DNA of 64,000 nt. Source: Streptomyces mobaraensis (GTDB taxonomy: Bacteria; Actinomycetota; Actinomycetes; Streptomycetales; Streptomycetaceae). Where the stretch lies: positions 1,178,001 through 1,242,000 of the forward strand of contig NZ_CP083590.1 of the NCBI RefSeq assembly GCF_020099395.1, written 5' to 3'. The notes beneath the pieces were generated by a model. It had not been told where the DNA came from. It did not search any database and was given only the letters and a program-made list of their open reading frames with translations. A program made the position numbers and the translations under genes. Shown here one piece after another: positions 1-64,000 of this stretch. Each line of letters begins with the position of its first letter. Position 1 is the first letter of the stretch.

Positions 1-22
1 TGGCAACCCGTCGGTCCCCGCC

Positions 23-670
23 TCAGAACCCGCTGACCCTCAGCGTGATGTTCAGCCGCCCGGTCAGCCCGAGCCCCGCCGGAGCCGTGCCCGGGTACGT
101 CCGGGGCACCCCGTGGTACGCGAACCGGGACGGGCCGCCGAAGACGAACAAGTCGCCACTGCGCAGCTCGACGTCCGTCCAGGGGCGCGTCCTGGTCTCC
201 GTGTTGCCGAACCGGAAGACGCAGGAGTCACCGAGGCTGAGCGAGACGACGGGGGCGGCGGACTTCTCGTCGCCGTCGCGGTGCAGGCCCATCCTCGCCC
301 CGGCGTCGTAGAAGTTGACCAGCGCGATGTCGTACGGCTCGGGGCCGGCGGGCGTCCCGTACGCGCGCGCCACGGCGTCCCGGGCCAGCGCGCCGAGCCA
401 GTGGGGGAACGACTTGACGGGCGCGCCGTCGCCGTCGACGACCGTCCGGGCGTACCCGTACGGGTACCAGTGCCAGCCCAGGCACACCGTGCGGACGGAC
501 ATCTCGCCGCCGTTCGGCATCCGGACGGTCCGCAGGCCCGCAGGCGGCCTCGCCCACTCCCGGCAGGCCCGGAGGAGCCGCTGCTGCGCGGCCTCGTCCA
601 GCCAGCCGGGGACGTGCACGGCTTCCGGCGCCACCTCGACGGGCGGGCGGGGGAACAGCTCGTCGCGCAT
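23..670 (-). CDS. AlkB-like 2-oxoglutarate/Fe(II)-dependent dioxygenase
   Basis: The 215-aa product belongs to the AlkB family of non-haem iron dioxygenases, which reverse alkylation damage in nucleic acids by oxidative demethylation. The iron-binding set is visible: H130-x-D132 in LHRDGDE, H186 in AYHGVPR, and the 2-oxoglutarate-binding arginines of RLNITLR (about 205-211) near the C-terminus. NFYDAGARMG just before the HxD motif is typical of the family. The ATG at 670 has no Shine-Dalgarno sequence but sits 6 nt after TAGCCT, so a leaderless mRNA is likely. It is divergent from the carboxymuconolactone-decarboxylase gene. The DNA-repair role is inferred from the family; no ada- or ogt-like partner is adjacent. 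Confidence 0.92.
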   Translation of the reverse strand: MRDELFPRPPVEVAPEAVHVPGWLDEAAQQRLLRACREWARPPAGLRTVRMPNGGEMSVRTVCLGWHWYPYGYARTVVDGDGAPVKSFPHWLGALARDAVARAYGTPAGPEPYDIALVNFYDAGARMGLHRDGDEKSAAPVVSLSLGDSCVFRFGNTETRTRPWTDVELRSGDLFVFGGPSRFAYHGVPRTYPGTAPAGLGLTGRLNITLRVSGF

Positions 671-1055
671 GGGTCCAGGCTAGGCGCACCCGGTCGGACG
701 GCGGGCGCGGGGCCGGTGCGCGGGACCGGCGGCGCCGGTGCGCTTGATCCCGCAGGGCCGGTGCGCGGCCAACCCCGCACGGCCGGTGCGCCGCGACCCC
801 GCGCGACCGGGCGCACGAGCCGGGGAGCCGGCGTGCGGGGGGGAGCCAGCGCGCGAGCCCGTGGGGCCCGGCGCTCGCGCCCCCGCGCGATTGGTGCGCG
901 GAGGCCCGGGAAACCTCTTCCCGAAACCTGTCACATCCGCGCCACCTCGCCCGTCCCCCTCCCGCAAGCGACCGGAAAACCCGGAAAACACTGACCGGCA
1001 GCCGGAGCAGACACCCCGCCGCCGGTCCGAGCGACCCGAGAGGAAGCGCACCGCC
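671..1055. other. Divergent intergenic region with imperfect GGCCGGTGCGC repeats
   Basis: This 385-bp spacer between two divergent genes holds four near-copies of GGCCGGTGCGC at about 711, 732, 756 and 781, spaced 21-25 bp, followed by more degenerate GCGCGAG/CGGGCGC units to about 900. No convincing ORF is seen. The repeats could be an operator array or simple slippage-grown sequence. Confidence 0.5.
677..682 (-). promoter_or_regulatory. -10-like hexamer of the AlkB-family gene (probable leaderless start)
   Basis: On the minus strand TAGCCT lies exactly 6 nt before the ATG at 670, with no ribosome-binding site between them. This spacing puts the transcription start at or next to the start codon. 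No good -35 is seen 17-18 nt upstream. The same arrangement recurs at several other genes in the window. Confidence 0.45.
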
Positions 1056-1652
1056 ATGGCCCGCGTCCCCCTGAACCCGCCCGCCACCCCGCTGACCCGC
1101 CTCGCCGCCCGGTACTGCCGCCGCGCCTACGGCAAGGTGCTCGACCCGCTGCTGGCCATGGGCCACCACCGCGGCGTACTGCTGGCCACCTCCGTCTTCG
1201 AGCTGGCCGTGGGCCGCTGGAAGCGGCTCGACCCCGGCCTCAAGGCGCTGGCCGTGATGGCCTCGGCGGCGTCCATCGGCTGCTCGTGGTGCATGGACTT
1301 CGGCTACTGGGAGAACCGGCAGCACGGCATGGCGCACGAGAAGCTGCGCGACGTCCCGCGCTGGCGCGACAGCGACGTCTACACGCCGCTGGAGCGCGAC
1401 GTGATGGAGTACGCGGAGGCCATGACGGCGACTCCGCCCACGGTGGACGACGCCTTGGTGGAGCGGTTGCGGACGCACCTGGACGACGCACAGCTCGTCG
1501 AACTGACCCAGACGATCTCGGTCGAGAACCTCCGCTCCCGCACCAACGCCGCGCTGGGACTGGCCAGTCAGGGCTTCAAGGACAGCTGTGACATCCCGGC
1601 GGAAGGATCGCCGGGACGTCCCGCCGGGAACCGTGTCACCGGCCGCCCTTGA
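1056..1652 (+). CDS. Carboxymuconolactone decarboxylase / AhpD-like family protein
   Basis: The 198-aa product resembles the CMD/AhpD alkylhydroperoxidase-like fold. The redox pair C76-x-x-C79 is seen in SIGCSWCMDFGY, followed by the aromatic and His-containing helix usual for the family. The ATG at 1056 is chosen because GAGAGGAAG lies just upstream; a longer in-frame reading exists but lacks codon character. The substrate is unknown. The 3' end overlaps the convergent methyltransferase gene by 17 bp. Confidence 0.85.
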   Translation: MARVPLNPPATPLTRLAARYCRRAYGKVLDPLLAMGHHRGVLLATSVFELAVGRWKRLDPGLKALAVMASAASIGCSWCMDFGYWENRQHGMAHEKLRDVPRWRDSDVYTPLERDVMEYAEAMTATPPTVDDALVERLRTHLDDAQLVELTQTISVENLRSRTNAALGLASQGFKDSCDIPAEGSPGRPAGNRVTGRP

Positions 1653-2463
1653 TGCCCACCCCGCCGTAGAACCCGACCTTGGCCAGCTCCGCCGGGGTCG
1701 GCGGCTCGCCGTCCGGGTGCCAGAGCGGCACCTGGACGACGCCGGGGTCCATCAGCTCGAAGCCGTCGAAGAACGGGACGACGTCCGCGTACGTCCGCAG
1801 CGTCACCGAGGCCGTGGCGTTCTTGTAGGCGTCCGCGGCGGCCCGGGCGGCCTCGCTGTGGAAGTCGGTGGTGCCGTGGCTGAGGACGAGACAGCTGCCC
1901 TCGGGCAGCGCCTCGGCCAGGGCGGCGACGATCCCGGCCGGGTCCTCCTCGTCCGGGATGAAGTGCAGGAGGGCGACGAGCAGCAGGGCCACCGGCTGAT
2001 CGAAGTCGATCATGCGGCGCAGATCGGGGTGGGCGAGGATCCGCTCCGGCTCCCGGACGTCGGCGAGCAGGAAGCTCGCGTTGCCGTTGTTGGTCAGCTT
2101 GGCGCCGGCGTGCGTCGCCACGATCGGGTCGTTGTCGACGTAGACGACGCGGACGTCGGGGTCGGCCTCCTGCGCCACCTCGTGGGTGTTGGGGGAGGTG
2201 GGGATGCCGGTGCCGATGTCGATGATCTGGCGCACCCCGCTCCGGACGACCTTGCGCACCGCGCGCAGCAGGAAGTCGCGGTTGGCCCGGGCGCCGGGGC
2301 GTATGTCGGGTATGACCTCGATGAAACGTTCCGCCGCGGCGCGGTCGACCTCGTAGTTGTCCCAGCCGCCCAGGTAGTAGTCGTACATCCGGGCCGGGTG
2401 CGGCCGGCTGGTGTCGATCTCCTCGGCCGCGAATCCCCCGCCGCCCGTGCCCTGCTCCGTCAC
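1636..2463 (-). CDS. SAM-dependent methyltransferase, DUF574 (Methyltransf_19) family
   Basis: The 275-aa product has the features of this actinobacterial family: an N-terminal YDYYLGGWDNYEVDR segment and the SAM-binding loop DIGTGIPTSPNTHEVAQ, followed by VVYVDNDPIV (acidic residue for the ribose hydroxyls). The substrate is not known for the family. Start at GTG 2463, preceded by AGGGGCAGGG; extending upstream gives a low-complexity stretch without family similarity. The end overlaps the convergent upstream gene by 17 bp. Confidence 0.88.
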   Translation of the reverse strand: MTEQGTGGGGFAAEEIDTSRPHPARMYDYYLGGWDNYEVDRAAAERFIEVIPDIRPGARANRDFLLRAVRKVVRSGVRQIIDIGTGIPTSPNTHEVAQEADPDVRVVYVDNDPIVATHAGAKLTNNGNASFLLADVREPERILAHPDLRRMIDFDQPVALLLVALLHFIPDEEDPAGIVAALAEALPEGSCLVLSHGTTDFHSEAARAAADAYKNATASVTLRTYADVVPFFDGFELMDPGVVQVPLWHPDGEPPTPAELAKVGFYGGVGIKGGR

Positions 2464-2895
2464 TCCCTGCCCCTTCCGAACTGTGCGGATCGCAACCCCC
2501 CCGGCCGATTCCGGTCGTTGCGGTCGTGCGACGGTCCGGCCCCCGTGGCCCGTCCGGCGGGTTCCCCTCCCCCGGACCGGCCGACGGCCGTACCGCTTCC
2601 CCCTGTTCCCCTGTTCGAGCCCCACTCCGCCGTACCCGCCGGTCCACCGCCGGCACCCCCGTGGCCCGCGGTTCACCGTACGGGCGCCACGGCACCGGGA
2701 CGACGCCGGGGCCCCGCCGTGCGGACCCCTCGTCTCGTCCGGTGCGCGGCACCGGCGGAGCGGGACGCCTCTGCCGTCGTCAGCGGCGCGGCGCGCTCCG
2801 GAAGGCGCCGAAGCGCCGCAGGACGCCGGAGCGCCGCGCGCCGCCCGGCCGCCGGCCCGCCGCCGCTCTCCCGCTCACGTCCCCCGCTCCCCCGC
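2464..2895. other. Intergenic region, no gene seen
   Basis: 432 bp of very G+C-rich sequence between two minus-strand genes. The only structure noticed is an inverted repeat with 9-bp arms (2793-2801 and 2825-2833, loop 23 nt) that could help terminate the DUF397 transcript. Reading frames across it are long only because of base composition. Confidence 0.4.
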
Positions 2896-3156
2896 TCACG
2901 TCCGCGTCCCCTCCGCCGCGCCGGCGAGCAGGAAGTCCGCCTCGCCGGCCTTGGCCCCCCTGATGAACGTCTCCATCTCGCTGTGCGTGTAGATCAGCGC
3001 GGGCCCCTCCGGGTCCGTGGACTGGCGCAGGGCGACCCGGCCGTCCCTCAGGCGCATGACCTCGACGCAGCTCCCCCCGTTGCCGCCGCTCCACGGCTTG
3101 CGCCAGCCCTCGGTGCCGAGGTCGGTGGCGGGCATGCCGTTGTATATGCGATCCAT
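2896..3156 (-). CDS. DUF397 domain protein
   Basis: This 86-aa protein matches the small actinomycete DUF397 family (WRKPWSGGNGGSCVEVMRL and the FIRGAKAGEADFLL end). Members are encoded next to XRE regulators of the WhiJ/AbaA type and influence development and antibiotic production, perhaps by binding the partner regulator. The start codon is 3 bp after the stop of the XRE gene, with AGGAG upstream, so the two are co-transcribed and probably translationally coupled. The C-terminal tail beyond the domain is variable. Confidence 0.9.
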   Translation of the reverse strand: MDRIYNGMPATDLGTEGWRKPWSGGNGGSCVEVMRLRDGRVALRQSTDPEGPALIYTHSEMETFIRGAKAGEADFLLAGAAEGTRT

Positions 3157-3159
3157 GGT

Positions 3160-4026
3160 TCAGATCTCCTTACGAATGCCACCCAGGAATGCCTTGGTGG
3201 TGTGTGCCGGCGCGGCCTGCGCGCACATCCGGTCCAGTGCCTCCAGGAAGGCCGAGACGTCCTCGCGCTGGTCGAAATAGGAGGCGCCGATGAGGTTTTC
3301 GGCGTACGCGATGTCCGGGAGCTCCTCGATGGGGAACCGGAAGATGTGGAACGGCCCGTACATCGCCGGGTGCGGCCCGGCGGCGTACGGGATGACCTGG
3401 AGCCGTACGTTCGGCAGGGCGGTGGCCTCGATGAGCCGGTCCACCTGGGCCCGCATCACCTCGGGGCCGCCGATGGGGCGGCGCAGCACCGTCTCGTCCA
3501 TCACCACCCAGAGCAGGGGCGCCTTCTCACGGACGAGCAGGTTCTGCCGTTCGCGGCGGACGGTGACGGCCCGCTCGATCTCGGCGTCCGGCGCGTGCGG
3601 CTGCCCGGCGCGGAGCACCGCGCGGGCGTACGCCTCCGTCTGCAACAGCCCGGGGACGTAGTGCGGTTCGTAGGCGCGGATGAGGTTGGCCTCCCCCTCC
3701 AGGCTGACGAACGCGCTGAACCACTCGGGGAGCACGTCCCGGAAGCGGTGCCACCAGCCGGGCCGGTTGGCCTCCCGGGTGAGGGCGAGGAAGCCCTCGA
3801 CCTCGGCGGGGTCCTCGACGCCGTAGATCCGCAGCAGCTTCTCCACGTACGGGACCTTCAGGCCGACCTCGGCCTTCTCCATCCGGCGGATGGTGGCGTG
3901 CGTGACGTCGAGCGCCCGGCCCGCCTCCTGGAAGGAGAGCCCCGCCTGTTCCCGCAGATCGTGCAGCCGCTTGCCGAGTACGACACGCAGCACGGTCGGA
4001 GCCCCTGCCGGCCGCGCGTCCCCCAC
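3160..4026 (-). CDS. XRE-family regulator with DUF5753 (Scr1/WhiJ type)
   Basis: The 288-aa product has an N-terminal helix-turn-helix (LHDLREQAGLSFQEAGRALD through ATIRRMEKAEVG) and a DUF5753 sensing region beginning around LIRAYEPHYVPGLLQTEAYA. Such proteins pair with a DUF397 protein and often a HATPase, as here. Start GTG 4026 is chosen because GGAGGAGGGG precedes it by a proper distance; an upstream GTG at 4080 has no ribosome-binding site. It is divergent from the HATPase gene. The ligand or signal is unknown. Confidence 0.9.
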   Translation of the reverse strand: MGDARPAGAPTVLRVVLGKRLHDLREQAGLSFQEAGRALDVTHATIRRMEKAEVGLKVPYVEKLLRIYGVEDPAEVEGFLALTREANRPGWWHRFRDVLPEWFSAFVSLEGEANLIRAYEPHYVPGLLQTEAYARAVLRAGQPHAPDAEIERAVTVRRERQNLLVREKAPLLWVVMDETVLRRPIGGPEVMRAQVDRLIEATALPNVRLQVIPYAAGPHPAMYGPFHIFRFPIEELPDIAYAENLIGASYFDQREDVSAFLEALDRMCAQAAPAHTTKAFLGGIRKEI

Positions 4027-4136
4027 TGTCCCCTCCTCCTGCCGCGCCAACTGCCGTCCTGATGCCCAGCAGTGTGCCACGCAGTTCGCAAAGCCGACAG
4101 GCTGTGCTTTCGATTCTGCAATTTACAGACTGAAGC

Positions 4137-4643
4137 TTGCCACATCTGACTCACATCGCACATAGTTGCGGAGTGGTCCCCTCCCAAGACGCACCTTTGC
4201 TGGGGCGCCGCGGCGGCTGCTTCGGCGGGCGCCCGCAGGCCGCCTACGCCTACGGGTTCAATTTCCCGGCCCTCAACGCCTCGGTGGCGGAGGCGCGAAG
4301 ACGAGTCCTCACCCGGCTGCGGGAATGGGGCATCGACGAAACCGCTTGCGACGACGCCCGGTTGGTGGTGTCGGAACTCTTCACCAACGCGGTGCGGCAC
4401 ACGGACAGCGACAAGGTCAGCTGCCATCTGCGGGTGAACGAGGCGCTGGTGCGCATAGAGGTGGCGGACCACGGCTGCGCCCCCACCGAACCACGGGCGC
4501 GTTTCAGCGGGACGGACGAGGAGAGCGGGCGGGGACTGCTGCTCGTCGGCGCCCTGTCCCAGGCGTGGGGCGTACGGCCGGACGACGCGGGGCGGGGCCG
4601 GATCGTCTGGGCCGACCTGCCGCACCGGCGGCTCTGTCCGTAG
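4137..4643 (+). CDS. ATP-binding protein, anti-sigma-factor-kinase-like (HATPase_c_2)
   Basis: The product (168 aa from the TTG at 4137; a GTG at 4173 is equally possible) has a GHKL ATPase domain: N-box in SELFTNAVRHT, G1 box around VADHGCAPTEP, and GRGLLLVGALSQAWGV as the G2 region. In Streptomyces this single-domain type either phosphorylates anti-sigma antagonists or partners XRE/DUF397 modules. It lies divergent to such a pair, which suggests one regulatory unit. The start is uncertain because neither candidate has a strong ribosome-binding site. Confidence 0.82.
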   Translation: MPHLTHIAHSCGVVPSQDAPLLGRRGGCFGGRPQAAYAYGFNFPALNASVAEARRRVLTRLREWGIDETACDDARLVVSELFTNAVRHTDSDKVSCHLRVNEALVRIEVADHGCAPTEPRARFSGTDEESGRGLLLVGALSQAWGVRPDDAGRGRIVWADLPHRRLCP

Positions 4644-4690
4644 GCGGGACACCCGCCCACCCTTGAAGACCCGCCGGAGGACCGCATCCG

Positions 4691-4743
4691 ACGGATCGGG
4701 CCCCGGTCCTTCCCCCAGGGGAAAGGACCGGGGCCCGATCCGT
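4691..4743. terminator. Bidirectional terminator hairpin
   Basis: A near-perfect inverted repeat with about 21-bp arms (ACGGATCGGGCCCCGGTCCT left, its complement right) and a short C-rich/G-rich loop lies between the convergent HATPase and SGNH-hydrolase genes. Without a T-tract, it is the usual long-stem terminator of high-G+C actinomycetes and would serve both strands. Confidence 0.85.
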
Positions 4744-4765
4744 GCGCCGTACGCCCGGCGCACCG

Positions 4766-5557
4766 CTACAGCGGCAGCAGATCCGGCCGCTTCGGCTCCA
4801 CATGGTCACCGGACGACTCGCCGCGCAGCCGCCGCCCGATCCACGGCACCAGGTGCTCGCGCGCCCAGTGGATGTTGTCCCGCCGCACCTCGGCCGGCGT
4901 CCGCTGGTCCTCCGCCGGCCACGGCTGGTCCGGGTCGGCGGGCACCGCCAGACCCAGCACCTGCGCGGCGCGCAGCGCCACCCGGGTGTGCCCGTCCGGC
5001 GAGAGGTGCAGCCGGTCCTCGCTCCAGGCCCGCCGGTCCTGCACCGAGCGCAGCGACCAGAGGTCGAGCACCGGGCAGTCGTGCCGGTCGGCGATGGCGC
5101 GGACGTGCGCCGTGTACGTGGCGATCTTGCCCCGCAGGTGCTTCAGCAGCGGTACGTCCCGGGTGTCGAAGCCGGTGCAGACCAGCACCGTGCCGACCGA
5201 GGCCCGGAGGTCGGCCACCGCCGCCTCGTACCGCTCCGCCACGTCGTCCGGGTCGGAACCCGGCCGCAGGATGTCATTGCCCCCCGCGCAGAACGTCACC
5301 AGATCGGGCGCGAGCTCCTTCGCCCGCGGCACCTGCTCCTCGACGATCTGGTCGAGCAGCCTGCCGCGCACCGCCAGGTTGGCGTACCGGAAGGTGTGCT
5401 CCTCCCGCTCGTCGGCCAGGAGTACGGCCAGTCGGTCGGCCCAGCCGATGAACGAGTCGCCGGGCCCCGGATCGCCGACGCCCTCGGTGAAGCTGTCCCC
5501 GACGGCTGCGTACGACCCGATCGCGCTCTTGCTCATTGAATTCGAATCGTCTGCCAC
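4766..5557 (-). CDS. SGNH/GDSL-type hydrolase (lipase/esterase-like)
   Basis: The 263-aa protein shows the four SGNH blocks: GDSFTEG with the catalytic Ser near residue 22, the LAVRGRLLDQI block, GGND, and DRLHLSPDGH holding the catalytic Asp and His. No signal peptide is seen, so it is probably cytoplasmic. The substrate is not predictable. GTG 5557 gives a full-length protein; ATG 5536 (MSKSAIG) is an alternative and neither has a clear ribosome-binding site. Confidence 0.87.
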   Translation of the reverse strand: MADDSNSMSKSAIGSYAAVGDSFTEGVGDPGPGDSFIGWADRLAVLLADEREEHTFRYANLAVRGRLLDQIVEEQVPRAKELAPDLVTFCAGGNDILRPGSDPDDVAERYEAAVADLRASVGTVLVCTGFDTRDVPLLKHLRGKIATYTAHVRAIADRHDCPVLDLWSLRSVQDRRAWSEDRLHLSPDGHTRVALRAAQVLGLAVPADPDQPWPAEDQRTPAEVRRDNIHWAREHLVPWIGRRLRGESSGDHVEPKRPDLLPL

Positions 5558-5725
5558 GTCAGCACATCATTCCTGCTCGCGAGTGACCTACGCCACCGTA
5601 ACCAGGGGTTGACGTGCCGTGATGTATCCCACCCCGATTGAGTCACCTCATCCGGAATAAGGCAGACGTAAGGTCGGAGCGGCGCCGTGTGCCCCTCGGC
5701 GCCGCCGACGACCCGAGGAGCGCCC

Positions 5726-6520
5726 GTGACCCAGACGCCGCAGGTCCCCACGACCGAACCCCTGCTCGCGGGGGTCCGCAACTTCCGCGACCTGGGCGGC
5801 CTCCCGGCCGCCGACGGACGGCGCGTACGGCCCGGCGTCCTCTTCCGCAGCGGCCACCTCGCCCGGGCCACCGAGGCGGACACGGCGTTCCTCGGCTCGC
5901 TGGGCCTGCACACCGTCTTCGACTTCCGCAACGCCGCCGACATCGCGAGCCAGGGCCCGGACGTGCCGCTGCCCGGCGTCCGGTACGTCAACATCCCCAT
6001 GAGCGACCAGGCGGACGGCGACGAGTTCTGGCGGATGATCCACCAGGGCACCCCGGAGCAACTGCGCACCGTCCTCTCCGACGGCCGCGCCGCCGCCCGC
6101 ATGACCGCCTCCTACCGCTCGATCATCACCCACCGCGCCCCCGAACACACCCGCGTCCTCCGCACACTCGCCGACGGCGACGTGCCCGCCCTCCTGCACT
6201 GCGCCGCCGGCAAGGACCGCGCGGGGCTGGCCGTCGCGGTCACCCTGCTCGCCCTCGGCGTCCCGCGGGACGCCATCGAGGCGGACTACCTGCTGTCCGA
6301 CGCGCCGCACCGGCGGTTCCCGGTGCGGCGGGAGACCGCTCTGCCGGCGGAGGTGCTGGAACTGCTCTCGCCGTTGTTCGCGGCGCGGGCGGAGTACTTG
6401 GCGGAGGCGTTCGCGACGATCGACGAGAAGTGGGGCTCGGTGGAGGGATACTTGAGCGAGGGACTCGGGTTCTCGGCGGAGGACCGGGAGCGGCTGCGGG
6501 AGCGCTTGCTGACGGCCTGA
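5726..6520 (+). CDS. Tyrosine/serine protein phosphatase (Y_phosphatase3 family)
   Basis: The 264-aa protein resembles the bacterial PtpA/LipA-like dual-specificity phosphatases. The N-terminal VRNFRDLGGLP signature is present, and the P-loop HCAAGKDRAG matches the CX5R motif with catalytic Cys. GTG 5726 is chosen because GAGGAG lies 6 nt upstream; the preceding in-frame residues are not conserved. It is divergent from the SGNH hydrolase and followed by a dispersed palindromic repeat. Confidence 0.88.
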   Translation: MTQTPQVPTTEPLLAGVRNFRDLGGLPAADGRRVRPGVLFRSGHLARATEADTAFLGSLGLHTVFDFRNAADIASQGPDVPLPGVRYVNIPMSDQADGDEFWRMIHQGTPEQLRTVLSDGRAAARMTASYRSIITHRAPEHTRVLRTLADGDVPALLHCAAGKDRAGLAVAVTLLALGVPRDAIEADYLLSDAPHRRFPVRRETALPAEVLELLSPLFAARAEYLAEAFATIDEKWGSVEGYLSEGLGFSAEDRERLRERLLTA

Positions 6521-6525
6521 CGGCC

Positions 6526-6660
6526 GGGGGCAAGCCCCCGCACCCCCGAAACCGCGCTCCGCGCGGTTGTCCTCAAACTCCCCCAGGGGGGGAGTTTGAG
6601 GACGAGCGGCGAAGCCGCGAAAAGGGGGTCTGGGGCGCAGCCCCAGGAAGCGGCGAAGGG
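6526..6660. repeat. Dispersed multi-hairpin intergenic repeat, copy 1
   Basis: Copy 1 of a composite element also found at 36964-37107. The blocks 6526-6578 and 6594-6620 are essentially identical to 36964-37016 and 37049-37075. The halves form outer arms GTCCTCAAAC / GTTTGAGGAC around a variable core, flanked by small hairpins (GGGGGCAAGCCCCC, ACCGCGCTCCGCGCGGT, GCGGCGAAGCCGC). Both copies lie between convergent genes, so a terminator or REP-like role is likely. Similar sequences are common in Streptomyces genomes. Confidence 0.85.
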
Positions 6661-6677
6661 GAGGGACCGGGGCACCC

Positions 6678-8093
6678 TCACCGATTCACCACAGCCTGCT
6701 TCACGAGCGTCCGCCCGAAGTCCCACATCAACGACCCGCCCCCATGCGCCTCGTCCATCACGGCAGTGAACGCCGCGACGAAGCGGTCGACCTCTCGCTC
6801 CCCGATGACGAGCGGCGGGATCAGCTTGATGACCTCCAGGTGGTCCCCCGACACCTGCGTCAGGATCCGGTGCTTCTGGAGCAGCGGCACCACCACCATC
6901 TGTGCGAACAGCCCCTTCCGGGCGGCCTGCAGCATGGTCCACCGTCCGCGCAGCGCCAGCGACTTGGGTCGCCCGAACTCGATGCCGATCATCAGGCCCC
7001 GGCCGCGGACGTCGTGCAGCAGCTCGTACTTGTCGACGAGTGCGGACAGCCGCGACCGCAGCAGATCACCGGTGACCCGGGCGTTCTCGACGACGCGCTC
7101 GTCCTCCATCACCGACAGCACGGCGAGTCCGGCCGCCATCGCCTGGGCGTTGGAGCCGAAGCTGGCGGAGTGGACGAGGACGCGGTCCATGGAGGAGTAG
7201 ACCTTCTTGAAGATCCAGTCCTTGCCCAGGGTGGCGCCGACGGGGACGTAGCCGCCGGACAGCGACTTGGCCACGCATACCAGGTCGGGCTCGACGCCCT
7301 GTTCGTGCTGGTAGGCGAAGAACTTCCCGGTGCGGCCCAGGCCCGTCTGCACCTCGTCGGCGATGAGCAGGGCCTTGTGCCGGTGCAGCAGTTCCTGCGC
7401 GGCGCGGAGGAAGCCGGACGGAGGCAGGTGGACGCCCTTGCCCTGGATGGGTTCGACGACGAACGCGGCGACGTCGCCGCGCCGCAGTTCCCGTTCCAGC
7501 GCGTCCAGGTCGCCCAGTTCGATCGCGGTGTCCGGGAGCAGCGGGGCGAAGCCGTCGCGGAAGCCGCTCTCGCCGTTGACCGACAGCGACCCGGTGGTCA
7601 GCCCGTGGAAGGCGTGGGCGCAGTAGAGGACGCGCGGCTTGCCGGTGGCGTACCGGGCGAACTTCAACGCCGTCTCGACCGCCTCCGTACCGCTGTTGCC
7701 GAAGAACACCCGGTCCAGGTGCGGCGCGTACGCGAGCAGCTTCTCGGCGAGCAGGCCGGGCAGCGGCGGGCAGTCGAAGCGGGTGAGGTCGGCGAGCGAC
7801 GCGTCGAGTACGTCGTGCAGGGCCTTGCGGACGACGGGGTGGTGGCGGCCGAGGCCCATCACGCCGAAGCCGGCGAGCATGTCGAGGTAGTCGTCGCCGT
7901 CGGCGTCCCAGAAGTAGGCGCCCTCGGCCCGCTCGTAGACCTTGTCGAAGCCGATGGTGTGCAGCATCCGGGGCAGTTGGTGGTTGAGGTGCCGGGCGTG
8001 CAGCTCGTACCGTTCCCCGCCGCGCTCGGCGAGCAGCCGGGCGAGGTCGAAGCCCTTGGTCGTGGTGGTGTCCTCGGTGGGTCCGACGGTCAT
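6678..8093 (-). CDS. hpnO: Class III aminotransferase of the hopanoid cluster (HpnO-like)
   Basis: The 471-aa product is a PLP-dependent class III (acetylornithine/ornithine-type) aminotransferase: [18 protein letters not shown] for phosphate binding, [12 protein letters not shown] with the ring-binding Asp, and the Schiff-base Lys in [14 protein letters not shown] (about residue 276). As the last gene of a hopanoid operon it is the expected enzyme that converts a formyl/keto-bearing hopanoid side chain to aminobacteriohopanetriol. The ATG overlaps the dxs stop by 4 bp (ATGA), so translation is coupled. The function is assigned from context; the sequence alone shows only the fold class. Confidence 0.88.
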
Positions 8094-10033
8094 GCGTTCT
8101 CCTTGCGGGCCAGGACCGCGCTGATCCGGCCGGCGATCTCGGCGGGGGTGAGGCCCAGGTCGGCCAGCACCTCGGAGCGTTTCGCGTGGGCGAGGAACTG
8201 CTCCGGGATGCCGATGGTCTCGACGGGCAGGTCGACGTCCGCGTCGCGCAGCGCCTGGGCGACGGCCCAGCCGACGCCGCCGGTGCGGCTGTTGTCCTCG
8301 ACGACGGCCACCATCCGGTGTCCGGCGGCGAGGGCGGGCAGTCCGGGGTCGACCGGCTTGACCCAGCGGGGGTCGACGACGGTGCAGCCGGTGCCGCGCG
8401 CGGCCAGCAGGTCGGCGGCCTCCAGCGCGACCTCGGCCATGGTCCCGACGGAGACGAGCAGCACGTCGGCGGACGTCTCGACGAACGTCTCCGCGGACGT
8501 CTCCGCACACATCCCCGCGGACGTCTCCGCTGAGAGGTCCGAGCGGTACAGGACGTCCATGCCGCCGACGCGGTCCACCGCCGGGATGTCCGCCCCGACG
8601 GTGGCCTTGGGGAACCGGACGACGGTGGGCGCGTCGGAGACGTCGACGGCCTCGCGGAGCTCGTCGCGCAGCCGGGTGGCGTCGCGCGGGGCGGCGATCC
8701 GCAGGCCGGGGACGACCTGGAGGACGGACATGTCCCACATGCCGTTGTGCGACGGACCGTCGGTGCCGGTGACGCCGGCCCGGTCGAGGACGAAGGTGAC
8801 GCCGCACTTGTGCAGGGCGACGTCCATCAGCACCTGGTCGAAGGCCCGGTTGAGGAAGGTGGCGTAGACGGCGAAGACCGGGTGCAGGCCGCCCGTCGCC
8901 AGCCCGGCCGCGGACGTCGCGGCGTGCTGCTCGGCGATGCCCACGTCCCAGACCCGCTCCGGGAAGCGCTCGGCGAACTTCGTCAGCCCGACGGGATGGA
9001 GCATCGCGGCGGTGAGGGCCACCACGTCCGGCCGTTCGGCGCCGATGCGGACCATCTCGTCGCCGAAGACCGAGGTCCACGAGGTGCCGGCGGCGGGGGT
9101 GAGCGGCGCGCCGGTGAGCGAGTTCATCACGCCGACGGTGTGGAAGCGGTCGGCCTCGTCCTCCAGGGCGGGCCGGTAGCCCCGACCTTTCTCCGTGCGC
9201 ACATGCACCAGGACGGGCCCGTGGAAGCGCTTGGCGCGGCGCAGCGCGGACTCGACGGCGGCGATGTCGTGCCCGTCTATCGGCCCGAGGTACTTCAGGC
9301 CGAGGTCCTCGAACATGCCCTGCGGGGCGAAGGCGTCCTTGAAGCCCTTCTTGGCGCCGTGCAGCGACTCGTAGAGGGGCTTGCCGATCAGCGGCAGGCC
9401 CTGGATCGTCTCCTTGCCGCGGGCGAGGAACCGCTCGTAGGCGTCGGTGGTGCGCAGGGTGGCCAGGTGGTCGGCGAGGCCGCCGATGGTGGGGGCGTAG
9501 GACCGCTCGTTGTCGTTGACGACGATGATCAGCGGCCGGTCCCCGGCGGCGGCGATGTTGTTGAGCGCCTCCCAGGCCATGCCGCCGGTGAGGGCGCCGT
9601 CGCCGATGACGGCGACGACGTGCCGGTTCCAGCGGCCGAGCACCTGGTTGGCCTTGGCGAGGCCGTCGGCCCAGCTCAGGACGGTGGAGGCGTGGCTGTT
9701 CTCGATGACGTCGTGCTCGGACTCCTCGCGGGAGGGGTAGCCGGAGAGACCGCCCTTGCTGCGGAGCTTGGAGAAGTCCTGACGGCCCGTCAGCAGCTTG
9801 TGAACGTACGACTGGTGCCCGGTGTCCCAGAGGACGCGGTCGGAGGGCGAGTCGAAGGAGCGGTGCAGCGCGATGGTGAGCTCCACCACGCCGAGGTTGG
9901 GGCCGAGGTGGCCGCCGGTCCTGGCGACGGCGTGCACCAGGAAGTGGCGGATCTCTTCCGCCAGTTCGTCCAAGTCCTCCGTGCCCAGTGCTTTCAGGTC
10001 CCGCGGACCGCGGATGTTCTCCAGCAACGACAC
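8090..10033 (-). CDS. dxs: 1-deoxy-D-xylulose-5-phosphate synthase
   Basis: The 647-aa protein makes the first intermediate of the MEP isoprenoid pathway from pyruvate and glyceraldehyde-3-phosphate, using thiamine diphosphate. Seen: [34 protein letters not shown], the TPP/Mg motif [16 protein letters not shown], the pyrimidine-binding [14 protein letters not shown] and the C-terminal [12 protein letters not shown] low-complexity insert of SAET-like tetrapeptides sits at about residues 500-522 between domains. Located in the hopanoid operon, it is probably a dedicated second copy boosting precursor supply. Confidence 0.95.
8466..8533. repeat. 12-bp tandem repeat inside dxs
   Basis: About five and a half imperfect copies of a 12-bp unit (GCGGACGTCTCC and variants) run in frame through dxs, encoding tetrapeptides such as [20 protein letters not shown]. 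The unit length keeps the frame. It falls in the linker before the C-terminal transketolase domain. Confidence 0.85.
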
Positions 10034-10184
10034 GCCGGCCCCCTCCTTAGCTCAGTCGGCCTCGTCTGTTCCGGGTCCCCGACCGGGCCTTCCGTGCCGT
10101 CCGGATCTCTCCGGACGCCCTCCGGCCCCGCCGGCTCCCCGGGTCGTCCCCGGCCCCTCGCGCCGGGTCCCGTGTCGGTCCTCG

Positions 10185-11342
10185 CTAGCCGGCCACGGTG
10201 ACGGCGGGCGGCCCGGAGGGCGTACCCGCCGCCGCCATGTCACCGGCCAGCTTCGTGGCTTCGTCGATGAGGGTCTCGACGATCTTCGACTCGGGGACGG
10301 TCTTGATGACCTCGCCCTTCACGAAGATCTGCCCCTTGCCGTTGCCGGACGCCACACCCAGGTCCGCCTCGCGCGCCTCACCCGGACCGTTGACCACACA
10401 GCCCATCACCGCCACGCGCAGCGGCACCTCCATGCCCTCCAGACCCGCGGTCACCTCGTCCGCCAGCTTGTAGACGTCCACCTGCGCCCGCCCGCACGAC
10501 GGACACGAGACGATCTCCAGCCGGCGCTGGCGCAGGTTGAGCGACTCCAGAATCTGGATGCCGACCTTGACCTCCTCCGCCGGCGGCGCCGACAGCGAGA
10601 CACGGATGGTGTCGCCGATGCCCTCCGCCAGCAGCGCACCGAACGCCACCGCCGACTTGATCGTGCCCTGGAACGCCGGACCCGCCTCCGTCACACCCAG
10701 GTGCAGCGGGTAGTCGCACTGGGCGGCGAGCTGCCGGTAGGCGTTGACCATGACGACGGGGTCGTTGTGCTTGACGGAGATCTTGATGTCCCGGAAGCCG
10801 TGCTCCTCGAACAGCGACGCCTCCCACAGCGCCGACTCCACCAGCGCCTCGGGCGTGGCCTTGCCGTACTTCTGGAGCAGACGGCGGTCGAGCGACCCCG
10901 CGTTCACCCCGATGCGGATCGGGGTGCCGGCCTCGGAGGCCGCCTTCGCGATCTCCTTGACCTTGTCGTCGAACTGCTTGATGTTGCCCGGGTTCACCCG
11001 CACCGCCGCACAGCCCGCGTCGATCGCCGCGAACACGTACTTCGGCTGGAAGTGGATGTCCGCGATCACCGGGATCTGCGACTTCGCCGCGATCACCTTC
11101 AACGCGTCCGCGTCGTCCTGCGTCGGGCACGCCACCCGCACGATCTGGCAGCCCGACGCCGTCAGCTCCGCGATCTGCTGGAGCGTCGCACCGATGTCCG
11201 ACGTCCGCGTCGTCGTCATCGACTGCACCGACACCGGGGCGTCCCCGCCCACCGCCACCGACCCCACCCGGATCCGCCGGCTGGGCCGGCGGACGGCGAT
11301 CCGGGCGGGGACGGACGGCGTTCCCAGCGACACCGTGGTCAC
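10185..11342 (-). CDS. ispG: 4-hydroxy-3-methylbut-2-enyl-diphosphate synthase
   Basis: The 385-aa GcpE/IspG enzyme reduces MEcPP to HMBPP in the penultimate step of the MEP pathway, using a [4Fe-4S] cluster. Cluster cysteines are visible in [11 protein letters not shown] and [12 protein letters not shown]; the TIM-barrel part carries [18 protein letters not shown]. The GTG at 11342 begins 4 bp after the hpnH stop. With dxs, this makes two MEP genes in the hopanoid operon. No oxygen-tolerance feature can be judged from sequence. Confidence 0.95.
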
Positions 11343-11346
11343 GGCG

Positions 11347-12369
11347 TCAGTCCCGGTTGCCCGAGACGGTCTCGCGGACGGCGCGCAGCGACTCCTTGAG
11401 CGAGCTCATGGTCGCCAGTACGGCGGTGGGCTCGTAGCCGCAGTGCGCCATGCAGTTGGCGCACCGCGGGTCCTTGCCGCGGCCGTACTTGTCCCAGTCG
11501 GTCTCCTCCACCAGCTGCCGGTAGGTGGGCACGTACCCGTCGCTCATCAGGTAGCAGGGGCGCTGCCAGCCGAAGAGCGAGTAGTTGGGGATGGCCCAGG
11601 CGGTGCAGGGGAAGTCGGCCTTACCCTCCAGGAAGTCGAGGAAGAGGGGGCTGTGGTTGAGCCGCCACCGCTTCCGGTTGCCGCCGGAGAACGCCTTGGA
11701 GAACAGCTCCCGGGTCTGCTCGACGCCCAGGAAGTGGTCCTGGTCCGGGGCCTTCTCGTAGGCGTAGGCGGGCGAGATCATCATCTCGTCCACCTTCAGG
11801 TCGTCGTTGAGGTAGTTGAGCACCTCGACGATGGTCTGGGGGGTGTCGGTGTTGAAGAAGGTCGAGTTGGTGGTGACCCGGAAGCCGCGCCGCTTGGCCT
11901 CCTTCATGGCCGCCACCGCCTCGTCGAAGACGCCCTCCTTCGCCACGGACTCGTCGTGCCGCTCGCGCAGCCCGTCGATGTGCACCGCGAACGCGAAGTA
12001 CGGCGAGGGCGTGAACTTGTCGAGCTTCTTGCGCAGCAGCATCGCGTTGGTGCAGAGGAAGACGTATTTCCTCTTGGCCACCAACTGCCGGACGATCTCG
12101 TCGATCTGAGGGTGCATCAGGGGTTCGCCACCGGCGATGGAGACCATCGGCGCGCCGGACTCCAGCACCGCGCCGACCGCCTGCGCCACCGGCATGCGCT
12201 GCTTCAGGATCCCCGCCGGGTGCTGGATCTTGCCGCACCCCTCGCACTTGAGATTGCACGCGAAGAGCGGTTCCAGTTCCACGATCAACGGGAACTTCTC
12301 CCGCCTGCGCAGCTTCTGTTCAGCGAGATAGGTACCGACGCGGATGGACTGACGAAGCGGCATTGCCAT
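11347..12369 (-). CDS. hpnH: Adenosyl-hopene transferase HpnH (radical SAM)
   Basis: The 340-aa protein joins adenosine to diploptene to begin the extended (C35) hopanoid side chain. The radical-SAM cysteines are C38, C42 and C45 in CNLKCEGC, and the SAM-binding GGEP is in [12 protein letters not shown]-terminal SPASM-like/auxiliary Cys cluster is seen in [18 protein letters not shown] 12369 has GGAGGTGA 5 nt upstream, which overlaps the stop codon of hpnG. Confidence 0.95.
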
Positions 12370-12374
12370 CTGGC

Positions 12375-13031
12375 TCACCTCCTGGGGAGCAGCAAAGAAC
12401 GGTGCCATGCAAAAAAGGCCGGAAGGACGGTGCGCAGCACGCGGAATGCCGATATTCCACCGCGCAGGGTCCCGATGCGGACAAGCTCGTGTTCGGGAGC
12501 GTCCACGACCACTCGGACGGCCGCAACCGGGCGCGGACCGGCCCGGACGGCGCTTCTGAGCGTGGCGGCGGACTCCATGTCCACCGCGAGCGCCCCCGAG
12601 GCGTGCAGGGCGGATCGTTCCGCCCCGCGCACCACATGGTCGGAACCTACCAGTGGGCCGGTGTGGATGGTCCGCCTGGGTACCACCCGGGCGAGCTCCT
12701 TGGCGAGGAGCTCCACACCGGCGCACTCGGTGCGCCCTTCGGCGTCCCGGGTCTCGTCGGCGACGACCAGGTCTCCGGGGTGCATCCCGGGGGCGAGGCC
12801 GGCGCAGAAGCCGGTGGCGATCACGGCGGCGTCGGCGAGCGCGGCGTACCTGCCGTCGCCGCCGAGCGCCGCGGTCACGGCACGGTCCGCCGCCTGCGGG
12901 CCCATGCCCGTGCGCAGGATGGTGGCGGAGCCCGCCGCGCCGTGCCGGCCGCCGCGCAGGGCGAGGCGCTCGATGCCCAGGGCGCAGGCGACCAGCAGGG
13001 GCGCCGCGGGGGGTTCCGTGCCGGGATCCAT
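12375..13031 (-). CDS. hpnG: Hopanoid-associated phosphorylase/nucleosidase HpnG
   Basis: This 218-aa protein resembles nucleoside phosphorylases and cleaves adenine from adenosylhopane to give ribosylhopane. The conserved ALGIERLAL start, ATGFCAGLAPGMHPGDLVVA and the acidic AVDMESAATLRSA motif are visible. Its ATG overlaps the shc stop codon (TGATG). The order shc-hpnG-hpnH follows the usual hopanoid operon. Confidence 0.9.
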   Translation of the reverse strand: MDPGTEPPAAPLLVACALGIERLALRGGRHGAAGSATILRTGMGPQAADRAVTAALGGDGRYAALADAAVIATGFCAGLAPGMHPGDLVVADETRDAEGRTECAGVELLAKELARVVPRRTIHTGPLVGSDHVVRGAERSALHASGALAVDMESAATLRSAVRAGPRPVAAVRVVVDAPEHELVRIGTLRGGISAFRVLRTVLPAFFAWHRSLLLPRR

Positions 13032-15052
13032 CAGACCTCCCGGGCAGCGAAGGGTTCGCCGTGCAGGTAGCGGCCGAGGGCCGTGAGCGGGAACACCTGC
13101 CGGTACAGGTGGTAGTTGATGGAGAAGTCCCAGGGGAAGCCGGTGCCGGTGAAGTAGGGCTCGTCCCAGGAGCCGTCCGGGCGCTGGGTGCCGGCCAGCC
13201 AGGCCACCCCGCGTTCGACGGCGGGGCTGTCCCGCTCCCCCGCCGCCAGCAGGGCCAGCAGGGCCCAGGCCGTCTGGGAGGCGGTGGACTCCCCGCGGCC
13301 CATCCAGTCGGCGTCCCGGTAGGAGCGGAGGTCCTCGCCCCAGCCGCCGTCGGCGTTCTGGACGCTCTCCAGCCAGGCGACGGCCCGCCGGAGGGCGGGG
13401 TGGGAGCCGGGGAGACCGGCGGCGACGAGGGCGGGGACCACCGCCCCCGTCCCGTAGACGTAGTTGACGCCCCAGCGGCCGAACCAGGCGCCGCACTCCT
13501 CCTGTTCGGCGAGCAGCCACTCGATGCCCCCGCGGGCCCGGGGGTCGTGCTGTTTGCCGAGGACGGCCAGCGCCTCCACCACGTGGGCGGTCACGTCCGC
13601 GGAGGGCGGGTCGATGACCTCGCCGAAGTCGCAGAACGGGAGCCGGTTGGGGAAGGGGCTGGTGTTGTCGACGTCGAACGCGGCCCACGCGCCGTTCCTC
13701 GACCGCATGCCCACGGTCCACCGCATCGCCCGCCGGACGGCCTCCTGGACGCGCGCCGGGTCCGGGTGCCGGACGCGCAGCAGCGCGAGCACCACCTCGG
13801 CGGTGTCGTCGACGTCCGGGTAGTTGTCGTTGTGGAACTCGAAGGCCCAGGCGCCGGGCTCCAGTCGGGGGCGCCGCACGGACCAGTCCCCGGGCCGCAG
13901 GACCTGTTCGTCGAGCATCCAGTCGGCGGCCTTGACCAGCGCCGGATGGTCGGGGGCGAGCCCCGCGTCGGCGAGCGCGATGGTGGCCAGGCAGGTGTCC
14001 CAGACCGGGGACTGGCACGCCTCGATCATCCGGACCGGCTCGCCGTCGGCGTCCTCGTGCCAGACGGCGAAGCGGTCCAGCGACTCCAGGCCCGCGCGCA
14101 GCACCGGGTGGTCCAGGTCGTAGCCGAGGAGGTGCAGGGCGATGACGGAGTAGACGGCCGGGGGCTGGATGCCGCCCCAGCAGCCGTCGTTCTCCTGGCG
14201 TTCGACGATCCAGCGGGCGGCGGCGTTGAGCGCCGCGCGGCGCAGGGGGCGGACGGCGACCCTGCGGTAGGCGTGCAGCGCCTTGTCCAGGCGCTGGAAG
14301 AAACCGTCCCAGCTGGCGGCCGGCGCGGGCGGGCGCGGCGGGTTGGGGCGGCGGGGGTCGGTGTGCAGCTCGTCGAGGGCGAACGGCGCGGGCCGTACGG
14401 GCCGGTGGGCGCCGACGACGGTGAGCGGAACGATGGTCTGCCGGGCCCAGCAGGCGAAGTCGTAGATGTTCAGCGGCATCCACTTGGGGAGGAACATGAT
14501 CTCCGGAGGCATCTCCGGGAGGTCCTCCCACTTCCACCAGCCGAAGAGGGCCAGCCAGATCCGGGTGAAGACCCGGGTGGCGGCGATGCCGCCGCGCTCG
14601 CGGACCCAGGCGGAGGCGGCGGCCATGTGCGGCTCGTCCGGGGCGTCCCCGGCGAGCCGGAGGGCGACGTACGCCTCGACGGTGGCGGACAGCTCCCCCG
14701 GCCCGCCGTGGAAGGTGGCCCAGGTGCCGTCCGGCCGCTGCTGGGAGCGGATCCAGCGGGCCGCGGCGCGGGTGGTGCGGTCGTCCCTGGTCCCCAGGAA
14801 CTCGCGGAGCAGCAGGTCCTCGGCGTCCATGGTGACGTTGGTCTCCAGGTCGCCCTTCCACCATCCCTGCTCGTTCTGGTGGGACAGGAGGTACTCGGTC
14901 GCCCGCGCGGTGGCCCGCTCGGCGGCGGCGCGGACGGCGGCCGGTGCTCCGCCGGCCGCCTCCTCCTTCACTTCTGTCACAGCGGTGACACTGTGACCGG
15001 CCTCGGCCGCACGGGGCAGGAGTGCCCCGGCGCCGTCGGTCGTCGCTGTCAT
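13031..15052 (-). CDS. shc: Squalene-hopene cyclase
   Basis: The 673-aa protein cyclises squalene to hopene/hopanol at the membrane. The catalytic DXDD motif is present as PDVDDTAEV (about residue 412), and several QW-type repeats are seen (for example QNEQGWWKGD, QRPDGTW, QNADGGWGED, QRPDGSWDEP). An N-terminal extension of about 40 residues, rich in Ala, Thr and Glu, precedes the first repeat. ATG 15052 has AGGGGA upstream. The 118-bp gap to the upstream synthase gene holds no gene. Confidence 0.95.
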   Translation of the reverse strand: MTATTDGAGALLPRAAEAGHSVTAVTEVKEEAAGGAPAAVRAAAERATARATEYLLSHQNEQGWWKGDLETNVTMDAEDLLLREFLGTRDDRTTRAAARWIRSQQRPDGTWATFHGGPGELSATVEAYVALRLAGDAPDEPHMAAASAWVRERGGIAATRVFTRIWLALFGWWKWEDLPEMPPEIMFLPKWMPLNIYDFACWARQTIVPLTVVGAHRPVRPAPFALDELHTDPRRPNPPRPPAPAASWDGFFQRLDKALHAYRRVAVRPLRRAALNAAARWIVERQENDGCWGGIQPPAVYSVIALHLLGYDLDHPVLRAGLESLDRFAVWHEDADGEPVRMIEACQSPVWDTCLATIALADAGLAPDHPALVKAADWMLDEQVLRPGDWSVRRPRLEPGAWAFEFHNDNYPDVDDTAEVVLALLRVRHPDPARVQEAVRRAMRWTVGMRSRNGAWAAFDVDNTSPFPNRLPFCDFGEVIDPPSADVTAHVVEALAVLGKQHDPRARGGIEWLLAEQEECGAWFGRWGVNYVYGTGAVVPALVAAGLPGSHPALRRAVAWLESVQNADGGWGEDLRSYRDADWMGRGESTASQTAWALLALLAAGERDSPAVERGVAWLAGTQRPDGSWDEPYFTGTGFPWDFSINYHLYRQVFPLTALGRYLHGEPFAAREV

Positions 15053-15171
15053 GGTTTCCCCTAATGCAGTGAGTTGCTTCTCTGCCGTACTGCCGTACCT
15101 GGGGTTTCCGTCGGCCGACGCGAGCAGCGCACCGGCCGGCGACCGCGATGGCTAGTTCGGGTGAATACTCA

Positions 15172-16236
15172 TCATCTCTTTCGTACTACAACGAAGTCCG
15201 ACAGCGCGACGAGACGGGCCCGGATCTCTGACGGGATGTCAACTCCGTCCAGCGCCTCGATCGCCGTCGCGTGCTGCCGGCGGGCCTCCTGCGAGGTCCA
15301 CTCCCGGCCGCCCGCCTCCTCGATCAACGCCGCGCGGCTGGCGAATTCTTCCTCGTCGAAGTCGGCGAGCTGGGCATCCGTCAGCTTGGCGTCCTCGGCC
15401 AGGATGGTCGCGAGCCGCTCGGAGGCCGGCCCGCCCGCCGCCAGGGCGGCCACGACCGGCAGCGACTTCTTGCGCTGCCGCAGATCGCTCCAGGTCTGCT
15501 TGCCGGTGGCCTCCGGGTCGCCCCAGATGCCGAGCAGGTCGTCGACCGCCTGGAAGGCGAGGCCCATGTGGTAGCCGTACGCCTCCAGGACGTCGGCCGT
15601 ACGGTCGTCGGCGCCGCCGAGCACCGCGCCGATGGAGGCGGCGCAGGCCAGCAGGGCGCCGGTCTTGTTGCCCTCCATCTCCAGGCACTCCGCCACGGTG
15701 ACCCGCTCGCGGTGCTCGTAGGAGATGTCCTGGGCCTGGCCGTCGATGAGCTTGCGGGTCGCGGTGGTCAGCCGGCGGGTGGCCCGGCCGGCCTCGGCCG
15801 TGCCCAGCTCCAGCAGCACCTCGTTCGCGAGCGCGAAAAGAGCGTCGCCGACGAGGATCGCCTGCGCCGGGCCGTGCACCTTCCAGACGGTGTCGCGGTG
15901 CCGGCGCTGCTCGTCGCCGTCCATCAGGTCGTCGTGCAGCAGCGAGAAGTTGTGCACGAGCTCCACGGCCACCGCCCCCGGCACGCCCGTCTCCGGGGCG
16001 GCGCCGGCGGCCTCGGCCGAGAGCAGGGCCAGGGCGGGGCGGACGGCCTTGCCGCTGTCGCCGTCCGTCGGCCGCCCGTCGACGTCGATCCAGCCGAAGT
16101 GGTAGGCGGCCACGGTGTCCATCGGTGCCGCGAGCCGGTTGACGGCGGCACGCAACACCGGCGTGGCGAGCGTCCGTCCGCGCTCCAACAGGGCGCTGAC
16201 GTCGCCGGTATCGCAGGCTGGGATCGCCGAAGTCAC
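15172..16236 (-). CDS. Polyprenyl diphosphate synthase (trans-isoprenyl diphosphate synthase)
   Basis: The 354-aa protein is an all-trans prenyltransferase, expected to make farnesyl diphosphate for the squalene steps of the operon. The first Asp-rich motif is HDDLMDGDEQRR; the second is AVDDLLGIWGDPEATGKQ, which lacks the classical third Asp of DDxxD. GTG 16236 is preferred because AGAGGAGAGACC precedes it; GTG 16263 is an alternative. It lies 70 bp after hpnE. The chain length is not determined by sequence here. Confidence 0.9.
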   Translation of the reverse strand: MTSAIPACDTGDVSALLERGRTLATPVLRAAVNRLAAPMDTVAAYHFGWIDVDGRPTDGDSGKAVRPALALLSAEAAGAAPETGVPGAVAVELVHNFSLLHDDLMDGDEQRRHRDTVWKVHGPAQAILVGDALFALANEVLLELGTAEAGRATRRLTTATRKLIDGQAQDISYEHRERVTVAECLEMEGNKTGALLACAASIGAVLGGADDRTADVLEAYGYHMGLAFQAVDDLLGIWGDPEATGKQTWSDLRQRKKSLPVVAALAAGGPASERLATILAEDAKLTDAQLADFDEEEFASRAALIEEAGGREWTSQEARRQHATAIEALDGVDIPSEIRARLVALSDFVVVRKR

Positions 16237-16306
16237 GGTCTCTCCTCTGGTGATCGTGCTCACGCGCGCCCCGTTCGGGGGGCGGGCGCCTGGGGGACTC
16301 GCTGGG

Positions 16307-17755
16307 TCATACCGCCTCCCGCACGGGGCTGCGATAGGTCCGGCCGAGCCCGGAGAGGGCCGCGTCCGCGGCGCTGAGACCACTGCGCACGGCGCCCTCC
16401 ATGGTCGCGGGCCAGCCGGTTGCGGTCCACGCACCGGCCAGGAACAGGCCGGGCGCGTCGGTCCGGGCGCCCGGCCGCAGCCGGCCGACGCCCGGTGTGG
16501 GGGCGAACGTCGCTGTCCGCTCCCGGGTCACGAAGAAGTCCCGCACGCCGGCGCCGCGGGCGGCCGGCAGCAGCCGCTCCAGCTCGGGCAGGAAGCGCGC
16601 CCGCAGCTCGGCGACCGGCCGGTCGATGTCGTCCTGCGCGGCCGACTGGGAGACCGCCAGGTACTGCCCGGTCGCGGTGCGGGCGGCCAGCCCCGAGGAG
16701 TGCGTCCGGTCGAAGACCCACTGCACGGGAGACCCGAGCGCCGTGAAGAACGGCTGCCGCAGGACTTTGCGATCATAAATCACATGCAGGTTGAGGATCG
16801 GCGCGGTGCCGATCTCCAGCAGCCGCCCGGCGTCGGGCAGCGCGCCGTCCGGCAGCAGCGCGTGCGTCTCGCGCTGCGGGACGGCGAGCACCACCGCGTC
16901 GGCGTCCAGCCGCTCACCGGTGCCGGGACCGCTCTCGGCCTCCACCCGCCAGCCGCCGCCGTCGGCCCGGGTGAGACCGGTGACGCGGGTGCGCAGCGCG
17001 ACCCGCACCCCGGCCTTGTCCAGCGCGGCGCGGGCCCGGGTGTCGTGCAGCTCGCCTAGCGGGACGCCCGCCCAGCCGATGTCGGCGGCGCCGGGCTCGG
17101 AGAGCAGCCCGGTCTTGAAGACCTTGGCGGCCAGCCCCATCGACGCCTGGTCGGCGGTGGCGTTCAGGGTGGCGACGCCCACCAGGTCCCAGAGCGCCTC
17201 GACGGTACGGGCCGACTGCCCGTGGCGGTGCAGCCAGGTGGCGAAGTCGACGTCGTCCAGCGCCGGGTCGGCGGGGTCGAGCCCGCGCAGCGCCAGCGCG
17301 GCGCGCCCGACGCTCATCCGCTCGGCGAGCGACAGGTGCGGGTACGTGGCCAGGCTGGCGGCCAGGTGCAGCGGGACCGGCAGCGCGGACCGGCGCAGCC
17401 GGCCCAGCCGCGGGCGCCCGGAGCGGTGGCCGACGTCCAGGACGGGGACGTCGAGGCGGTCCTGCACGGTGGCGAGGTGGCCGGCGTCGATCCGGTCGAG
17501 GAACCAGCGGTAGGCGGTGCAGCAGCGCAGGAAGACGTGCTGCCCGTTGTCGACGGTCAGCTCCCCGCGCCGGAACGAGAAGGCGAGGCCGCCCAGCCGG
17601 GGGCGGCCCTCCAGCAGCGTGACCCGGAGTCCGGCGTCCGCGAGTTCGAGCGCCGCGGTGACGCCGGCGAGCCCGCCGCCGACCACCACGGCGGCCGACC
17701 CGTCGGGGCGTCCCGACCGGCCGGCGGGTACGGCGGGTGCGTCGGTCTCCGTCAT
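16307..17755 (-). CDS. hpnE: Hydroxysqualene dehydroxylase HpnE (FAD/NAD-binding amine-oxidase fold)
   Basis: The 482-aa flavoprotein reductively removes the hydroxyl of hydroxysqualene, the last of the three HpnCDE steps to squalene. The dinucleotide-binding motif VVVGGGLAGVTAALELADAG is at residues about 22-41, followed by RLGGLAFSFR, and the C-terminal FAD contact FLAGAWTATGWPATMEGAVR is clear. ATG 17755 has GGGTGGGAG upstream and overlaps the stop of the 27-aa micro-gene (ATGA). Confidence 0.93.
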   Translation of the reverse strand: MTETDAPAVPAGRSGRPDGSAAVVVGGGLAGVTAALELADAGLRVTLLEGRPRLGGLAFSFRRGELTVDNGQHVFLRCCTAYRWFLDRIDAGHLATVQDRLDVPVLDVGHRSGRPRLGRLRRSALPVPLHLAASLATYPHLSLAERMSVGRAALALRGLDPADPALDDVDFATWLHRHGQSARTVEALWDLVGVATLNATADQASMGLAAKVFKTGLLSEPGAADIGWAGVPLGELHDTRARAALDKAGVRVALRTRVTGLTRADGGGWRVEAESGPGTGERLDADAVVLAVPQRETHALLPDGALPDAGRLLEIGTAPILNLHVIYDRKVLRQPFFTALGSPVQWVFDRTHSSGLAARTATGQYLAVSQSAAQDDIDRPVAELRARFLPELERLLPAARGAGVRDFFVTRERTATFAPTPGVGRLRPGARTDAPGLFLAGAWTATGWPATMEGAVRSGLSAADAALSGLGRTYRSPVREAV

Positions 17756-17835
17756 GCTCCCACCCTTCTGGCTGCTGTCAGGGACGCGTCCGCGCCCTCG
17801 GAGGTTGCGCCCGCGGGCGGGGTCGCGGGGCTCAT
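17752..17835 (-). CDS. 27-aa micro-protein between hpnD and hpnE (DUF6380-like position)
   Basis: A 28-codon frame fills the hpnD-hpnE gap exactly: its ATG overlaps the hpnD stop (TGATG at 17833-17837) and its TGA overlaps the hpnE start (ATGA at 17752-17755). The product begins MSPATPPAGATSEG and ends GADASLTAARRVGA. From memory, streptomycete hopanoid operons carry a small DUF6380-type ORF here with an ASLTA-like core, which this tail resembles. The function is unknown; it may simply couple translation. Confidence 0.5.
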   Translation of the reverse strand: MSPATPPAGATSEGADASLTAARRVGA

Positions 17836-18785
17836 CAAGCGCGCCCCCTGGCGGTCTGCCGGTGGACGCTGCGCGCGTCGTAACCGGACAGCCCGCGGAC
17901 GGCCACCAGGGCCTTCTCCCGTCCGGGCAGCGAGACCCGGCCGCGCAGCACGGCCTGCGGGGTCTCGGCGATGCGGTCGAGCAGCCGGCGGTAGATGCCG
18001 GACATCGCGGCGACGCAGGCGCCGCTGCGCCGGTCGAGCATCGGCAGCAGCCGCATGCCCTCGGCGAACAGCGCACGGGCGCGCCGGACCTCGAAGGCCA
18101 CCAGGCCGGTGAAGTCGGCGCCCTCCGGCGGCACGGCGGAGCCGAACCCGGCCGAACAGCCGAACTTGGCGAGGTCGTCGGAAGGGAGGTAGGTACGGCC
18201 GTTGGCCGCGTCCTCCCGGACGTCACGCAGGATGTTGGTGAGCTGGAGCGCCAGCCCCAGCGTATTGGCGTACTCGGAGGCGCGCTCGGTATCCCGTGCG
18301 CCGGGCACAGTGCCGAACACGCCCAGCGAGAGCCGTCCGATCGACCCCGCGACACAGCGGCAGTACACCGCCAGGTCGTCCCAGGTCTCGTAGGTCTCGC
18401 CGCGAACGTCCATCTGAACGCCGTCGATCAGTTCGTCGAGCGCGCCGAGCGGAATGGGAAAGCGCCGCGCGGCGTGCGCCAGGGCGACGGCCACCGGGTC
18501 GGTGTCGTCCTCCTCGACGTCGCCGCCCCTTATCCGGCCCAGCACGGCGCGCGTCTCCTCCAGCCGGAGCCGCTTGGACTCGTCGTCCAGCGGTCCGTCC
18601 CCGATGTCGTCGACCCGCCGGGAGAAGGCGTAGAGCGCCGACATGGCCCGCCGCTTGGCGGTGGGCAGCAGCCTGATCCCATAGCTGAAGTTGCCGGCCT
18701 GCTGTCCGGTGACGGCCTCGCAGTAGCTGTACGCGGCGAGTACCGGTGCGGACGCGTGTGGCGTACCGATCACGGTCCCGCTCAC
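17835..18785 (-). CDS. hpnD: Presqualene diphosphate synthase HpnD
   Basis: The 316-aa squalene/phytoene-synthase-family protein condenses two farnesyl diphosphates to presqualene diphosphate. The two Asp-rich motifs are RRVDDIGDG (about 57-65) and NILRDVREDAANGRTYLP, and YCRCVAGSIGRL is typical of the family. GTG 18785 overlaps the hpnC stop (GTGA), with AGAGAGGG upstream. Confidence 0.93.
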   Translation of the reverse strand: MSGTVIGTPHASAPVLAAYSYCEAVTGQQAGNFSYGIRLLPTAKRRAMSALYAFSRRVDDIGDGPLDDESKRLRLEETRAVLGRIRGGDVEEDDTDPVAVALAHAARRFPIPLGALDELIDGVQMDVRGETYETWDDLAVYCRCVAGSIGRLSLGVFGTVPGARDTERASEYANTLGLALQLTNILRDVREDAANGRTYLPSDDLAKFGCSAGFGSAVPPEGADFTGLVAFEVRRARALFAEGMRLLPMLDRRSGACVAAMSGIYRRLLDRIAETPQAVLRGRVSLPGREKALVAVRGLSGYDARSVHRQTARGRA

Positions 18786-19681
18786 CCCTCTCTTCGCAGT
18801 GTCGCCCCCACCTCGCGCAGCAGGCTGAGCTTGGTGGGCTTGGGCGGTCCGGGGAGTACGTCGTGTCCCGCGGCGGCGACCGCCCGGAGCGCGGCCCTCC
18901 CCCCGCCCACGAACCCCGCGAGCAACAGCTTCAGCCTGCCGTGGACGCTACCCACCAGGGGGGTCCCTTCATTCAGCAGGCACCGGGCGCGTTCCGCCTC
19001 GAACGCGACCAGGGCGCGCACCGACGCGCCCGCACGGGGCCGCGCGAGGTCGGCCTCGCCCACCCGGAAACGTTCCATGTCCTCGGCCGGGAGGTAGATC
19101 CTGTCACGTGCCAGGTCCTCGGCCACGTCCTGGAGGTGCTCGACGATCTGGAGCGCCGTGCAGACCGCGTCCGAGCGGCGGATCCGCTCGGGGCTGGCCG
19201 TGCCGGTGACCCCGAGGACGAGCCGTCCGACGGGGTTCGCCGACAGCTCGCAGTAGGCGACCAGGTCGTCGTACGTCGCGTAGCGGCGCACCCGCTGGTC
19301 CATCCGGTTGGCCTCGATCAGGCCCAGGAAGGGCTCCGGGGTGAGGCCGTGGCGCCGGACCATCGGCCGGATCCGCCGCAGCAGCGGATGGCTCGGGCCC
19401 GTGCCGTGGGCGGCGAAGACCCGCCGCAGGTCGGCCTCGAAGGCGTCGAGCATCGCGAGCCGGTCGTCCGCCTGCTCTCGGTCGAGGCCCAGCAGCTCGG
19501 CGTCGCGCCCGCCGGGGGCCACGTCGCCGTCGCCGATGTCGTCGACCAGCCGCGCGTACCCGTAGATCGCCATCAGATCGTCACGCCGGGCGCGCGGCAG
19601 GAAGAACGGCGCGACCGGGAAGTTCTCGTGCGCGGCCTTGTCGAGCACGGCACGCGCGTGCGCGTCCGTCCCCGCGGTCAT
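18782..19681 (-). CDS. hpnC: Hydroxysqualene synthase HpnC
   Basis: The 299-aa protein converts presqualene diphosphate to hydroxysqualene. It has the squalene-synthase fold with LVDDIGDGDV and HLQDVAEDLARDRIYLP, and the ENFPVAPFFLPR start that separates HpnC from HpnD. It is the first gene of the operon, so the promoter should lie in the following 395-bp region. The paralogous pair with the next gene is the normal arrangement. Confidence 0.93.
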   Translation of the reverse strand: MTAGTDAHARAVLDKAAHENFPVAPFFLPRARRDDLMAIYGYARLVDDIGDGDVAPGGRDAELLGLDREQADDRLAMLDAFEADLRRVFAAHGTGPSHPLLRRIRPMVRRHGLTPEPFLGLIEANRMDQRVRRYATYDDLVAYCELSANPVGRLVLGVTGTASPERIRRSDAVCTALQIVEHLQDVAEDLARDRIYLPAEDMERFRVGEADLARPRAGASVRALVAFEAERARCLLNEGTPLVGSVHGRLKLLLAGFVGGGRAALRAVAAAGHDVLPGPPKPTKLSLLREVGATLRREG

Positions 19682-20076
19682 CGCGGGCTGCCCGGACCAC
19701 AGACGGCGTATGCGCCTCTGATCTGGAGAGGCCCCGCAGCCATCACAGCCATCGCCGTCACATCTCCCGTTCTACACTGCCGACCCAGAACATCCTATTT
19801 CGGACACGCCGCAGCGCGGCCTCCTGCCCTGCTCCCCCGTGAGCCGCCCCTGAAACGCCCCCGGTGCCCGGCACCGCCGGGCGCCTCCCTGGCACAGCAC
19901 GCTACAGCGTACGCCGTACAAGCACGCGGTCTTCGCCGAGGTCCGTGCTTGATCCATACAATGCCACGCCCTGCCGGACCCGTCCCAGTCGATATGCGCG
20001 TCCATGTCATTTTCCGACACGGAAACGGAGACGGGCCTCCCGCCGCGCGCTCGCGGCGGGAGGCCCGATTCCGCCC
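19682..20076. other. Intergenic region: hopanoid operon 5' region and surface-polymer operon 3' end
   Basis: 395 bp without a supported gene. It should hold the promoter and leader of the hopanoid operon (minus strand, beginning near 19700-19800, where the sequence is locally A+T-richer) and, at 20032-20067, the terminator of the ABC-exporter operon. No confident -35/-10 pair was found. Confidence 0.5.
20032..20067 (-). terminator. Terminator hairpin of the surface-polymer operon
   Basis: Perfect inverted repeat with stem CGGGCCTCCCGCCGCG and its complement and a 4-nt loop, ending 9 bp after the stop codon of the ATPase gene on the minus strand. Confidence 0.85.
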
Positions 20077-20865
20077 TCAGCGGGCGGTCTCCTTCTCATA
20101 GGCCCGGACGACCTCGTCCGTCGGGCCGTCCATCAGCAGCTCGCCGCGTTCCAGCCAGAGGACCCGGTCGCAGGTGTCCCGGATCGAGCGGTTGTTGTGG
20201 CTGACCAGGAAGACCGTGCCGGCCTCCTGGCGCAGCTCGCGCACCCGCGCCTCCGAGCGCTTCTGGAAGGACCGGTCACCGGTGGCCAGCGCCTCGTCGA
20301 TCATCAGCACGTCGTGCTTCTTCGCCGCGGCGATGGAGAAGCGCAGCCGGGCCGCCATGCCGGACGAGTACGTCCGCATGGGCAGCGTGATGAAGTCGCC
20401 CTTCTCGTTGATGCCCGAGAAGTCGACGATGTCCTGGTAGCGCTCGCGGATCTCCTCGTGGGTCATGCCCATCGCGAGACCGCCGAGGATGACGTTCCGC
20501 TCGCCGGTGAGGTCGTTCATCATCGCGGCGTTGACGCCCAGCAGGGACGGCTGGCCGTCGGTGTAGACCTTGCCGCGCTCGGTGGGCAGCAGCCCGGCGA
20601 TGGCCTTCAGCAGCGTGGACTTGCCCGAGCCGTTGGAGCCGATGAGGCCGATGGCCTGGCCGCGGTACGCGGTGAAGCTCACGCCCTTGACGGCGTGCAC
20701 CTCGCGCACCCCGGCGCCCGGGGAGCGCTTGACGATCCGGTTGAGCGCGGCGGTGGCGCTGCCCCGGCCGGTGTTGCCGCCGTAGACGCGGTAGACGATG
20801 TGCACGTCGTCCGCGATCACGGTGGGGATACGGGCCCCGTCGGGGGCGGTGCTCTGCTCAGCCAC
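20077..20865 (-). CDS. Polysaccharide/teichoic-acid ABC exporter, ATP-binding subunit (TagH/Wzt-like)
   Basis: The 262-aa ATPase powers export of a cell-surface glycopolymer with the adjacent permease. Walker A is GSNGSGKST, the signature is YSSGMAARL, and Walker B is VLMIDEALATGD, the last being typical of the TagH/Wzt subfamily. There is no C-terminal carbohydrate-binding extension. GTG 20865 overlaps the permease stop by 8 bp. Confidence 0.92.
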   Translation of the reverse strand: MAEQSTAPDGARIPTVIADDVHIVYRVYGGNTGRGSATAALNRIVKRSPGAGVREVHAVKGVSFTAYRGQAIGLIGSNGSGKSTLLKAIAGLLPTERGKVYTDGQPSLLGVNAAMMNDLTGERNVILGGLAMGMTHEEIRERYQDIVDFSGINEKGDFITLPMRTYSSGMAARLRFSIAAAKKHDVLMIDEALATGDRSFQKRSEARVRELRQEAGTVFLVSHNNRSIRDTCDRVLWLERGELLMDGPTDEVVRAYEKETAR

Positions 20866-21811
20866 GGCCGTACTGCTCCTCAGCCTTCCAGAAGTACACG
20901 AAGCCCCCGAGGCCGACGAGGACGGCCCAGCCGACCGCCAGCGGCCAGACGTGCGCCGGCAGGTCGATGTGCTTGCTCGCCGCGTGGCTGGTGATCAGCG
21001 ACGACCGCATCAAGTCGATGTAGACCGCCGCCGGATTGGCGCTCAGCACGTCGACGACCCAGCCGGGCGCGTTCGCCTTCTTCAGCGCCTCGACCATGTT
21101 GTACATCACACCGGACGCGTACATCCACGTCCGCAGGATGAACGGCAGGAGCTGCGCGAGGTCCGGGGTCTTGCTGCCCAGCCGGGCCAGGACCAGCGAC
21201 AGGCCGGTGTTGAAGACGAACTGCAGCACCAGCACCGGCACGATCAGCAGCCAGGACAGCGCCGGCATATGGCCGAAACCGATCAGGAAGGCGAAGACCA
21301 CACACATCGAGAACAGCAGCTGCTGGAGCTGCTGCAGTGCGAAGGAGATGGGCAGCGCGGCCCGGGGAAAGTGCAGGGCGCGCACCAGGCCCAGGTTCCC
21401 CGAGATGGCCCGGACCCCGGAGAGCGCCGAACTCTGGGTGAAGGTGAAGACGAACACGCCCGTCACCAGGAAGGGGATGTAGACCCTGATCCCCATGCCC
21501 TTGCTCTGGCCCATCAGGAAGCCGAAGATCAGCAGGTAGACCATGGCGTTCAGCAGGGGCGTGGCCACGTGCCAGAGCTGCCCCAGCTTGGCCTTGCTGT
21601 ACTGGGCCGTCATCTTGGCCCGGGAGAAGGCAAGGATGAAGTGCCGCCGGTCCCACAGCTGCCGGGCGTACTCCGGCAGCGACGGGCGGGCGCCGCTGAC
21701 CGACAGGCCGTACTTCCTGGCCAGCTCGGCGGCCGACAGCCCGGCGTCGGGTGATGGTGCAGCACTCATGGCGACCGCACTGCCGTGCGTTGTCTCGCTC
21801 ACTGTTGACAC
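20858..21811 (-). CDS. Polysaccharide/teichoic-acid ABC exporter, permease (TagG/Wzm-like)
   Basis: The 317-aa ABC-2-type membrane protein has about six membrane segments after a cytoplasmic N-terminal stretch (RQLWDRRHFILAFSRAKMTA precedes the first). GTG 21811 is chosen because GAGGAC lies 7 nt upstream; a TTG at 21823 is the longest option. It pairs with the ATPase that follows and should translocate the product of the upstream glycosyl- and phosphotransferases. Confidence 0.9.
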   Translation of the reverse strand: MSTVSETTHGSAVAMSAAPSPDAGLSAAELARKYGLSVSGARPSLPEYARQLWDRRHFILAFSRAKMTAQYSKAKLGQLWHVATPLLNAMVYLLIFGFLMGQSKGMGIRVYIPFLVTGVFVFTFTQSSALSGVRAISGNLGLVRALHFPRAALPISFALQQLQQLLFSMCVVFAFLIGFGHMPALSWLLIVPVLVLQFVFNTGLSLVLARLGSKTPDLAQLLPFILRTWMYASGVMYNMVEALKKANAPGWVVDVLSANPAAVYIDLMRSSLITSHAASKHIDLPAHVWPLAVGWAVLVGLGGFVYFWKAEEQYGRG

Positions 21812-21880
21812 TTTCGTCCTCAAGGTGCGCTGCCGGGGACGGTCCCCCGGCAGCGCCCGATGCTCTCAGACAAGAGCTTG

Positions 21881-22777
21881 TCAGATCACCGGCGGGCGAC
21901 CCAGCCGGGTCAGGCGCCACACGGTACGCCACTTCATGGGCCGGCGCGGACCGCACGGCGTCGTCCAGCCCTCCTTGAAACCGCCGAACCAGGCGCGGAG
22001 CGCCGGCATCGAGGGCTTCCTGGCCAGGGTGAGCAGCATCCACACCCCGAGGTAGACCGGGACGAGGAGGGCCGGCAGGTTACGGCGGGCCAGCCAGACC
22101 CGGTTGCGGGCCACCATGCGGTGGTAGACCGCGTGCCGGCTGGGGGCGGTGGTCGGGTGGTGCAGGACCATGTCCGCCCGGTAGTCGATCATCCAGCCCG
22201 CGTCGAGGGCCCGCCAGGCGAGGTCGGTCTCCTCGTGCGCGTAGAAGAACTCGTCCGGCAGGCAGCCCGCGTCGGCGAACACCCGGGTGCGGGCCGCGTT
22301 GGCGCCGCCCAGGAAGGTGGTCACCCGGGAGGAGCGCATCGGGTCCGAGGCGCGCAGCCGGGGGACGTGCCGGCGCTGGGTGACGCCGGTGTCCGGGTCG
22401 GCGATCCGGAAGCTGATGATGCCCAGCTTCGGGTCGGCCTCGAACGCGCGGCGGCAGAGCTCCGCCGTGTCCTGGTTGGGCAGCAGCCCGTCGTCGTCCA
22501 GGAAGAGGAGGACGTCGACGTCGCGTCCGGCCGGGCCGAACGCCTCGATGCCGACGTTGCGGCCGGCCGGGATGCCCACGTTCTCGGGCAGCTCGACGGT
22601 CCGCACCGACAGCCCGGGGACGTGCACCTCGGGCAGCGGCGCGCCGTTGCCCACGATGACGACCTCGATCGGGTCGCCGTCCTGCTTGGCGACCGACTCC
22701 AGCAGCGCGCGCAGCTCGGCGGGGCGGTTGCCCATGGTGAGGACGACCGCGCCGACCTTCAGGCCCCGGGCGCTCAT
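21881..22777 (-). CDS. Glycosyltransferase family 2
   Basis: The 298-aa GT-A enzyme opens with VGAVVLTMGNRPAELRALL and has the metal-binding acidic motif LLFLDDDG; HEETDLAWRALDAGW is the ED-type catalytic region common to polymer synthases. One probable membrane segment lies near the C-terminus (LLVPVYLGVWMLLTLA). Its ATG overlaps the upstream phosphotransferase stop (ATGA). Donor and acceptor are unknown; the context suggests a wall glycopolymer. Confidence 0.9.
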   Translation of the reverse strand: MSARGLKVGAVVLTMGNRPAELRALLESVAKQDGDPIEVVIVGNGAPLPEVHVPGLSVRTVELPENVGIPAGRNVGIEAFGPAGRDVDVLLFLDDDGLLPNQDTAELCRRAFEADPKLGIISFRIADPDTGVTQRRHVPRLRASDPMRSSRVTTFLGGANAARTRVFADAGCLPDEFFYAHEETDLAWRALDAGWMIDYRADMVLHHPTTAPSRHAVYHRMVARNRVWLARRNLPALLVPVYLGVWMLLTLARKPSMPALRAWFGGFKEGWTTPCGPRRPMKWRTVWRLTRLGRPPVI

Positions 22778-23553
22778 CGCAGCCTGCTGGAGGCGAGGAT
22801 GGACACGAGGTGCAGCAGCGTCTGCAGGACGGCGATGCCGGCGAGGACGGCAGTGCCGAGGCGGGTGAAGAAGAGGTCGCCCCGGGCCTGGTCCAGGATC
22901 GCGAGGAACACGATCAGCAGCGACGCCTCGATGCCGAGGATCAGCCGGTGGAACTGCAGTGCCGCGGCGGCCTTGCGGGCCAGGGCCATGCCGGAGGAAC
23001 GCGGCTCGGCCGCGGCCTCCTTGACCGGCGGCATGCCGTTCTGGTGGCGGGCGACGCCGACGAGGTCGGTCTCCGCCTTGATCAGGACGGCGCCGAGCGC
23101 GGCGAGCGTGCCGAGGAAGGCCCACAGCCAGTCGATGCGCCCGCCGCCCCAGAGGTCGGCGGCGCGCAGGCCGAGACCGAGGAGGACGGCGGCGTCGCAC
23201 AGGTAGGCGCCGACCCGGTCCAGGTAGACCCCGGACATCGAGTACTGCTTCTTCCAGCGGGCGATCTCGCCGTCGACGCAGTCCAGCAGCAGGTAGAGCT
23301 GGACGGCGACGGCGCCGAGCACGGCGCCCGCGATCCCGGGCACCAGCAGGGCCGGGGCCGCGAGGACGCCCGCGACGGTCATCAGGTAGGTGAGCTGGTT
23401 GGGCGTGACGCGGGTGTTCACCAGGTGGCGGTCCACCCGCAGCGAGATCTCCCGCATGTACAGGCGGCCGGCCCAGTGCTCACCGCTGCGCCGGTCCTTC
23501 ACCCCCGCGGGGTGGACGACCGGCCGGAGTTCAGCGACTGACGGTTTCTGCAT
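22774..23553 (-). CDS. CDP-alcohol phosphatidyltransferase family membrane protein
   Basis: The 259-aa integral membrane enzyme carries the family signature as DCVDGEIARW...SGVYLDRVGAY (DGxxAR(x8)Gx3Dx3D-like). This class transfers a phospho-alcohol from a CDP-linked donor. The neighbours suggest a sugar/polyol phosphate rather than phosphatidate as substrate. It overlaps the dehydrogenase gene by 23 bp. Five to six membrane helices are apparent. Confidence 0.88.
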   Translation of the reverse strand: MQKPSVAELRPVVHPAGVKDRRSGEHWAGRLYMREISLRVDRHLVNTRVTPNQLTYLMTVAGVLAAPALLVPGIAGAVLGAVAVQLYLLLDCVDGEIARWKKQYSMSGVYLDRVGAYLCDAAVLLGLGLRAADLWGGGRIDWLWAFLGTLAALGAVLIKAETDLVGVARHQNGMPPVKEAAAEPRSSGMALARKAAAALQFHRLILGIEASLLIVFLAILDQARGDLFFTRLGTAVLAGIAVLQTLLHLVSILASSRLR

Positions 23554-24592
23554 AGTCGGCGTATGCGTCCCTGATCTGGTCGGTGGTGAGGGCGAGGTGC
23601 TCCAGGATGGTGTACCGCCCGGGCCGGGTCTGCGGAGCGAACTCCACGGCGCGGACGAACTCGTCCTCGGTGAACCCGATGTCGCCGGGGAGCACGGGCA
23701 GGTCGTGCCGGCGCAGGGCCTCGACCATCAGCGCGGACTCCTCGCGAGCACCGCGGAGGTGCATGGCGAAGGCGGCGCCGAGGCCGCACTGCTCGCCGTG
23801 CGGGGCGGCGCGCTTGGGGTAGAGCAGGTCGAAGGCGTGGTTGATCTCGTGGCAGGCGCCGGAGGCCGGGCGGCTGTCGCCGGCCACGGACATCGAGATG
23901 CCGGTGAGCACGAGGCCCTCGGCGAGCACCTGGAGGAACCCGTCGTCGTCGACACTGCCCGGGTGGCGCAGCACGGCCTCGCCGGCCTGCCGGGCCAGCG
24001 CGGCGGCCAGGCCGTCGATGTCCTCGCCGCGCACCCGGTGGGCCAGCTCCCAGTCCGCCACGGCGGAGATGTTGGAGATGGCGTCGCCGATGCCCGAACG
24101 GACGTAGCGGCCGGGGGCCTGCCGGATGACGTCGAGGTCGATGACGACGGCGATCGGGTTGGGCACGCCGTACGAGCCGCGGCCCGCGTCGTTGTCGAGG
24201 GTGGCGACCGGCGAGCAGAGACCATCGTGGGAGAGGTTCGTGGCCACGGCGACCAGCGGCAGGCCGATGCGCGCGGCGGCGAACTTCGCACAGTCGATGA
24301 TCTTGCCGCCGCCCAGGCCCACGACCGCGTCGTAGTGGCCCGACTTCATGGCGTCGGCCAGCTTGATGGCGTCGTCGAGGGTGCCGCCGCCGACCTCGTA
24401 CCAGGTGGCGCCGGGCAGCGCCGGGGCGAGCCGCTTGCGCAGCGCCGCCCCGGAGCCGCCGCTGATCGCGACGGCGAGCTTGCCGGAGCTGGAGATCCGC
24501 TGGTCCGCGAGGACGCTCGCGAGATCGTCCAGGGCCCCGGCCCGGATGTCGACCACGACCGGCGAGGGGATGAGCCTCGTCAGTACTGGCAC
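23531..24592 (-). CDS. Iron-containing alcohol dehydrogenase, glycerol-1-phosphate dehydrogenase-like
   Basis: The 353-aa protein has the NAD(P)-binding GGGKIIDCAKFAA and metal-ligand regions ATNLSHDGLCSPVA, SRPASGACHEINHAFD and KRAAPHGEQCGLG. The pattern fits the G1P-dehydrogenase (EgsA/AraM) branch, which reduces dihydroxyacetone phosphate. Next to a nucleotidyltransferase and two CDP-alcohol transferases, it would supply a polyol phosphate. GTG 24592 has GGGAGATCGC before it and overlaps the nucleotidyltransferase end by 13 bp. Confidence 0.85.
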   Translation of the reverse strand: MPVLTRLIPSPVVVDIRAGALDDLASVLADQRISSSGKLAVAISGGSGAALRKRLAPALPGATWYEVGGGTLDDAIKLADAMKSGHYDAVVGLGGGKIIDCAKFAAARIGLPLVAVATNLSHDGLCSPVATLDNDAGRGSYGVPNPIAVVIDLDVIRQAPGRYVRSGIGDAISNISAVADWELAHRVRGEDIDGLAAALARQAGEAVLRHPGSVDDDGFLQVLAEGLVLTGISMSVAGDSRPASGACHEINHAFDLLYPKRAAPHGEQCGLGAAFAMHLRGAREESALMVEALRRHDLPVLPGDIGFTEDEFVRAVEFAPQTRPGRYTILEHLALTTDQIRDAYADYAETVSR

Positions 24593-25317
24593 GCGATCTC
24601 CCGGCCCTTGGCGAGGTCGTCGTGGTTGTCGATCTCGACCCACTTGACGTCGCCGATCGGCGCGGTGTCGATCTTGAAGCCGCGGTTGACCAGCTCCTGG
24701 TAGCCGTCCTCGTAGTAGAGGTCGGGGTCCTTCTCGAAGGTCACCTTGAGGGCGTCGGCGAGCTCGGCGCCGGCCTCGGCCTCGATCAGGGTGACGCCGA
24801 TGTACTCGCCGGTCGCGGTGGCCGGGTCCATCAGCTTGGTGATGCGCTGGACGCCCTTCTCGGGGTCCACGATGACCTTCATCTCCTCGTCGGCGAGGTT
24901 CTTCACCGTGTCGAGGGCGAGGATGATCTTCTGGCCGTTGCCACGGGCGTCGAGCAGGGTCTTCTCGACGGAGACCGGGTGGACGGTGTCGCCGTTGGCG
25001 AGGATCACGCCGCGGCCGAGGACCTCACGGGCGCACCACAGGGAGTAGGCGTTGTTCCACTCCTCGGCCTTGTCGTTGTCGATCAGGGTGAGCTTGAGGC
25101 CGTACTTCTCCTCCAGCGCCGCCTGCCGCGCGTACACGGCCTCCTTGCGGTAACCGACGACGATCGCGACCTCGGTCAGACCGACCTCCGCGAAGTTGGC
25201 CAGGGTGAGGTCGAGGACGGTCGTCTCGCCGTCCACGGGCACCAGGGCCTTGGGGAGGGTGTCGGTGTAGGGGCGCAGACGGCGTCCGGCGCCGGCTGCC
25301 AGCACGAGGCCGATCAT
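24580..25317 (-). CDS. Sugar/polyol-phosphate nucleotidyltransferase (phosphocholine-cytidylyltransferase-like)
   Basis: The 245-aa protein has the NTP-transferase opening LVLAAGAGRRLRPYTDTLPK with the conserved Lys, and ANGDTVHP as the metal-binding Asp loop. It would activate a phospho-alcohol as a CDP- or NDP-derivative for the phosphotransferases of the operon. ATG 25317 overlaps the previous stop by 4 bp and has GGAGAACC upstream. Confidence 0.9.
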   Translation of the reverse strand: MIGLVLAAGAGRRLRPYTDTLPKALVPVDGETTVLDLTLANFAEVGLTEVAIVVGYRKEAVYARQAALEEKYGLKLTLIDNDKAEEWNNAYSLWCAREVLGRGVILANGDTVHPVSVEKTLLDARGNGQKIILALDTVKNLADEEMKVIVDPEKGVQRITKLMDPATATGEYIGVTLIEAEAGAELADALKVTFEKDPDLYYEDGYQELVNRGFKIDTAPIGDVKWVEIDNHDDLAKGREIACQY

Positions 25318-27164
25318 GCGGGTTCTCCTGTTTCGTCGTGTACTGCGGGCGCCCCGGAGGACACCCAGAAGCGGATGCTCTCGATGAGCACCGCGAGGGC
25401 GATGCCGGCCGCGAGGGCCGTCAGCGCGATCGTGAAGCCTTGGCCCTGCCACAGGACGGCGGCGACGGTGACCGCCAGGGCCCGTCCCTCGTGGCCGCCG
25501 ATCATCCGGACCAGCCAGTGCGGGGGCGCGCCGGTGCCGCCGCGGATGCGGTACACCGTGTCGTAGTGATGGTAGGCGACCGCGGCCACCAGGCCGAACG
25601 CCGCGGGAAGCGCCCCGGCGACGTCCGAGCGCGCGGCGAGGACGAGGATCGCCAGGTATTCGGCGGCGCGGAGGACGGGCGGGAGCAGCCAGTCGAGGGG
25701 GCCCTTGAGGGGGCTGGAGACCGCGAGGCCGGTCAAGATCGCGTAGACCGCGGCGCCGGCGACGCCCAGGGGGCTACCGAAGGGCTTGACCAGCAGCGGG
25801 ACCAGCAGCGCGGCGGTGCCGAGCAGGCCCAGGAGCGGGACGGTCACGGCGCCCTTGACGCGGGTGAGCCGGGCGACGGTCTCGGCGACCGGGCCCGAGT
25901 CGGTGAGCTCGTACAGCGCCCGGGCGGCGCGGTCGGTGCGGCGGGCTGGGGGTCCCCCCAGCGGTAGCTGGGGGAGGGTCACCGAGCGCAGGACGCGGCC
26001 CGCGGTGGTGTAGCAGGCGGCGAAGGCGCAGCCGACCAGGAGCACGATGAAGACGACGCGCGGGGTGGTGAGCGCGGTGAGGACGGCTATCAGCGCCCAG
26101 CGCTCGCCGATCGGCAGGATGATCATGCGGCGGGCCCAGACCGTCCAGCCGACGCTGTCCAGCTTCCCGGAGAGCGCCGCGGTCGGGCTGGTGTTCGCCG
26201 TGGCGTCGTGGTTGGCCTCGTTGAACGCGAAGTCCACGACGTGCCGGCAGGTCTGGAGGACCATCGCGCCGAGCGCCAGCGCCCACACATCCTCACCGCC
26301 GCGGGCGGCGCCCAGCGCCAGGCCCGCGTAGTAGGCGTACTCCTTGGCCCGGTCGAAGGTGGCGTCGAGCCAGGCGCCGAGCGTGGAGTACTGGAGCGAG
26401 TAGCGGGCGAGCTGGCCGTCGGTGCAGTCGAGCACGAACGAGAAGAGCAGCAGCAGGCCGGCGGCGACGAACCCGGGGCGGGTGCCGGTCGCCGCGCAGC
26501 CCGCCGCGATCAGCGCCGTCAGCAGCGAGGCGGTCGTCACCTGATTGGGGGTGAATCCGCGCCGGGCGCACCAGCGGGCGATGTAGCGCGAGTACGGGCT
26601 GATGCAGAAGGTGGTGAAGAACCCGTCGCGGGACTTCACGGCGTTCCGCAGCCGGACCGCCTCGTCGTCGGTGGCCGCGACGGCCGCCTCGGCGTGCGCC
26701 CGGGCCGGGGCGTCCGGCGGGACGTCGGCGACGAGCACGCCCAGCTCGGGGCGGTGCACGGCGACGCCGTGCGCTTCGAGGCCGGCGGCCAGGGCGTCCG
26801 GGAGGACGTCGAGCGGGGAGGCCGGCGCGGCCGGGAAGCCGGCGTAGGCGCCCACCCGGTGCCGGCCGTCGGCGAGCGCGACGACGTCACCCAGCGCGGC
26901 CCGGGCCTCGGGCTGCACCGTGAGGGCGCCGTGCACCGCGGCGGCGGGGAAGCGGGGGTCGGTCAGCGCGAGCCGGAGGCTGTGGAGGTGCCCGACGAAG
27001 CGGTGGTCGACGAGGGCGAGCCGGGCGTGGGCCGGGGCGGCCGCCAGGGCGGCGGACACCTCGGCGGCGTCGGCCGCCACGCGCACGTCGAAGCCCAGGG
27101 ACCGCAGGTCGCCCTCCAGGGAGGAGCCGACGGGCGGCAAACCGGTGAGGATGGCGGTCGACAG
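25314..27164 (-). CDS. Large CDP-alcohol phosphotransferase with N-terminal and DUF5941 regions
   Basis: About 616 aa. An N-terminal nucleotidyltransferase-like/regulatory region (to about residue 160) precedes a CDP-alcohol phosphotransferase domain with DCTDGQLARYSLQYSTLGAW as catalytic signature, then a C-terminal membrane region of the DUF5941 type. I place the start at CTG 27164: AAGGAG lies 9 nt upstream, and, from memory, homologues begin STAILTG; the first canonical codon, TTG 27140, has no ribosome-binding site. It is the first gene of the operon. Confidence 0.85.
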   Translation of the reverse strand: MSTAILTGLPPVGSSLEGDLRSLGFDVRVAADAAEVSAALAAAPAHARLALVDHRFVGHLHSLRLALTDPRFPAAAVHGALTVQPEARAALGDVVALADGRHRVGAYAGFPAAPASPLDVLPDALAAGLEAHGVAVHRPELGVLVADVPPDAPARAHAEAAVAATDDEAVRLRNAVKSRDGFFTTFCISPYSRYIARWCARRGFTPNQVTTASLLTALIAAGCAATGTRPGFVAAGLLLLFSFVLDCTDGQLARYSLQYSTLGAWLDATFDRAKEYAYYAGLALGAARGGEDVWALALGAMVLQTCRHVVDFAFNEANHDATANTSPTAALSGKLDSVGWTVWARRMIILPIGERWALIAVLTALTTPRVVFIVLLVGCAFAACYTTAGRVLRSVTLPQLPLGGPPARRTDRAARALYELTDSGPVAETVARLTRVKGAVTVPLLGLLGTAALLVPLLVKPFGSPLGVAGAAVYAILTGLAVSSPLKGPLDWLLPPVLRAAEYLAILVLAARSDVAGALPAAFGLVAAVAYHHYDTVYRIRGGTGAPPHWLVRMIGGHEGRALAVTVAAVLWQGQGFTIALTALAAGIALAVLIESIRFWVSSGAPAVHDETGEPA

Positions 27165-27414
27165 ACGAACTCACTCCTTGGAAGCGTGCCTGGCCGCCTC
27201 GGGTCCGCAGGTGTCCGGGCAGCGGTGGTGCCGCGCGGGGGCCCCGGCGTCGGTGGCGAGCGGCACGTCGGCAGAGGCTATCGGATCACTGGAAGCCGCC
27301 GTTCACCGCCGGGTGCGGCCCGGGCCTCACGAGGAGGACGTCCGGGGCGCCGCCGTGGTTCCCGGCCGGTCAGGACCCGGCCCGGCGCGGGCCGGCGGGG
27401 TGCCCTGACTGGTC

Positions 27415-27420
27415 TAGGGT
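27415..27420 (+). promoter_or_regulatory. -10-like TAGGGT, probable leaderless start of galE
   Basis: TAGGGT ends 6 nt before the galE ATG and there is no ribosome-binding site. This predicts a transcript beginning at the start codon. Confidence 0.45.
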
Positions 27421-27426
27421 GCCGTC

Positions 27427-28413
27427 ATGACGTGGCTGATCACAGGTGGGGCCGGGTACATCGGGGCCCATGTGGCGCGGGCGATGACGGAGGCCGGCGA
27501 GCGGGTGGCCGTCCTGGACGACCTGTCCAGCGGTGACGCGGCGCGGCTGCCCGAGGGCGTCCCGCTGGTGCGCGGCTCGGTCCTGGACCGGGAGGCCGTC
27601 GACCGGGCGCTGAAGGAGCACGGGGTGACCGGTGTGGTGCACCTCGCGGCCAAGAAGCAGGTCGGGGAGTCGGTCGAGCGGCCGCTGCTGTACTACCGGG
27701 AGAACGTGCACGGGCTGACCGTGCTGCTGGAGTCCGTCGTCGCGGCGGGCGTCCGGAGCTTCGTCTTCTCCTCCTCCGCGGCCGTCTACGGGATGCCGGA
27801 CGTCGACCTCGTCACCGAGACGACGCCGTGCCTGCCGATCAACCCCTACGGGGAGACCAAGCTGGCCGGCGAATGGCTGGTCCGGGCCGTGGGCGCCGCG
27901 CACGGCCTGTCGACCGCCTGCCTCCGCTACTTCAACGTGGCGGGCGCGGCCCGGCCGGAGCTGGCCGACACCGGTGTGTTCAACATCATCCCGATGATGT
28001 TCGACCGGATCACCCGGGGCGAGCGCCCACTGATCTTCGGGGGCGACTACGCGACCCCGGACGGCACCTGCGTCCGTGACTACATCCACATCGAGGACCT
28101 GGCCACCGCGCACCTGGCCGCGGCCCGCCGGCTGGCGGAGCGCCCGGAGGCGGGCGACCTGACGCTGAACGTGGGCACCGGCCACGGGGTGTCCGTCCGG
28201 GAGATGGCGGACCTGATCGGCGAGGTCAGCGGACGCCCGGGGCTGACGCCCGAGGTGGGCCCGCGCCGTCCGGGCGACCCGGCCCGGGTGGTCGCCGGCA
28301 ACGACCTGATCACCCGGACGCTCGGCTGGAGCCCGCGCCACGACGTGCGGAGCATGGTCGTGTCGGCCTGGGAGGGCTGGCGGCTGCGCCATCCGGACGC
28401 GTCCGCCGGGTGA
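27427..28413 (+). CDS. galE: UDP-glucose 4-epimerase
   Basis: The 328-aa extended short-chain dehydrogenase has the NAD motif ITGGAGYIGAHV at the N-terminus, the Ser region SSSAAVYGMP, the catalytic NPYGETKLAGEW (YxxxK) and RYFNVAGA. It interconverts UDP-glucose and UDP-galactose and would feed the divergent surface-polymer operon. It probably has its own leaderless promoter (TAGGGT just upstream). Confidence 0.93.
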   Translation: MTWLITGGAGYIGAHVARAMTEAGERVAVLDDLSSGDAARLPEGVPLVRGSVLDREAVDRALKEHGVTGVVHLAAKKQVGESVERPLLYYRENVHGLTVLLESVVAAGVRSFVFSSSAAVYGMPDVDLVTETTPCLPINPYGETKLAGEWLVRAVGAAHGLSTACLRYFNVAGAARPELADTGVFNIIPMMFDRITRGERPLIFGGDYATPDGTCVRDYIHIEDLATAHLAAARRLAERPEAGDLTLNVGTGHGVSVREMADLIGEVSGRPGLTPEVGPRRPGDPARVVAGNDLITRTLGWSPRHDVRSMVVSAWEGWRLRHPDASAG

Positions 28414-28568
28414 GCCCGGAGGTCCCTCGAACTGATGGAATCCTCGCAGGTCAGCGGGGATGACAACGGTGTTCGGTGTCGCGTTGCCCAGGGCCCCCCC
28501 GCCCGTAGTTCACTGAGGTGCCGGGCGGCACCCCGCCGCCGGGGACCGGTACGCGGGAGGCGGCGTTC

Positions 28569-29510
28569 ATGGGTGCAGGGCACGACCACGGGCACGCGAA
28601 CGGCGGCCCCCCGCCGACCGGCACCGCCGCGGCGGCCTACCGGGGGCGGCTGCGGATCGCCCTGGGCATCACGCTCTCGGTGCTGGTGGCGGAGATCGTC
28701 GGCACGATGCTCACCGGTTCGCTGGCGCTGCTGGCCGACGCCGGTCACATGGCGACGGACGCGGTGGGCGTCGGGATGGCGCTGGTCGCGATCCACTTCG
28801 CCAACCGGCCGAGCGGCGGCCGGCGCACCTACGGCTACGCGCGCGCCGAGATCCTGGCGGCGCTGCTGAACTGCCTGCTGCTGCTCGGCGTCGGCGGCTA
28901 CATCCTCTTCGAGGCGGTCCAGCGGCTGACCGCGCCGACGGAGGTGCCGGGCGGGACGACGGTCGTGTTCGGTCTGGTGGGCGTGGTCGCCAACCTGATC
29001 TCGCTGTCCCTGCTGATGCGCGGGCAGAAGGAGAGCCTGAACGTGCGCGGGGCGTTCCTGGAGGTCCTCTTGGACGCGCTGGGGTCGCTGGCCGTCGTGG
29101 TCTCCGCCCTGGTGATCATGGCGACGGGCTGGACCCGGGCGGACCCGGTGGCCTCGCTGCTGATCGGGCTGATGATCGTGCCCCGGACGCTGAAGCTGCT
29201 GCGCGAGGCGCTGGACGTGCTGCTGGAGGCCGCGCCCCGGGACGTGGACATGGACGAGGTCCGGGCGCACATCACGGCGCTGCCGGGGGTGACGGGCCTG
29301 CACGACCTGCACGTCTGGACGATCACCTCGGGGATGCCGGTGCTGTCGGCGCACGTGGTGGTGGACCGGGTGGCGCTGGACGCGGCCGGGCACGAGCGGA
29401 TGCTGCGGGACCTCCAGGGCTGCCTCGGGGAGCACTTCGCCGTCGAGCACTGCACCTTCCAGCTGGAACCGGGCGGGTACGCGGAGCGCGAGGCGCGGCT
29501 CTGCCACTGA
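28569..29510 (+). CDS. Cation diffusion facilitator (CzcD-like metal efflux)
   Basis: The 313-aa protein begins with a His-rich tail (HDHGHANGG) and has six membrane segments plus a cytoplasmic C-terminal domain (HDLHVWTITSGMPVLSAHVV). The first metal site is intact in DAGHMATDAVG. At the second (TM5), where HxxxD is usual, the sequence reads FLEVLLDALGS, so Glu replaces His, which may alter metal preference. ATG 28569 has GGGAGG upstream. Zinc, cadmium, cobalt or manganese cannot be separated by sequence. Confidence 0.92.
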   Translation: MGAGHDHGHANGGPPPTGTAAAAYRGRLRIALGITLSVLVAEIVGTMLTGSLALLADAGHMATDAVGVGMALVAIHFANRPSGGRRTYGYARAEILAALLNCLLLLGVGGYILFEAVQRLTAPTEVPGGTTVVFGLVGVVANLISLSLLMRGQKESLNVRGAFLEVLLDALGSLAVVVSALVIMATGWTRADPVASLLIGLMIVPRTLKLLREALDVLLEAAPRDVDMDEVRAHITALPGVTGLHDLHVWTITSGMPVLSAHVVVDRVALDAAGHERMLRDLQGCLGEHFAVEHCTFQLEPGGYAEREARLCH

Positions 29511-29613
29511 TCCGCGCCCGTCCGCGCGCTTCCGCCTCCCCCGGGTCCCCGCGTTCCGCCGGGGTCGCCGTGGGGCAGACTTGAGGGCCAAGACCGACAC
29601 CCGAGGATGGTCA

Positions 29614-30225
29614 ATGCCGATCACATCAGCCGAGGGCCGCTCCGCCGATTCCGCCGCGGCCCCCGCCTCCCCCGAAGCCGCTGAACCGATCATGCTGGAG
29701 CTGGTCGACGAGGACGGCAGAACCATCGGGACCGCCGAGAAGGTCTCCGCGCACCTCGCCCCCGGCCGGCTGCACCGCGCCTTCTCGGTCTTCCTCTTCG
29801 ACGAACAGGGGCGGCTGCTGCTCCAGCGCCGGGCGCTGGGCAAGTACCACTCCCCCGGCGTGTGGTCCAACACCTGCTGCGGGCACCCGTACCCCGGCGA
29901 ACTCCCCTTCGTGGCGGCGGCCCGGCGCACGGCGGAGGAGCTGGGCCTGGCCCCCGAGCTGCTGCGGGAGGCGGGCACGGTGCGCTACAACCACCCGGAC
30001 CCGCTGTCGGGGCTGGTGGAGCAGGAGTACAACCACCTCTTCGTCGGCACCGTGCGGGCCACCCCGGAGCCGGACCCGGAGGAGGTGGAGGAGTACGCCT
30101 ATGTGACCCCCGCCGAGTTGGAGAAGCTGATGTCCGAGGTGACGTTCTCGGCGTGGTTCATGACGGTGCTGGACACGGCGCGGCCGGCCGTCCGCGAGGT
30201 CATCGGGGCCGGGGCGGGCTGGTAG
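29614..30225 (+). CDS. idi: Isopentenyl-diphosphate delta-isomerase, type I
   Basis: The 203-aa Nudix-fold enzyme interconverts isopentenyl and dimethylallyl diphosphate. The catalytic Cys is in WSNTCCGHPYPGE, the Nudix-like helix is AARRTAEELGLAPELL, and the metal-binding Glu residues are in EQEYNHLFVG. ATG 29614 has GAGGA upstream; the first 35 residues are a variable Ala/Pro tail. It balances C5 precursors and lies about 10 kb from the hopanoid operon. The 3' end overlaps the convergent HATPase gene by 26 bp. Confidence 0.95.
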   Translation: MPITSAEGRSADSAAAPASPEAAEPIMLELVDEDGRTIGTAEKVSAHLAPGRLHRAFSVFLFDEQGRLLLQRRALGKYHSPGVWSNTCCGHPYPGELPFVAAARRTAEELGLAPELLREAGTVRYNHPDPLSGLVEQEYNHLFVGTVRATPEPDPEEVEEYAYVTPAELEKLMSEVTFSAWFMTVLDTARPAVREVIGAGAGW

Positions 30226-30754
30226 GGCCGGCGGCGCGGGGAGGGGCCGGCGCGGCGGCGAGGGGCAGGACGGCCCAGACGACCTTGCCGCCGCCCGCGG
30301 TGTGCTCGACGTCGTAGCTGCCGCCGGCCTCGTCCACCACGGCCTGCACCAGCAGCAGTCCCCGGCCGCCGATCCGCTCCTCGTCGGGGACCAGCGGGCG
30401 GGGCCGGTAGGGGTGGCCGTCCTCGACGGCCACCCGCACCTCCGCCGGGCCGACGGACACCTCGACGGTGAGCTCCGGGGAGAGCAGCGCTGCGTGCTGG
30501 ACGGCGTTGGTGACCAGCTCGGAGACGATCAGCAGCAAGCCGTCCAGCAGGTCGGCGCCCAGCGGCACCTTCTGACGGCGCATCAGGTCGGCGACGCCGT
30601 GCCGGGCGCGGGGCACGGAGGTGGGGAGCGCGGGCGCGGTGAACCGCCAGCAGCCCTGCCGGACGGGGCGGCCCGCGGGGCCGGCCGGCTCGCGGGGCGC
30701 CGTGGGCGGCGGGGCCTGGCCCGGCTCGGGCGGGACGCTCCCGACGATCTCCAT
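30200..30754 (-). CDS. ATP-binding regulatory protein (HATPase_c_2)
   Basis: The 184-aa GHKL ATPase has the N-box in IVSELVTNAVQHAAL and G-boxes in VAVEDGHPYRP and RIGGRGLLLVQAVVDEAGG. It is of the anti-sigma-factor/anti-antagonist kinase type, without a linked sigma factor. ATG 30754 is used; upstream in-frame TTG and GTG codons exist without a better ribosome-binding site. The N-terminal 40 residues are Pro-rich. Confidence 0.85.
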   Translation of the reverse strand: MEIVGSVPPEPGQAPPPTAPREPAGPAGRPVRQGCWRFTAPALPTSVPRARHGVADLMRRQKVPLGADLLDGLLLIVSELVTNAVQHAALLSPELTVEVSVGPAEVRVAVEDGHPYRPRPLVPDEERIGGRGLLLVQAVVDEAGGSYDVEHTAGGGKVVWAVLPLAAAPAPPRAAGPTSPPRPR

Positions 30755-31008
30755 GTCCGATACCAACCCCTCGCCGTGGCTCCACCGCACACGACGAGTG
30801 TTGGGAAGACCACAGTCCGCGCGGACAGCTGATCAGAAGTCGCCGCCAATCGACGCTATTTGATCGCGTGCGTATGCCGCAGTCACTCTCGCGACTGTTC
30901 CTGGCTGCCCTGATCGTCGTTCGCGGAAGGTTCGTGGAACGCTCCGGACCAGGTCGCTTCGCCCGCACTCGCGGGCGTTCCCCGGCGAACCACCCCCTGC
31001 CGTCCGGT

Positions 31009-31014
31009 TAGCAT
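31009..31014 (+). promoter_or_regulatory. -10-like TAGCAT before the enoyl-CoA hydratase gene
   Basis: TAGCAT ends 7 nt before the ATG at 31022, with no ribosome-binding site between; probable leaderless start. Confidence 0.42.
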
Positions 31015-31021
31015 CCGTCGC

Positions 31022-31789
31022 ATGGAGCCCGCACTGCACCTGGACGTCGCCGGCGGCACGGCGACGATCCGCATCGCCCACCCCGCCAAGCGGAACGCCA
31101 TGACACCCGCCATGTGGCGGGCGCTCCCCCCGCTGCTGGAGCGCTGCGCCGCGGACCCGGACGTCCGGGTCCTGGTACTCACCGGCGAGGGCGACACCTT
31201 CTGCGCGGGCGCCGACATCGCCTCCCTCACCGCGGGCGGCGAGGGCGACCCGCGCGACCTGGCCGTCGCCGCCGAGGAGGCGCTGGCCGCCTTCCCCAAA
31301 CCGACGCTCGCGGCCGTGCGCGGCCACTGCGTCGGCGGCGGCTGCCAGCTCGCCGTCGCCTGCGACCTCCGGTTCGCCGCCGAGGGCGCCCTCTTCGGCG
31401 TCACCCCGGCCCGGCTGGGCGTCGTCTACGCGGCCTCGTCCACCCGCCGGCTCACCGGCCTGGTCGGCCCGGCGGCCGCCCGGTACCTGCTGTACTCCGC
31501 CGAACTCATCGGCACGGAAAGGGCGTTGCGCACCGGCCTGGTGGACGAGGTGTGGGCGCCGGACGAACTGGACGCCCGGGTCGCCGGGTTCGCCCGGCTG
31601 CTCGCCTCCCGCTCCCAGCTCACCCAGGCCGCCGCGAAGGAGTTCACCCGGCCCGGGCCGGTGCCGGCGGAGCGCGTCGCCCACTGGGCGGAGCTCGGGC
31701 ACGCCAGCGCCGATCTGACGGAGGGGGTCACGGCGTTCCTGGAGCGCAGGGAGCCGCGGTTCACCTGGAGTGTGCCGGCCGGGAACTGA
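31022..31789 (+). CDS. Enoyl-CoA hydratase/isomerase family protein
   Basis: The 255-aa crotonase-fold protein has the oxyanion-hole sequences GDTFCAGADIASL and GHCVGGGCQLAVACDL, and the usual GVTPARLGVVYAASSTRRL. Whether it is a hydratase, isomerase or decarboxylase is not certain. It stands alone and probably has a leaderless mRNA. It ends 7 bp before the end of the convergent DJ-1 gene. Confidence 0.88.
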   Translation: MEPALHLDVAGGTATIRIAHPAKRNAMTPAMWRALPPLLERCAADPDVRVLVLTGEGDTFCAGADIASLTAGGEGDPRDLAVAAEEALAAFPKPTLAAVRGHCVGGGCQLAVACDLRFAAEGALFGVTPARLGVVYAASSTRRLTGLVGPAAARYLLYSAELIGTERALRTGLVDEVWAPDELDARVAGFARLLASRSQLTQAAAKEFTRPGPVPAERVAHWAELGHASADLTEGVTAFLERREPRFTWSVPAGN

Positions 31790-31796
31790 CTGCCCG

Positions 31797-32426
31797 TCAC
31801 TCCTTGCCGCGCACCCGCTTCCACTCGGCCACGAGCTCGGCGGGGGCCGAGTGGACCGACCCCGCCGAGTACGGCGGCCGGGGGTCGTACTCGACGATCA
31901 GCTGGATCGACTGCGCCGTGCGGTCGTCCGCCAGCCGGCCCGCCAGGGTCAGGCCCATGTCGATCCCGGCGGAGACGCCGGCGGCCGTCACGTACTTGCC
32001 GTCGGTCACCACCCGCTCGTCGGCCGGCTCGGCGCCGTACCCGGCGAGCTGCGGCCGCGAGAGCCAGTGGCCCGTGGCCCGGCGGCCCGTCAGCAACCCG
32101 GCCGCCCCGAGGATCAGCGCGCCGGTGCACACGGACGTCGTCCAGCGCGAGTGGCGGTCCGCCGTGCGCAGCCAGCCGTGCACGGGACCGGGCTCCAGGG
32201 GGAGGTTGGCCTCGGGGCCGCCCGGTATGACGATCACGTCGGGGTCGGTGACCTCGTCGAACGCGGCGTCGGCGACCAGGGTGAGCATGTCCCGGTCGTC
32301 GCGCACGGGCCCGCGCCGCTCGGCGACGAGGACCGCCTCGGCGCCGGGGAGCCGGCTCAGGATCTCGTAGGGGCCGGTGACGTCGAGAACGGTGAAACCG
32401 GGGAAGAGGAGGATGGCGATCCGCAC
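31797..32426 (-). CDS. DJ-1/PfpI family protein
   Basis: The 209-aa single-domain protein has the nucleophile-elbow Cys in TTSVCTGALILGAAGLL and FPGFTVLDVTGPYEIL at the N-terminus. Members include isonitrile hydratases, chaperones and glyoxalases. GTG 32426 is used; an ATG at 32459 is possible. It lies directly downstream of a GlxA-type regulator whose N-terminal half is the same domain, which may be its regulator. Confidence 0.88.
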   Translation of the reverse strand: MRIAILLFPGFTVLDVTGPYEILSRLPGAEAVLVAERRGPVRDDRDMLTLVADAAFDEVTDPDVIVIPGGPEANLPLEPGPVHGWLRTADRHSRWTTSVCTGALILGAAGLLTGRRATGHWLSRPQLAGYGAEPADERVVTDGKYVTAAGVSAGIDMGLTLAGRLADDRTAQSIQLIVEYDPRPPYSAGSVHSAPAELVAEWKRVRGKE

Positions 32427-32492
32427 GGGTGGCCTTTCGGGTGGGTCTTTCTGTGGCATCAGGTGGCCGGTGGCGTCAGGCGTTCGGTGGCA

Positions 32493-33458
32493 TCAGGTGG
32501 CGGCGGGGCGGACGCCGCGCCGGTACGCGCCCGGCGGTGCGTCCAGGGCGCGCCGGAACGCCCGGCGCATCGCCTCGGGCGTGCCGTAGCCGCAGCGCCG
32601 GGAGATCTCCTCGACGCCGTCCGTCGTCTCCTCCAGCAGCCGCCGGGCCGTCTCCAGCCGCACCCGGCCGACGTAGCGGCCGGGCGGTACGCCGACCTCC
32701 GCCCGGAAGGCCCGGGCGAAGTGGCGCGGCGACAGCCCGGCGCGGGCCGCGAGGGCCTCGACGCTCAGGTCGGCGCCGGGGTGTTCGGCGATCCACTGCT
32801 GGAGGTCCCGCAGCCCGGGGCGGCGGGGGGTCTGCGCGGCGAGCTGGGCGCTGAACTGCCGCTGGCCGCCCGGGCGCCGGAGGTAGACGACCAGGTAGCG
32901 GGCGACCGCGAGGGCGACGGCCCGGCCGAGGTCCTCCTCGACCAGCGCCAGCGCGAGGTCCACGCCGGCCGTCACCCCGGCCGAGGTGGCGACGCTGCCG
33001 TCCCGTACGTACACGGGCTCGGTCTCCAGCCGGACGGCGGGGAAACGCGCGGCGAAGCCGTCGCAGTACGCCCAGTGGGTGGTGGCCCGGCGGCCGTCCA
33101 GCAGTCCGGCGGCGGCCAGCAGGAACGCCCCCGTGCACACGGAGACCAGCCGGCCGGCGCGCGGACCGTGTGCGCGCAGCAGCCCGACGAGCCGCGGGTC
33201 CGGATCGGTGACGCCCCGGCCGCCGGGGACGAGCAGCACGTCCGGGGCGGGCGCGGTGTCCAGGGCGCCGTCGGGCGTCAGCAGCAGGCCGCTGCCGGTG
33301 CGCACCGGCCGGCCGTCCACGGTGGCGGTCCGCACCCGGTACGCGCCGGGGTCGCCGACCGTCGCCCCGGCCTGGGTGAACACTTCGAGCGGGCCGGTGA
33401 CGTCGAGGCTCTGGACCCCCTCGTGGAGGACGATGAGCACGGTGCGGCGAGGCGTCAT
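32493..33458 (-). CDS. GlxA-family AraC-type transcriptional regulator
   Basis: The 321-aa protein joins an N-terminal DJ-1/PfpI domain (SVCTGAFLLAAAGLLDGRRA) to a C-terminal AraC double helix-turn-helix (LSVEALAARAGLSPRHFARA and VEEISRRCGYGTPEAMRRAF). It probably controls the adjacent PfpI gene, 66 bp downstream on the same strand. ATG 33458 lacks a good ribosome-binding site; a GTG at 33464 is in frame. Confidence 0.92.
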   Translation of the reverse strand: MTPRRTVLIVLHEGVQSLDVTGPLEVFTQAGATVGDPGAYRVRTATVDGRPVRTGSGLLLTPDGALDTAPAPDVLLVPGGRGVTDPDPRLVGLLRAHGPRAGRLVSVCTGAFLLAAAGLLDGRRATTHWAYCDGFAARFPAVRLETEPVYVRDGSVATSAGVTAGVDLALALVEEDLGRAVALAVARYLVVYLRRPGGQRQFSAQLAAQTPRRPGLRDLQQWIAEHPGADLSVEALAARAGLSPRHFARAFRAEVGVPPGRYVGRVRLETARRLLEETTDGVEEISRRCGYGTPEAMRRAFRRALDAPPGAYRRGVRPAAT

Positions 33459-33610
33459 GATCACATGCTGGTCCCGGGGGCGGGCGGCGGCAATGACGTC
33501 CTTCCCACCTTTCCTGCCTTCCTGCCTTTCCTGCCACGGCGGACGCCCTTGCCGGACGTTCCCGGGCGCTTTCCGGTCCTCCGCTCTTCCGCGCCGGGCC
33601 GCCCGCCGCC

Positions 33611-33616
33611 TAGCGT
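33611..33616 (+). promoter_or_regulatory. -10-like TAGCGT before the SCO6745-type gene
   Basis: TAGCGT ends 7 nt before ATG 33624 with no convincing ribosome-binding site; probable leaderless start. Confidence 0.42.
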
Positions 33617-33623
33617 GCGGGGC

Positions 33624-34511
33624 ATGACCACTTCCGTGATCCTTTCCGCCGGCCGCCGCTGCCAGACCGCGCTCGAAGCCGTGCACGTCTTCTCGTACTT
33701 CAGCCCCGAGACCGCCCGGGAGTTCGCCGCGTTCGGCGTGGAGGACGGGCACACCCGGTACTTCGCCGAGCGGGCCGGCGCCATGGGGCGCGTCGGGGCG
33801 GGCGCGGTGACGGCCGCGTTCCACGTGTTCAAGCACGAGCTGGTGGCCCGTCACGTGCCGGCGGTGTGGGAGCGGGTGGCGCCGGAGGAGGCGGTGACCG
33901 CACGGCTGCGCGCCTGCGACGCGGCCCTGCGCCGGATGCTCGGGGACGAGGCCATAGCGTCGCCGGAGATCGCCGAGGCCGCGGAGCTCGCGCTGCGCGC
34001 GGCGGAGGCGGGCGAGCGCGCGTCCCGGCCGCTGTACGCCGCCCAGGCGGACCAGCCCGTTCCCGACGCCCCGCACCTGGCCCTGTGGCACGCGGCGACC
34101 CTGCTCCGTGAGCACCGCGGCGGCGGACACCTGGCGGCGCTGGCCGGTGCCGGTCTCGACCCCGTCGAGGCGCTGGTCAGCCATGCGGCCGGGCGGGAGG
34201 GCAGTGCGCTGTCCCGGCGGCTGCTGCGCACCCGCGGGTGGAGCGCGGAGGAGCTGGAGGAGGGCGCGCGGCGGCTGCGCGAGCGCGGGCTGTTCACGGC
34301 CGACGGGACGCTCACCCCGGCGGGCGCGGAGCTGCGGCGGGACGTCGAGGAGGCGACCGACCGGCTGGACGCCGGGCCGTGGGAGCACCTGGGCGCGGCG
34401 GGCACGGAGCGGCTGACGGAGCTGGCCGGGGAGCTGGCCGCCCGGATCGCGGCCGCCGGAGGATCGCCGACGGGTTCCCCGCGCCCGGCGGACGGCTCCG
34501 CCCAGGGCTGA
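33624..34511 (+). CDS. SCO6745-type conserved protein, function unknown
   Basis: The 295-aa protein resembles a conserved actinobacterial family (SCO6745 type) that NCBI describes as HTH-containing. It begins TTSVILSAGRRCQTALEAVH and has an FSYFSPETAREF segment, an all-helical Ala/Glu/Arg-rich body and a C-terminal winged-helix-like region (SALSRRLLRTRGWSAEELEE, then GLFTADGTLTPAGAELR). No catalytic motif is seen. A helical sensor or regulator is conceivable, but that is inference. Confidence 0.75.
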   Translation: MTTSVILSAGRRCQTALEAVHVFSYFSPETAREFAAFGVEDGHTRYFAERAGAMGRVGAGAVTAAFHVFKHELVARHVPAVWERVAPEEAVTARLRACDAALRRMLGDEAIASPEIAEAAELALRAAEAGERASRPLYAAQADQPVPDAPHLALWHAATLLREHRGGGHLAALAGAGLDPVEALVSHAAGREGSALSRRLLRTRGWSAEELEEGARRLRERGLFTADGTLTPAGAELRRDVEEATDRLDAGPWEHLGAAGTERLTELAGELAARIAAAGGSPTGSPRPADGSAQG

Positions 34512-34592
34512 GCCGGGGGCGGCGCGGCCCGCGTTGTCCGAGGCACCTGCCACAATGCGAAGCGCAGTCCGAAGAGAAAGCGGAGCGTGATC

Positions 34593-36929
34593 GTGACGGC
34601 AACCGGTACGTCGGTCGAAGGCAGGATCGCCGAGGAGCTCGGCGTACAGGAGCGGCAGGTGAAGGCGGCCGTCGACTTGCTCGACGGCGGGGCGACCGTG
34701 CCGTTCGTCGCCCGGTACCGCAAGGAGGCGACCGGCGCGCTGGACGACGCCCAGCTCCGCACCCTGGAGGAGCGGCTGCGCTACCTGCGGGAGCTGGAGG
34801 AGCGGCGGGCCGCCGTCCTGGAGTCGGTGCGCGCGCAGGGCAAGCTGGACGCCGCGCTGGAGGCGCGGATCCGCGAGGCCGACTCCAAGGCCCGGCTGGA
34901 GGACATCTACCTGCCGTTCAAGCCGAAGCGGCGGACGAAGGCGCAGATCGCCCGCGAGGCGGGGCTCGAACCGCTGGCCGAGGGGCTGCTGGCCGACCCG
35001 GGCGTCGAACCGCTCGCCGCTGCCGCCGCCTTCGTCGACGCGGACAAGGGCGTCGCCGACCCGGCCGCCGCGCTGGAGGGCGCCCGGGCGATCCTCACCG
35101 AGCGGTTCGCCGAGGACGCGGACCTGATCGGCGAGCTGCGCGAGCGGATGTGGACGCGGGGCCGGCTGGTCGCCAAGGTGCGGTCGGGGAAGGAGGAGGC
35201 GGGCGCCAAGTTCGCCGACTACTTCGACTTCGCCGAGCCGTTCACCGAACTGCCCTCGCACCGGGTGCTCGCCATGCTGCGCGGTGAGAAGGAAGAGGTG
35301 CTCGACCTCGTCCTGGAGCCGGAGCCGGCCGGTGAGGCGGCGGCGGGCCCCAGCGCGTACGAGCAGGCCGTCGCCCGCCGGTTCGGCGTGGCCGACCGGG
35401 GCCGGCCGGGCGACAAGTGGCTGGCCGACACGGTCCGCTGGGCCTGGCGCACCCGCATCCTCGTCCACCTCGGCATCGACCTGCGGCTGCGGCTGCGCCA
35501 GGCCGCCGAGGACGAGGCGGTCCGCGTCTTCGCCGCCAACCTGCGCGACCTGCTGCTCGCCGCCCCGGCCGGCACCCGCGCCACGATGGGCCTCGACCCG
35601 GGCTTCCGTACGGGCGTGAAGGTCGCCGTCGTCGACGCCACCGGCAAGGTCGCGGCCACGGAGACCATCTACCCGCACGTCCCGCAGAACAAGTGGGACG
35701 CCTCCCTGGCCACCCTCGCCCGGCTCGCGAAGGAGCACGGCGTCGAGCTCGTCGCCATCGGCAACGGCACGGCCTCCCGGGAGACGGACCGGCTGGCCGC
35801 CGACCTGATCGGACGTCACCCCGAACTCGGCCTCACCAAGGTGATGGTCTCCGAGGCGGGCGCCTCGGTGTACTCCGCCTCCGCGTTCGCCTCGCAGGAG
35901 CTGCCGGGGATGGACGTGTCGCTGCGCGGCGCGGTGTCCATCGCGCGGCGGCTCCAGGACCCGCTGGCCGAGCTGGTGAAGATCGACCCCAAGTCGATCG
36001 GGGTCGGCCAGTACCAGCACGACCTGTCCGAGGTGAAGCTGTCGCGCTCGCTCGACGCGGTCGTCGAGGACTGCGTCAACGGCGTCGGCGTCGACGTCAA
36101 CACGGCGTCTGCGCCACTGCTCTCCCGCGTCTCCGGCATCAGCTCCGGCCTCGCCGACAACATCGTCGCCCACCGCGACGCGAACGGCCCCTTCCGCTCC
36201 CGCAAGGCGCTCAAGGACGTGGCCCGGCTCGGCCCCAAGGCGTACGAGCAGTGCGCCGGCTTCCTCCGCATCCGCGGGGGTGACGATCCGCTGGACGGAT
36301 CCAGCGTGCACCCCGAGGCGTACCCGGTGGTGCGGGCCATGGCCAAGCGGACGGGGAACGAGGTCGCGGCCCTCATCGGCAACACGGGTGTGCTGCGGTC
36401 GCTGCGGGCCGAGGAGTTCGTCGACGATTCGTTCGGCCTGCCGACCGTGACGGACATCCTGCGCGAGCTGGAGAAGCCGGGGCGGGATCCGCGGCCCGCC
36501 TTCCGGACGGCCTCCTTCAAGGAGGGGGTCGAGAAGATCGGGGATCTGGCGAGCGGGATGATCCTGGAGGGGGTCGTCACGAACGTCGCCGCTTTCGGGG
36601 CGTTCGTGGACGTCGGTGTCCATCAGGACGGGCTGGTGCATGTGTCCGCGATGTCGCGGAACTTCGTCAAGGATCCGCGGGATGTGGTCAAGCCCGGGGA
36701 CATCGTGCGGGTGAAGGTGCTGGAGGTCGACATTCCGCGGAAGCGGATCTCGTTGACGCTGCGGCTGGACGACGAGGCGTCGGCTTCGGCGCGGCGGGAG
36801 CCGCGGGAGAACCGGCGCGGGGGTGCGCCGCGTCAGCAGCGGCGGGAGGCTTCCGCGCCGGCGGCGGGTGGGGCGATGGCGGACGCGCTGCGGCGCGCGG
36901 GGCTCGTGCGGCCGGAGGGCCGTCGGTAG
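34593..36929 (+). CDS. tex: Tex-family RNA-binding transcription accessory protein
   Basis: The 778-aa protein has the Tex architecture: N-terminal helical region ([17 protein letters not shown]), YqgF/RuvX-like nuclease fold ([19 protein letters not shown]), helix-hairpin-helix part ([17 protein letters not shown]) and a C-terminal S1 RNA-binding domain ([20 protein letters not shown]). The final 50 residues are an Arg/Ala tail. GTG 34593 is preferred because GGAG is 7 nt upstream; GTG 34587 is possible. Confidence 0.95.
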
Positions 36930-36963
36930 GGAGCCCCAGCCCCGCCCTTTCACCGTTTCTCGC

Positions 36964-37107
36964 GGGGGCAAGCCCCCGCACCCCCGAAACCGCGCTCCGC
37001 GCGGTTGTCCTCAAACGCCGGACGGGCTGAATAGCCAGCCCGTCCGGCGTTTGAGGACGAGCGGCGAAGCCGCGATCAGAGGGTCCGGGGGGGCTTGCCC
37101 CCAGAAG
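36964..37107. repeat. Dispersed multi-hairpin intergenic repeat, copy 2
   Basis: Second copy of the element at 6526-6660. The flanking blocks 36964-37016 and 37049-37075 match copy 1. The core differs: here an inverted repeat CGCCGGACGGGCTG / CAGCCCGTCCGGCG around AATAGC, which continues the outer GTCCTCAAAC/GTTTGAGGAC stem. It follows tex and separates it from the convergent small-ORF group. Confidence 0.88.
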
Positions 37108-37178
37108 GGTAGGGCGACCTGGTCAGAGCACGCGAAAGCCCCGATCCGGCGCGGGGAGCACCAGACCGGGGCCATCTG

Positions 37179-37373
37179 TCAGCGAGGGCGCGCCGCCTCG
37201 CTCGTGCACTTGCTGCAGACGTACCGGGAGCGGAGCACGAGCCGCATGGCACCAGGATCCTTGTGGATCTTGCAGAGCCAAGACAGTTCGGAGTCTTCCG
37301 GTAGGTCGTGTTTCAGGAACTGTCGCAGCGTGGCGCGCACGCCGTGACCCTCCGGGATGTCGCTACTTGTCAT
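37179..37373 (-). CDS. 64-aa basic hypothetical protein with C-x-x-C
   Basis: The frame begins TSSDIPEGHGVRATL, is basic overall and ends with YVCSKCTSEAARPR plus an earlier Cys (WLCKIHKD), a possible small zinc-binding fold. Its ATG overlaps the stop of an acidic 35-aa ORF by 11 bp, so translation would be coupled. It is unrecognised. Codon use is less G+C-biased than in the surrounding core genes. Confidence 0.5.
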   Translation of the reverse strand: MTSSDIPEGHGVRATLRQFLKHDLPEDSELSWLCKIHKDPGAMRLVLRSRYVCSKCTSEAARPR

Positions 37374-37470
37374 CTCCCTGACTGTCCTCGTCGCTGTTGG
37401 TGTCCGGGTCGGCGACGACGATTTCCTCGTTGGCGCCCAGGTCGTATCCGTTGACTTCCTCCGTGCCCAT
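37363..37470 (-). CDS. 35-aa highly acidic micro-protein
   Basis: A 36-codon frame begins MGTEEVNGYDLGANEE and ends in an Asp/Glu/Ser-rich tail: 12 acidic residues against one Lys. AGAGGG lies about 6 nt before the ATG and a TATA-like ATACAA just upstream of that. It overlaps the start of the basic 64-aa ORF. An acidic/basic overlapping pair could be a small antitoxin/toxin or inhibitor/partner set. There is no Cys, so a lanthipeptide-type precursor is unlikely. Confidence 0.45.
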   Translation of the reverse strand: MGTEEVNGYDLGANEEIVVADPDTNSDEDSQGDDK

Positions 37471-37632
37471 GACGGCCCTCTCTCGGTTGTATCGGGTATG
37501 GCGCGGGGCGCGAAACCCCCTCTTCGGTGGTGCTGCCCGTCCGGCCGGCTCCGCTTCGCGGGACGTGCGACCGCACGGACGCCGGTTCCTGTCTCTCCGC
37601 TAGGGATGGGCGTCCAGCAAGGAGACAGGGGT

Positions 37633-37782
37633 CTAGGTGGTGGGATGGACCCCCTGGACGGCGAGCCAGATGGCGAGCGTCACAGCGGCCCCGAGGAGGC
37701 CCAGGAACAGCAGTCCCTCCACGTGCCCGCTCCAGTCGCGCCATGAGCCGCCAGACGGCCCCCTGTGGCGCCGCCGGGTCAT
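37633..37782 (-). CDS. 49-aa single-span membrane peptide
   Basis: The frame starts with MTRRRHRGPSGGSWRDWS and carries one hydrophobic helix (LLFLGLLGAAVTLAIWLAV). Its ATG overlaps the stop of the 59-aa ORF by 4 bp (ATGA), the best support for it being real. Positive charge before the helix suggests N-in topology. The function is unknown. Confidence 0.45.
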   Translation of the reverse strand: MTRRRHRGPSGGSWRDWSGHVEGLLFLGLLGAAVTLAIWLAVQGVHPTT

Positions 37783-37958
37783 CGGCCGCACCGCTTGTGG
37801 GGCATCCGGAGGTGGTCCTCCCTGCTGTCCCGGTAGTTCGCCAACTCCGCCTTGAGGCGCACCCGTTCCCACCTGTCCGGGGCGTTGCGCACCCGCTTTT
37901 CCGCCTTGGCGATCATCTCGTCCCACCAGGCGCACGACTCGCAGCCGCTATCCCTCAT
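37779..37958 (-). CDS. 59-aa hypothetical protein with C-x-x-C
   Basis: A 60-codon frame: MRDSGCESCAWWDEMIAK at the start, an amphipathic Lys/Arg/Glu-rich middle, and HKRCGR at the end. AGGAGG lies 7 nt upstream of ATG 37958, a strong ribosome-binding site. The stop overlaps the next ORF (ATGA), and the start overlaps the end of the 71-aa ORF by 4 bp. The two Cys pairs could bind a metal. It is unrecognised. Confidence 0.5.
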   Translation of the reverse strand: MRDSGCESCAWWDEMIAKAEKRVRNAPDRWERVRLKAELANYRDSREDHLRMPHKRCGR

Positions 37959-38170
37959 CGGCGCCCCTCCTGGTTCAGCTTGATCACCCGGGCGCGCAGA
38001 CGGTCCGTGGAGTTGGCTCGGCGGTATGCCGTCGGGTGCCAGACCCGCCCGCCCTCCGGAGGACGCAGGGTGAGCTGTCGGGTGTCGTAGTCCCAGCCGA
38101 CCGCCACCCCGAGCTGATCGTGCTCGGTGTCCAAGATCAGTTCGAGCGGCTGGGGGATCCAGTCAGCCAC
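37955..38170 (-). CDS. 71-aa hypothetical protein
   Basis: From GTG 38170 the product begins ADWIPQPLELILDTEHDQLG and has an aromatic beta-rich centre (GVAVGWDYDTRQLTLRPPEG) with a basic C-terminus. The start overlaps the previous ORF stop by 8 bp and the stop overlaps the next ORF start by 4 bp. It is unrecognised. Its place in an overlapping chain supports expression. Confidence 0.52.
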   Translation of the reverse strand: MADWIPQPLELILDTEHDQLGVAVGWDYDTRQLTLRPPEGGRVWHPTAYRRANSTDRLRARVIKLNQEGRR

Positions 38171-38324
38171 GATGCGCCCCCTCCCGGCGCAGCAGCTCCG
38201 CGCGGTTCCAGTCGCCCGAGCGTTCGGCGGCGTGCCGCGCGTCGGTGATCCGGGTGCACTCGGTGCACGGGTGGTGGGGGTTGGGCACCAGGACGGGGCG
38301 GAGGGACATGTGTGTGTCGCTCAC
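38163..38324 (-). CDS. 53-aa hypothetical protein with C-x-x-C
   Basis: From GTG 38324 (AGGGGG upstream) the frame reads SDTHMSLRPVLVPNPHHPC, then TECTRITDARHAAERSGDWN; the CTEC plus nearby His residues could bind a metal. The start overlaps the 33-aa ORF stop (GTGA) and the end overlaps the 71-aa ORF by 8 bp. Unrecognised. Confidence 0.48.
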   Translation of the reverse strand: MSDTHMSLRPVLVPNPHHPCTECTRITDARHAAERSGDWNRAELLRREGAHRG

Positions 38325-38422
38325 GCGGCACCCCCTGGGGTGACCTCGCCGTAGCGCGCGATGACGAAGTGCTTGCCTTGCCCGGCGCCCGTTCTGGGGT
38401 GTCCATGCCTAAGCTCTGTCAT
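38321..38422 (-). CDS. 33-aa hypothetical micro-protein
   Basis: A 34-codon frame (MTELRHGHPRTGAGQGK, then HFVIARYGEVTP) is the first of the chain downstream of the divergent XRE-TPR gene. AGGCAGGC precedes the ATG. The stop codon overlaps the next GTG start. It is too short to classify; evidence is positional only. Confidence 0.35.
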   Translation of the reverse strand: MTELRHGHPRTGAGQGKHFVIARYGEVTPGGAA

Positions 38423-38523
38423 GGCTGCCTGCCTCTTTCAGGTGGTCCACGCCCCCGGACGTTCGTCGCGTCGCGGGGATGCTTGCGTCTGACCATGCTT
38501 CGACGTGCAGCGCTCACACGGGA

Positions 38524-38564
38524 GTTGACCAGGGGTGACTACTCTGGAAGCACCACCAGTCAAC
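38524..38564. promoter_or_regulatory. Divergent control region with inverted GTTGAC / GTCAAC
   Basis: GTTGAC (38524-38529) and GTCAAC (38559-38564) form an inverted repeat between the divergent XRE-TPR gene and the small-ORF chain. On the minus strand TTGACT is followed after 16 nt by TAGTCA, a plausible -35/-10 for the small ORFs. The arms could also be the operator bound by the XRE protein. Confidence 0.4.
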
Positions 38565-38579
38565 CCTTAGAGGTTTACG

Positions 38580-39548
38580 ATGAGTGACTTTGCTGATCTT
38601 GCTCGTAGGGCACTGCGGGATAGCGGCTATTCCATGAAGGCCGCCGCGCGTGCGATGAATTACGATGCCGCCTATTTGTCGCGAGTGCTCAACGGCAAAC
38701 AGAACCCGTCGGCAAAGCTTGCGGCATCAGTGGATGAGCTTGTCGGAGCAGGGGGCGCATTGGCTGCGACTGTGCTGGACGATGACAAAAAGTCAAGGGT
38801 CACCCGAAGTGCTGCCAACCCTTCGCGTCTGGATGCCGGAACCGTGGATGCACTTGCAGGAGTTTTGGCCGCCTACCGGCGATTGGACGACTCGGTAGAG
38901 CCAAAGTCTGTCATACCAGCGACCATGACTCAGGTGAAGGAAGTCACCCGAATCCTCCGGGGTGCCCGGGGGCCGTACAGGGACCGGCTCGCCGAAGTCG
39001 TCTCCGAGTGGGTCCAGTTCGGGGGGTGGATGCTCGCTCAAGTCCGCAAGGATGACCAAGCGGTAGGGCTGCTTAATGACGCTCTGGAATTGGCGGACGA
39101 AATCGGCAACGGTACCCTTGCGGCCCAAGCCCTGAATTTCAAGGGCTACATCGCCCGGCAGCAGAACAGGCCGCAGGGAATCGCCCGCTGGTTCTCTGCC
39201 GCTGCCAACACCCCGGGTGCGCACCCGGCCCAGCGAATCGGGGACTACCTTCAAGCAGCAGCCGGAATGGCGTCCCTGGGAGAACGTGATGCGGCGCTAC
39301 GCTTGGTCGAAGACGCGGAGAAATTGACGGATAAGGCGGCTTCCCTCCCCCCGCCGGATACCGCCTACTGGCTGACGCCCGCATTCAACCGTTTGAACAT
39401 GGGGCTCTGCACTCTTGAACTCGGGCGTTACAGCGAGGCGACTGACCATCTGAGGTCCGGCCTCGCCGGACTGCCCGAAGAACTCCGGGACGCCCCTTGG
39501 TCATGGGAGCACAAGGACGCTCTGCGGAGGGCCGTAGAAGCGGCCTAG
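38580..39548 (+). CDS. XRE-family regulator with TPR-like C-terminal region
   Basis: The 322-aa protein has an N-terminal HTH (GYSMKAAARAMNYDAAYLSRVL, with NGKQNP) and a helical repeat region resembling TPR (AVGLLNDALELADEIGNGTL, AALRLVEDAEKL, YSEATDHLRSGLAGL). Such proteins often sense peptides or partner proteins in actinomycetes. Codon use is clearly less G+C-rich than the core genome, suggesting recent acquisition. GAGG precedes ATG 38580. It is divergent from the chain of tiny ORFs. Confidence 0.85.
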   Translation: MSDFADLARRALRDSGYSMKAAARAMNYDAAYLSRVLNGKQNPSAKLAASVDELVGAGGALAATVLDDDKKSRVTRSAANPSRLDAGTVDALAGVLAAYRRLDDSVEPKSVIPATMTQVKEVTRILRGARGPYRDRLAEVVSEWVQFGGWMLAQVRKDDQAVGLLNDALELADEIGNGTLAAQALNFKGYIARQQNRPQGIARWFSAAANTPGAHPAQRIGDYLQAAAGMASLGERDAALRLVEDAEKLTDKAASLPPPDTAYWLTPAFNRLNMGLCTLELGRYSEATDHLRSGLAGLPEELRDAPWSWEHKDALRRAVEAA

Positions 39549-39559
39549 AACTCATAACG

Positions 39560-39790
39560 AAAGATCTCCAAGGTGGTTGGATCACTCCTGGATTGGTGAT
39601 CTGGGGGGGGTGCGGGGTGGCGCGGTTGAAGCCGTGGGAAGTCGACGACCAGCTGTGGGCGGTGATCGAGCCGCTGCTGCCGGCGATCAGTGGCTTCACG
39701 CCGAGAGCCCAGACGAGGCCGTGGTACTTGTCGTGGTCGTAGCCACGGTCGCCCAACACCGCGTCCGTATCCCGGGTGTGGAGGGGGCGG
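39560..39790. mobile_element. Colliding remnants of IS5-type transposase genes
   Basis: On the plus strand, GTG 39617 opens VARLKPWEVDDQLWAVIEPL, the conserved start of IS5-family transposases, but breaks off near 39682. On the minus strand, about 39777 to 39683 reads DAVLGDRGYDHDKYHGLVWA followed by LGVKPLIA, the conserved C-terminal region of the same family. The two fragments are tail-to-tail, so the catalytic middle is missing. GATCAC/GTGATC arms near 39579-39600 may be part of an IS end. Non-functional. Confidence 0.75.
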
Positions 39791-39817
39791 CACCGCGATG
39801 AGGATGCCGCTGATGCT

Positions 39818-40516
39818 CTACCAGGGAACGTCGCCCTGGCGGTCGGTGAAGGTGCCGGTCGGTCCGTCGGTGTCGATCAGTGCGGCGCGGACGATGGCCT
39901 CGGCTCCTTCGGCGACGGTCTGGATGCCCGTATTGCCGTTGAGGTCGGTGGCGGTGAAGCCGGGGTCGACGACGTTGATCCGCAGGTCCGGGTAGACCTT
40001 GGCGTACTGGACGGTGAGCATCGAGACCGCGGCCTTGGAGGCGTTGTAGGCGGGCGAGGCGAACTGGCCCTCCATACGCGTCGGATCGGTGGTGCGCGCG
40101 AAGGAGCCGAGGCCGCTACCGACGTTGACCACGATGCCTTTGCCGCGCTGCAGCAGCGGTGCGAAGGCGTGCATCATCCGCACGACGCCGACGACGTTGG
40201 TGTCCAGGACGGTGAGCATGTCCGTCCCGGTGGGCCCGTCGTCGTCGGACGGGTCGGCGATACCGGCGTTGTTCACCAGCACGTCCAGCGCCCCGCTCTC
40301 GGCCTCCACCTGCTCGGCTGCCGCCTTCACCGAGGCGTCATCGGTGATGTCGATGACCAGCGGCCGGGCGTTCGCACCGAGCTGTCGGGCCGCCTGCTCG
40401 GCCTTCTCCTGGCTGCGAGCCCCGAGGTAGAGGGTGTGCCCGGCCTCGATGAGCTGCCGCGCGGTCTCGAAGCCCAGGCCCTTGTTGGCCCCTGTGATCA
40501 GTGTCGTCGTGCTCAT
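39818..40516 (-). CDS. Short-chain dehydrogenase/reductase
   Basis: The 232-aa SDR has TLITGANKGLGFETARQL (TGxxxGxG), NNAG, the catalytic Ser region VVNVGSGLGSF and YNASKAAV (YxxxK), with NVVDPGFTATDLNG after it. ATG 40516 has AAGGAG 8 nt upstream. It belongs to the carbonyl-reductase-like classical SDRs; the substrate is unknown. It sits between a transposase remnant and a broken epoxide hydrolase in the accessory region. Confidence 0.92.
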   Translation of the reverse strand: MSTTTLITGANKGLGFETARQLIEAGHTLYLGARSQEKAEQAARQLGANARPLVIDITDDASVKAAAEQVEAESGALDVLVNNAGIADPSDDDGPTGTDMLTVLDTNVVGVVRMMHAFAPLLQRGKGIVVNVGSGLGSFARTTDPTRMEGQFASPAYNASKAAVSMLTVQYAKVYPDLRINVVDPGFTATDLNGNTGIQTVAEGAEAIVRAALIDTDGPTGTFTDRQGDVPW

Positions 40517-40694
40517 GGCTCTGCTCCTTGGGTGCCGGCCGCACAGCGCCGACACGGCGTCGTCTCTCACGCAGGGCATCGGTGCGTGACCTGGCGGTCG
40601 CACCACGTTTTGAGCGTACGTGTTCCCGTCGCTCCGCGCGCTTGCGCAGCCCACCGTAGGGACGATGTAGGCCGGCCGGTGTCCTCTTTACAGC

Positions 40695-41924
40695 TCAGCG
40701 CAGGGGACGGAAGGTCTGCCGGATGTCGTGGACCCAGGCGCCCGGGTTCTCCCAGGGGCCGAAGTGGCCGCCCCGCTGGTGCACGTTCACCTCGCGCAGA
40801 TCGCCGTAGACGTGCGGGGTCATGCCCTGGCGGATGGCTGCGTCGTACTGCTCGGGGGTGTCGATGCCCGGGGAGGAGTGGTCGCCCAGGTGGAAGGTGA
40901 AGCTGGTGGGCACGGTGATGGCCGGGGCGGTCCAGCGGTCCTTCGGCTCCGGGTAGAGGTGGGCGTTCTTGTAGGCGCGGATCGAGGAGCCGATGGACTG
41001 GGTGACCCAGTAGATCGTGGCCGTGGTCAGGATGTGCTCGTCGGGGTAGACGTCCTCGAAGACGGCGCTCTGGTCGCTCCAGGACTTCCACCGCTTGAGG
41101 ATCCAGGCCAGCATCCCGGCGGGTGAGTCGTTCAGGCCGTGGGTGAGGGTCTGGCCGTCCAGGCAGTGCACGGCCAGGTGGGAGGCGAGAGTGTCCCGGA
41201 AGCCTTCCAGGTCCGCGACCAGCTGGGGGCTCGCGTCCTCGGGGATGTCCTGGCCGGCGGTGATGTCCCAGTAGCGGTAGCCCTGGAACGCGGGGAGCGG
41301 CGCGGGCATGCCCAGGTGGACGCCGATGACCGACTCGGGGTAGCGGTGGGCGAGCTAGGCGGCCACCAGGGCGCCGTAGTCGGAGCCGCAGACCGCGTAC
41401 CGGTCATGGCCCAGGGTCTCGGTCATCAGGGTGTGGAAGCGGTCGGCCATGTCGACGTAGTTCTCCCGCCCGTTGGTGAGCGGGGTGGAGAAGCCGAAGC
41501 CCGGCAGGGACGGGGTGATCACCTCGAAGGCGTCGGCCGGGTCGCCGCCGTGCGCGGCCGGGTCGGCGAGCGGGCCCAGGACGCGGGTCCAGTCGAGGAA
41601 GGTCCAGGGCCAGCCGTGGGTGAGGATCAGCGGCGTGGGGGCCGGGCCCTTGCCGGGCTCGCGCACGAAGTGCACCGGGGTTCCGCCGATGTCGAGCCGA
41701 TGGTGGGTGTATGCGGTGTTCAGGCGCTCCTCGGCGGCCCGCCAGTCGAACCCGTCGGCCCACAATCCCACCAGCCGACGCAGGTACGCCGTGGACAGAC
41801 CGTACTTCTCGTCCTCGTTGTCCAGGTCGGGGGCGAAGCGGGTGGCTCGCAGCCGGGCCCGCAGGTCGTCCAGCTCATCCTGCGGGATCTCGATCCTGAA
41901 CCGCGTGAGGTCGTCAGCCGTCAT
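40695..41924 (-). pseudogene. Epoxide hydrolase interrupted by a single in-frame amber codon
   Basis: The frame from ATG 41924 to 40695 encodes a microsomal-type epoxide hydrolase (EHN N-terminal region FRIEIPQDELDDLRARLRAT, then the alpha/beta hydrolase with nucleophile Asp in CGSDYGALVAA and a late His in GGHFGPWENP). TAG at 41355-41357 replaces the codon where Gln is expected (VAA-stop-LAHRYPES). Both halves stay in the same frame with normal codon use, so the lesion is recent, a read error, or suppressed. Intact length would be 409 aa. Confidence 0.85.
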
Positions 41925-42068
41925 GGCGCCATCCTTCCGAAACCAGCGGTGAAATCCACGAAGGCGACGCTAGAGGGCAATACGGTCAGATTTGGTCCTA
42001 GAGGTGACACCACTGCGTGGTTCACCGGACCGGATGCACCCACCTGAAAATCATTAGGCTAGGGGGTC

Positions 42069-42299
42069 TTAGGGGCCGCAGGGGTCCGACGGCGCCTCGA
42101 AATGCGGCCTGACGGTCTCCTTGTCGTGACGTGCTCGCAGCCGGCCGACTCCACCGCGGGACCGGTCGGCAGGCCCGTTGGCACGGCGCGCCTTGGCGGC
42201 AGCGAGCTTGTCCGCGTACATCACCGCCGGCCGTCCGCCGGTGCGCCCCAGCGCCTTGGCAGCGTCCGGCCCTGCCCGAGTCCGCCCCTTGAACGAGCT
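42069..42299 (-). pseudogene. Serine recombinase (resolvase/invertase) C-terminal remnant
   Basis: The minus-strand reading FKGRTRAGPDAAKALGRTGG, then RPAVMYADKLAAAKARRANG, resembles the end of the resolvase catalytic domain and the hinge to the DNA-binding domain (ERTRAGLAAARARGRxGGRP). The helix-turn-helix that should follow is not recognisable, and no N-terminal catalytic Ser region is present. It is a decayed fragment, consistent with past recombination at the island edge. Confidence 0.5.
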
Positions 42300-42328
42300 G
42301 GCCGAAAGGGGCGGGGCCGGGGCTCGCC

Positions 42329-43747
42329 TCACCCCCGCCGGAACTCCGGCACCCGCTTCTCGTACAGCCACGGCGCCAGGACGTCCTCCACATCCCGCGC
42401 GGCAACGCGCCCCGCGTGCGTGAGGAACCCGGGGGTGTCCGCGCTCCCGCCCCGCCGCGCCTCGTGCCACGTCCGCAGTGTGCGGAAGAAGGGCTCGTCG
42501 CCGACGGCCAGGCGGAGGGCGTGCAGGGCGCACGCCCCCCGCACGTACACCCGGTCGTCGAAGAGGTGCCGCCGCCCGGGGTCGGCGATGCGCAGGTTCT
42601 GGCGGCGGCCCGCCAGATCCGTCCGGGAGCGGCGGGCGAGGGTGTCGGCGTCGTCCTCGCCGAGGTGTTCGGACCAGAGCCACTCCGCGTAGGTGGCGAA
42701 GCCCTCGTTGAGCCAGATGTGCTGCCAGTCGGCGAGGCTGACGCTGTTGCCGAACCACTGGTGGGCCGTCTCGTGGGCGACGAGCGTCTCCCAGCCGCGC
42801 CGGCCGTCCATGTGGTTGCGGCCGAAGACGGAGAGGGTCTGGTTCTCGACGGGGGCGGCCAGTTCGGCGTCGACGACGGTGACGCCGTAGGACTCGAAGG
42901 GGTAGGGGCCGAAGAGGTCCGTGTAGAGGCGGAGGATGCGGCCCTGGCGGGCGAGGTCGTGGCGGACGCGGTCGACGGCCCCGGCGGGGCAGGCGACGTG
43001 CACGGGGACGGGCGCGCCGGAGACGTCCTCCTCGGTCCAGGTCTCGCGGTGGAAGCGGCCGGTGTAGAGGGCGGCGAGGTAGCAGGCCATCGGGCCGGGG
43101 TGGTGGTAGGTCCAGCGGGCGGCGCCGTCCTCTTCCCGGTGGTCGACGAGGGAGCCGTTGGCGAGCGCGTCGTAGCCGGCGGGGACGGTGATCTCGAAGG
43201 TGTAGGCGGCCTTGTCGTCGGGGCGGTCGTTGCAGGGGAACCAGGACGGCGCCCCCACCGGCTGGGAGGCGACGAGCGTGCCGTCGTGCTCGTCGCCAGT
43301 GCGGTCCCAGCCGATCGGGCCGTACGGCGAGTGGACGGGCCGGGGACGTCCGCCGTAGCGGACGTCCAGAACAAAGGGGCGGCCCGGTTCGAGGGTGCGG
43401 TCGGCGGTGACGCGGAGTTTGCCGTCGCGGTGGCGGAAGGGGACCGGGCGGTCGTCGAGGAGGACCTCGTCGACCGTGAGTTTCGCCAGGTCGAGTTCGA
43501 CGGAGTCGAGCGCGCCGTTGGCCGTCGCCTCGATCCGGGCGCGGCCGTCGAGCCGGTGGCGGCGCGGGTCGTAGTCGAGTTCCAGGTGGTAGGCGAGGGT
43601 GCGGTGGGCGTACGAGCCGTGCCGCGGGAAGTAGCGCTCCTCGCGGGCGGGCCGGCGGCGGGCGCCGCCGCCCACGGCGGCGGCGGTCACCGGGACGGCC
43701 AGCGCCGCGAGGAGGACGCGGCGGCTGCAGGTGTGTCGTGCGCCCAT
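42329..43747 (-). CDS. M1-family zinc aminopeptidase, partner of the Pls-type synthetase
   Basis: The 472-aa protein has an N-terminal export signal (RRVLLAALAVPVTAAAVGG), an M1 N-terminal beta domain, and the zinc site HETAHQWFGN with the third ligand in LNEGFATYAEWLW. Its ATG is 1 bp after the stop of the Pls-type gene, so they form one operon. Streptomyces epsilon-poly-lysine producers carry a zinc aminopeptidase that degrades the polymer; this gene is a good candidate for that role, by context. It is shorter than full M1 enzymes, as in other secreted Streptomyces members. Confidence 0.88.
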   Translation of the reverse strand: MGARHTCSRRVLLAALAVPVTAAAVGGGARRRPAREERYFPRHGSYAHRTLAYHLELDYDPRRHRLDGRARIEATANGALDSVELDLAKLTVDEVLLDDRPVPFRHRDGKLRVTADRTLEPGRPFVLDVRYGGRPRPVHSPYGPIGWDRTGDEHDGTLVASQPVGAPSWFPCNDRPDDKAAYTFEITVPAGYDALANGSLVDHREEDGAARWTYHHPGPMACYLAALYTGRFHRETWTEEDVSGAPVPVHVACPAGAVDRVRHDLARQGRILRLYTDLFGPYPFESYGVTVVDAELAAPVENQTLSVFGRNHMDGRRGWETLVAHETAHQWFGNSVSLADWQHIWLNEGFATYAEWLWSEHLGEDDADTLARRSRTDLAGRRQNLRIADPGRRHLFDDRVYVRGACALHALRLAVGDEPFFRTLRTWHEARRGGSADTPGFLTHAGRVAARDVEDVLAPWLYEKRVPEFRRG

Positions 43748-43748
43748 G

Positions 43749-46700
43749 TCACGCGGCGGCCTCTCGCTGGGGGACGGCCGCGGGCCGCTGTCCGGCGATC
43801 GGGTTGCCCGCCCAGCGGGTGCCCGGCGGGACGGTCTCGCCGCGCATGACGAGGGAGGACGGTGCGATGGCGGTGTGGGCGCCGACGGTGGTGCCCGGGA
43901 GCACGATGCCGTGCGGGCCGAGGGAGGCGCCTTCGGCGAGGTGGACGGTGTCCATGCGCATGATCCGGTCGTGGAAGAGGTGGGTCTGGAGGACGCAGCC
44001 GCGGTTGACGGTGACCCCGTCGCCGAGGGTGATGAGGTCGGTCTCCGGCAGCCAGTGGGTGTCGCACCACACACCCCGGCCGATGCGGACGCCCAGGGTG
44101 CGCAGCCACCAGTTGAGCACGGGGGTGCCGGTGAAGGGTCCCGCCAACCAGGGGACGGCGAGGGATTCCACGAACGTGTCGAAGAGTTCGTTCCGCCAGA
44201 CGAAGGAGCTCCACAGCGGGTGTTCGCCGCTCCGGAAGCGGCCCATGAGCAGCCACTTGGCGGCGGTGGCGAGGAGTCCGGCGAGGATGCCGCCGGCCGC
44301 CAGCAGGGGCGCGGCCACCAGTGCGGCGAGGCCGAGGCCGCCGTGGTCGAAGGCCCACTGTTCGCCGATCAGCACCATGTCGGCCAGGGCGAGGCCGCAC
44401 ATGAGCGGCAGTATCCGGCACAGTTCGACGGCGGCGCGGGCCAGGACAAGTCTGCGCGGCGGGGTGAAGGTGCGTCCGGCGTCGGCGACGGTGGCGACGC
44501 GGGGCAGCGGCATGGCGGGCCGGCCCAGCCAGGAGGTGCCGGGCTCGCTGTGCTCGGGCGCGTCGGAGAGGACGCCGACCAGGCCGTGGTCGGGGACGGA
44601 GCGGCCGGGGCCGATGATGCCGGAGTTGCCGAGGAAGGCCCGGCGGCCGACGTGTGCGGTGCCCAGGCGGAGCCAGCCGCCGCGCAGTTCGTAGGGGGCG
44701 ACGAGGGTGTCGTCGGCGAGGAACGCGCCGTCGTCGACGGTGAGCAGGGACGGCAGCGGCAGGACGGTGGAGAGTTCGGCGCCGCGGCCGATCCGGGCGC
44801 CGAGCATCCGCATCCACCCGGGGGTGGCGAGGCTGGCGTAGACCGGGAAGAGGTTGCGGCGGGTGCCGTCCAGCAGCCGGGTGATCACCCAGGCGCGCCA
44901 GGCGACGCCGCCGCAGGCGGGGTGGAGGCCGGCGCTGATGCCCCGGTTGAGGACGCGGACCGTGCCGGCGACGACGAGCATCCAGCAGACCGTGGTGACC
45001 GCGGTGAGGACGGGGACGGCGAGCAGCAGGCGGACGGCGACCGTGGTGAGCGAGGCGCTGTCCTTGATCAGCCAGAAGGTGGCGGCAAGGGCGGGCGCGG
45101 CGGCGAGGACGGGCAGCAGGGGCATCCCGAGCAGGGCCAGGGCGTAGGCGGCGGACCAGCGCCGGGAGCGCTCGCGGCGGGGCTCCGGCCAGTCCTCGGC
45201 GGGGCGGACGGGGCCGTTCGCGTGGTGGGCGGCGGCGTCCGGGCGGGCGGGCGATCCCACCCAGGTCTCGCCCGCGGGGACGTGGCCGTCGAGGCAGGCG
45301 CCGGGCGCGAGTTCGGCGCCCGCGCCGAGGGAGGAGCCGGGCATCAGCATGCTGCGGTGGCCGGCGCGGGAGTCGGCGCCGAGCCGGACCGGGCCGATGT
45401 GCAGGGTCTCGCCGTCGATCCACCAGCCGGCGATGTCGGCCTCGGGCTCGACGCTGGCCCCGTCGCCGAACTCGGCGAGGCCGGTGACCGGGGGCATGGC
45501 GTGGAGGGAGACGTTCCGGCCGGCGGCGCAGCCGAGGGCGCGGGCGTACCAGCGGGCCCAGGGGGTGCCCATCAGGGAGGGCACGCCGAAGGCGGCCACG
45601 GTGCGTTCGGCGGTCCACAGCCGCAGGTGGACGCGGCCGCCGCGCGGGTGGGCGCCAGGGGTGATCCCGCGGGTGAGGACGCGGGCGGCGAGGGCGCCGA
45701 TCGCGAACCGGCAGGGGGCGCTGAACAGCAGCAGCCAGGCGAGGGCCACCAGCCACCAGGAGGTGTGCGGTGCCCAGGCCTGCGGCGCGAACACGCCGAG
45801 GAGGTTGTCGGCGACGGCGAGGCCGGTCAGCAGGCGCAGGCCCTGGACGCCGTAGAGGACGGTCTGCACCAGGATCTGCGCGGCGCCGGTGCGGCGGCGC
45901 AGCGGGCGGACGACCCGGCGGGGGCCGGTGTCCTCGACGGGGGTGTCGAGCGCGTCGATGTGCGCGGCCATGTCCCGGAGGACGGTGTTCCGGTAGAGGC
46001 CGGCGACGGAGACGCCGGGGTGGTGCTCGCGCAGGGCCGAGGCCATGCGGGCGGCGGTGAGGCTGGTGCCGCCCATGGTGACGAAGTCGGAGTCGGCGCC
46101 GGGCCGGACGCCGAGCAGCTCCTCCCAGAGGTCGGCGAGCCGGCCGGCCGTGCCGTGCAGCTCTTCGCCCGCTCCGGGGGCGGCGGCGCCGGTGGTGGGG
46201 AGCGGCCAGGGCAGGGCGTCGCGGTCGACCTTGCCGGAGGTGCGGGTGGGCAGCTCGTCGACCTCGGCGAGGACGGGGACGAGCGCGGCGGGCAGCCGTT
46301 CGGTGAGCCGGGCGCGGGCGGCGGCCGGGTCGAACCCGGGGGCGGGGACCAGGTAGCCGACGAGGAGCTGGGAGCCGGACGGGGTGGTGCGGACGGCCGC
46401 CGCGGCGCCGTGGACGTCGGGGAGCTCGCCGAGGGCGGCGTCGATCTCGCCGAGCTCGATCCGCCGGCCGCCCAGTTTGACCTGGTCGTCGGCGCGGCCG
46501 GTGAAGACCAGGCCCTCCTCGTCGGCCCGGACGAGGTCGCCGGTGCGGTAGGCGCGGTCGCTGCCGAGGGCCGGGCAGGGCGGGAAGCGGTCGGCGTCCT
46601 TGGCGGGGTCGAGGTAGCGGCCGACGCCGACGCCGGCGATCACCAGTTCGCCCTCGGCGCCGTACGGTACGGGCTCGCCGTCCTCGTCGACCACGGCGAG

Positions 46701-47702
46701 CTCCCAGCCGTCGAGCGGCAGGCCGATACGGACGGGCTCGCCGGGCTCCATGCGGGCGGCGCAGGCGACGACGGTGGTCTCGGTGGGCCCGTAGGTGTTC
46801 CACATCTCGCGGCCGGGGACGGCGAACCGCTCGACGAGGCCGGGCGGGCAGGCCTCGCCGCCGACGATCAGCAGCCGCACCCGGTCCAGGGACTCCCGGG
46901 GCCAGAGGGCGGCGAGGGTGGGGACGGTGGAGACGACGGTGACGGCCCGCTCGACGAGCCAAGGGCCCAGCTCGTGGCCGGCTCTGACCAGCGAGCGGGG
47001 GGCGGGGACCAGGCAGGCGCCGTGCCGCCAGGCCAGCCACATCTCCTCGCAGGAGGCGTCGAAGGCGACGGACAGGCCGGCCAGCACCCGGTCGCCGGGG
47101 CCGAGCGGCTCGTCCTGGAGGAAGAGGGCGGCCTCGGCGTCGGCGAAGGCGGCGGCGCTGCGGTGGGAGACGGCGACGCCCTTGGGTGCGCCGGTGGAGC
47201 CGGAGGTGAAGATGATCCAGGCGTCGTCCTCGGGCAGCGGCTGCCGGGGGCCGGCGGCCCCGGGCTTTCGGCGGCCGGGGGCGAGCGCGCCGTCGCCGGT
47301 GAGGACGGCGCAGACCTCGGCCTCGCGGAAGACGGTGGCGGCCCGCTCCTCGGGGTCGTCGGCGTCGACGGGGACGTAGGCGGCGGAGCAGCGGAGGACG
47401 GCGAGGATGGCGAGGTAGAGCTCGGCGGTGCCGGAGGGGATCCGGACGCCGACCCGGTCGCCCGGCCCGATCCCGGCCCGGCGCAGCCGCTCGGCCCGGG
47501 TCTCGACCTCCGCGCACAGCTCCCGGTAGGTGAGGACGCCGGTCTCGGTGTCGAGGGCCGGGGCGTCGGGGTGGCCGGCGGCGGTGGCGTCGAGGACGTC
47601 CATCAGGGTGCGCTCCCCCGGCGGCGGGGCGCTGCCGTACAGCGCCCGCCCCGCCGGCGGCGCCAGCGGGGTGGGGGTGGAACTGGAGAGAGTCGGGGAC
47701 AT
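43749..47702 (-). CDS. pls: Pls/PosA-type single-module NRPS, probable poly-lysine-type synthetase
   Basis: The 1317-aa protein is very close to the 1319 aa of epsilon-poly-lysine synthetase as I recall it. Domains: adenylation (residues about 30-500; IIFTSGSTGAPKG, FDASCEEM near 211, NTYGPTETT, TSGKVDRD near 491), carrier protein (VTMGGTSLTAAR, Ser near 546), then membrane segments alternating with three condensation-like/left-handed-helix blocks (RGITPGAHP..., RGISAGLHP..., FRSGEHPLW...). There is no thioesterase. The binding pocket, aligned by hand to GrsA, reads D-A-E-S-I-G-T-V-V-K, near the lysine code of BacB. ATG 47702 has GAGGCGTAAGG upstream. Confidence 0.9.
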   Translation of the reverse strand: MSPTLSSSTPTPLAPPAGRALYGSAPPPGERTLMDVLDATAAGHPDAPALDTETGVLTYRELCAEVETRAERLRRAGIGPGDRVGVRIPSGTAELYLAILAVLRCSAAYVPVDADDPEERAATVFREAEVCAVLTGDGALAPGRRKPGAAGPRQPLPEDDAWIIFTSGSTGAPKGVAVSHRSAAAFADAEAALFLQDEPLGPGDRVLAGLSVAFDASCEEMWLAWRHGACLVPAPRSLVRAGHELGPWLVERAVTVVSTVPTLAALWPRESLDRVRLLIVGGEACPPGLVERFAVPGREMWNTYGPTETTVVACAARMEPGEPVRIGLPLDGWELAVVDEDGEPVPYGAEGELVIAGVGVGRYLDPAKDADRFPPCPALGSDRAYRTGDLVRADEEGLVFTGRADDQVKLGGRRIELGEIDAALGELPDVHGAAAAVRTTPSGSQLLVGYLVPAPGFDPAAARARLTERLPAALVPVLAEVDELPTRTSGKVDRDALPWPLPTTGAAAPGAGEELHGTAGRLADLWEELLGVRPGADSDFVTMGGTSLTAARMASALREHHPGVSVAGLYRNTVLRDMAAHIDALDTPVEDTGPRRVVRPLRRRTGAAQILVQTVLYGVQGLRLLTGLAVADNLLGVFAPQAWAPHTSWWLVALAWLLLFSAPCRFAIGALAARVLTRGITPGAHPRGGRVHLRLWTAERTVAAFGVPSLMGTPWARWYARALGCAAGRNVSLHAMPPVTGLAEFGDGASVEPEADIAGWWIDGETLHIGPVRLGADSRAGHRSMLMPGSSLGAGAELAPGACLDGHVPAGETWVGSPARPDAAAHHANGPVRPAEDWPEPRRERSRRWSAAYALALLGMPLLPVLAAAPALAATFWLIKDSASLTTVAVRLLLAVPVLTAVTTVCWMLVVAGTVRVLNRGISAGLHPACGGVAWRAWVITRLLDGTRRNLFPVYASLATPGWMRMLGARIGRGAELSTVLPLPSLLTVDDGAFLADDTLVAPYELRGGWLRLGTAHVGRRAFLGNSGIIGPGRSVPDHGLVGVLSDAPEHSEPGTSWLGRPAMPLPRVATVADAGRTFTPPRRLVLARAAVELCRILPLMCGLALADMVLIGEQWAFDHGGLGLAALVAAPLLAAGGILAGLLATAAKWLLMGRFRSGEHPLWSSFVWRNELFDTFVESLAVPWLAGPFTGTPVLNWWLRTLGVRIGRGVWCDTHWLPETDLITLGDGVTVNRGCVLQTHLFHDRIMRMDTVHLAEGASLGPHGIVLPGTTVGAHTAIAPSSLVMRGETVPPGTRWAGNPIAGQRPAAVPQREAAA

Positions 47703-47999
47703 GGCCTTACGCCTCAATTCGACGGTGGGTTGCGGACGCCTCTCGGACGTCCGCACCCACAGACGTCGCTCCGCGCCCACGGGTTCGTAAAAGCGTTGCC
47801 AACGTTCCGCATATCGAACGAGTGGCGGGGGATGCCTCGGGCGCACTCTTTTCCCACGGTACGTGCCGTTTCACCGGAAAACCATGGATATCGGCCGGAC
47901 GGGCGACGGTGACGGCTTGGTGAAGAGTTGACCTGCGGCGAAGGTTCTTTTCGGGCCGAAGTTCGCCCGAAAGGGTCAGAAGAAGAGGGAACCGTGCGC
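47703..47999. other. Upstream region of the pls operon
   Basis: 297 bp without a gene, between the pls start and the end of the ABC-F gene. It is locally less G+C-rich near 47780-47960 and should contain the pls promoter. A short palindrome CGTTGCCAACG at 47794-47804 may be an operator. No clear -35/-10 pair could be set. Confidence 0.4.
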
Positions 48000-49637
48000 T
48001 CAGTGCTCCATAATCCGGCCGTCCTCGACCCCGATCCGCCGGGTGGTGTGCACCGCGTCCAGCATCCTCCGGTCGTGCGTGACCAGCAGCAAGGTGCCGG
48101 AGTACGAGGCGAGGGCCGACTCGAGCTGCTCGATGGCCGGCAGGTCAAGGTGGTTGGTGGGCTCGTCCAGCACCAGCAGGTTGACGCCGCGGGCCTGGAG
48201 CAGCGCCAGCGCGGCGCGGGTCCGCTCGCCCGGTGAGAGGGTCACGGCGGGGCGCAGCACATGGCCGGCCTTGAGGCCGAACTTGGCGAGCAGCGTCCGC
48301 ACGTCGGCGGGCACCAGCTCGGGGACGGCCGCCCCGAACGCGTCCAGCAGCGTCTCCGTGCCGAAGAACAGGGCCCGCGCCTGGTCCACCTCGCCGACGA
48401 CCACGCCCGGCCCGAGCGCGGCGGAGCCCTCGTCCAGCGGGAGCCGGCCGAGCAGCGCGGCGAGCAGGGTGGACTTCCCGGAACCGTTGGCGCCGGTCAC
48501 GGCGACCCGGTCGGCCCAGTCGATCTGGAGGTCCACCGGACCGAGGGTGAAGGAGCCGCGGCGCACCACGGCACCGCGCAGGGTGGCCACCACGTTGCCC
48601 GACCGGGGCGCGGCGGCGATCTCCATCTTGAGCTGCCACTCCTTGCGCGGCTCCTCGACGGTCTCCAGCCGCTCGATGAGCCGCTCGGTCTGCCGGGCCT
48701 TCGACGCCTGCTTCTCGCTGGCCTCGATCCGCGTCTTCCGGGTGATCTTATCGATGTCGTTGCCCTTGCGGCGGGCGTTGCGGACGCCCTTCTCCATCCA
48801 GTTCCGCTGGGTGCGGGCGCGGGCCTCCAGGGCGGCGCGGGTGTCCGCGTACTCCTCGTACGCCTCGCGCGCCTGCCGGCGAGCCCGCTCGCGCTCCTCC
48901 AGGTAGGAGCCGTAGCCGCCGCCGAACAGGGTGATCTGCTGCTGGGCCAGGTCCAACTCCAGCACCTGGTCGACGGTGCGGGTGAGGAACTCGCGGTCGT
49001 GGCTGACCAGGACGGTGCCGGCGCGCAGCCCGGTGACGAAGTTCTCCAGGCGCTCCAGGCCGTCCAGGTCGAGGTCGTTGGTGGGCTCGTCGAGCAGGAA
49101 CACGTCGTAGCGGCTGAGCAGCAGCGACGCGAGGCCGGCGCGCGCCGCCTGGCCGCCCGACAGGTCCGTCATGGGCCGGTCGAGGCCGACGGTGAGACCG
49201 AGCGAGCCGACGACCTCCTCCGCCCGCTCGTCCAGGTCGGCCGCGCCGAGCGCCAGCCAGCGCTCCAGCGCGACGGCGTACGCGTCGTCCGCGCCGGGCG
49301 CGCCCGCGGCCAGCGCCTCGGTGGTGGTGTCGAGGGCGGTCTGCGCGGCGGCGACGCCGGTGCGCCGGGCCAGGAACGCGCGGACCGTCTCGCCCGGCCG
49401 CCGCTCCGGCTCCTGCGGGAGGTGCCCGACGGTGGCGGTGGGCGGGCTGATCCGGACCGAGCCCTCGTCGGGCTCCGCGAGCCCGGCGAGCATCCGCAGC
49501 AGGGTGGACTTCCCGGCGCCGTTGGCCCCGACGAGCCCGATCACGTCACCGGGGGCGACGACGAGGTCGAGCCCGGCGAAGAGGGTGCGGTCGCCGTGGC
49601 CGGCGGCGAGGTTCTTGGCGACGAGGGTGGCGTTCAT
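48000..49637 (-). CDS. ABC-F family ATPase (ribosome-associated or resistance type)
   Basis: The 545-aa soluble protein has two ABC domains: Walker A GANGAGKST and GANGSGKST, signatures LSGGQAARAGLA and LSPGERTRAALAL, both with DEPTNDLD/DEPTNHLD, joined by a charged linker (about residues 240-330). There are no membrane segments. ABC-F proteins act on the ribosome, as translation factors or antibiotic-resistance proteins; the antibiotic is not predictable. ATG 49637 lies 10 nt after TAGAGT. Confidence 0.92.
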   Translation of the reverse strand: MNATLVAKNLAAGHGDRTLFAGLDLVVAPGDVIGLVGANGAGKSTLLRMLAGLAEPDEGSVRISPPTATVGHLPQEPERRPGETVRAFLARRTGVAAAQTALDTTTEALAAGAPGADDAYAVALERWLALGAADLDERAEEVVGSLGLTVGLDRPMTDLSGGQAARAGLASLLLSRYDVFLLDEPTNDLDLDGLERLENFVTGLRAGTVLVSHDREFLTRTVDQVLELDLAQQQITLFGGGYGSYLEERERARRQAREAYEEYADTRAALEARARTQRNWMEKGVRNARRKGNDIDKITRKTRIEASEKQASKARQTERLIERLETVEEPRKEWQLKMEIAAAPRSGNVVATLRGAVVRRGSFTLGPVDLQIDWADRVAVTGANGSGKSTLLAALLGRLPLDEGSAALGPGVVVGEVDQARALFFGTETLLDAFGAAVPELVPADVRTLLAKFGLKAGHVLRPAVTLSPGERTRAALALLQARGVNLLVLDEPTNHLDLPAIEQLESALASYSGTLLLVTHDRRMLDAVHTTRRIGVEDGRIMEH

Positions 49638-49647
49638 GTCGGGGCCG

Positions 49648-49653
49648 ACTCTA
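49648..49653 (-). promoter_or_regulatory. -10-like TAGAGT before the ABC-F gene
   Basis: TAGAGT lies 10 nt before the ABC-F ATG and no ribosome-binding site is present, so the leader would be very short. Confidence 0.35.
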
Positions 49654-49761
49654 TCGGTCCGCGCCGGTCCGGCCCCGCCGGCCGGGGCGCGGAGCCCCCG
49701 CGACGAGCCGGTCACTCCCCCAGCGCTCGGTAATCCCCGCCCAACGGCCGCCGCCTGTCGG

Positions 49762-49767
49762 TACCTT
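49762..49767 (+). promoter_or_regulatory. -10-like TACCTT before the D-amino-acid-oxidase-like gene
   Basis: TACCTT ends 6 nt before ATG 49774 with no ribosome-binding site; a leaderless start is possible. Confidence 0.35.
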
Positions 49768-49773
49768 CGCTCC

Positions 49774-50736
49774 ATGGTGAGCGATGCGATCGTCATCGGA
49801 TCCGGCGTCATCGGCCTGACCACCGCCGTCCTCCTCGCGGAACGGGGGCTGCGGGTCGAGGTGTGGACGCGGGAGACGGCTGTGCAGACCACCTCCGCGG
49901 TGGCCGGGGGCCTGTGGTGGCCGTACCGTGCCGAACCGGCCGCCGCCGTGGCCGCCTGGTCGCTCGCCTCCCTGCCCGTCCTGGCCGGCCTGTCCCGGCG
50001 GCCGGAGGAGACCGGGGTGCGCCTGGTGGACGGGGTGCACGCCGGCGTCTCCGCCGGCGGACTGGGCGCGTGGGCGGCCGGGGTGCCCGGCCTGCGCGAC
50101 GCGGAGCCGTACGAGACGCCGCGCGGCTACGACCGGGCCGTCCGCGCCCGGCTGCCGCTGATCGATATGCCCGCGCACCTCGGCTACCTCCAGCGCCGCC
50201 TGGGCCGGGCCGGCGGCACCGTCACCCTCCGCCCGGTCGCCGCCCTCGCCGACGCGGCCCGCGCGGCCCCGGTCGTCGTCAACTGCACCGGCCTGGGCGC
50301 CGGCCGGCTCGCCGGCGACCCGCACCTGCACCCGGTGCGCGGCCAGCTCGTCGTCGTCGAGAACCCGGGGATACGCGAGTGGTTCACCGCCGCCGCCGAC
50401 GGGACGGGCGACCCCGCCTACCTCCTCCCCCAGCCGTACGGCCTGGTCCTCGGCGGGACGGCCCGCGCCCATGTGTGGGACCGGACGCCGACGCCGTCCC
50501 TGGCCCAGGCGATCATCGCCCGGTGCGCCCGGGTGCACCCCGGCCTCACCCGGGCCCGCGTCCTGGCCCACCGCGTCGGACTGCGCCCCGCCCGGCACCG
50601 GGTCCGCCTGGAGGCGGAGCGGCTGCCGGGCGGGGCGCGGCTGGTGCACAACTACGGGCACGGCGGGTCGGGGGTCACGGTCTCCTGGGGGTGTGCCCGG
50701 GAGGCGGCGGAACTGGCACTGGACGACGGGCCGTAG
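49774..50736 (+). CDS. FAD-dependent oxidoreductase, D-amino-acid-oxidase-like
   Basis: The 320-aa flavoprotein has the FAD motif AIVIGSGVIGLTTAVLLAER and the C-terminal DAO signature HNYGHGGSGVTVSWG. VAGGLWWPY and PVRGQLVVVENPG also fit the DAO family. It oxidises D-amino acids to keto acids with hydrogen peroxide, as known for the family. It is divergent from the ABC-F gene and ends 8 bp before the convergent peptidase gene. Confidence 0.92.
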   Translation: MVSDAIVIGSGVIGLTTAVLLAERGLRVEVWTRETAVQTTSAVAGGLWWPYRAEPAAAVAAWSLASLPVLAGLSRRPEETGVRLVDGVHAGVSAGGLGAWAAGVPGLRDAEPYETPRGYDRAVRARLPLIDMPAHLGYLQRRLGRAGGTVTLRPVAALADAARAAPVVVNCTGLGAGRLAGDPHLHPVRGQLVVVENPGIREWFTAAADGTGDPAYLLPQPYGLVLGGTARAHVWDRTPTPSLAQAIIARCARVHPGLTRARVLAHRVGLRPARHRVRLEAERLPGGARLVHNYGHGGSGVTVSWGCAREAAELALDDGP

Positions 50737-50743
50737 GGCCGGG

Positions 50744-52705
50744 TCAGGGCAGTCGCGTCAGCCGTGGCGCCCCCAGCCCGTACGGGTGGGCCGGCGCGGC
50801 CGGGGGCCGGACGCCGCCCTTGGTGGCGCGGGCGAACGCCGCGTAGCCGCCGACCAGCGGCAGGCTGGCCGAGGTCGAGGCCAGGTCGAGGGTCAACCGC
50901 GGGGTGGTGGAGGCCGGTTCGATGAGGCCGCGGTCGGTGCCCGCGACGATCAGCGCCAGCCGGTGGCCGGCCGGGACGACGTGGTCGGTCGCGGCGAGGT
51001 CCAGGGTGATGGTGTAGGGGGTGCCGGGGGCGACGGCCCGGGTGCGCTTGCCGTTCCCCCAGTGGCCGAGGTCGGCCCAGCCGCGGCTGAAGACCGTGTG
51101 GTCGACCCGGGCCGTCTTGGCCTCGGTCCGCTGGAAGCAGCCGGTGTCGCCGGGGGTGCCGGCGCCCCAGCAGGTGCGGTCGGCGAGGGTGGTGATGCCC
51201 TCGGCGTCGTCGGCGTAGTCGCGGATGGCGGCCGGGCCGAGGTCGACGAGGACGGCCGAGAGGTGGGCGGACGCGGTGGACGGGGTCACCCGCAGCCGGA
51301 CCGTGGAGGAGCCGGAGAGCCGCAGGTCACGGGCGAGCGGGCGGGTGACGAAGCCGGCCTTGGACGGGGTGCTCCGGTCGATCGCCGCCGCCCAGTCGTT
51401 CTCGCCGAGCGCGGGGTCGTCGGTGAACTCGGCGGTGCTGCCCGGTCGCGCGGGGTCCAGGCCGAGGCTGCCCGGACCCTGCGCGGATCCCGCCGCCGGG
51501 CGCAGCGTGGTGGCCCGGGTGCCGGCGGGCGGCCAGACGCGGTCGGTGGTCCACTGGTCGGGCGCCCGCTCGACGTCGGCCATCGGCTCGCGCTCGACGC
51601 CGTTGTCGTAGCCCATCAGGTAGTGGTCGAACCAGCGGTGCAGCGTGCGCACCCAGGCGTCGCGCCGGAAGTCGAACGGGTCGACGTGCCCGGTCTGCGA
51701 AAGCCAGATCTTCCGTTCGACGCCGTGCGCGGCAAGCGCGTCCCACCACTGGCCGAGGTGCTTGGTGCGGACGTTGAGGTCCTGCATGCCGTGCACGGCG
51801 AGGACGCTGGCACGCACCTTGCCCGCGTCGCGGACGTAGTCGCGCTCGCTCCACAGCGGCGTCCAGTCGCCGTTGCGGGGCGCGCCCTCGACGAGTTTCC
51901 GCTGGACGTCCTGGCAGCGGGCGCGCGCCTCGGCGCTCTCCACGCGCGAGGCGAGGCCGTCGGGGCCGCTGCCGAACAGCGCGGCGCCCTTGGCGAAGTA
52001 GTAGTCGTACCAGGAGCTGATGGCGCCGATGGGGACGATCGTCTTGAGGCCCTGGACACCGGTGGCGGCGACGCCGTTGGCGATCGTGCCGTCGTAGCTC
52101 TTGCCGATCATGCCGACGGCGCCGGTGGTCCAGTCCGCGTTCACCGGCGCGTTCCCGGTACGCGAACCGTACGCGCGGGCCCGGCCGTTGAGCCAGTCGA
52201 CGACGGCCTTGGCGGACTGGACGTCCGAGCGCCCACCGATGTCGACGCAGCCGTCGGAGCGGTTCGTTCCGGCGAGGTCGACGAGCACGACGGCGTAGCC
52301 GCGCGGGACGAAGTAGTTGTCGTAGAAGAGGGGGAACTGGACGGGCTTCCCCTGGGCGTCGTACGTCTTCTTCTGGCTCTCGTTGCCGCGTCCGCAGCAG
52401 GAGTAGTACGGGCTGGCGTCCATGATCACGGGAACGCGGACGCCCTTCTCGGCGGCCTCGCGCGGCCGGATGATGTCCACGGCGACCCGGTCCGTGCCGC
52501 CGGCGCGGGTGGGCGCCTCGACCCAGACGGACTCGCGCACCGCGCGGTCGTAGGAGTAGACGGGTCTGCTCTCGCCGGCGTGTCTGCCGGGGGGCGCGGC
52601 CTGGGCCGCGCCCGGTGGTACGGCGAGGACGGCCAGCAGCGCCACCAGGGCCGCGAGGACGGAAGTGGTCCAGGATATGCGGGTGTTCCGCGTGGGTTTC
52701 GGCAC
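50744..52705 (-). CDS. Secreted Xaa-Pro dipeptidyl-peptidase (S15-like), paralogue 2
   Basis: The 653-aa protein has a signal peptide (VLAALVALLAVLAVPPGAAQA, cut after AQA), an alpha/beta-hydrolase core with catalytic Ser in MIGKSYDGTIANG, and a C-terminal jelly-roll domain of the X-Pro peptidase type. It releases Xaa-Pro dipeptides from peptides outside the cell. GTG 52705 has only a weak ribosome-binding site. It is a close paralogue of the upstream gene, 87 bp away on the same strand. Confidence 0.9.
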   Translation of the reverse strand: MPKPTRNTRISWTTSVLAALVALLAVLAVPPGAAQAAPPGRHAGESRPVYSYDRAVRESVWVEAPTRAGGTDRVAVDIIRPREAAEKGVRVPVIMDASPYYSCCGRGNESQKKTYDAQGKPVQFPLFYDNYFVPRGYAVVLVDLAGTNRSDGCVDIGGRSDVQSAKAVVDWLNGRARAYGSRTGNAPVNADWTTGAVGMIGKSYDGTIANGVAATGVQGLKTIVPIGAISSWYDYYFAKGAALFGSGPDGLASRVESAEARARCQDVQRKLVEGAPRNGDWTPLWSERDYVRDAGKVRASVLAVHGMQDLNVRTKHLGQWWDALAAHGVERKIWLSQTGHVDPFDFRRDAWVRTLHRWFDHYLMGYDNGVEREPMADVERAPDQWTTDRVWPPAGTRATTLRPAAGSAQGPGSLGLDPARPGSTAEFTDDPALGENDWAAAIDRSTPSKAGFVTRPLARDLRLSGSSTVRLRVTPSTASAHLSAVLVDLGPAAIRDYADDAEGITTLADRTCWGAGTPGDTGCFQRTEAKTARVDHTVFSRGWADLGHWGNGKRTRAVAPGTPYTITLDLAATDHVVPAGHRLALIVAGTDRGLIEPASTTPRLTLDLASTSASLPLVGGYAAFARATKGGVRPPAAPAHPYGLGAPRLTRLP

Positions 52706-52792
52706 GGGCGGGAGCGTACGCGCGTCGACCGCGGTGCAGAAGGGGTGCGGGACGGCCTCCGGGAGGCGGGGGCCGCCCCGCGTACCGTCGTC

Positions 52793-54706
52793 TCAGGTCC
52801 GGTCGTCGCCCGTGGCGCGCGCGAAGGTCCGGTAGCCGCCGACCACGGGCAGGTCCGCCGCGCTGCCGGCGAGGTCCACGGTCAGCTTCGGCGTGGACGC
52901 CGGGGCGTCGATGTACGGCTTGTCCGTACCGGCCACGATCAGGGCCAGCCGGTGGCCGGCCGGGACGACGTGGTCGGCCGTGCCGAGGTCGAGGGTGATG
53001 TCGTACTGCTTGCCGGGCGTGATCTCCCGCCGGGGGAAGCCCGCGTAGTGGCCGAGGTCGGCCCAGCCGCGGCTGAAGACGGTCTGTTCGACCTTCTTGG
53101 TGGCGGGGACGGCCTTCTTGAAGCAGCCGGTGTCCCCGGCGGTGCCGCTGCCGAAGCACTCCTTCTCCGGGAGGACCGAGACGCCGCCGCCGTTCTTGTA
53201 GTCCCGGATGGTGTCCGGGCCGAGGTCGACGAGGACGGCCGAGAGCGTCGCCGAGTTCGTGGTCGGGGTGACCTTCAGGGTCACCGAGCCGTGTCCGGAC
53301 AGCCGGAGATCGCGGTGGAGCGGCCTGGTGGTGAACGCCGCCTTGGCCGGGGTCGGCCGGTCGGCGTCCGCCGCCCAGTCGAGCTCGCCGAGGGCGGGGT
53401 CGTCGGTGAACTCGGCCGTGGCACCGGCCTTCGCGGGCTCGGTCCCCAGCGTTCCCACCCCCGCGACCGGCCCGGCGGCCGGGCGCACGGTGGCGCGGCC
53501 GGTGCCGCTCGGCGGCCAGACCGGGTCGGTGGTCCACTGGCCGGGGGCCCGCTCGACGTCGGCCATCGGCTCGCGCTCGACGCCGTTGTCGTAGCCCATC
53601 AGGTAGTGGTCGAACCACCGGTGGAGCGTGGTCACCCACTCCTGGCGGCGGAACTCGAACGGGTCGGTGTGCGCCGCCGTCGAGAGCCAGATCTTGCGCT
53701 CGACGCCGTTCTCGGCCAGGGCGTCCCACCACCGGTTGAGGTGCTGGGTACGGACGTTGAGGTCCTGGAGGCCGTGGACGGCGAAGACGCTGGCACGGAC
53801 CTTGTCGGCGCCGCGGACGTAGTCGCGGTCCTGCCACATGCCGGTCCAGTTGCCGTCGCGCGGCGAGCCCTCGACCAGCGCCCGGTCCATCGCCTTGCAA
53901 CGGGCCTTCACCTCGTCGGTCTCGACGTACCGCGCGTGCCCGGCGATGCCCTCGGTGGAGTTGGTGGAGGCGCCTTTGTAGAAGTAGTAGTCGTACCAGG
54001 AGCTGGGCCCGGAGATGGGGACGACGGTCTTCAGGCCGTCGACGCCGGTGGCGGCCAGGCCGTTGGCGATCGAGCCGTCGTAGCTCTTGCCGATCAGGCC
54101 GACGGAGCCGGTGGTCCAGCCGGCGTCGGTGCCGCCGTCCCCGGTGCGCGAGGTGTAGCCCCGCGCCCGGCCGTTGAACCAGTCGACGACCGACTTGGCC
54201 GCCGCGATGTCCGAGGGGCCGCCCGCGTCCGAGCAACCGTCGGAGCGGTTGGTCCCCGGCTGGTCGACCAGGGCCACGGCATAGCCGCGCGGGACGAAGT
54301 AGTTGTCGTAGTAGAGCGGGAACTGAAGGGGCTTGCCCTGCTCGTCGTAGGTCTTGACCTGGCTCTCGGGGCCCCGGCCGATGCTCTGGAAGTACGGGCT
54401 GGCGTTCATGATCACGGGGACCTTGCGGCCCTGCTCGGCCGCTTCCCGGGGCCGGATGATGTCCACGGCCACCCGGTCGGTGCGCCCGTCGCCGTCGCTG
54501 TCCTTCCCCGTCTCCACGTAGACGGTCTCCCGGACGGCCCGGTCATAGGAGTAGACCGGAGTGCTCTCCTCGCCGCTCCGGCCGGAGGACGCGGCCTGCG
54601 CCGGCGCCGGTGCCGCGACCAGAGCGGCCAGGAGCGCGGTGGCGGCGGCGGGAACCGTTCGTTTCAAGAGACTTCTGTTGCGCATGTGACGCATGGTGTT
54701 CTTCAC
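52793..54706 (-). CDS. Secreted Xaa-Pro dipeptidyl-peptidase (S15-like), paralogue 1
   Basis: The 637-aa protein has a signal peptide (ALLAALVAAPAPAQAA), catalytic Ser in LIGKSYDGSIANG, and the later active-site segment AAHTDPFEFRR containing the likely His. The C-terminal domain matches the tandem paralogue. DNA around 53550-53620 is nearly identical to 51570-51640, so duplication or conversion is recent. GTG 54706 follows TAGCGT by 6 nt, suggesting a leaderless mRNA. It is the first gene of the pair. Confidence 0.92.
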   Translation of the reverse strand: MKNTMRHMRNRSLLKRTVPAAATALLAALVAAPAPAQAASSGRSGEESTPVYSYDRAVRETVYVETGKDSDGDGRTDRVAVDIIRPREAAEQGRKVPVIMNASPYFQSIGRGPESQVKTYDEQGKPLQFPLYYDNYFVPRGYAVALVDQPGTNRSDGCSDAGGPSDIAAAKSVVDWFNGRARGYTSRTGDGGTDAGWTTGSVGLIGKSYDGSIANGLAATGVDGLKTVVPISGPSSWYDYYFYKGASTNSTEGIAGHARYVETDEVKARCKAMDRALVEGSPRDGNWTGMWQDRDYVRGADKVRASVFAVHGLQDLNVRTQHLNRWWDALAENGVERKIWLSTAAHTDPFEFRRQEWVTTLHRWFDHYLMGYDNGVEREPMADVERAPGQWTTDPVWPPSGTGRATVRPAAGPVAGVGTLGTEPAKAGATAEFTDDPALGELDWAADADRPTPAKAAFTTRPLHRDLRLSGHGSVTLKVTPTTNSATLSAVLVDLGPDTIRDYKNGGGVSVLPEKECFGSGTAGDTGCFKKAVPATKKVEQTVFSRGWADLGHYAGFPRREITPGKQYDITLDLGTADHVVPAGHRLALIVAGTDKPYIDAPASTPKLTVDLAGSAADLPVVGGYRTFARATGDDRT

Positions 54707-54712
54707 GGACGG

Positions 54713-54718
54713 ACGCTA
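54713..54718 (-). promoter_or_regulatory. -10-like TAGCGT with a possible TTGTGG -35
   Basis: On the minus strand TTGTGG is followed after 18 nt by TAGCGT, which ends 6 nt before GTG 54706. Of the leaderless candidates in this window this one has the best -35. Confidence 0.5.
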
Positions 54719-54910
54719 ACCCAGCCAACTCCCATGCCACAAAGGCGATATGACGTATCGTCGAGTCGGTACGGCGAGGTGGAGTGCGCCGCTCCGCTCA
54801 TGACGGCCGGATGTCAGTCGTATGTCTGGATTCGTCATGGACATTCCCACCCCGCAGGTGAGTGCATAGGCTGCGATCGATCTTCCGCCCCCTACGAGTT
54901 GGAGTGTCTC

Positions 54911-56458
54911 GTGCGTCACAGACTCCTCGTTCCGAGCGCCGCCGCCGCTGCCGCCTTCCTGCTGCTCGCGGTCCCCGCGTCGGCGGCCGACGGCACGCCG
55001 GGCGCGCCGGGCATCGGAGACTCCTACTACCCGGACGCCGGCAACGGCGGCTACGACGTCTCCCACTACGACCTGAGGCTCAAGTACCAGCCGAAGAACG
55101 ACCGGCTGGAGGGCACCGCGACCATCACCGCCACCACGACGCAGGCGCTGTCCCGCTTCAACCTCGATCTGCTGCTGGACGTCAGCGACGTCCTGGTCAA
55201 CGGCAAGAAGGCCGCGTTCAGGAAGACGGGCACCCACGAGCTGGAGATCACTCCGGCCGCCTCCCTCCCCGAGGGCAAGCAGATCACCGTCGTCGTCCGG
55301 TACAGCGGCACCCCGTCCGCGGTGAAGGTGAACGGCTCGTCCTCCTGGCAGCGCACGCCGGACGGCGGGATCGCCGCGCAGGAGCCGGAGTCGGCCGCCT
55401 GGTGGTTCCCGAGCAACGACCACCCGCGCGACAAGGCCACGTACGACATCTCGGTGTCCGTCCCCGACGACGTACAGGCGATCAGCAACGGCGTCCTCGC
55501 CTCGAAGACCTCCAAGCTCGGCTGGACGCGCTGGAACTGGCGCTCCACCAAGCCGCAGGCGAGCTACCTCACCACGCTGGCCGTCGGCAAGTTCGAGATC
55601 ACCACGGACACCACGGCCAACGGCCTGCCCGTGATCAACGCCTACAGCAAGGACCTGGGCGACAACCTGGAGCCGGCGAAGGCGAGCGTCGAGCGGAGCG
55701 CCGAGGTCATCGACTGGGAGAGCACCGTCTTCGGCCCGTACCCGTTCACGGCCGTCGGCGGCTACGTGCCCAACGTGCCCACCCGGTTCGCCCTGGAGAC
55801 GCAGACCCGGCCGTTCTACAGCCCGGCGCCGTTCGCCAACGGCGCGAACGTCTCGCTCATCGTGCACGAGCTGGCCCACCAGTGGTTCGGCGACAGCGTC
55901 TCGGTGAAGAACTGGCGGGACATCTGGGTCAACGAGGGCTTCGCCACCTACGCGCAGTGGCTGTGGTCGGAGAAGGAGGGCGAGGGCACGGCTCAGCAGC
56001 TCGCCGACTACACCTACGCGCAGTCCCCGGCGGACGACAAGTTCTGGACGGTCAAGCCCGGTGACCCGGGCGCGGACAAGCAGTTCGACGGTGCCGTCTA
56101 CCAGCGCGGGGCCATCGCCCTCCAGGCGCTGCGCAACACGGTCGGGGACAAGGTCTTCTTCGAGACGCTCCGGGGCTGGACGGCGAAGAACCGGTACGGC
56201 AACGGGTCCGTGCAGGACTTCGTGGCCCACGCCGAGCAGGTCTCCGGCAAGAAGCTGAAGCCGCTCTTCGACACCTGGCTGTTCACCACGTCCAAGCCGA
56301 GCGCGGCGGAGGCGGCCAAGGCGGGGATCGGCCTGCCGGCGAAGGCCGGGGCGAAGGCTCAGGCTCGTAAGGGCGGTGCGTCGCTCGCCGCGAAGAAGCC
56401 GGCGCGGCCCGCGTCCTGGCAGAAGATCCAGGAGGCACTCCGGACGCACGGGCACTGA
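54911..56458 (+). CDS. Secreted M1-family metallopeptidase
   Basis: The 515-aa protein has a signal peptide (LLVPSAAAAAAFLLLAVPAS, then AAD), a beta-rich N-terminal domain, and the zinc site VHELAHQWFGDSV with WVNEGFATYAQWLW. The C-terminal tail after residue 460 is Ala/Lys-rich. It resembles the M1 peptidase of the pls operon but is a separate gene. GTG 54911 has GGAG 6 nt upstream. It is divergent from the Xaa-Pro peptidase pair. Confidence 0.9.
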   Translation: MRHRLLVPSAAAAAAFLLLAVPASAADGTPGAPGIGDSYYPDAGNGGYDVSHYDLRLKYQPKNDRLEGTATITATTTQALSRFNLDLLLDVSDVLVNGKKAAFRKTGTHELEITPAASLPEGKQITVVVRYSGTPSAVKVNGSSSWQRTPDGGIAAQEPESAAWWFPSNDHPRDKATYDISVSVPDDVQAISNGVLASKTSKLGWTRWNWRSTKPQASYLTTLAVGKFEITTDTTANGLPVINAYSKDLGDNLEPAKASVERSAEVIDWESTVFGPYPFTAVGGYVPNVPTRFALETQTRPFYSPAPFANGANVSLIVHELAHQWFGDSVSVKNWRDIWVNEGFATYAQWLWSEKEGEGTAQQLADYTYAQSPADDKFWTVKPGDPGADKQFDGAVYQRGAIALQALRNTVGDKVFFETLRGWTAKNRYGNGSVQDFVAHAEQVSGKKLKPLFDTWLFTTSKPSAAEAAKAGIGLPAKAGAKAQARKGGASLAAKKPARPASWQKIQEALRTHGH

Positions 56459-56474
56459 CCCGCACCGCACGGCA

Positions 56475-56518
56475 CGCCACACCGGCCCGGATCCGAGCGG
56501 ATCCGGGCCGGTGTGGCG
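56475..56518 (+). terminator. Terminator hairpin after the M1 peptidase gene
   Basis: Perfect 20-bp inverted repeat (CGCCACACCGGCCCGGATCC and its complement) with a GAGC loop, starting 17 bp after the stop codon. No T-tract, as usual in this base composition. Confidence 0.88.
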
Positions 56519-56663
56519 CGGTGACCGGCCCCGGCCCCGGCGGCGCGACCAGGCGGCCGGACCGCCCTCTCCGGGCCGGTGATCGGCCGTCCGCTCTTAC
56601 AGTGCTGGTGAGACACCCCTACTGTTGCACTGCCGCGTCCGCCGGACGCGCGAGGCATGAGGC

Positions 56664-57512
56664 ATGGGTACGGGAGCGGCTGGCGCGGCCGGTGAGGTCC
56701 GTGAGCCGGGGAGCGAGGCGCAGGGCATGGCGACGGAGACGGGGGAGCCGGAGCTCCTCACCATCGACGAACTGGCCGCCCGCGCCGGGGTGACCGTCCG
56801 CACCATCCGCTTCTACAGCACGCGCGGCCTGCTCCCGCCTCCCGCGCTCGGCCCCCGCCGCGTGGGCCACTACGGCCCCGGCCACCTCTCCCGTCTGGCG
56901 CTGATCGAGGAGTTGCAGCACCAGGGGCTCACGCTCGCCGCCATCGAGCGCTATCTGGGCCGGCTGCCGGACGACCTCAGCGCCCACGACCTGGCCATCC
57001 ACCGGGCGGTGGTGGCCTCCTGGGTCCCGGACCGCACCGAGGAGATCACCCACGCCGAGCTGGAGCGCCGGACGGGCCGCCCGCTGACCGAGGACGACAT
57101 CGCCAAGCTCGCCGCCATGGACGTCCTGGAGCGCCGCCCGGGCCCCGGGGAGGCCGGGGAGGCCGGGGAGGCCGGGGAGGCCGGGGAGGCGGCCCGCTTC
57201 CGCGTCGATCCCGGTCTCCTCGCCCTGGGCACCCAGCTGCTGGCCGTTCCCGCGACGCTGGGCACGGTCCTCGCCGCGCGCACGGTCCTGCTCGACCACG
57301 CCCGGGCCACCGCGCACGAGCTGACCCGGCTGTTCCACGAGGAGGTGTGGGGTCCGTACGAGGCCCGGGAGACGGACCCGGCGGAGGTGGAGGCGATGAA
57401 GTCGTTGTCGGCGCACATGCAGCCGCTGGTGGTGCAGGCGCTGGTCACCGCGTTCCAGCGGGCGCTGCGGGAGGAGCTGCGCCGGACGTACGGGACGGGC
57501 GGACAGGGCTGA
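56664..57512 (+). CDS. MerR-family transcriptional regulator
   Basis: The 282-aa protein has a MerR winged HTH (LLTIDELAARAGVTVRTIRF, then YSTRGLLPPPALGPRR and VGHYGPGHLSRLALI), a helical dimerisation part and a C-terminal domain of unknown ligand. ATG 56664 follows GAGGCATGAGGC; ATG 56727, nearer the HTH, is also plausible. Residues about 161-176 are a run of Gly-Glu-Ala triplets encoded by a 9-bp tandem repeat. No obvious target operon is adjacent. Confidence 0.87.
   Translation: MGTGAAGAAGEVREPGSEAQGMATETGEPELLTIDELAARAGVTVRTIRFYSTRGLLPPPALGPRRVGHYGPGHLSRLALIEELQHQGLTLAAIERYLGRLPDDLSAHDLAIHRAVVASWVPDRTEEITHAELERRTGRPLTEDDIAKLAAMDVLERRPGPGEAGEAGEAGEAGEAARFRVDPGLLALGTQLLAVPATLGTVLAARTVLLDHARATAHELTRLFHEEVWGPYEARETDPAEVEAMKSLSAHMQPLVVQALVTAFQRALREELRRTYGTGGQG
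57147..57190 (+). repeat. 9-bp tandem repeat inside the MerR gene
   Basis: About five copies of GGGGAGGCC in frame, encoding Gly-Glu-Ala repeats between the HTH half and the C-terminal domain. The unit is a multiple of three, so copy-number change would alter the linker length without a frameshift. Confidence 0.9.
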
Positions 57513-57726
57513 CGACCAGCGCTGACGACCGGGCCGACGACCGGGGCCGACGGGCCCGCCGTGCCGCCCGCCCGTGCGCCCCCTAGGGTGGAAATCCGGG
57601 GGTCCGACGTTTCCCCGTGGCGTGTCCGGACATCCGCGAGTCACGTGATCGCGGAGCACGGGCGTCGTTCCGCCGACGTTCTTCCGGTGCACGATCCGCG
57701 CCCGAGAACGACAGGGAGGCAACCTC

Positions 57727-58311
57727 ATGAGTGGTGCGAAGTCCGACCGGGAGCAGGCCGCCCGGCTGCCCGAAGGCGACGTCGTGGCCGTCCTGCTGGC
57801 GCAGCACGCCCGCATCCGGGAGCTCTTCGCCGACGTCAAGGCGGCGGACGGGGAGCACAAGAAGCAGGCGTTCGACGAGCTGAGGGCGCTGCTGGCCGTC
57901 CACGAGACGGCGGAGGAGATGGTCGTCCGGCCCGTGGCCCGCGACACCGCCGGCAAGAAGGAGGCGGACGCCCGCAACGCGGAGGAGGCGGAGGCCAACA
58001 AGGTCCTCGCCCGGCTGGAGAAGATGGACGTCGACAGCCCGGAATTCGACGCGCGGCTGCGCGAGTTCGAGAAGGCCGTGGTGGAACACGCCGAGCACGA
58101 GGAGCGCGAGGAGTTCCCCACACTGCGGGCGGGCCGCGACGAAGCCCAGCTCAAGCGCATGGGCACCATGCTCCGCGCCGCCGAGAAGGTCGCCCCCACC
58201 CACCCGCACCCGGTGGCGGCCGGTTCCACGGCCGCCCAGTGGAGCGTGGGCCCGATCGCGTCCCTGGTGGACCGCACGAAGGACGCGATCAAGGGGGCCA
58301 TGGCGCGCTGA
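57727..58311 (+). CDS. Hemerythrin-like domain protein
   Basis: The 194-aa protein has the His/Glu pattern of hemerythrin-type di-iron sites: LLAQHARIRELF, LAVHETAEEMVV, and VVEHAEHEEREEFPTL. A Lys/Ala-rich helical C-terminus follows. Such proteins sense or bind oxygen, NO or peroxide in actinomycetes. ATG 57727 has GGGAGG upstream. The 214-bp gap before it holds GACGACCGGGCC-like repeats. Confidence 0.9.
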   Translation: MSGAKSDREQAARLPEGDVVAVLLAQHARIRELFADVKAADGEHKKQAFDELRALLAVHETAEEMVVRPVARDTAGKKEADARNAEEAEANKVLARLEKMDVDSPEFDARLREFEKAVVEHAEHEEREEFPTLRAGRDEAQLKRMGTMLRAAEKVAPTHPHPVAAGSTAAQWSVGPIASLVDRTKDAIKGAMAR

Positions 58312-58549
58312 CGGCGCTCCGTGGACGGCACTCCGTGGACGCCGCCCGGTGGTCCCGTGGGGGCCGGGCGGCGTCCGGGGGCGTCCGGGGCCCGGGTGCG
58401 TCCGGGTGCGTCGCGGTCCGTCCCGCGAACCCGGCGGGGCTGGCGGACGCAGCGCGGCCCGGCGGACGCGGCCCGGCGAACCCGGCGGACGCGGCCCGGC
58501 AGCCGGCCGGCGCCCCACGGCTCGGACAGGCCGGCCGGCGCCCCTCGCC
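58312..58549. other. Intergenic region rich in GCGGACGCGGCCCGGC-type repeats
   Basis: 238 bp between convergent genes. Imperfect repeats of about 14-16 bp (CCCGGCGGACGCGG) run at 58440-58505, with GGCGTCCGGGG-like repeats before them. No gene is seen. It could form termination structures. Confidence 0.45.
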
Positions 58550-58957
58550 TCAGACGGAGCGGGCCGCGTCCTCGACGAGCCATACGGCGGCACCGGCCGC
58601 GGCCAGCAGCACCACGACCACCTGCGCCATCAGCGCCACCGGCACCTTGGCGCCGGCCGCGACCCGGCCGGACTCCACGTACTCCAGAGCGAACTGCTTG
58701 ATCACCGTCCGGTGCCCGACGACCGACAGCGGCGCCAGGAGCAGGAGCGCGGCACAGCCCGGCACCATGGCCTGCGGCGGGTAACCGCCCACGACACCGG
58801 CCCCGACGACGAAGGCCAGCCCCGTCACCGCGGACACGCCGGCCTTCAGTCTGGCCTTGCCCGGTGGTCTGAGGGGCAGCCAGAACACCAGGTCCGCGAC
58901 CACTCCGACGGCGACGGCGACCCACCAGACGCTCATGGGCAGATGTGCGGCGCGCAT
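58550..58957 (-). CDS. Small integral membrane protein, function unknown
   Basis: The 135-aa protein has about four hydrophobic helices (WWVAVAVGVVADLVFWLPL, AVTGLAFVVGAGVVGG, AALLLLAPLSVVG, VVVLLAAAGAAVWLV). ATG 58957 has AGGAG 6 nt upstream. I do not recognise the family. It is convergent with the hemerythrin gene. Confidence 0.7.
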   Translation of the reverse strand: MRAAHLPMSVWWVAVAVGVVADLVFWLPLRPPGKARLKAGVSAVTGLAFVVGAGVVGGYPPQAMVPGCAALLLLAPLSVVGHRTVIKQFALEYVESGRVAAGAKVPVALMAQVVVVLLAAAGAAVWLVEDAARSV

Positions 58958-59142
58958 GGTGACTCCTGTCGTCCGTGACCGTCCGGGATGGCCGTTCGGC
59001 GTCGTCCGTGGTTGACCATGGTCGCCCGTCGAGGAGCACGGCCACCGCACAGCATAGGAAGCCCGGCCGACGGCACCCGGAGCGGGCCGCCTTGACGGCC
59101 CGCCCGGACGGCGTCGGAGCGCCGGCCCTCCGCGGCTCCCCG

Positions 59143-61332
59143 TCAGTCCTTGAAGAACTCCCCCCGCTCCGCCTTCTCCAGCAGCAGCGGTGACGGCGCG
59201 AAGCGGTCGCCGTACGCCGCCTGGAGCTCGCGGGCGCGAGCGGTGAAGCCGGCCGGGCCGCCGGGGTAGCCGTTGATGTACTGGAGGGCGCCGCCGGTCC
59301 AGCCGGGGAAGCCGATGCCGAGGAGGGAGCCGATGTTGGCGTCGGCGACCGAGGTGAGGACGCCCTCCTCCAGGCAGCGGACGGTGTCCAGCGCCTCGGC
59401 GAACAGCATCCGCTCCTGGAGTTCCGTCAGGGAGATGTCGGCCGGCCTGGTCTCCTTGACCTTGCCGAAGTGCTCGGCCAGGCCCGGCCACAGGCCCGTC
59501 CGGCGGCCGTCCTCGTAATCGTAGAAGCCGGCGCCGCCCGCGCGGCCGGTGCGGCCGAACTCGTCGATCATCCGGTCGATGACGGCGTCCGCCGGGTGCG
59601 GGGTCCAGGTGCCGCCGGCCGCCTCGGTGGCGCGGCGGGCCTCCTCGCGGATGCGGCGGGGCAGGGTGAGGGTGAGCTCGTCCATCAGGGAGAGCACCTT
59701 GGCGGGGTAGCCGGCCTGAGCGGCGGCCTGTTCCACGGTGGCGGCGGGGACGCCCTCGCCGATCATGGCGACGCCCTCGGAGATGAACCGGCCGATGACG
59801 CGCGAGGTGAAGAAGCCGCGCGAGTCGTTGACGACGATGGGCGTCTTCCGGAGCTGCCGCACCAGGTCGAAGGCGCGGGCCAGGGCCTCGTCGCCGGTGC
59901 GCTCGCCCTTGATGATCTCGATGAGCGGCATTTTGTCGACGGGCGAGAAGAAGTGCAGCCCGACGAAGTCGGCGGGCCGCTCGACGCCCTCGGCGAGCAG
60001 GGTGATGGGCAGGGTCGAGGTGTTGGAGCAGAGCAGGGCGTCGGGGGCGACGACGTGCTGGATCTCCTGGAACACCTTGTGCTTCAGGGCCGGGTCCTCG
60101 AAGACGGCCTCGATGACGGCGTCGCAGCCGGCCAGGTCGGCCGGGTCGGCGGTGGGGGTGATGCGGGCGAGCAGCGCGTCCCGCCGCTCCTCCGTCGTCC
60201 GTCCCTTGGCCAGGGCCTTGGCGAGCAGCCCGGCCGAGTACTCCTTGCCCTTGCGGGCGTTGTCGAGCGAGACGTCCTTGAGGACGACGTCGATGCCGGC
60301 GCGGGCGCAGGCGTAGGCGATGCCGGCGCCCATCATCCCGGCGCCCAGGACGGCGGCCTTGCGGACCTTCCGCTGCTCCGGCCCGGCGGGCCGGCTGCGG
60401 CCGGCGTTGACCGCCTGGAGGTCGAAGAAGAACGCCTGGATCATGTTCTTGCTCGTCTGCCCGGTGGCCAGGTCCACGAAGTACCGGGACTCGATGGTCG
60501 AGGCGGTCTCGAAGTCGACCTGGGCCCCCTCGACGGCCGCGGCGAGGATGTTGCGGGGGGCCGGGTAGGGGGCGCCCGACGTCTGCTTGACGAGCGTCGC
60601 CGGGAAGGCGGGCAGATTGGCGGCGAGGGCCGGGTGGGACGGCGTCCCGCCGGGCATCTTGTAGCCGTCGGTGTCCCAGGGCTGCCGCGACTCGGGATGG
60701 GTGAGGACGAACTCCCGTGCCTTGGCGAGGAGTTCGTCGGGGCTGTCGACGACCTCGTGGACGAGTCCGGCCTCCAGCGCCCGCCGGGGGCTGTACTGGG
60801 TGCCCTGGACGAGGACCTTCAGCAGCGCGTCGGCGATGCCCAGGAGGCGTACGGTACGGGTGACGCCACCGCCGCCGGGCAGCAGGCCGAGGGTGACCTC
60901 CGGCAGTCCGAACTTCGCGCCGGGCGCGTCGAGGGCGATCCGGTGGTGGCAGGCGAGGGCGATCTCGTACCCCCCGCCGAGCGCCGCGCCGTTGAGGGCG
61001 GCGACGACCGGGACGCCGAGGGTCTCGATGCGGCGCAGGTCGCGCTTGAGCTCCTGGGTGGCCCGGAACGCGGTCTCCGCGTCCTCCGGCCGGAGCGCGA
61101 TGAGCTCGCGGAGGTCACCACCGGCGAAGAAGGTCTTCTTCGCGGAAGTGAAGATCACACCGCGGACGGACTCCCGCTCGGCCTCCAGGCGGTCGGCGAC
61201 CGCCGTGAGGGAGGACTGGAAGTTCCGGTTCATGGTGTTGGCGGACTGATTCGGGTCGTCGAGGACGAGGGTGACGATGCCGTCGGCGTCCTGTTCCCAG
61301 CGGATGGTCTCGGCGGGGCTGGTGGTGCTCAT
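59143..61332 (-). CDS. Multifunctional fatty-acid oxidation protein (enoyl-CoA hydratase / 3-hydroxyacyl-CoA dehydrogenase)
   Basis: The 729-aa protein joins an N-terminal crotonase domain ([48 protein letters not shown]) to an NAD-dependent 3-hydroxyacyl-CoA dehydrogenase ([43 protein letters not shown]). It performs steps 2 and 3 of beta-oxidation and works with the thiolase upstream. ATG 61332 has AGGAG 9 nt upstream. Confidence 0.93.
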
Positions 61333-61415
61333 GGTGGTGGTCTCCTGGAAGTCTGGGCGGCGGGTGCGGCTTGCCGTCGGCGGCCGGGCGATCGGGAGGG
61401 TCGGGATCGGCCGCG

Positions 61416-62630
61416 TCAGAGGCGCTCGACGACGGTGGCGACGCCCATCCCCCCGCCCACGCACAGCGTGACCAGCCCGTACCGCTTGCCCTGCCGCTCC
61501 AGTTCGTCGACGACCGTGCCCAGGAGCATCGCCCCGGTGGCGCCGAGCGGGTGGCCGAGGGCGATGGCCCCGCCGTTGACGTTGATCTTCTCCAGGCCGA
61601 TGCCCATGTCGTCGGCGAAGCGCAGCACGACGGCGGCGAACGCCTCGTTCATCTCGACGAGGTCGATGTCGTCGATGGTCAGCCCGGCTTTGGCCAGGGC
61701 CTTGCGGCAGGCGGGCGCGGGGCCGGTGAGCATGATGGTCGGCTCGGAGCCGGAGACGGCGGCGGAGACGATCCGGGCGCGTGGGGTGAGTCCGTAGCGC
61801 TCGCCGGTCCGCTCGTTGCCGATGGCGACGAGGGCGGCGCCGTCGACGATGCCGGAGGAGTTGCCGGCGTGGTGGACGTGGTCGATCCGCTCCACCCAGT
61901 GGTACTTGGCCAGGGCCACGGCGTCGAAGCCGGCCGCCTCGCCGATGCCGGCGAAGGACGGCTTGAGCTTGGCGAGGGTCTCGGGGGTGGTGCCGGGGCG
62001 CAGGTGCTCGTCGCGGTCGAGGACGACGAGACCGTTGCGGTCGCGAACCGGGACGACGGAGCGGTCGAAGCGGCCCTCCTTCCAGGCCCGGGCGGCGTTC
62101 TCCTGGGAGCGGGCGGCGAAGGCGTCGACGTCGTGGCGGGTGTAGCCGCCGAGGGTGGCGATGAGGTCGGCGCTGACGCCCTGGGGGACGAAGCCGGTGG
62201 CGAAGTTGGTCATCGGGTCGCCGAACCAGGCACCGCCGTCGGAGGCCATGGGCACCCGGGACATGGACTCGACGCCGCCCGCGAGGACCAGGTCCTCCCA
62301 CCCCGAACGTACCTTTGCGGCGGCCGTGTTGACGGCTTCGAGGCCGGAGGCACAGAAGCGGTTCTGCTGGACGCCGGCGACGGTCTCGGGCAGCCCCGCG
62401 GCGACGGCGGCGATCCGCGCGATGTCCGAGCCCTGCTCGCCGACCGGGCTGACCACGCCGAGCACGATGTCGTCGATCGCGGCCGGGTCGAGGTCCGGGA
62501 AGCGGCGCCGCAGCTCGTGGAGGAGTCCGACGACGAGGTCGATGGGCTTGGTGCCGTGCAGGGAGCCGTTCGCCTTGCCGCGGCCCCTGGGGGTGCGGAT
62601 GGCGTCGTAGACGTACGCTTCGGTGCTCAA
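61416..62630 (-). CDS. Acetyl-CoA acyltransferase (thiolase)
   Basis: The 404-aa thiolase has the acyl-binding Cys in [14 protein letters not shown] (about residue 88-90), the catalytic [11 protein letters not shown]is and the second Cys in [13 protein letters not shown]. It performs the last step of beta-oxidation. TTG 62630 is chosen because family members begin [15 protein letters not shown], with AGGAAGG upstream. It is the partner of the hydratase/dehydrogenase gene downstream. Confidence 0.93.
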
Positions 62631-62671
62631 GTTCGGCAACCTTCCTGGGTGCGTGGGAGGGGTGGGGACGG

Positions 62672-63826
62672 TCAGGCCAGCAGCGAACGGCCGATGATCT
62701 CCTTCATGATCTCGGTCGTGCCGCCGTAGATCGTCTGGATCCGGCCGTCGGTGAAGGCCCGGGCGACCGGGTACTCGGCCATATAGCCGTACCCGCCGTG
62801 CAGTTGGAGGCACCGGTCGGCGACGCGCTTCTGCAGCTCGGTCGCCCACCACTTGGCCATCGAGGCGTGCTCGGCATCCAGCCGCCCGTCGGTGTGCTCC
62901 GCCACGCAGCGGTCGACGAAGGCCCGGGTGACGGCGCACTCGGTGGCCATCTCCGCGAGCTCGAAGCGGATGTGCTGGAACCGGGCGAGCGGCCGGCCGA
63001 ACGCCTCGCGCTCCTTGACGTACCGCGTGGTGATCTCCACGAGGTGTTCGGCGACGGCCGCGGCGGAGACGGCGATCTGCAGCCGCTCCTGCGGGAGGTT
63101 GGCCATGAGGTGGCCGAACGCGCCGTGCAGGTCTCCGAGCAGGTTCTCCTTGGGGACGCGGACGTCGTCGAAGAAGAGTTCGGCGGTGTCCTGCGCCTTC
63201 TGCCCGATCTTGGCGAGGTTCCGGCCGCGCTCGAACCCTTCCATGCCGCGCTCGACGACGAGCAGGCTGAGCCCCCTGGCCCCGCCCTCGGGGGTGGTCC
63301 GGGCCACGACGATCACCAGGTCGGCGAGGATCCCGTTGGAGATGAACGTCTTGGAGCCGTTGAGCAGCCAGTGGTCGCCCGCGTCCACGGCCGTCGTACG
63401 GATCCCCTGCAGGTCGGAGCCGGCCCCGGGCTCGGTCATGGCGATGGCGGTGACGATCTCGCCACTGCAGAAGCCGGGCAGCCAGCGCCGCTTCTGCTCC
63501 TCGGTGGCGAGGCCGGTGAGGTACGGCCCGATGATGTCGTTGTGCAGCCCGGCGGCGAACCCGGCCACGCCCGCGCGGGCGAACTCCTCGGCGAGGACGA
63601 CGCCGAACCGGAAGTCCGGGGTGCCCCCGCCGCCGTACTCCTCGGGCACGGCGAGCCCGAGCAGCCCCTGCTTGCCGGCCGCCCGCCAGACGTCGCGGGA
63701 GACCACGCCGTCCTCCTCCCACCGCTCGTAGTGCGGCGCGACCTCCCGGTCGAGGAAGGTCCGGACGGTGGCCCGGAAGGCGTCGTGCCGGTCGTCGAAA
63801 AGCCGGCGCTCCATCGCTCGCATCAC
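62672..63826 (-). CDS. Acyl-CoA dehydrogenase
   Basis: The 384-aa flavoenzyme has [20 protein letters not shown] (FAD/substrate region), [19 protein letters not shown] and the C-terminal [18 protein letters not shown]. It catalyses the first step of beta-oxidation. GTG 63826 overlaps the CoA-transferase stop (GTGA), and AAGGGG lies 5 nt before it; ATG 63823 is immediately next. Chain-length specificity is not predictable. Confidence 0.93.
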
Positions 63827-64000
63827 TGCGGCCCCTTCTGTAGAAGTCCGGTCTGTAGAAGTCCGGGAACGTCCCAGTCGCGGGCGACCTCCTCGGTGTG
63901 CGCGCCGGGCGGCGCGGGCGGCCGGCGGAGGGAGCCGGGGGTGGCGGAGAAGCGGGGCGCGGGGGCGGGCTGGACGACGCCGTCGCGGTCGGCGAAGGTG
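63823..64000 (-). CDS. CaiB/BaiF-type CoA-transferase, C-terminal end (cut by the window edge)
   Basis: The last 59 residues ([20 protein letters not shown] to the end, with [20 protein letters not shown]) resemble the C-terminus of class III CoA-transferases. Codons for GLLQ occur twice in a row through a 15-bp duplication just before the stop. The gene overlaps the acyl-CoA dehydrogenase start, so it heads this beta-oxidation operon as seen here. Its start lies beyond the window. Confidence 0.65.

Follow-up and report, generated by a model that had tools for sequence, protein, structure and literature searches.

Two described systems stand closest to the locus studied here. In Streptomyces albulus, PldII is reported to be the main enzyme degrading epsilon-poly-L-lysine (epsilon-PL), to be translationally coupled to the neighbouring pls and to be located outside the membrane; its repression lowered epsilon-PL tolerance and lengthened the polymer, and its cleavage mode is given in two ways, as endo-type and as stepwise from the N-terminus (PMC9223678). 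The pls-peptidase operon of Corynebacterium variabile is a distant one from a coryneform host, with a synthetase 51% identical to Streptomyces Pls, which made epsilon-PL in S. coelicolor although the polymer is reported as undetected in C. variabile itself (PMC8117764). According to the same source, the synthetases confirmed by experiment include the Pls of S. albulus, S. celluloflavus, S. roseoverticillatus, Kitasatospora aureofaciens and C. variabile, and a pls-peptidase operon is already given there as the context that sets lysine Pls apart from other Pls-type synthetases. The gamma-poly-DAB and beta-poly-DAP synthetases are described as having the architecture of Pls but different gene contexts (PMC8117764). 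PosA, the delta-poly-L-ornithine synthetase of Acinetobacter baumannii, shares the A-T-terminal domain family and a three-block beta-helix model that is already in print, but differs in having Met for Ala at the second pocket position and in being encoded by a single-gene operon (PMC10522769).

The locus described here lies in a window of 64,000 nucleotides, positions 1178001-1242000 of contig 1 of the Streptomyces mobaraensis genome (7.67 Mb, 99.9% complete), and all coordinates below are those of the window. The pls gene (43749..47702, minus strand), which runs from the ATG at 47702 to the TGA at 43749, encodes a putative epsilon-poly-L-lysine synthetase of 1317 amino acids with adenylation (A), carrier (T) and terminal polymerisation domains, assigned from the open reading frame, the TIGR02353 and 7WEW matches and its relatives. 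It is followed on the same strand by a gene for a pldII-type M1 metallopeptidase of 472 amino acids with a HETAH...E zinc site (42329..43747), assigned from the open reading frame and its Pfam and NCBIfam domains. The junction reads TGA-c-ATG, placing the M1 start codon at 43747, one base past the pls stop, a spacing that permits coupling; the initial annotation had given these coordinates, lengths and the one-base gap correctly, as the open reading frames confirm. The S. albulus pair is like that of the window in its A-domain pocket (that of structure 7WEW), family, architecture and coupled M1 gene directly downstream (PMC9223678), and the C. variabile operon is like it in architecture, pocket type and gene pair (PMC8117764). 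We consider it very probable that the window pair is a pls-pldII operon for epsilon-PL. It appears to be an ordinary operon because the A-domain pocket is that of 7WEW and the coupled peptidase is as in S. albulus and C. variabile, and the locus is a typical, already described pls-pldII system, its only novelty being that of a further copy.

The synthetase passes the NCBIfam model TIGR02353, 'Pls/PosA family NRPS', scoring 659.9 bits over residues 608-1302 where 423.1 is the cutoff, and it also matches the NCBIfam amino acid adenylation model, PF00501 (AMP-binding) and PF00550 (carrier) of Pfam and, just below the cutoff, AMP-binding_C of Pfam. There is no thioesterase among the Pfam and NCBIfam families listed for it (for NCBIfam, the best 25 of 100), so that the domain make-up of the Pls type read earlier from the sequence, with adenylation and carrier domains and without a thioesterase, is borne out. 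The A domain takes up approximately residues 31-500 (46203..47612, minus strand; Pfam, the 7WEW alignment and relatives) and the carrier domain residues 521-582 (45957..46142, minus strand; Pfam and alignments), in which Ser547 of GGTSL is the likely phosphopantetheine site. No second pls was found in the genome, as the 51 other matches of the Pls query, the best with 248 bits, all end by residue 610 and thus cover the A and T part.

The best PDB match of the synthetase is 7WEW, the adenylation domain of epsilon-poly-L-lysine synthase, with 803.6 bits, and the next are gramicidin synthetase chains with 386 bits. The ten pocket residues, DAESIGTVVK at positions 215, 216, 219, 258, 279, 281, 303, 311, 312 and 491, are all the same in 7WEW. 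The GrsA pocket columns were placed on Pls by way of sequence motifs, and the identity with 7WEW was read straight from the alignment. This alignment to a known epsilon-PL synthase returns the same ten residues that had been read by hand and supports the choice of lysine as the probable substrate in the initial annotation. The identity with 7WEW and the Ala at the second position weaken the caveat given there, that a different cationic amino acid could be the substrate. The PosA study associates this position with the substrate, Ala going with lysine, Met with ornithine and Phe with DAP or DAB, and reports that the M218A change made PosA nearly ten times as efficient with lysine (PMC10522769). 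The S. noursei synthetase (locus L028), which is close to 7WEW (1015 bits), is about 73% identical to the window Pls over the whole protein and 76% identical in the A domain.

The peptidase has N-terminal and catalytic M1 domains, with VEN at 300, HETAH at 325 and Glu348 18 residues on, a zinc site that fits HExxH-18-E, and its N-terminus, judged by eye and not with a predictor, resembles an export signal. It is 58-94% identical to the M1 peptidases that follow pls in those of the loci L017-L048 that have one, and 40-67% identical to those in later loci. The M1 peptidase of S. noursei L028 is 60% identical to it; the candidate GTG start of that gene overlaps the pls TGA, in contrast to the one-base gap in the window. 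The candidate S. noursei open reading frame is 1401 bp long and the length reported for S. albulus pldII is 1404 bp, the comparison with the latter gene being one of length only. The proposal that the M1 enzyme is a polymer-degrading partner agrees with the place and family reported for pldII (PMC9223678), and on both counts the window M1 probably corresponds to that gene.

A pattern scan of a genome collection with six peptide patterns yielded 289 relatives, and we retained the 80 best. The pocket DAESIGTVVK is present in 79 of these 80 loci, the exception being L094 with DAESIGTVIK. M1 genes were counted in the 76 loci whose downstream flank reached 1.4 kb or more, four loci being left out for their short flanks. 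The projected M1 start lies no more than 150 nt from the pls stop in 61 of the 76, and in three others (L076, L077 and L087) an M1 gene lies on the same strand 584-4570 nt from pls. No M1 match was found in the remaining 12, L057 with 1.7 kb downstream and 11 with more than 7.8 kb; because of these 11 long flanks, the lack of a nearby M1 gene is real for most of the 12. The pls-M1 pair is therefore not obligatory, given the 12 loci without an M1 gene and the three with a distant one. Of 199 genomes of the genus, 110 score above the TIGR02353 cutoff, a number that includes terminal domains without an A domain. We took the 30 best-scoring matches among the 199 genomes, which is not a random sample, and 26 of them combine DAESIGTVVK with an M1 gene directly downstream. 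The other four (L103, L113, L115 and L124) have no in-frame A domain and open reading frames of 854-1071 amino acids, and no M1 match lies in the flank of about 1.4 kb in any of them.

Ten of 70 plasmid records, hand-picked for spread from the 40 listed, served as a contrast set. In nine of these relatives the pocket is of another type, with DLE, DFE or DME as its first three residues, and none of the nine has an M1 match within the 1.7-2.5 kb downstream. The tenth, plasmid locus L134, has DAESIGTVVK and is annotated 'epsilon-poly-L-lysine synthase Pls', followed with a 4 bp overlap by 'M1 family metallopeptidase'. The relatives without a lysine pocket have other neighbours, which include a phosphopantetheinyl transferase (L130 and L133), a TauD dioxygenase (L131) and, in L135, a DAB transaminase together with an aspartate kinase; L127 and L128 are unannotated in this region. 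The comparative result of our analysis is that, among the sampled loci, the presence of an M1 partner tracks the lysine pocket.

In a tree built by a quick method from 41 of the 111 aligned rows, the window Pls pairs with that of S. huiliensis (96% identity, support 99). Both belong to a clade of 21 rows (support 100) that also holds S. noursei, S. roseoverticillatus, S. celluloflavus, S. griseofuscus and S. hiroshimensis. The window enzyme thus groups among the Pls of epsilon-PL producers, the producer status being that reported for two species of the clade, in other strains (PMC8117764). A second clade with the putative lysine pocket, comprising S. galbus, S. longwoodensis, S. yangpuensis and all six genus rows in the tree, has members 57-60% identical to the window Pls, and we counted the presence of the pocket in this clade too against our reading.

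In the mechanism that we propose, the A domain would activate L-lysine with ATP and load it onto the carrier domain, and the membrane-embedded terminal domain would then add lysines singly through isopeptide bonds from carboxyl to epsilon-amino group. Chain growth without a thioesterase would give a secreted antimicrobial homopolymer, which the coupled, exported M1 peptidase would trim, shielding the producer. Expression, product, chain length and peptidase export are what we infer for the S. mobaraensis strain, which the locus would mark as a probable maker of a food-grade antimicrobial polymer.

It could be argued that the synthetase is a Pls-family enzyme for another diamino acid (ornithine, diaminobutyrate, diaminopropionate or beta-lysine), since the reports on such enzymes describe the same architecture (PMC10522769, PMC8117764). 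We regard this as very improbable. The window pocket, DAESIGTVVK, is that of 7WEW and differs from the pockets of the nine other-type relatives, which start with DFE, DLE or DME, and its second residue, Ala, points to lysine, where Met would go with ornithine and Phe with DAP or DAB (PMC10522769). In addition, the scanned neighbours include no transaminase, aspartate kinase or aminomutase, unlike those of L135.

A different concern is that the pair could be pls-pldII by descent and yet take no part in an epsilon-PL cycle, either because it is silent in this strain or because the M1 enzyme has another substrate; this would be compatible with the family assignment, and we think it unlikely. That a pls gene can be silent follows from the C. 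variabile case, where epsilon-PL was not detectable according to the report though the pls works in S. coelicolor (PMC8117764), and M1 peptidases are common, with seven matches in the genome besides the pls-linked one. Against this stand the 61 of 76 loci in which the M1 gene comes right after a lysine-type pls, the absence of an M1 gene from all nine sampled loci of other-type Pls, and the reported degradation of epsilon-PL by S. albulus PldII (PMC9223678).

The terminal polymerisation domain, residues 585-1317 (43752..45950, minus strand), was delimited by TIGR02353, hydropathy, AlphaFold2 and Foldseek, and combines hydrophobic helices with three predicted beta-helix blocks. Six membrane helices, arranged as three pairs around three tandem blocks, are expected for Pls, and we judged them by hydropathy and the model, with no dedicated predictor. 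Five hydropathy peaks fall in the domain (649-677, 849-881, 881-920, 1085-1116 and 1121-1154) and another, at 94-115, falls in the A domain; a sixth helix, 603-638, is present in the AlphaFold2 model only, and the third helix pair is not separated by DSSP. The model of residues 585-1317, built with 39 sequences, has a mean pLDDT of 88.6 and a pTM of 0.89 and shows three repeats, each of helices and short, evenly spaced beta strands. The sequence of block three matches hexapeptide acetyltransferases, best SACOL2570 with 6e-6, and block one has weak matches to them at 0.019 and above. Serine, galactoside and maltose acetyltransferases are among the 35 Foldseek matches with E <=0.001 (best 4e-5), with low TM-scores of at most 0.15 by query and 0.48 by target in the best 50 matches listed. 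The blocks thus appear to resemble left-handed beta-helix acyltransferases, a handedness assigned by way of these matches and the printed PosA model (PMC10522769), and Pls-type terminal blocks have been termed acetyltransferase-related (PMC8117764). The initial annotation had counted three membrane-linked condensation-like blocks; true NRPS condensation domains are ruled out by the matches to hexapeptide acyltransferases in both sequence and fold.

The third block contains a candidate catalytic residue of the polymerisation domain, His1241 of QTHLFHD (codon 43980..43982, minus strand). Gln1239, His1241 and Asp1245 are identical in all 111 aligned rows (the window, the 80 loci and the 30 genus loci), including the four proteins that lack an A domain. 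All ten further relatives, those from plasmids, retain Gln and His, and the position of Asp1245 is Asp in eight of them and Glu in two. His1241 aligns with the His of 'ATHPL' in SACOL2570, which we take to be the catalytic one in galactoside and maltose acetyltransferases, and the QxH motif is not evident by eye in blocks one and two of the window Pls. We tentatively suggest, at somewhat less than even odds, that block three could be the polymerisation site, with His1241 (QxH...D/E) as the base responsible for activating the acceptor epsilon-amine, and that blocks one and two, from which the motif may have been lost, would act as a scaffold or a channel. A literature search on the terminal-domain histidine found nothing that looked related and was too narrow to establish absence in print. 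As His1241 is invariant across all pocket types seen, it is a direct mutagenesis target for the bond-forming mechanism.

The 5′ leader or promoter region of pls (47703..47999, minus strand) shows conserved blocks in eight aligned loci, the window and L017-L023, around GGAAC-TTGG, CGAACC, CGTCTGT and CGTCGAA, which may be promoter or regulator sites. On the upstream side pls is adjoined by an ABC-F ATPase gene (48000-49652, minus strand; profile match), and inspection of the alignment by eye shows DNA resembling the 3′ end of this gene also in front of pls in L017-L020, L022 and L023. Downstream, the M1 gene is adjoined by an epoxide hydrolase gene (40695-41924, minus strand; Pfam and open reading frames), apparently split over two frames: 41355-41924 carries the N-terminal part with a Pfam EHN match, and 40695-41309, which has no Pfam match, may be the remainder. 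The split may reflect a decayed gene or a sequencing error. With these two genes as the direct neighbours, the earlier observation that no exporter or regulator is adjacent holds; a helix-turn-helix gene of the NsdA family (38580-39548, plus strand; family match) lies 2.8 kb past the M1 peptidase. Beyond the ABC-F gene lie two tandem genes for Xaa-Pro dipeptidyl-peptidase-like (CocE/NonD) proteins (50744-54706, minus strand; profile match) and a second M1 peptidase gene (54959-56455, plus strand), the one of the seven further genomic M1 matches that is in the window, about 7 kb from the pls start, with a product 36% identical to the pls-linked M1. The CocE/NonD pair adjoins this second M1 gene, forming a peptidase-rich stretch near pls.
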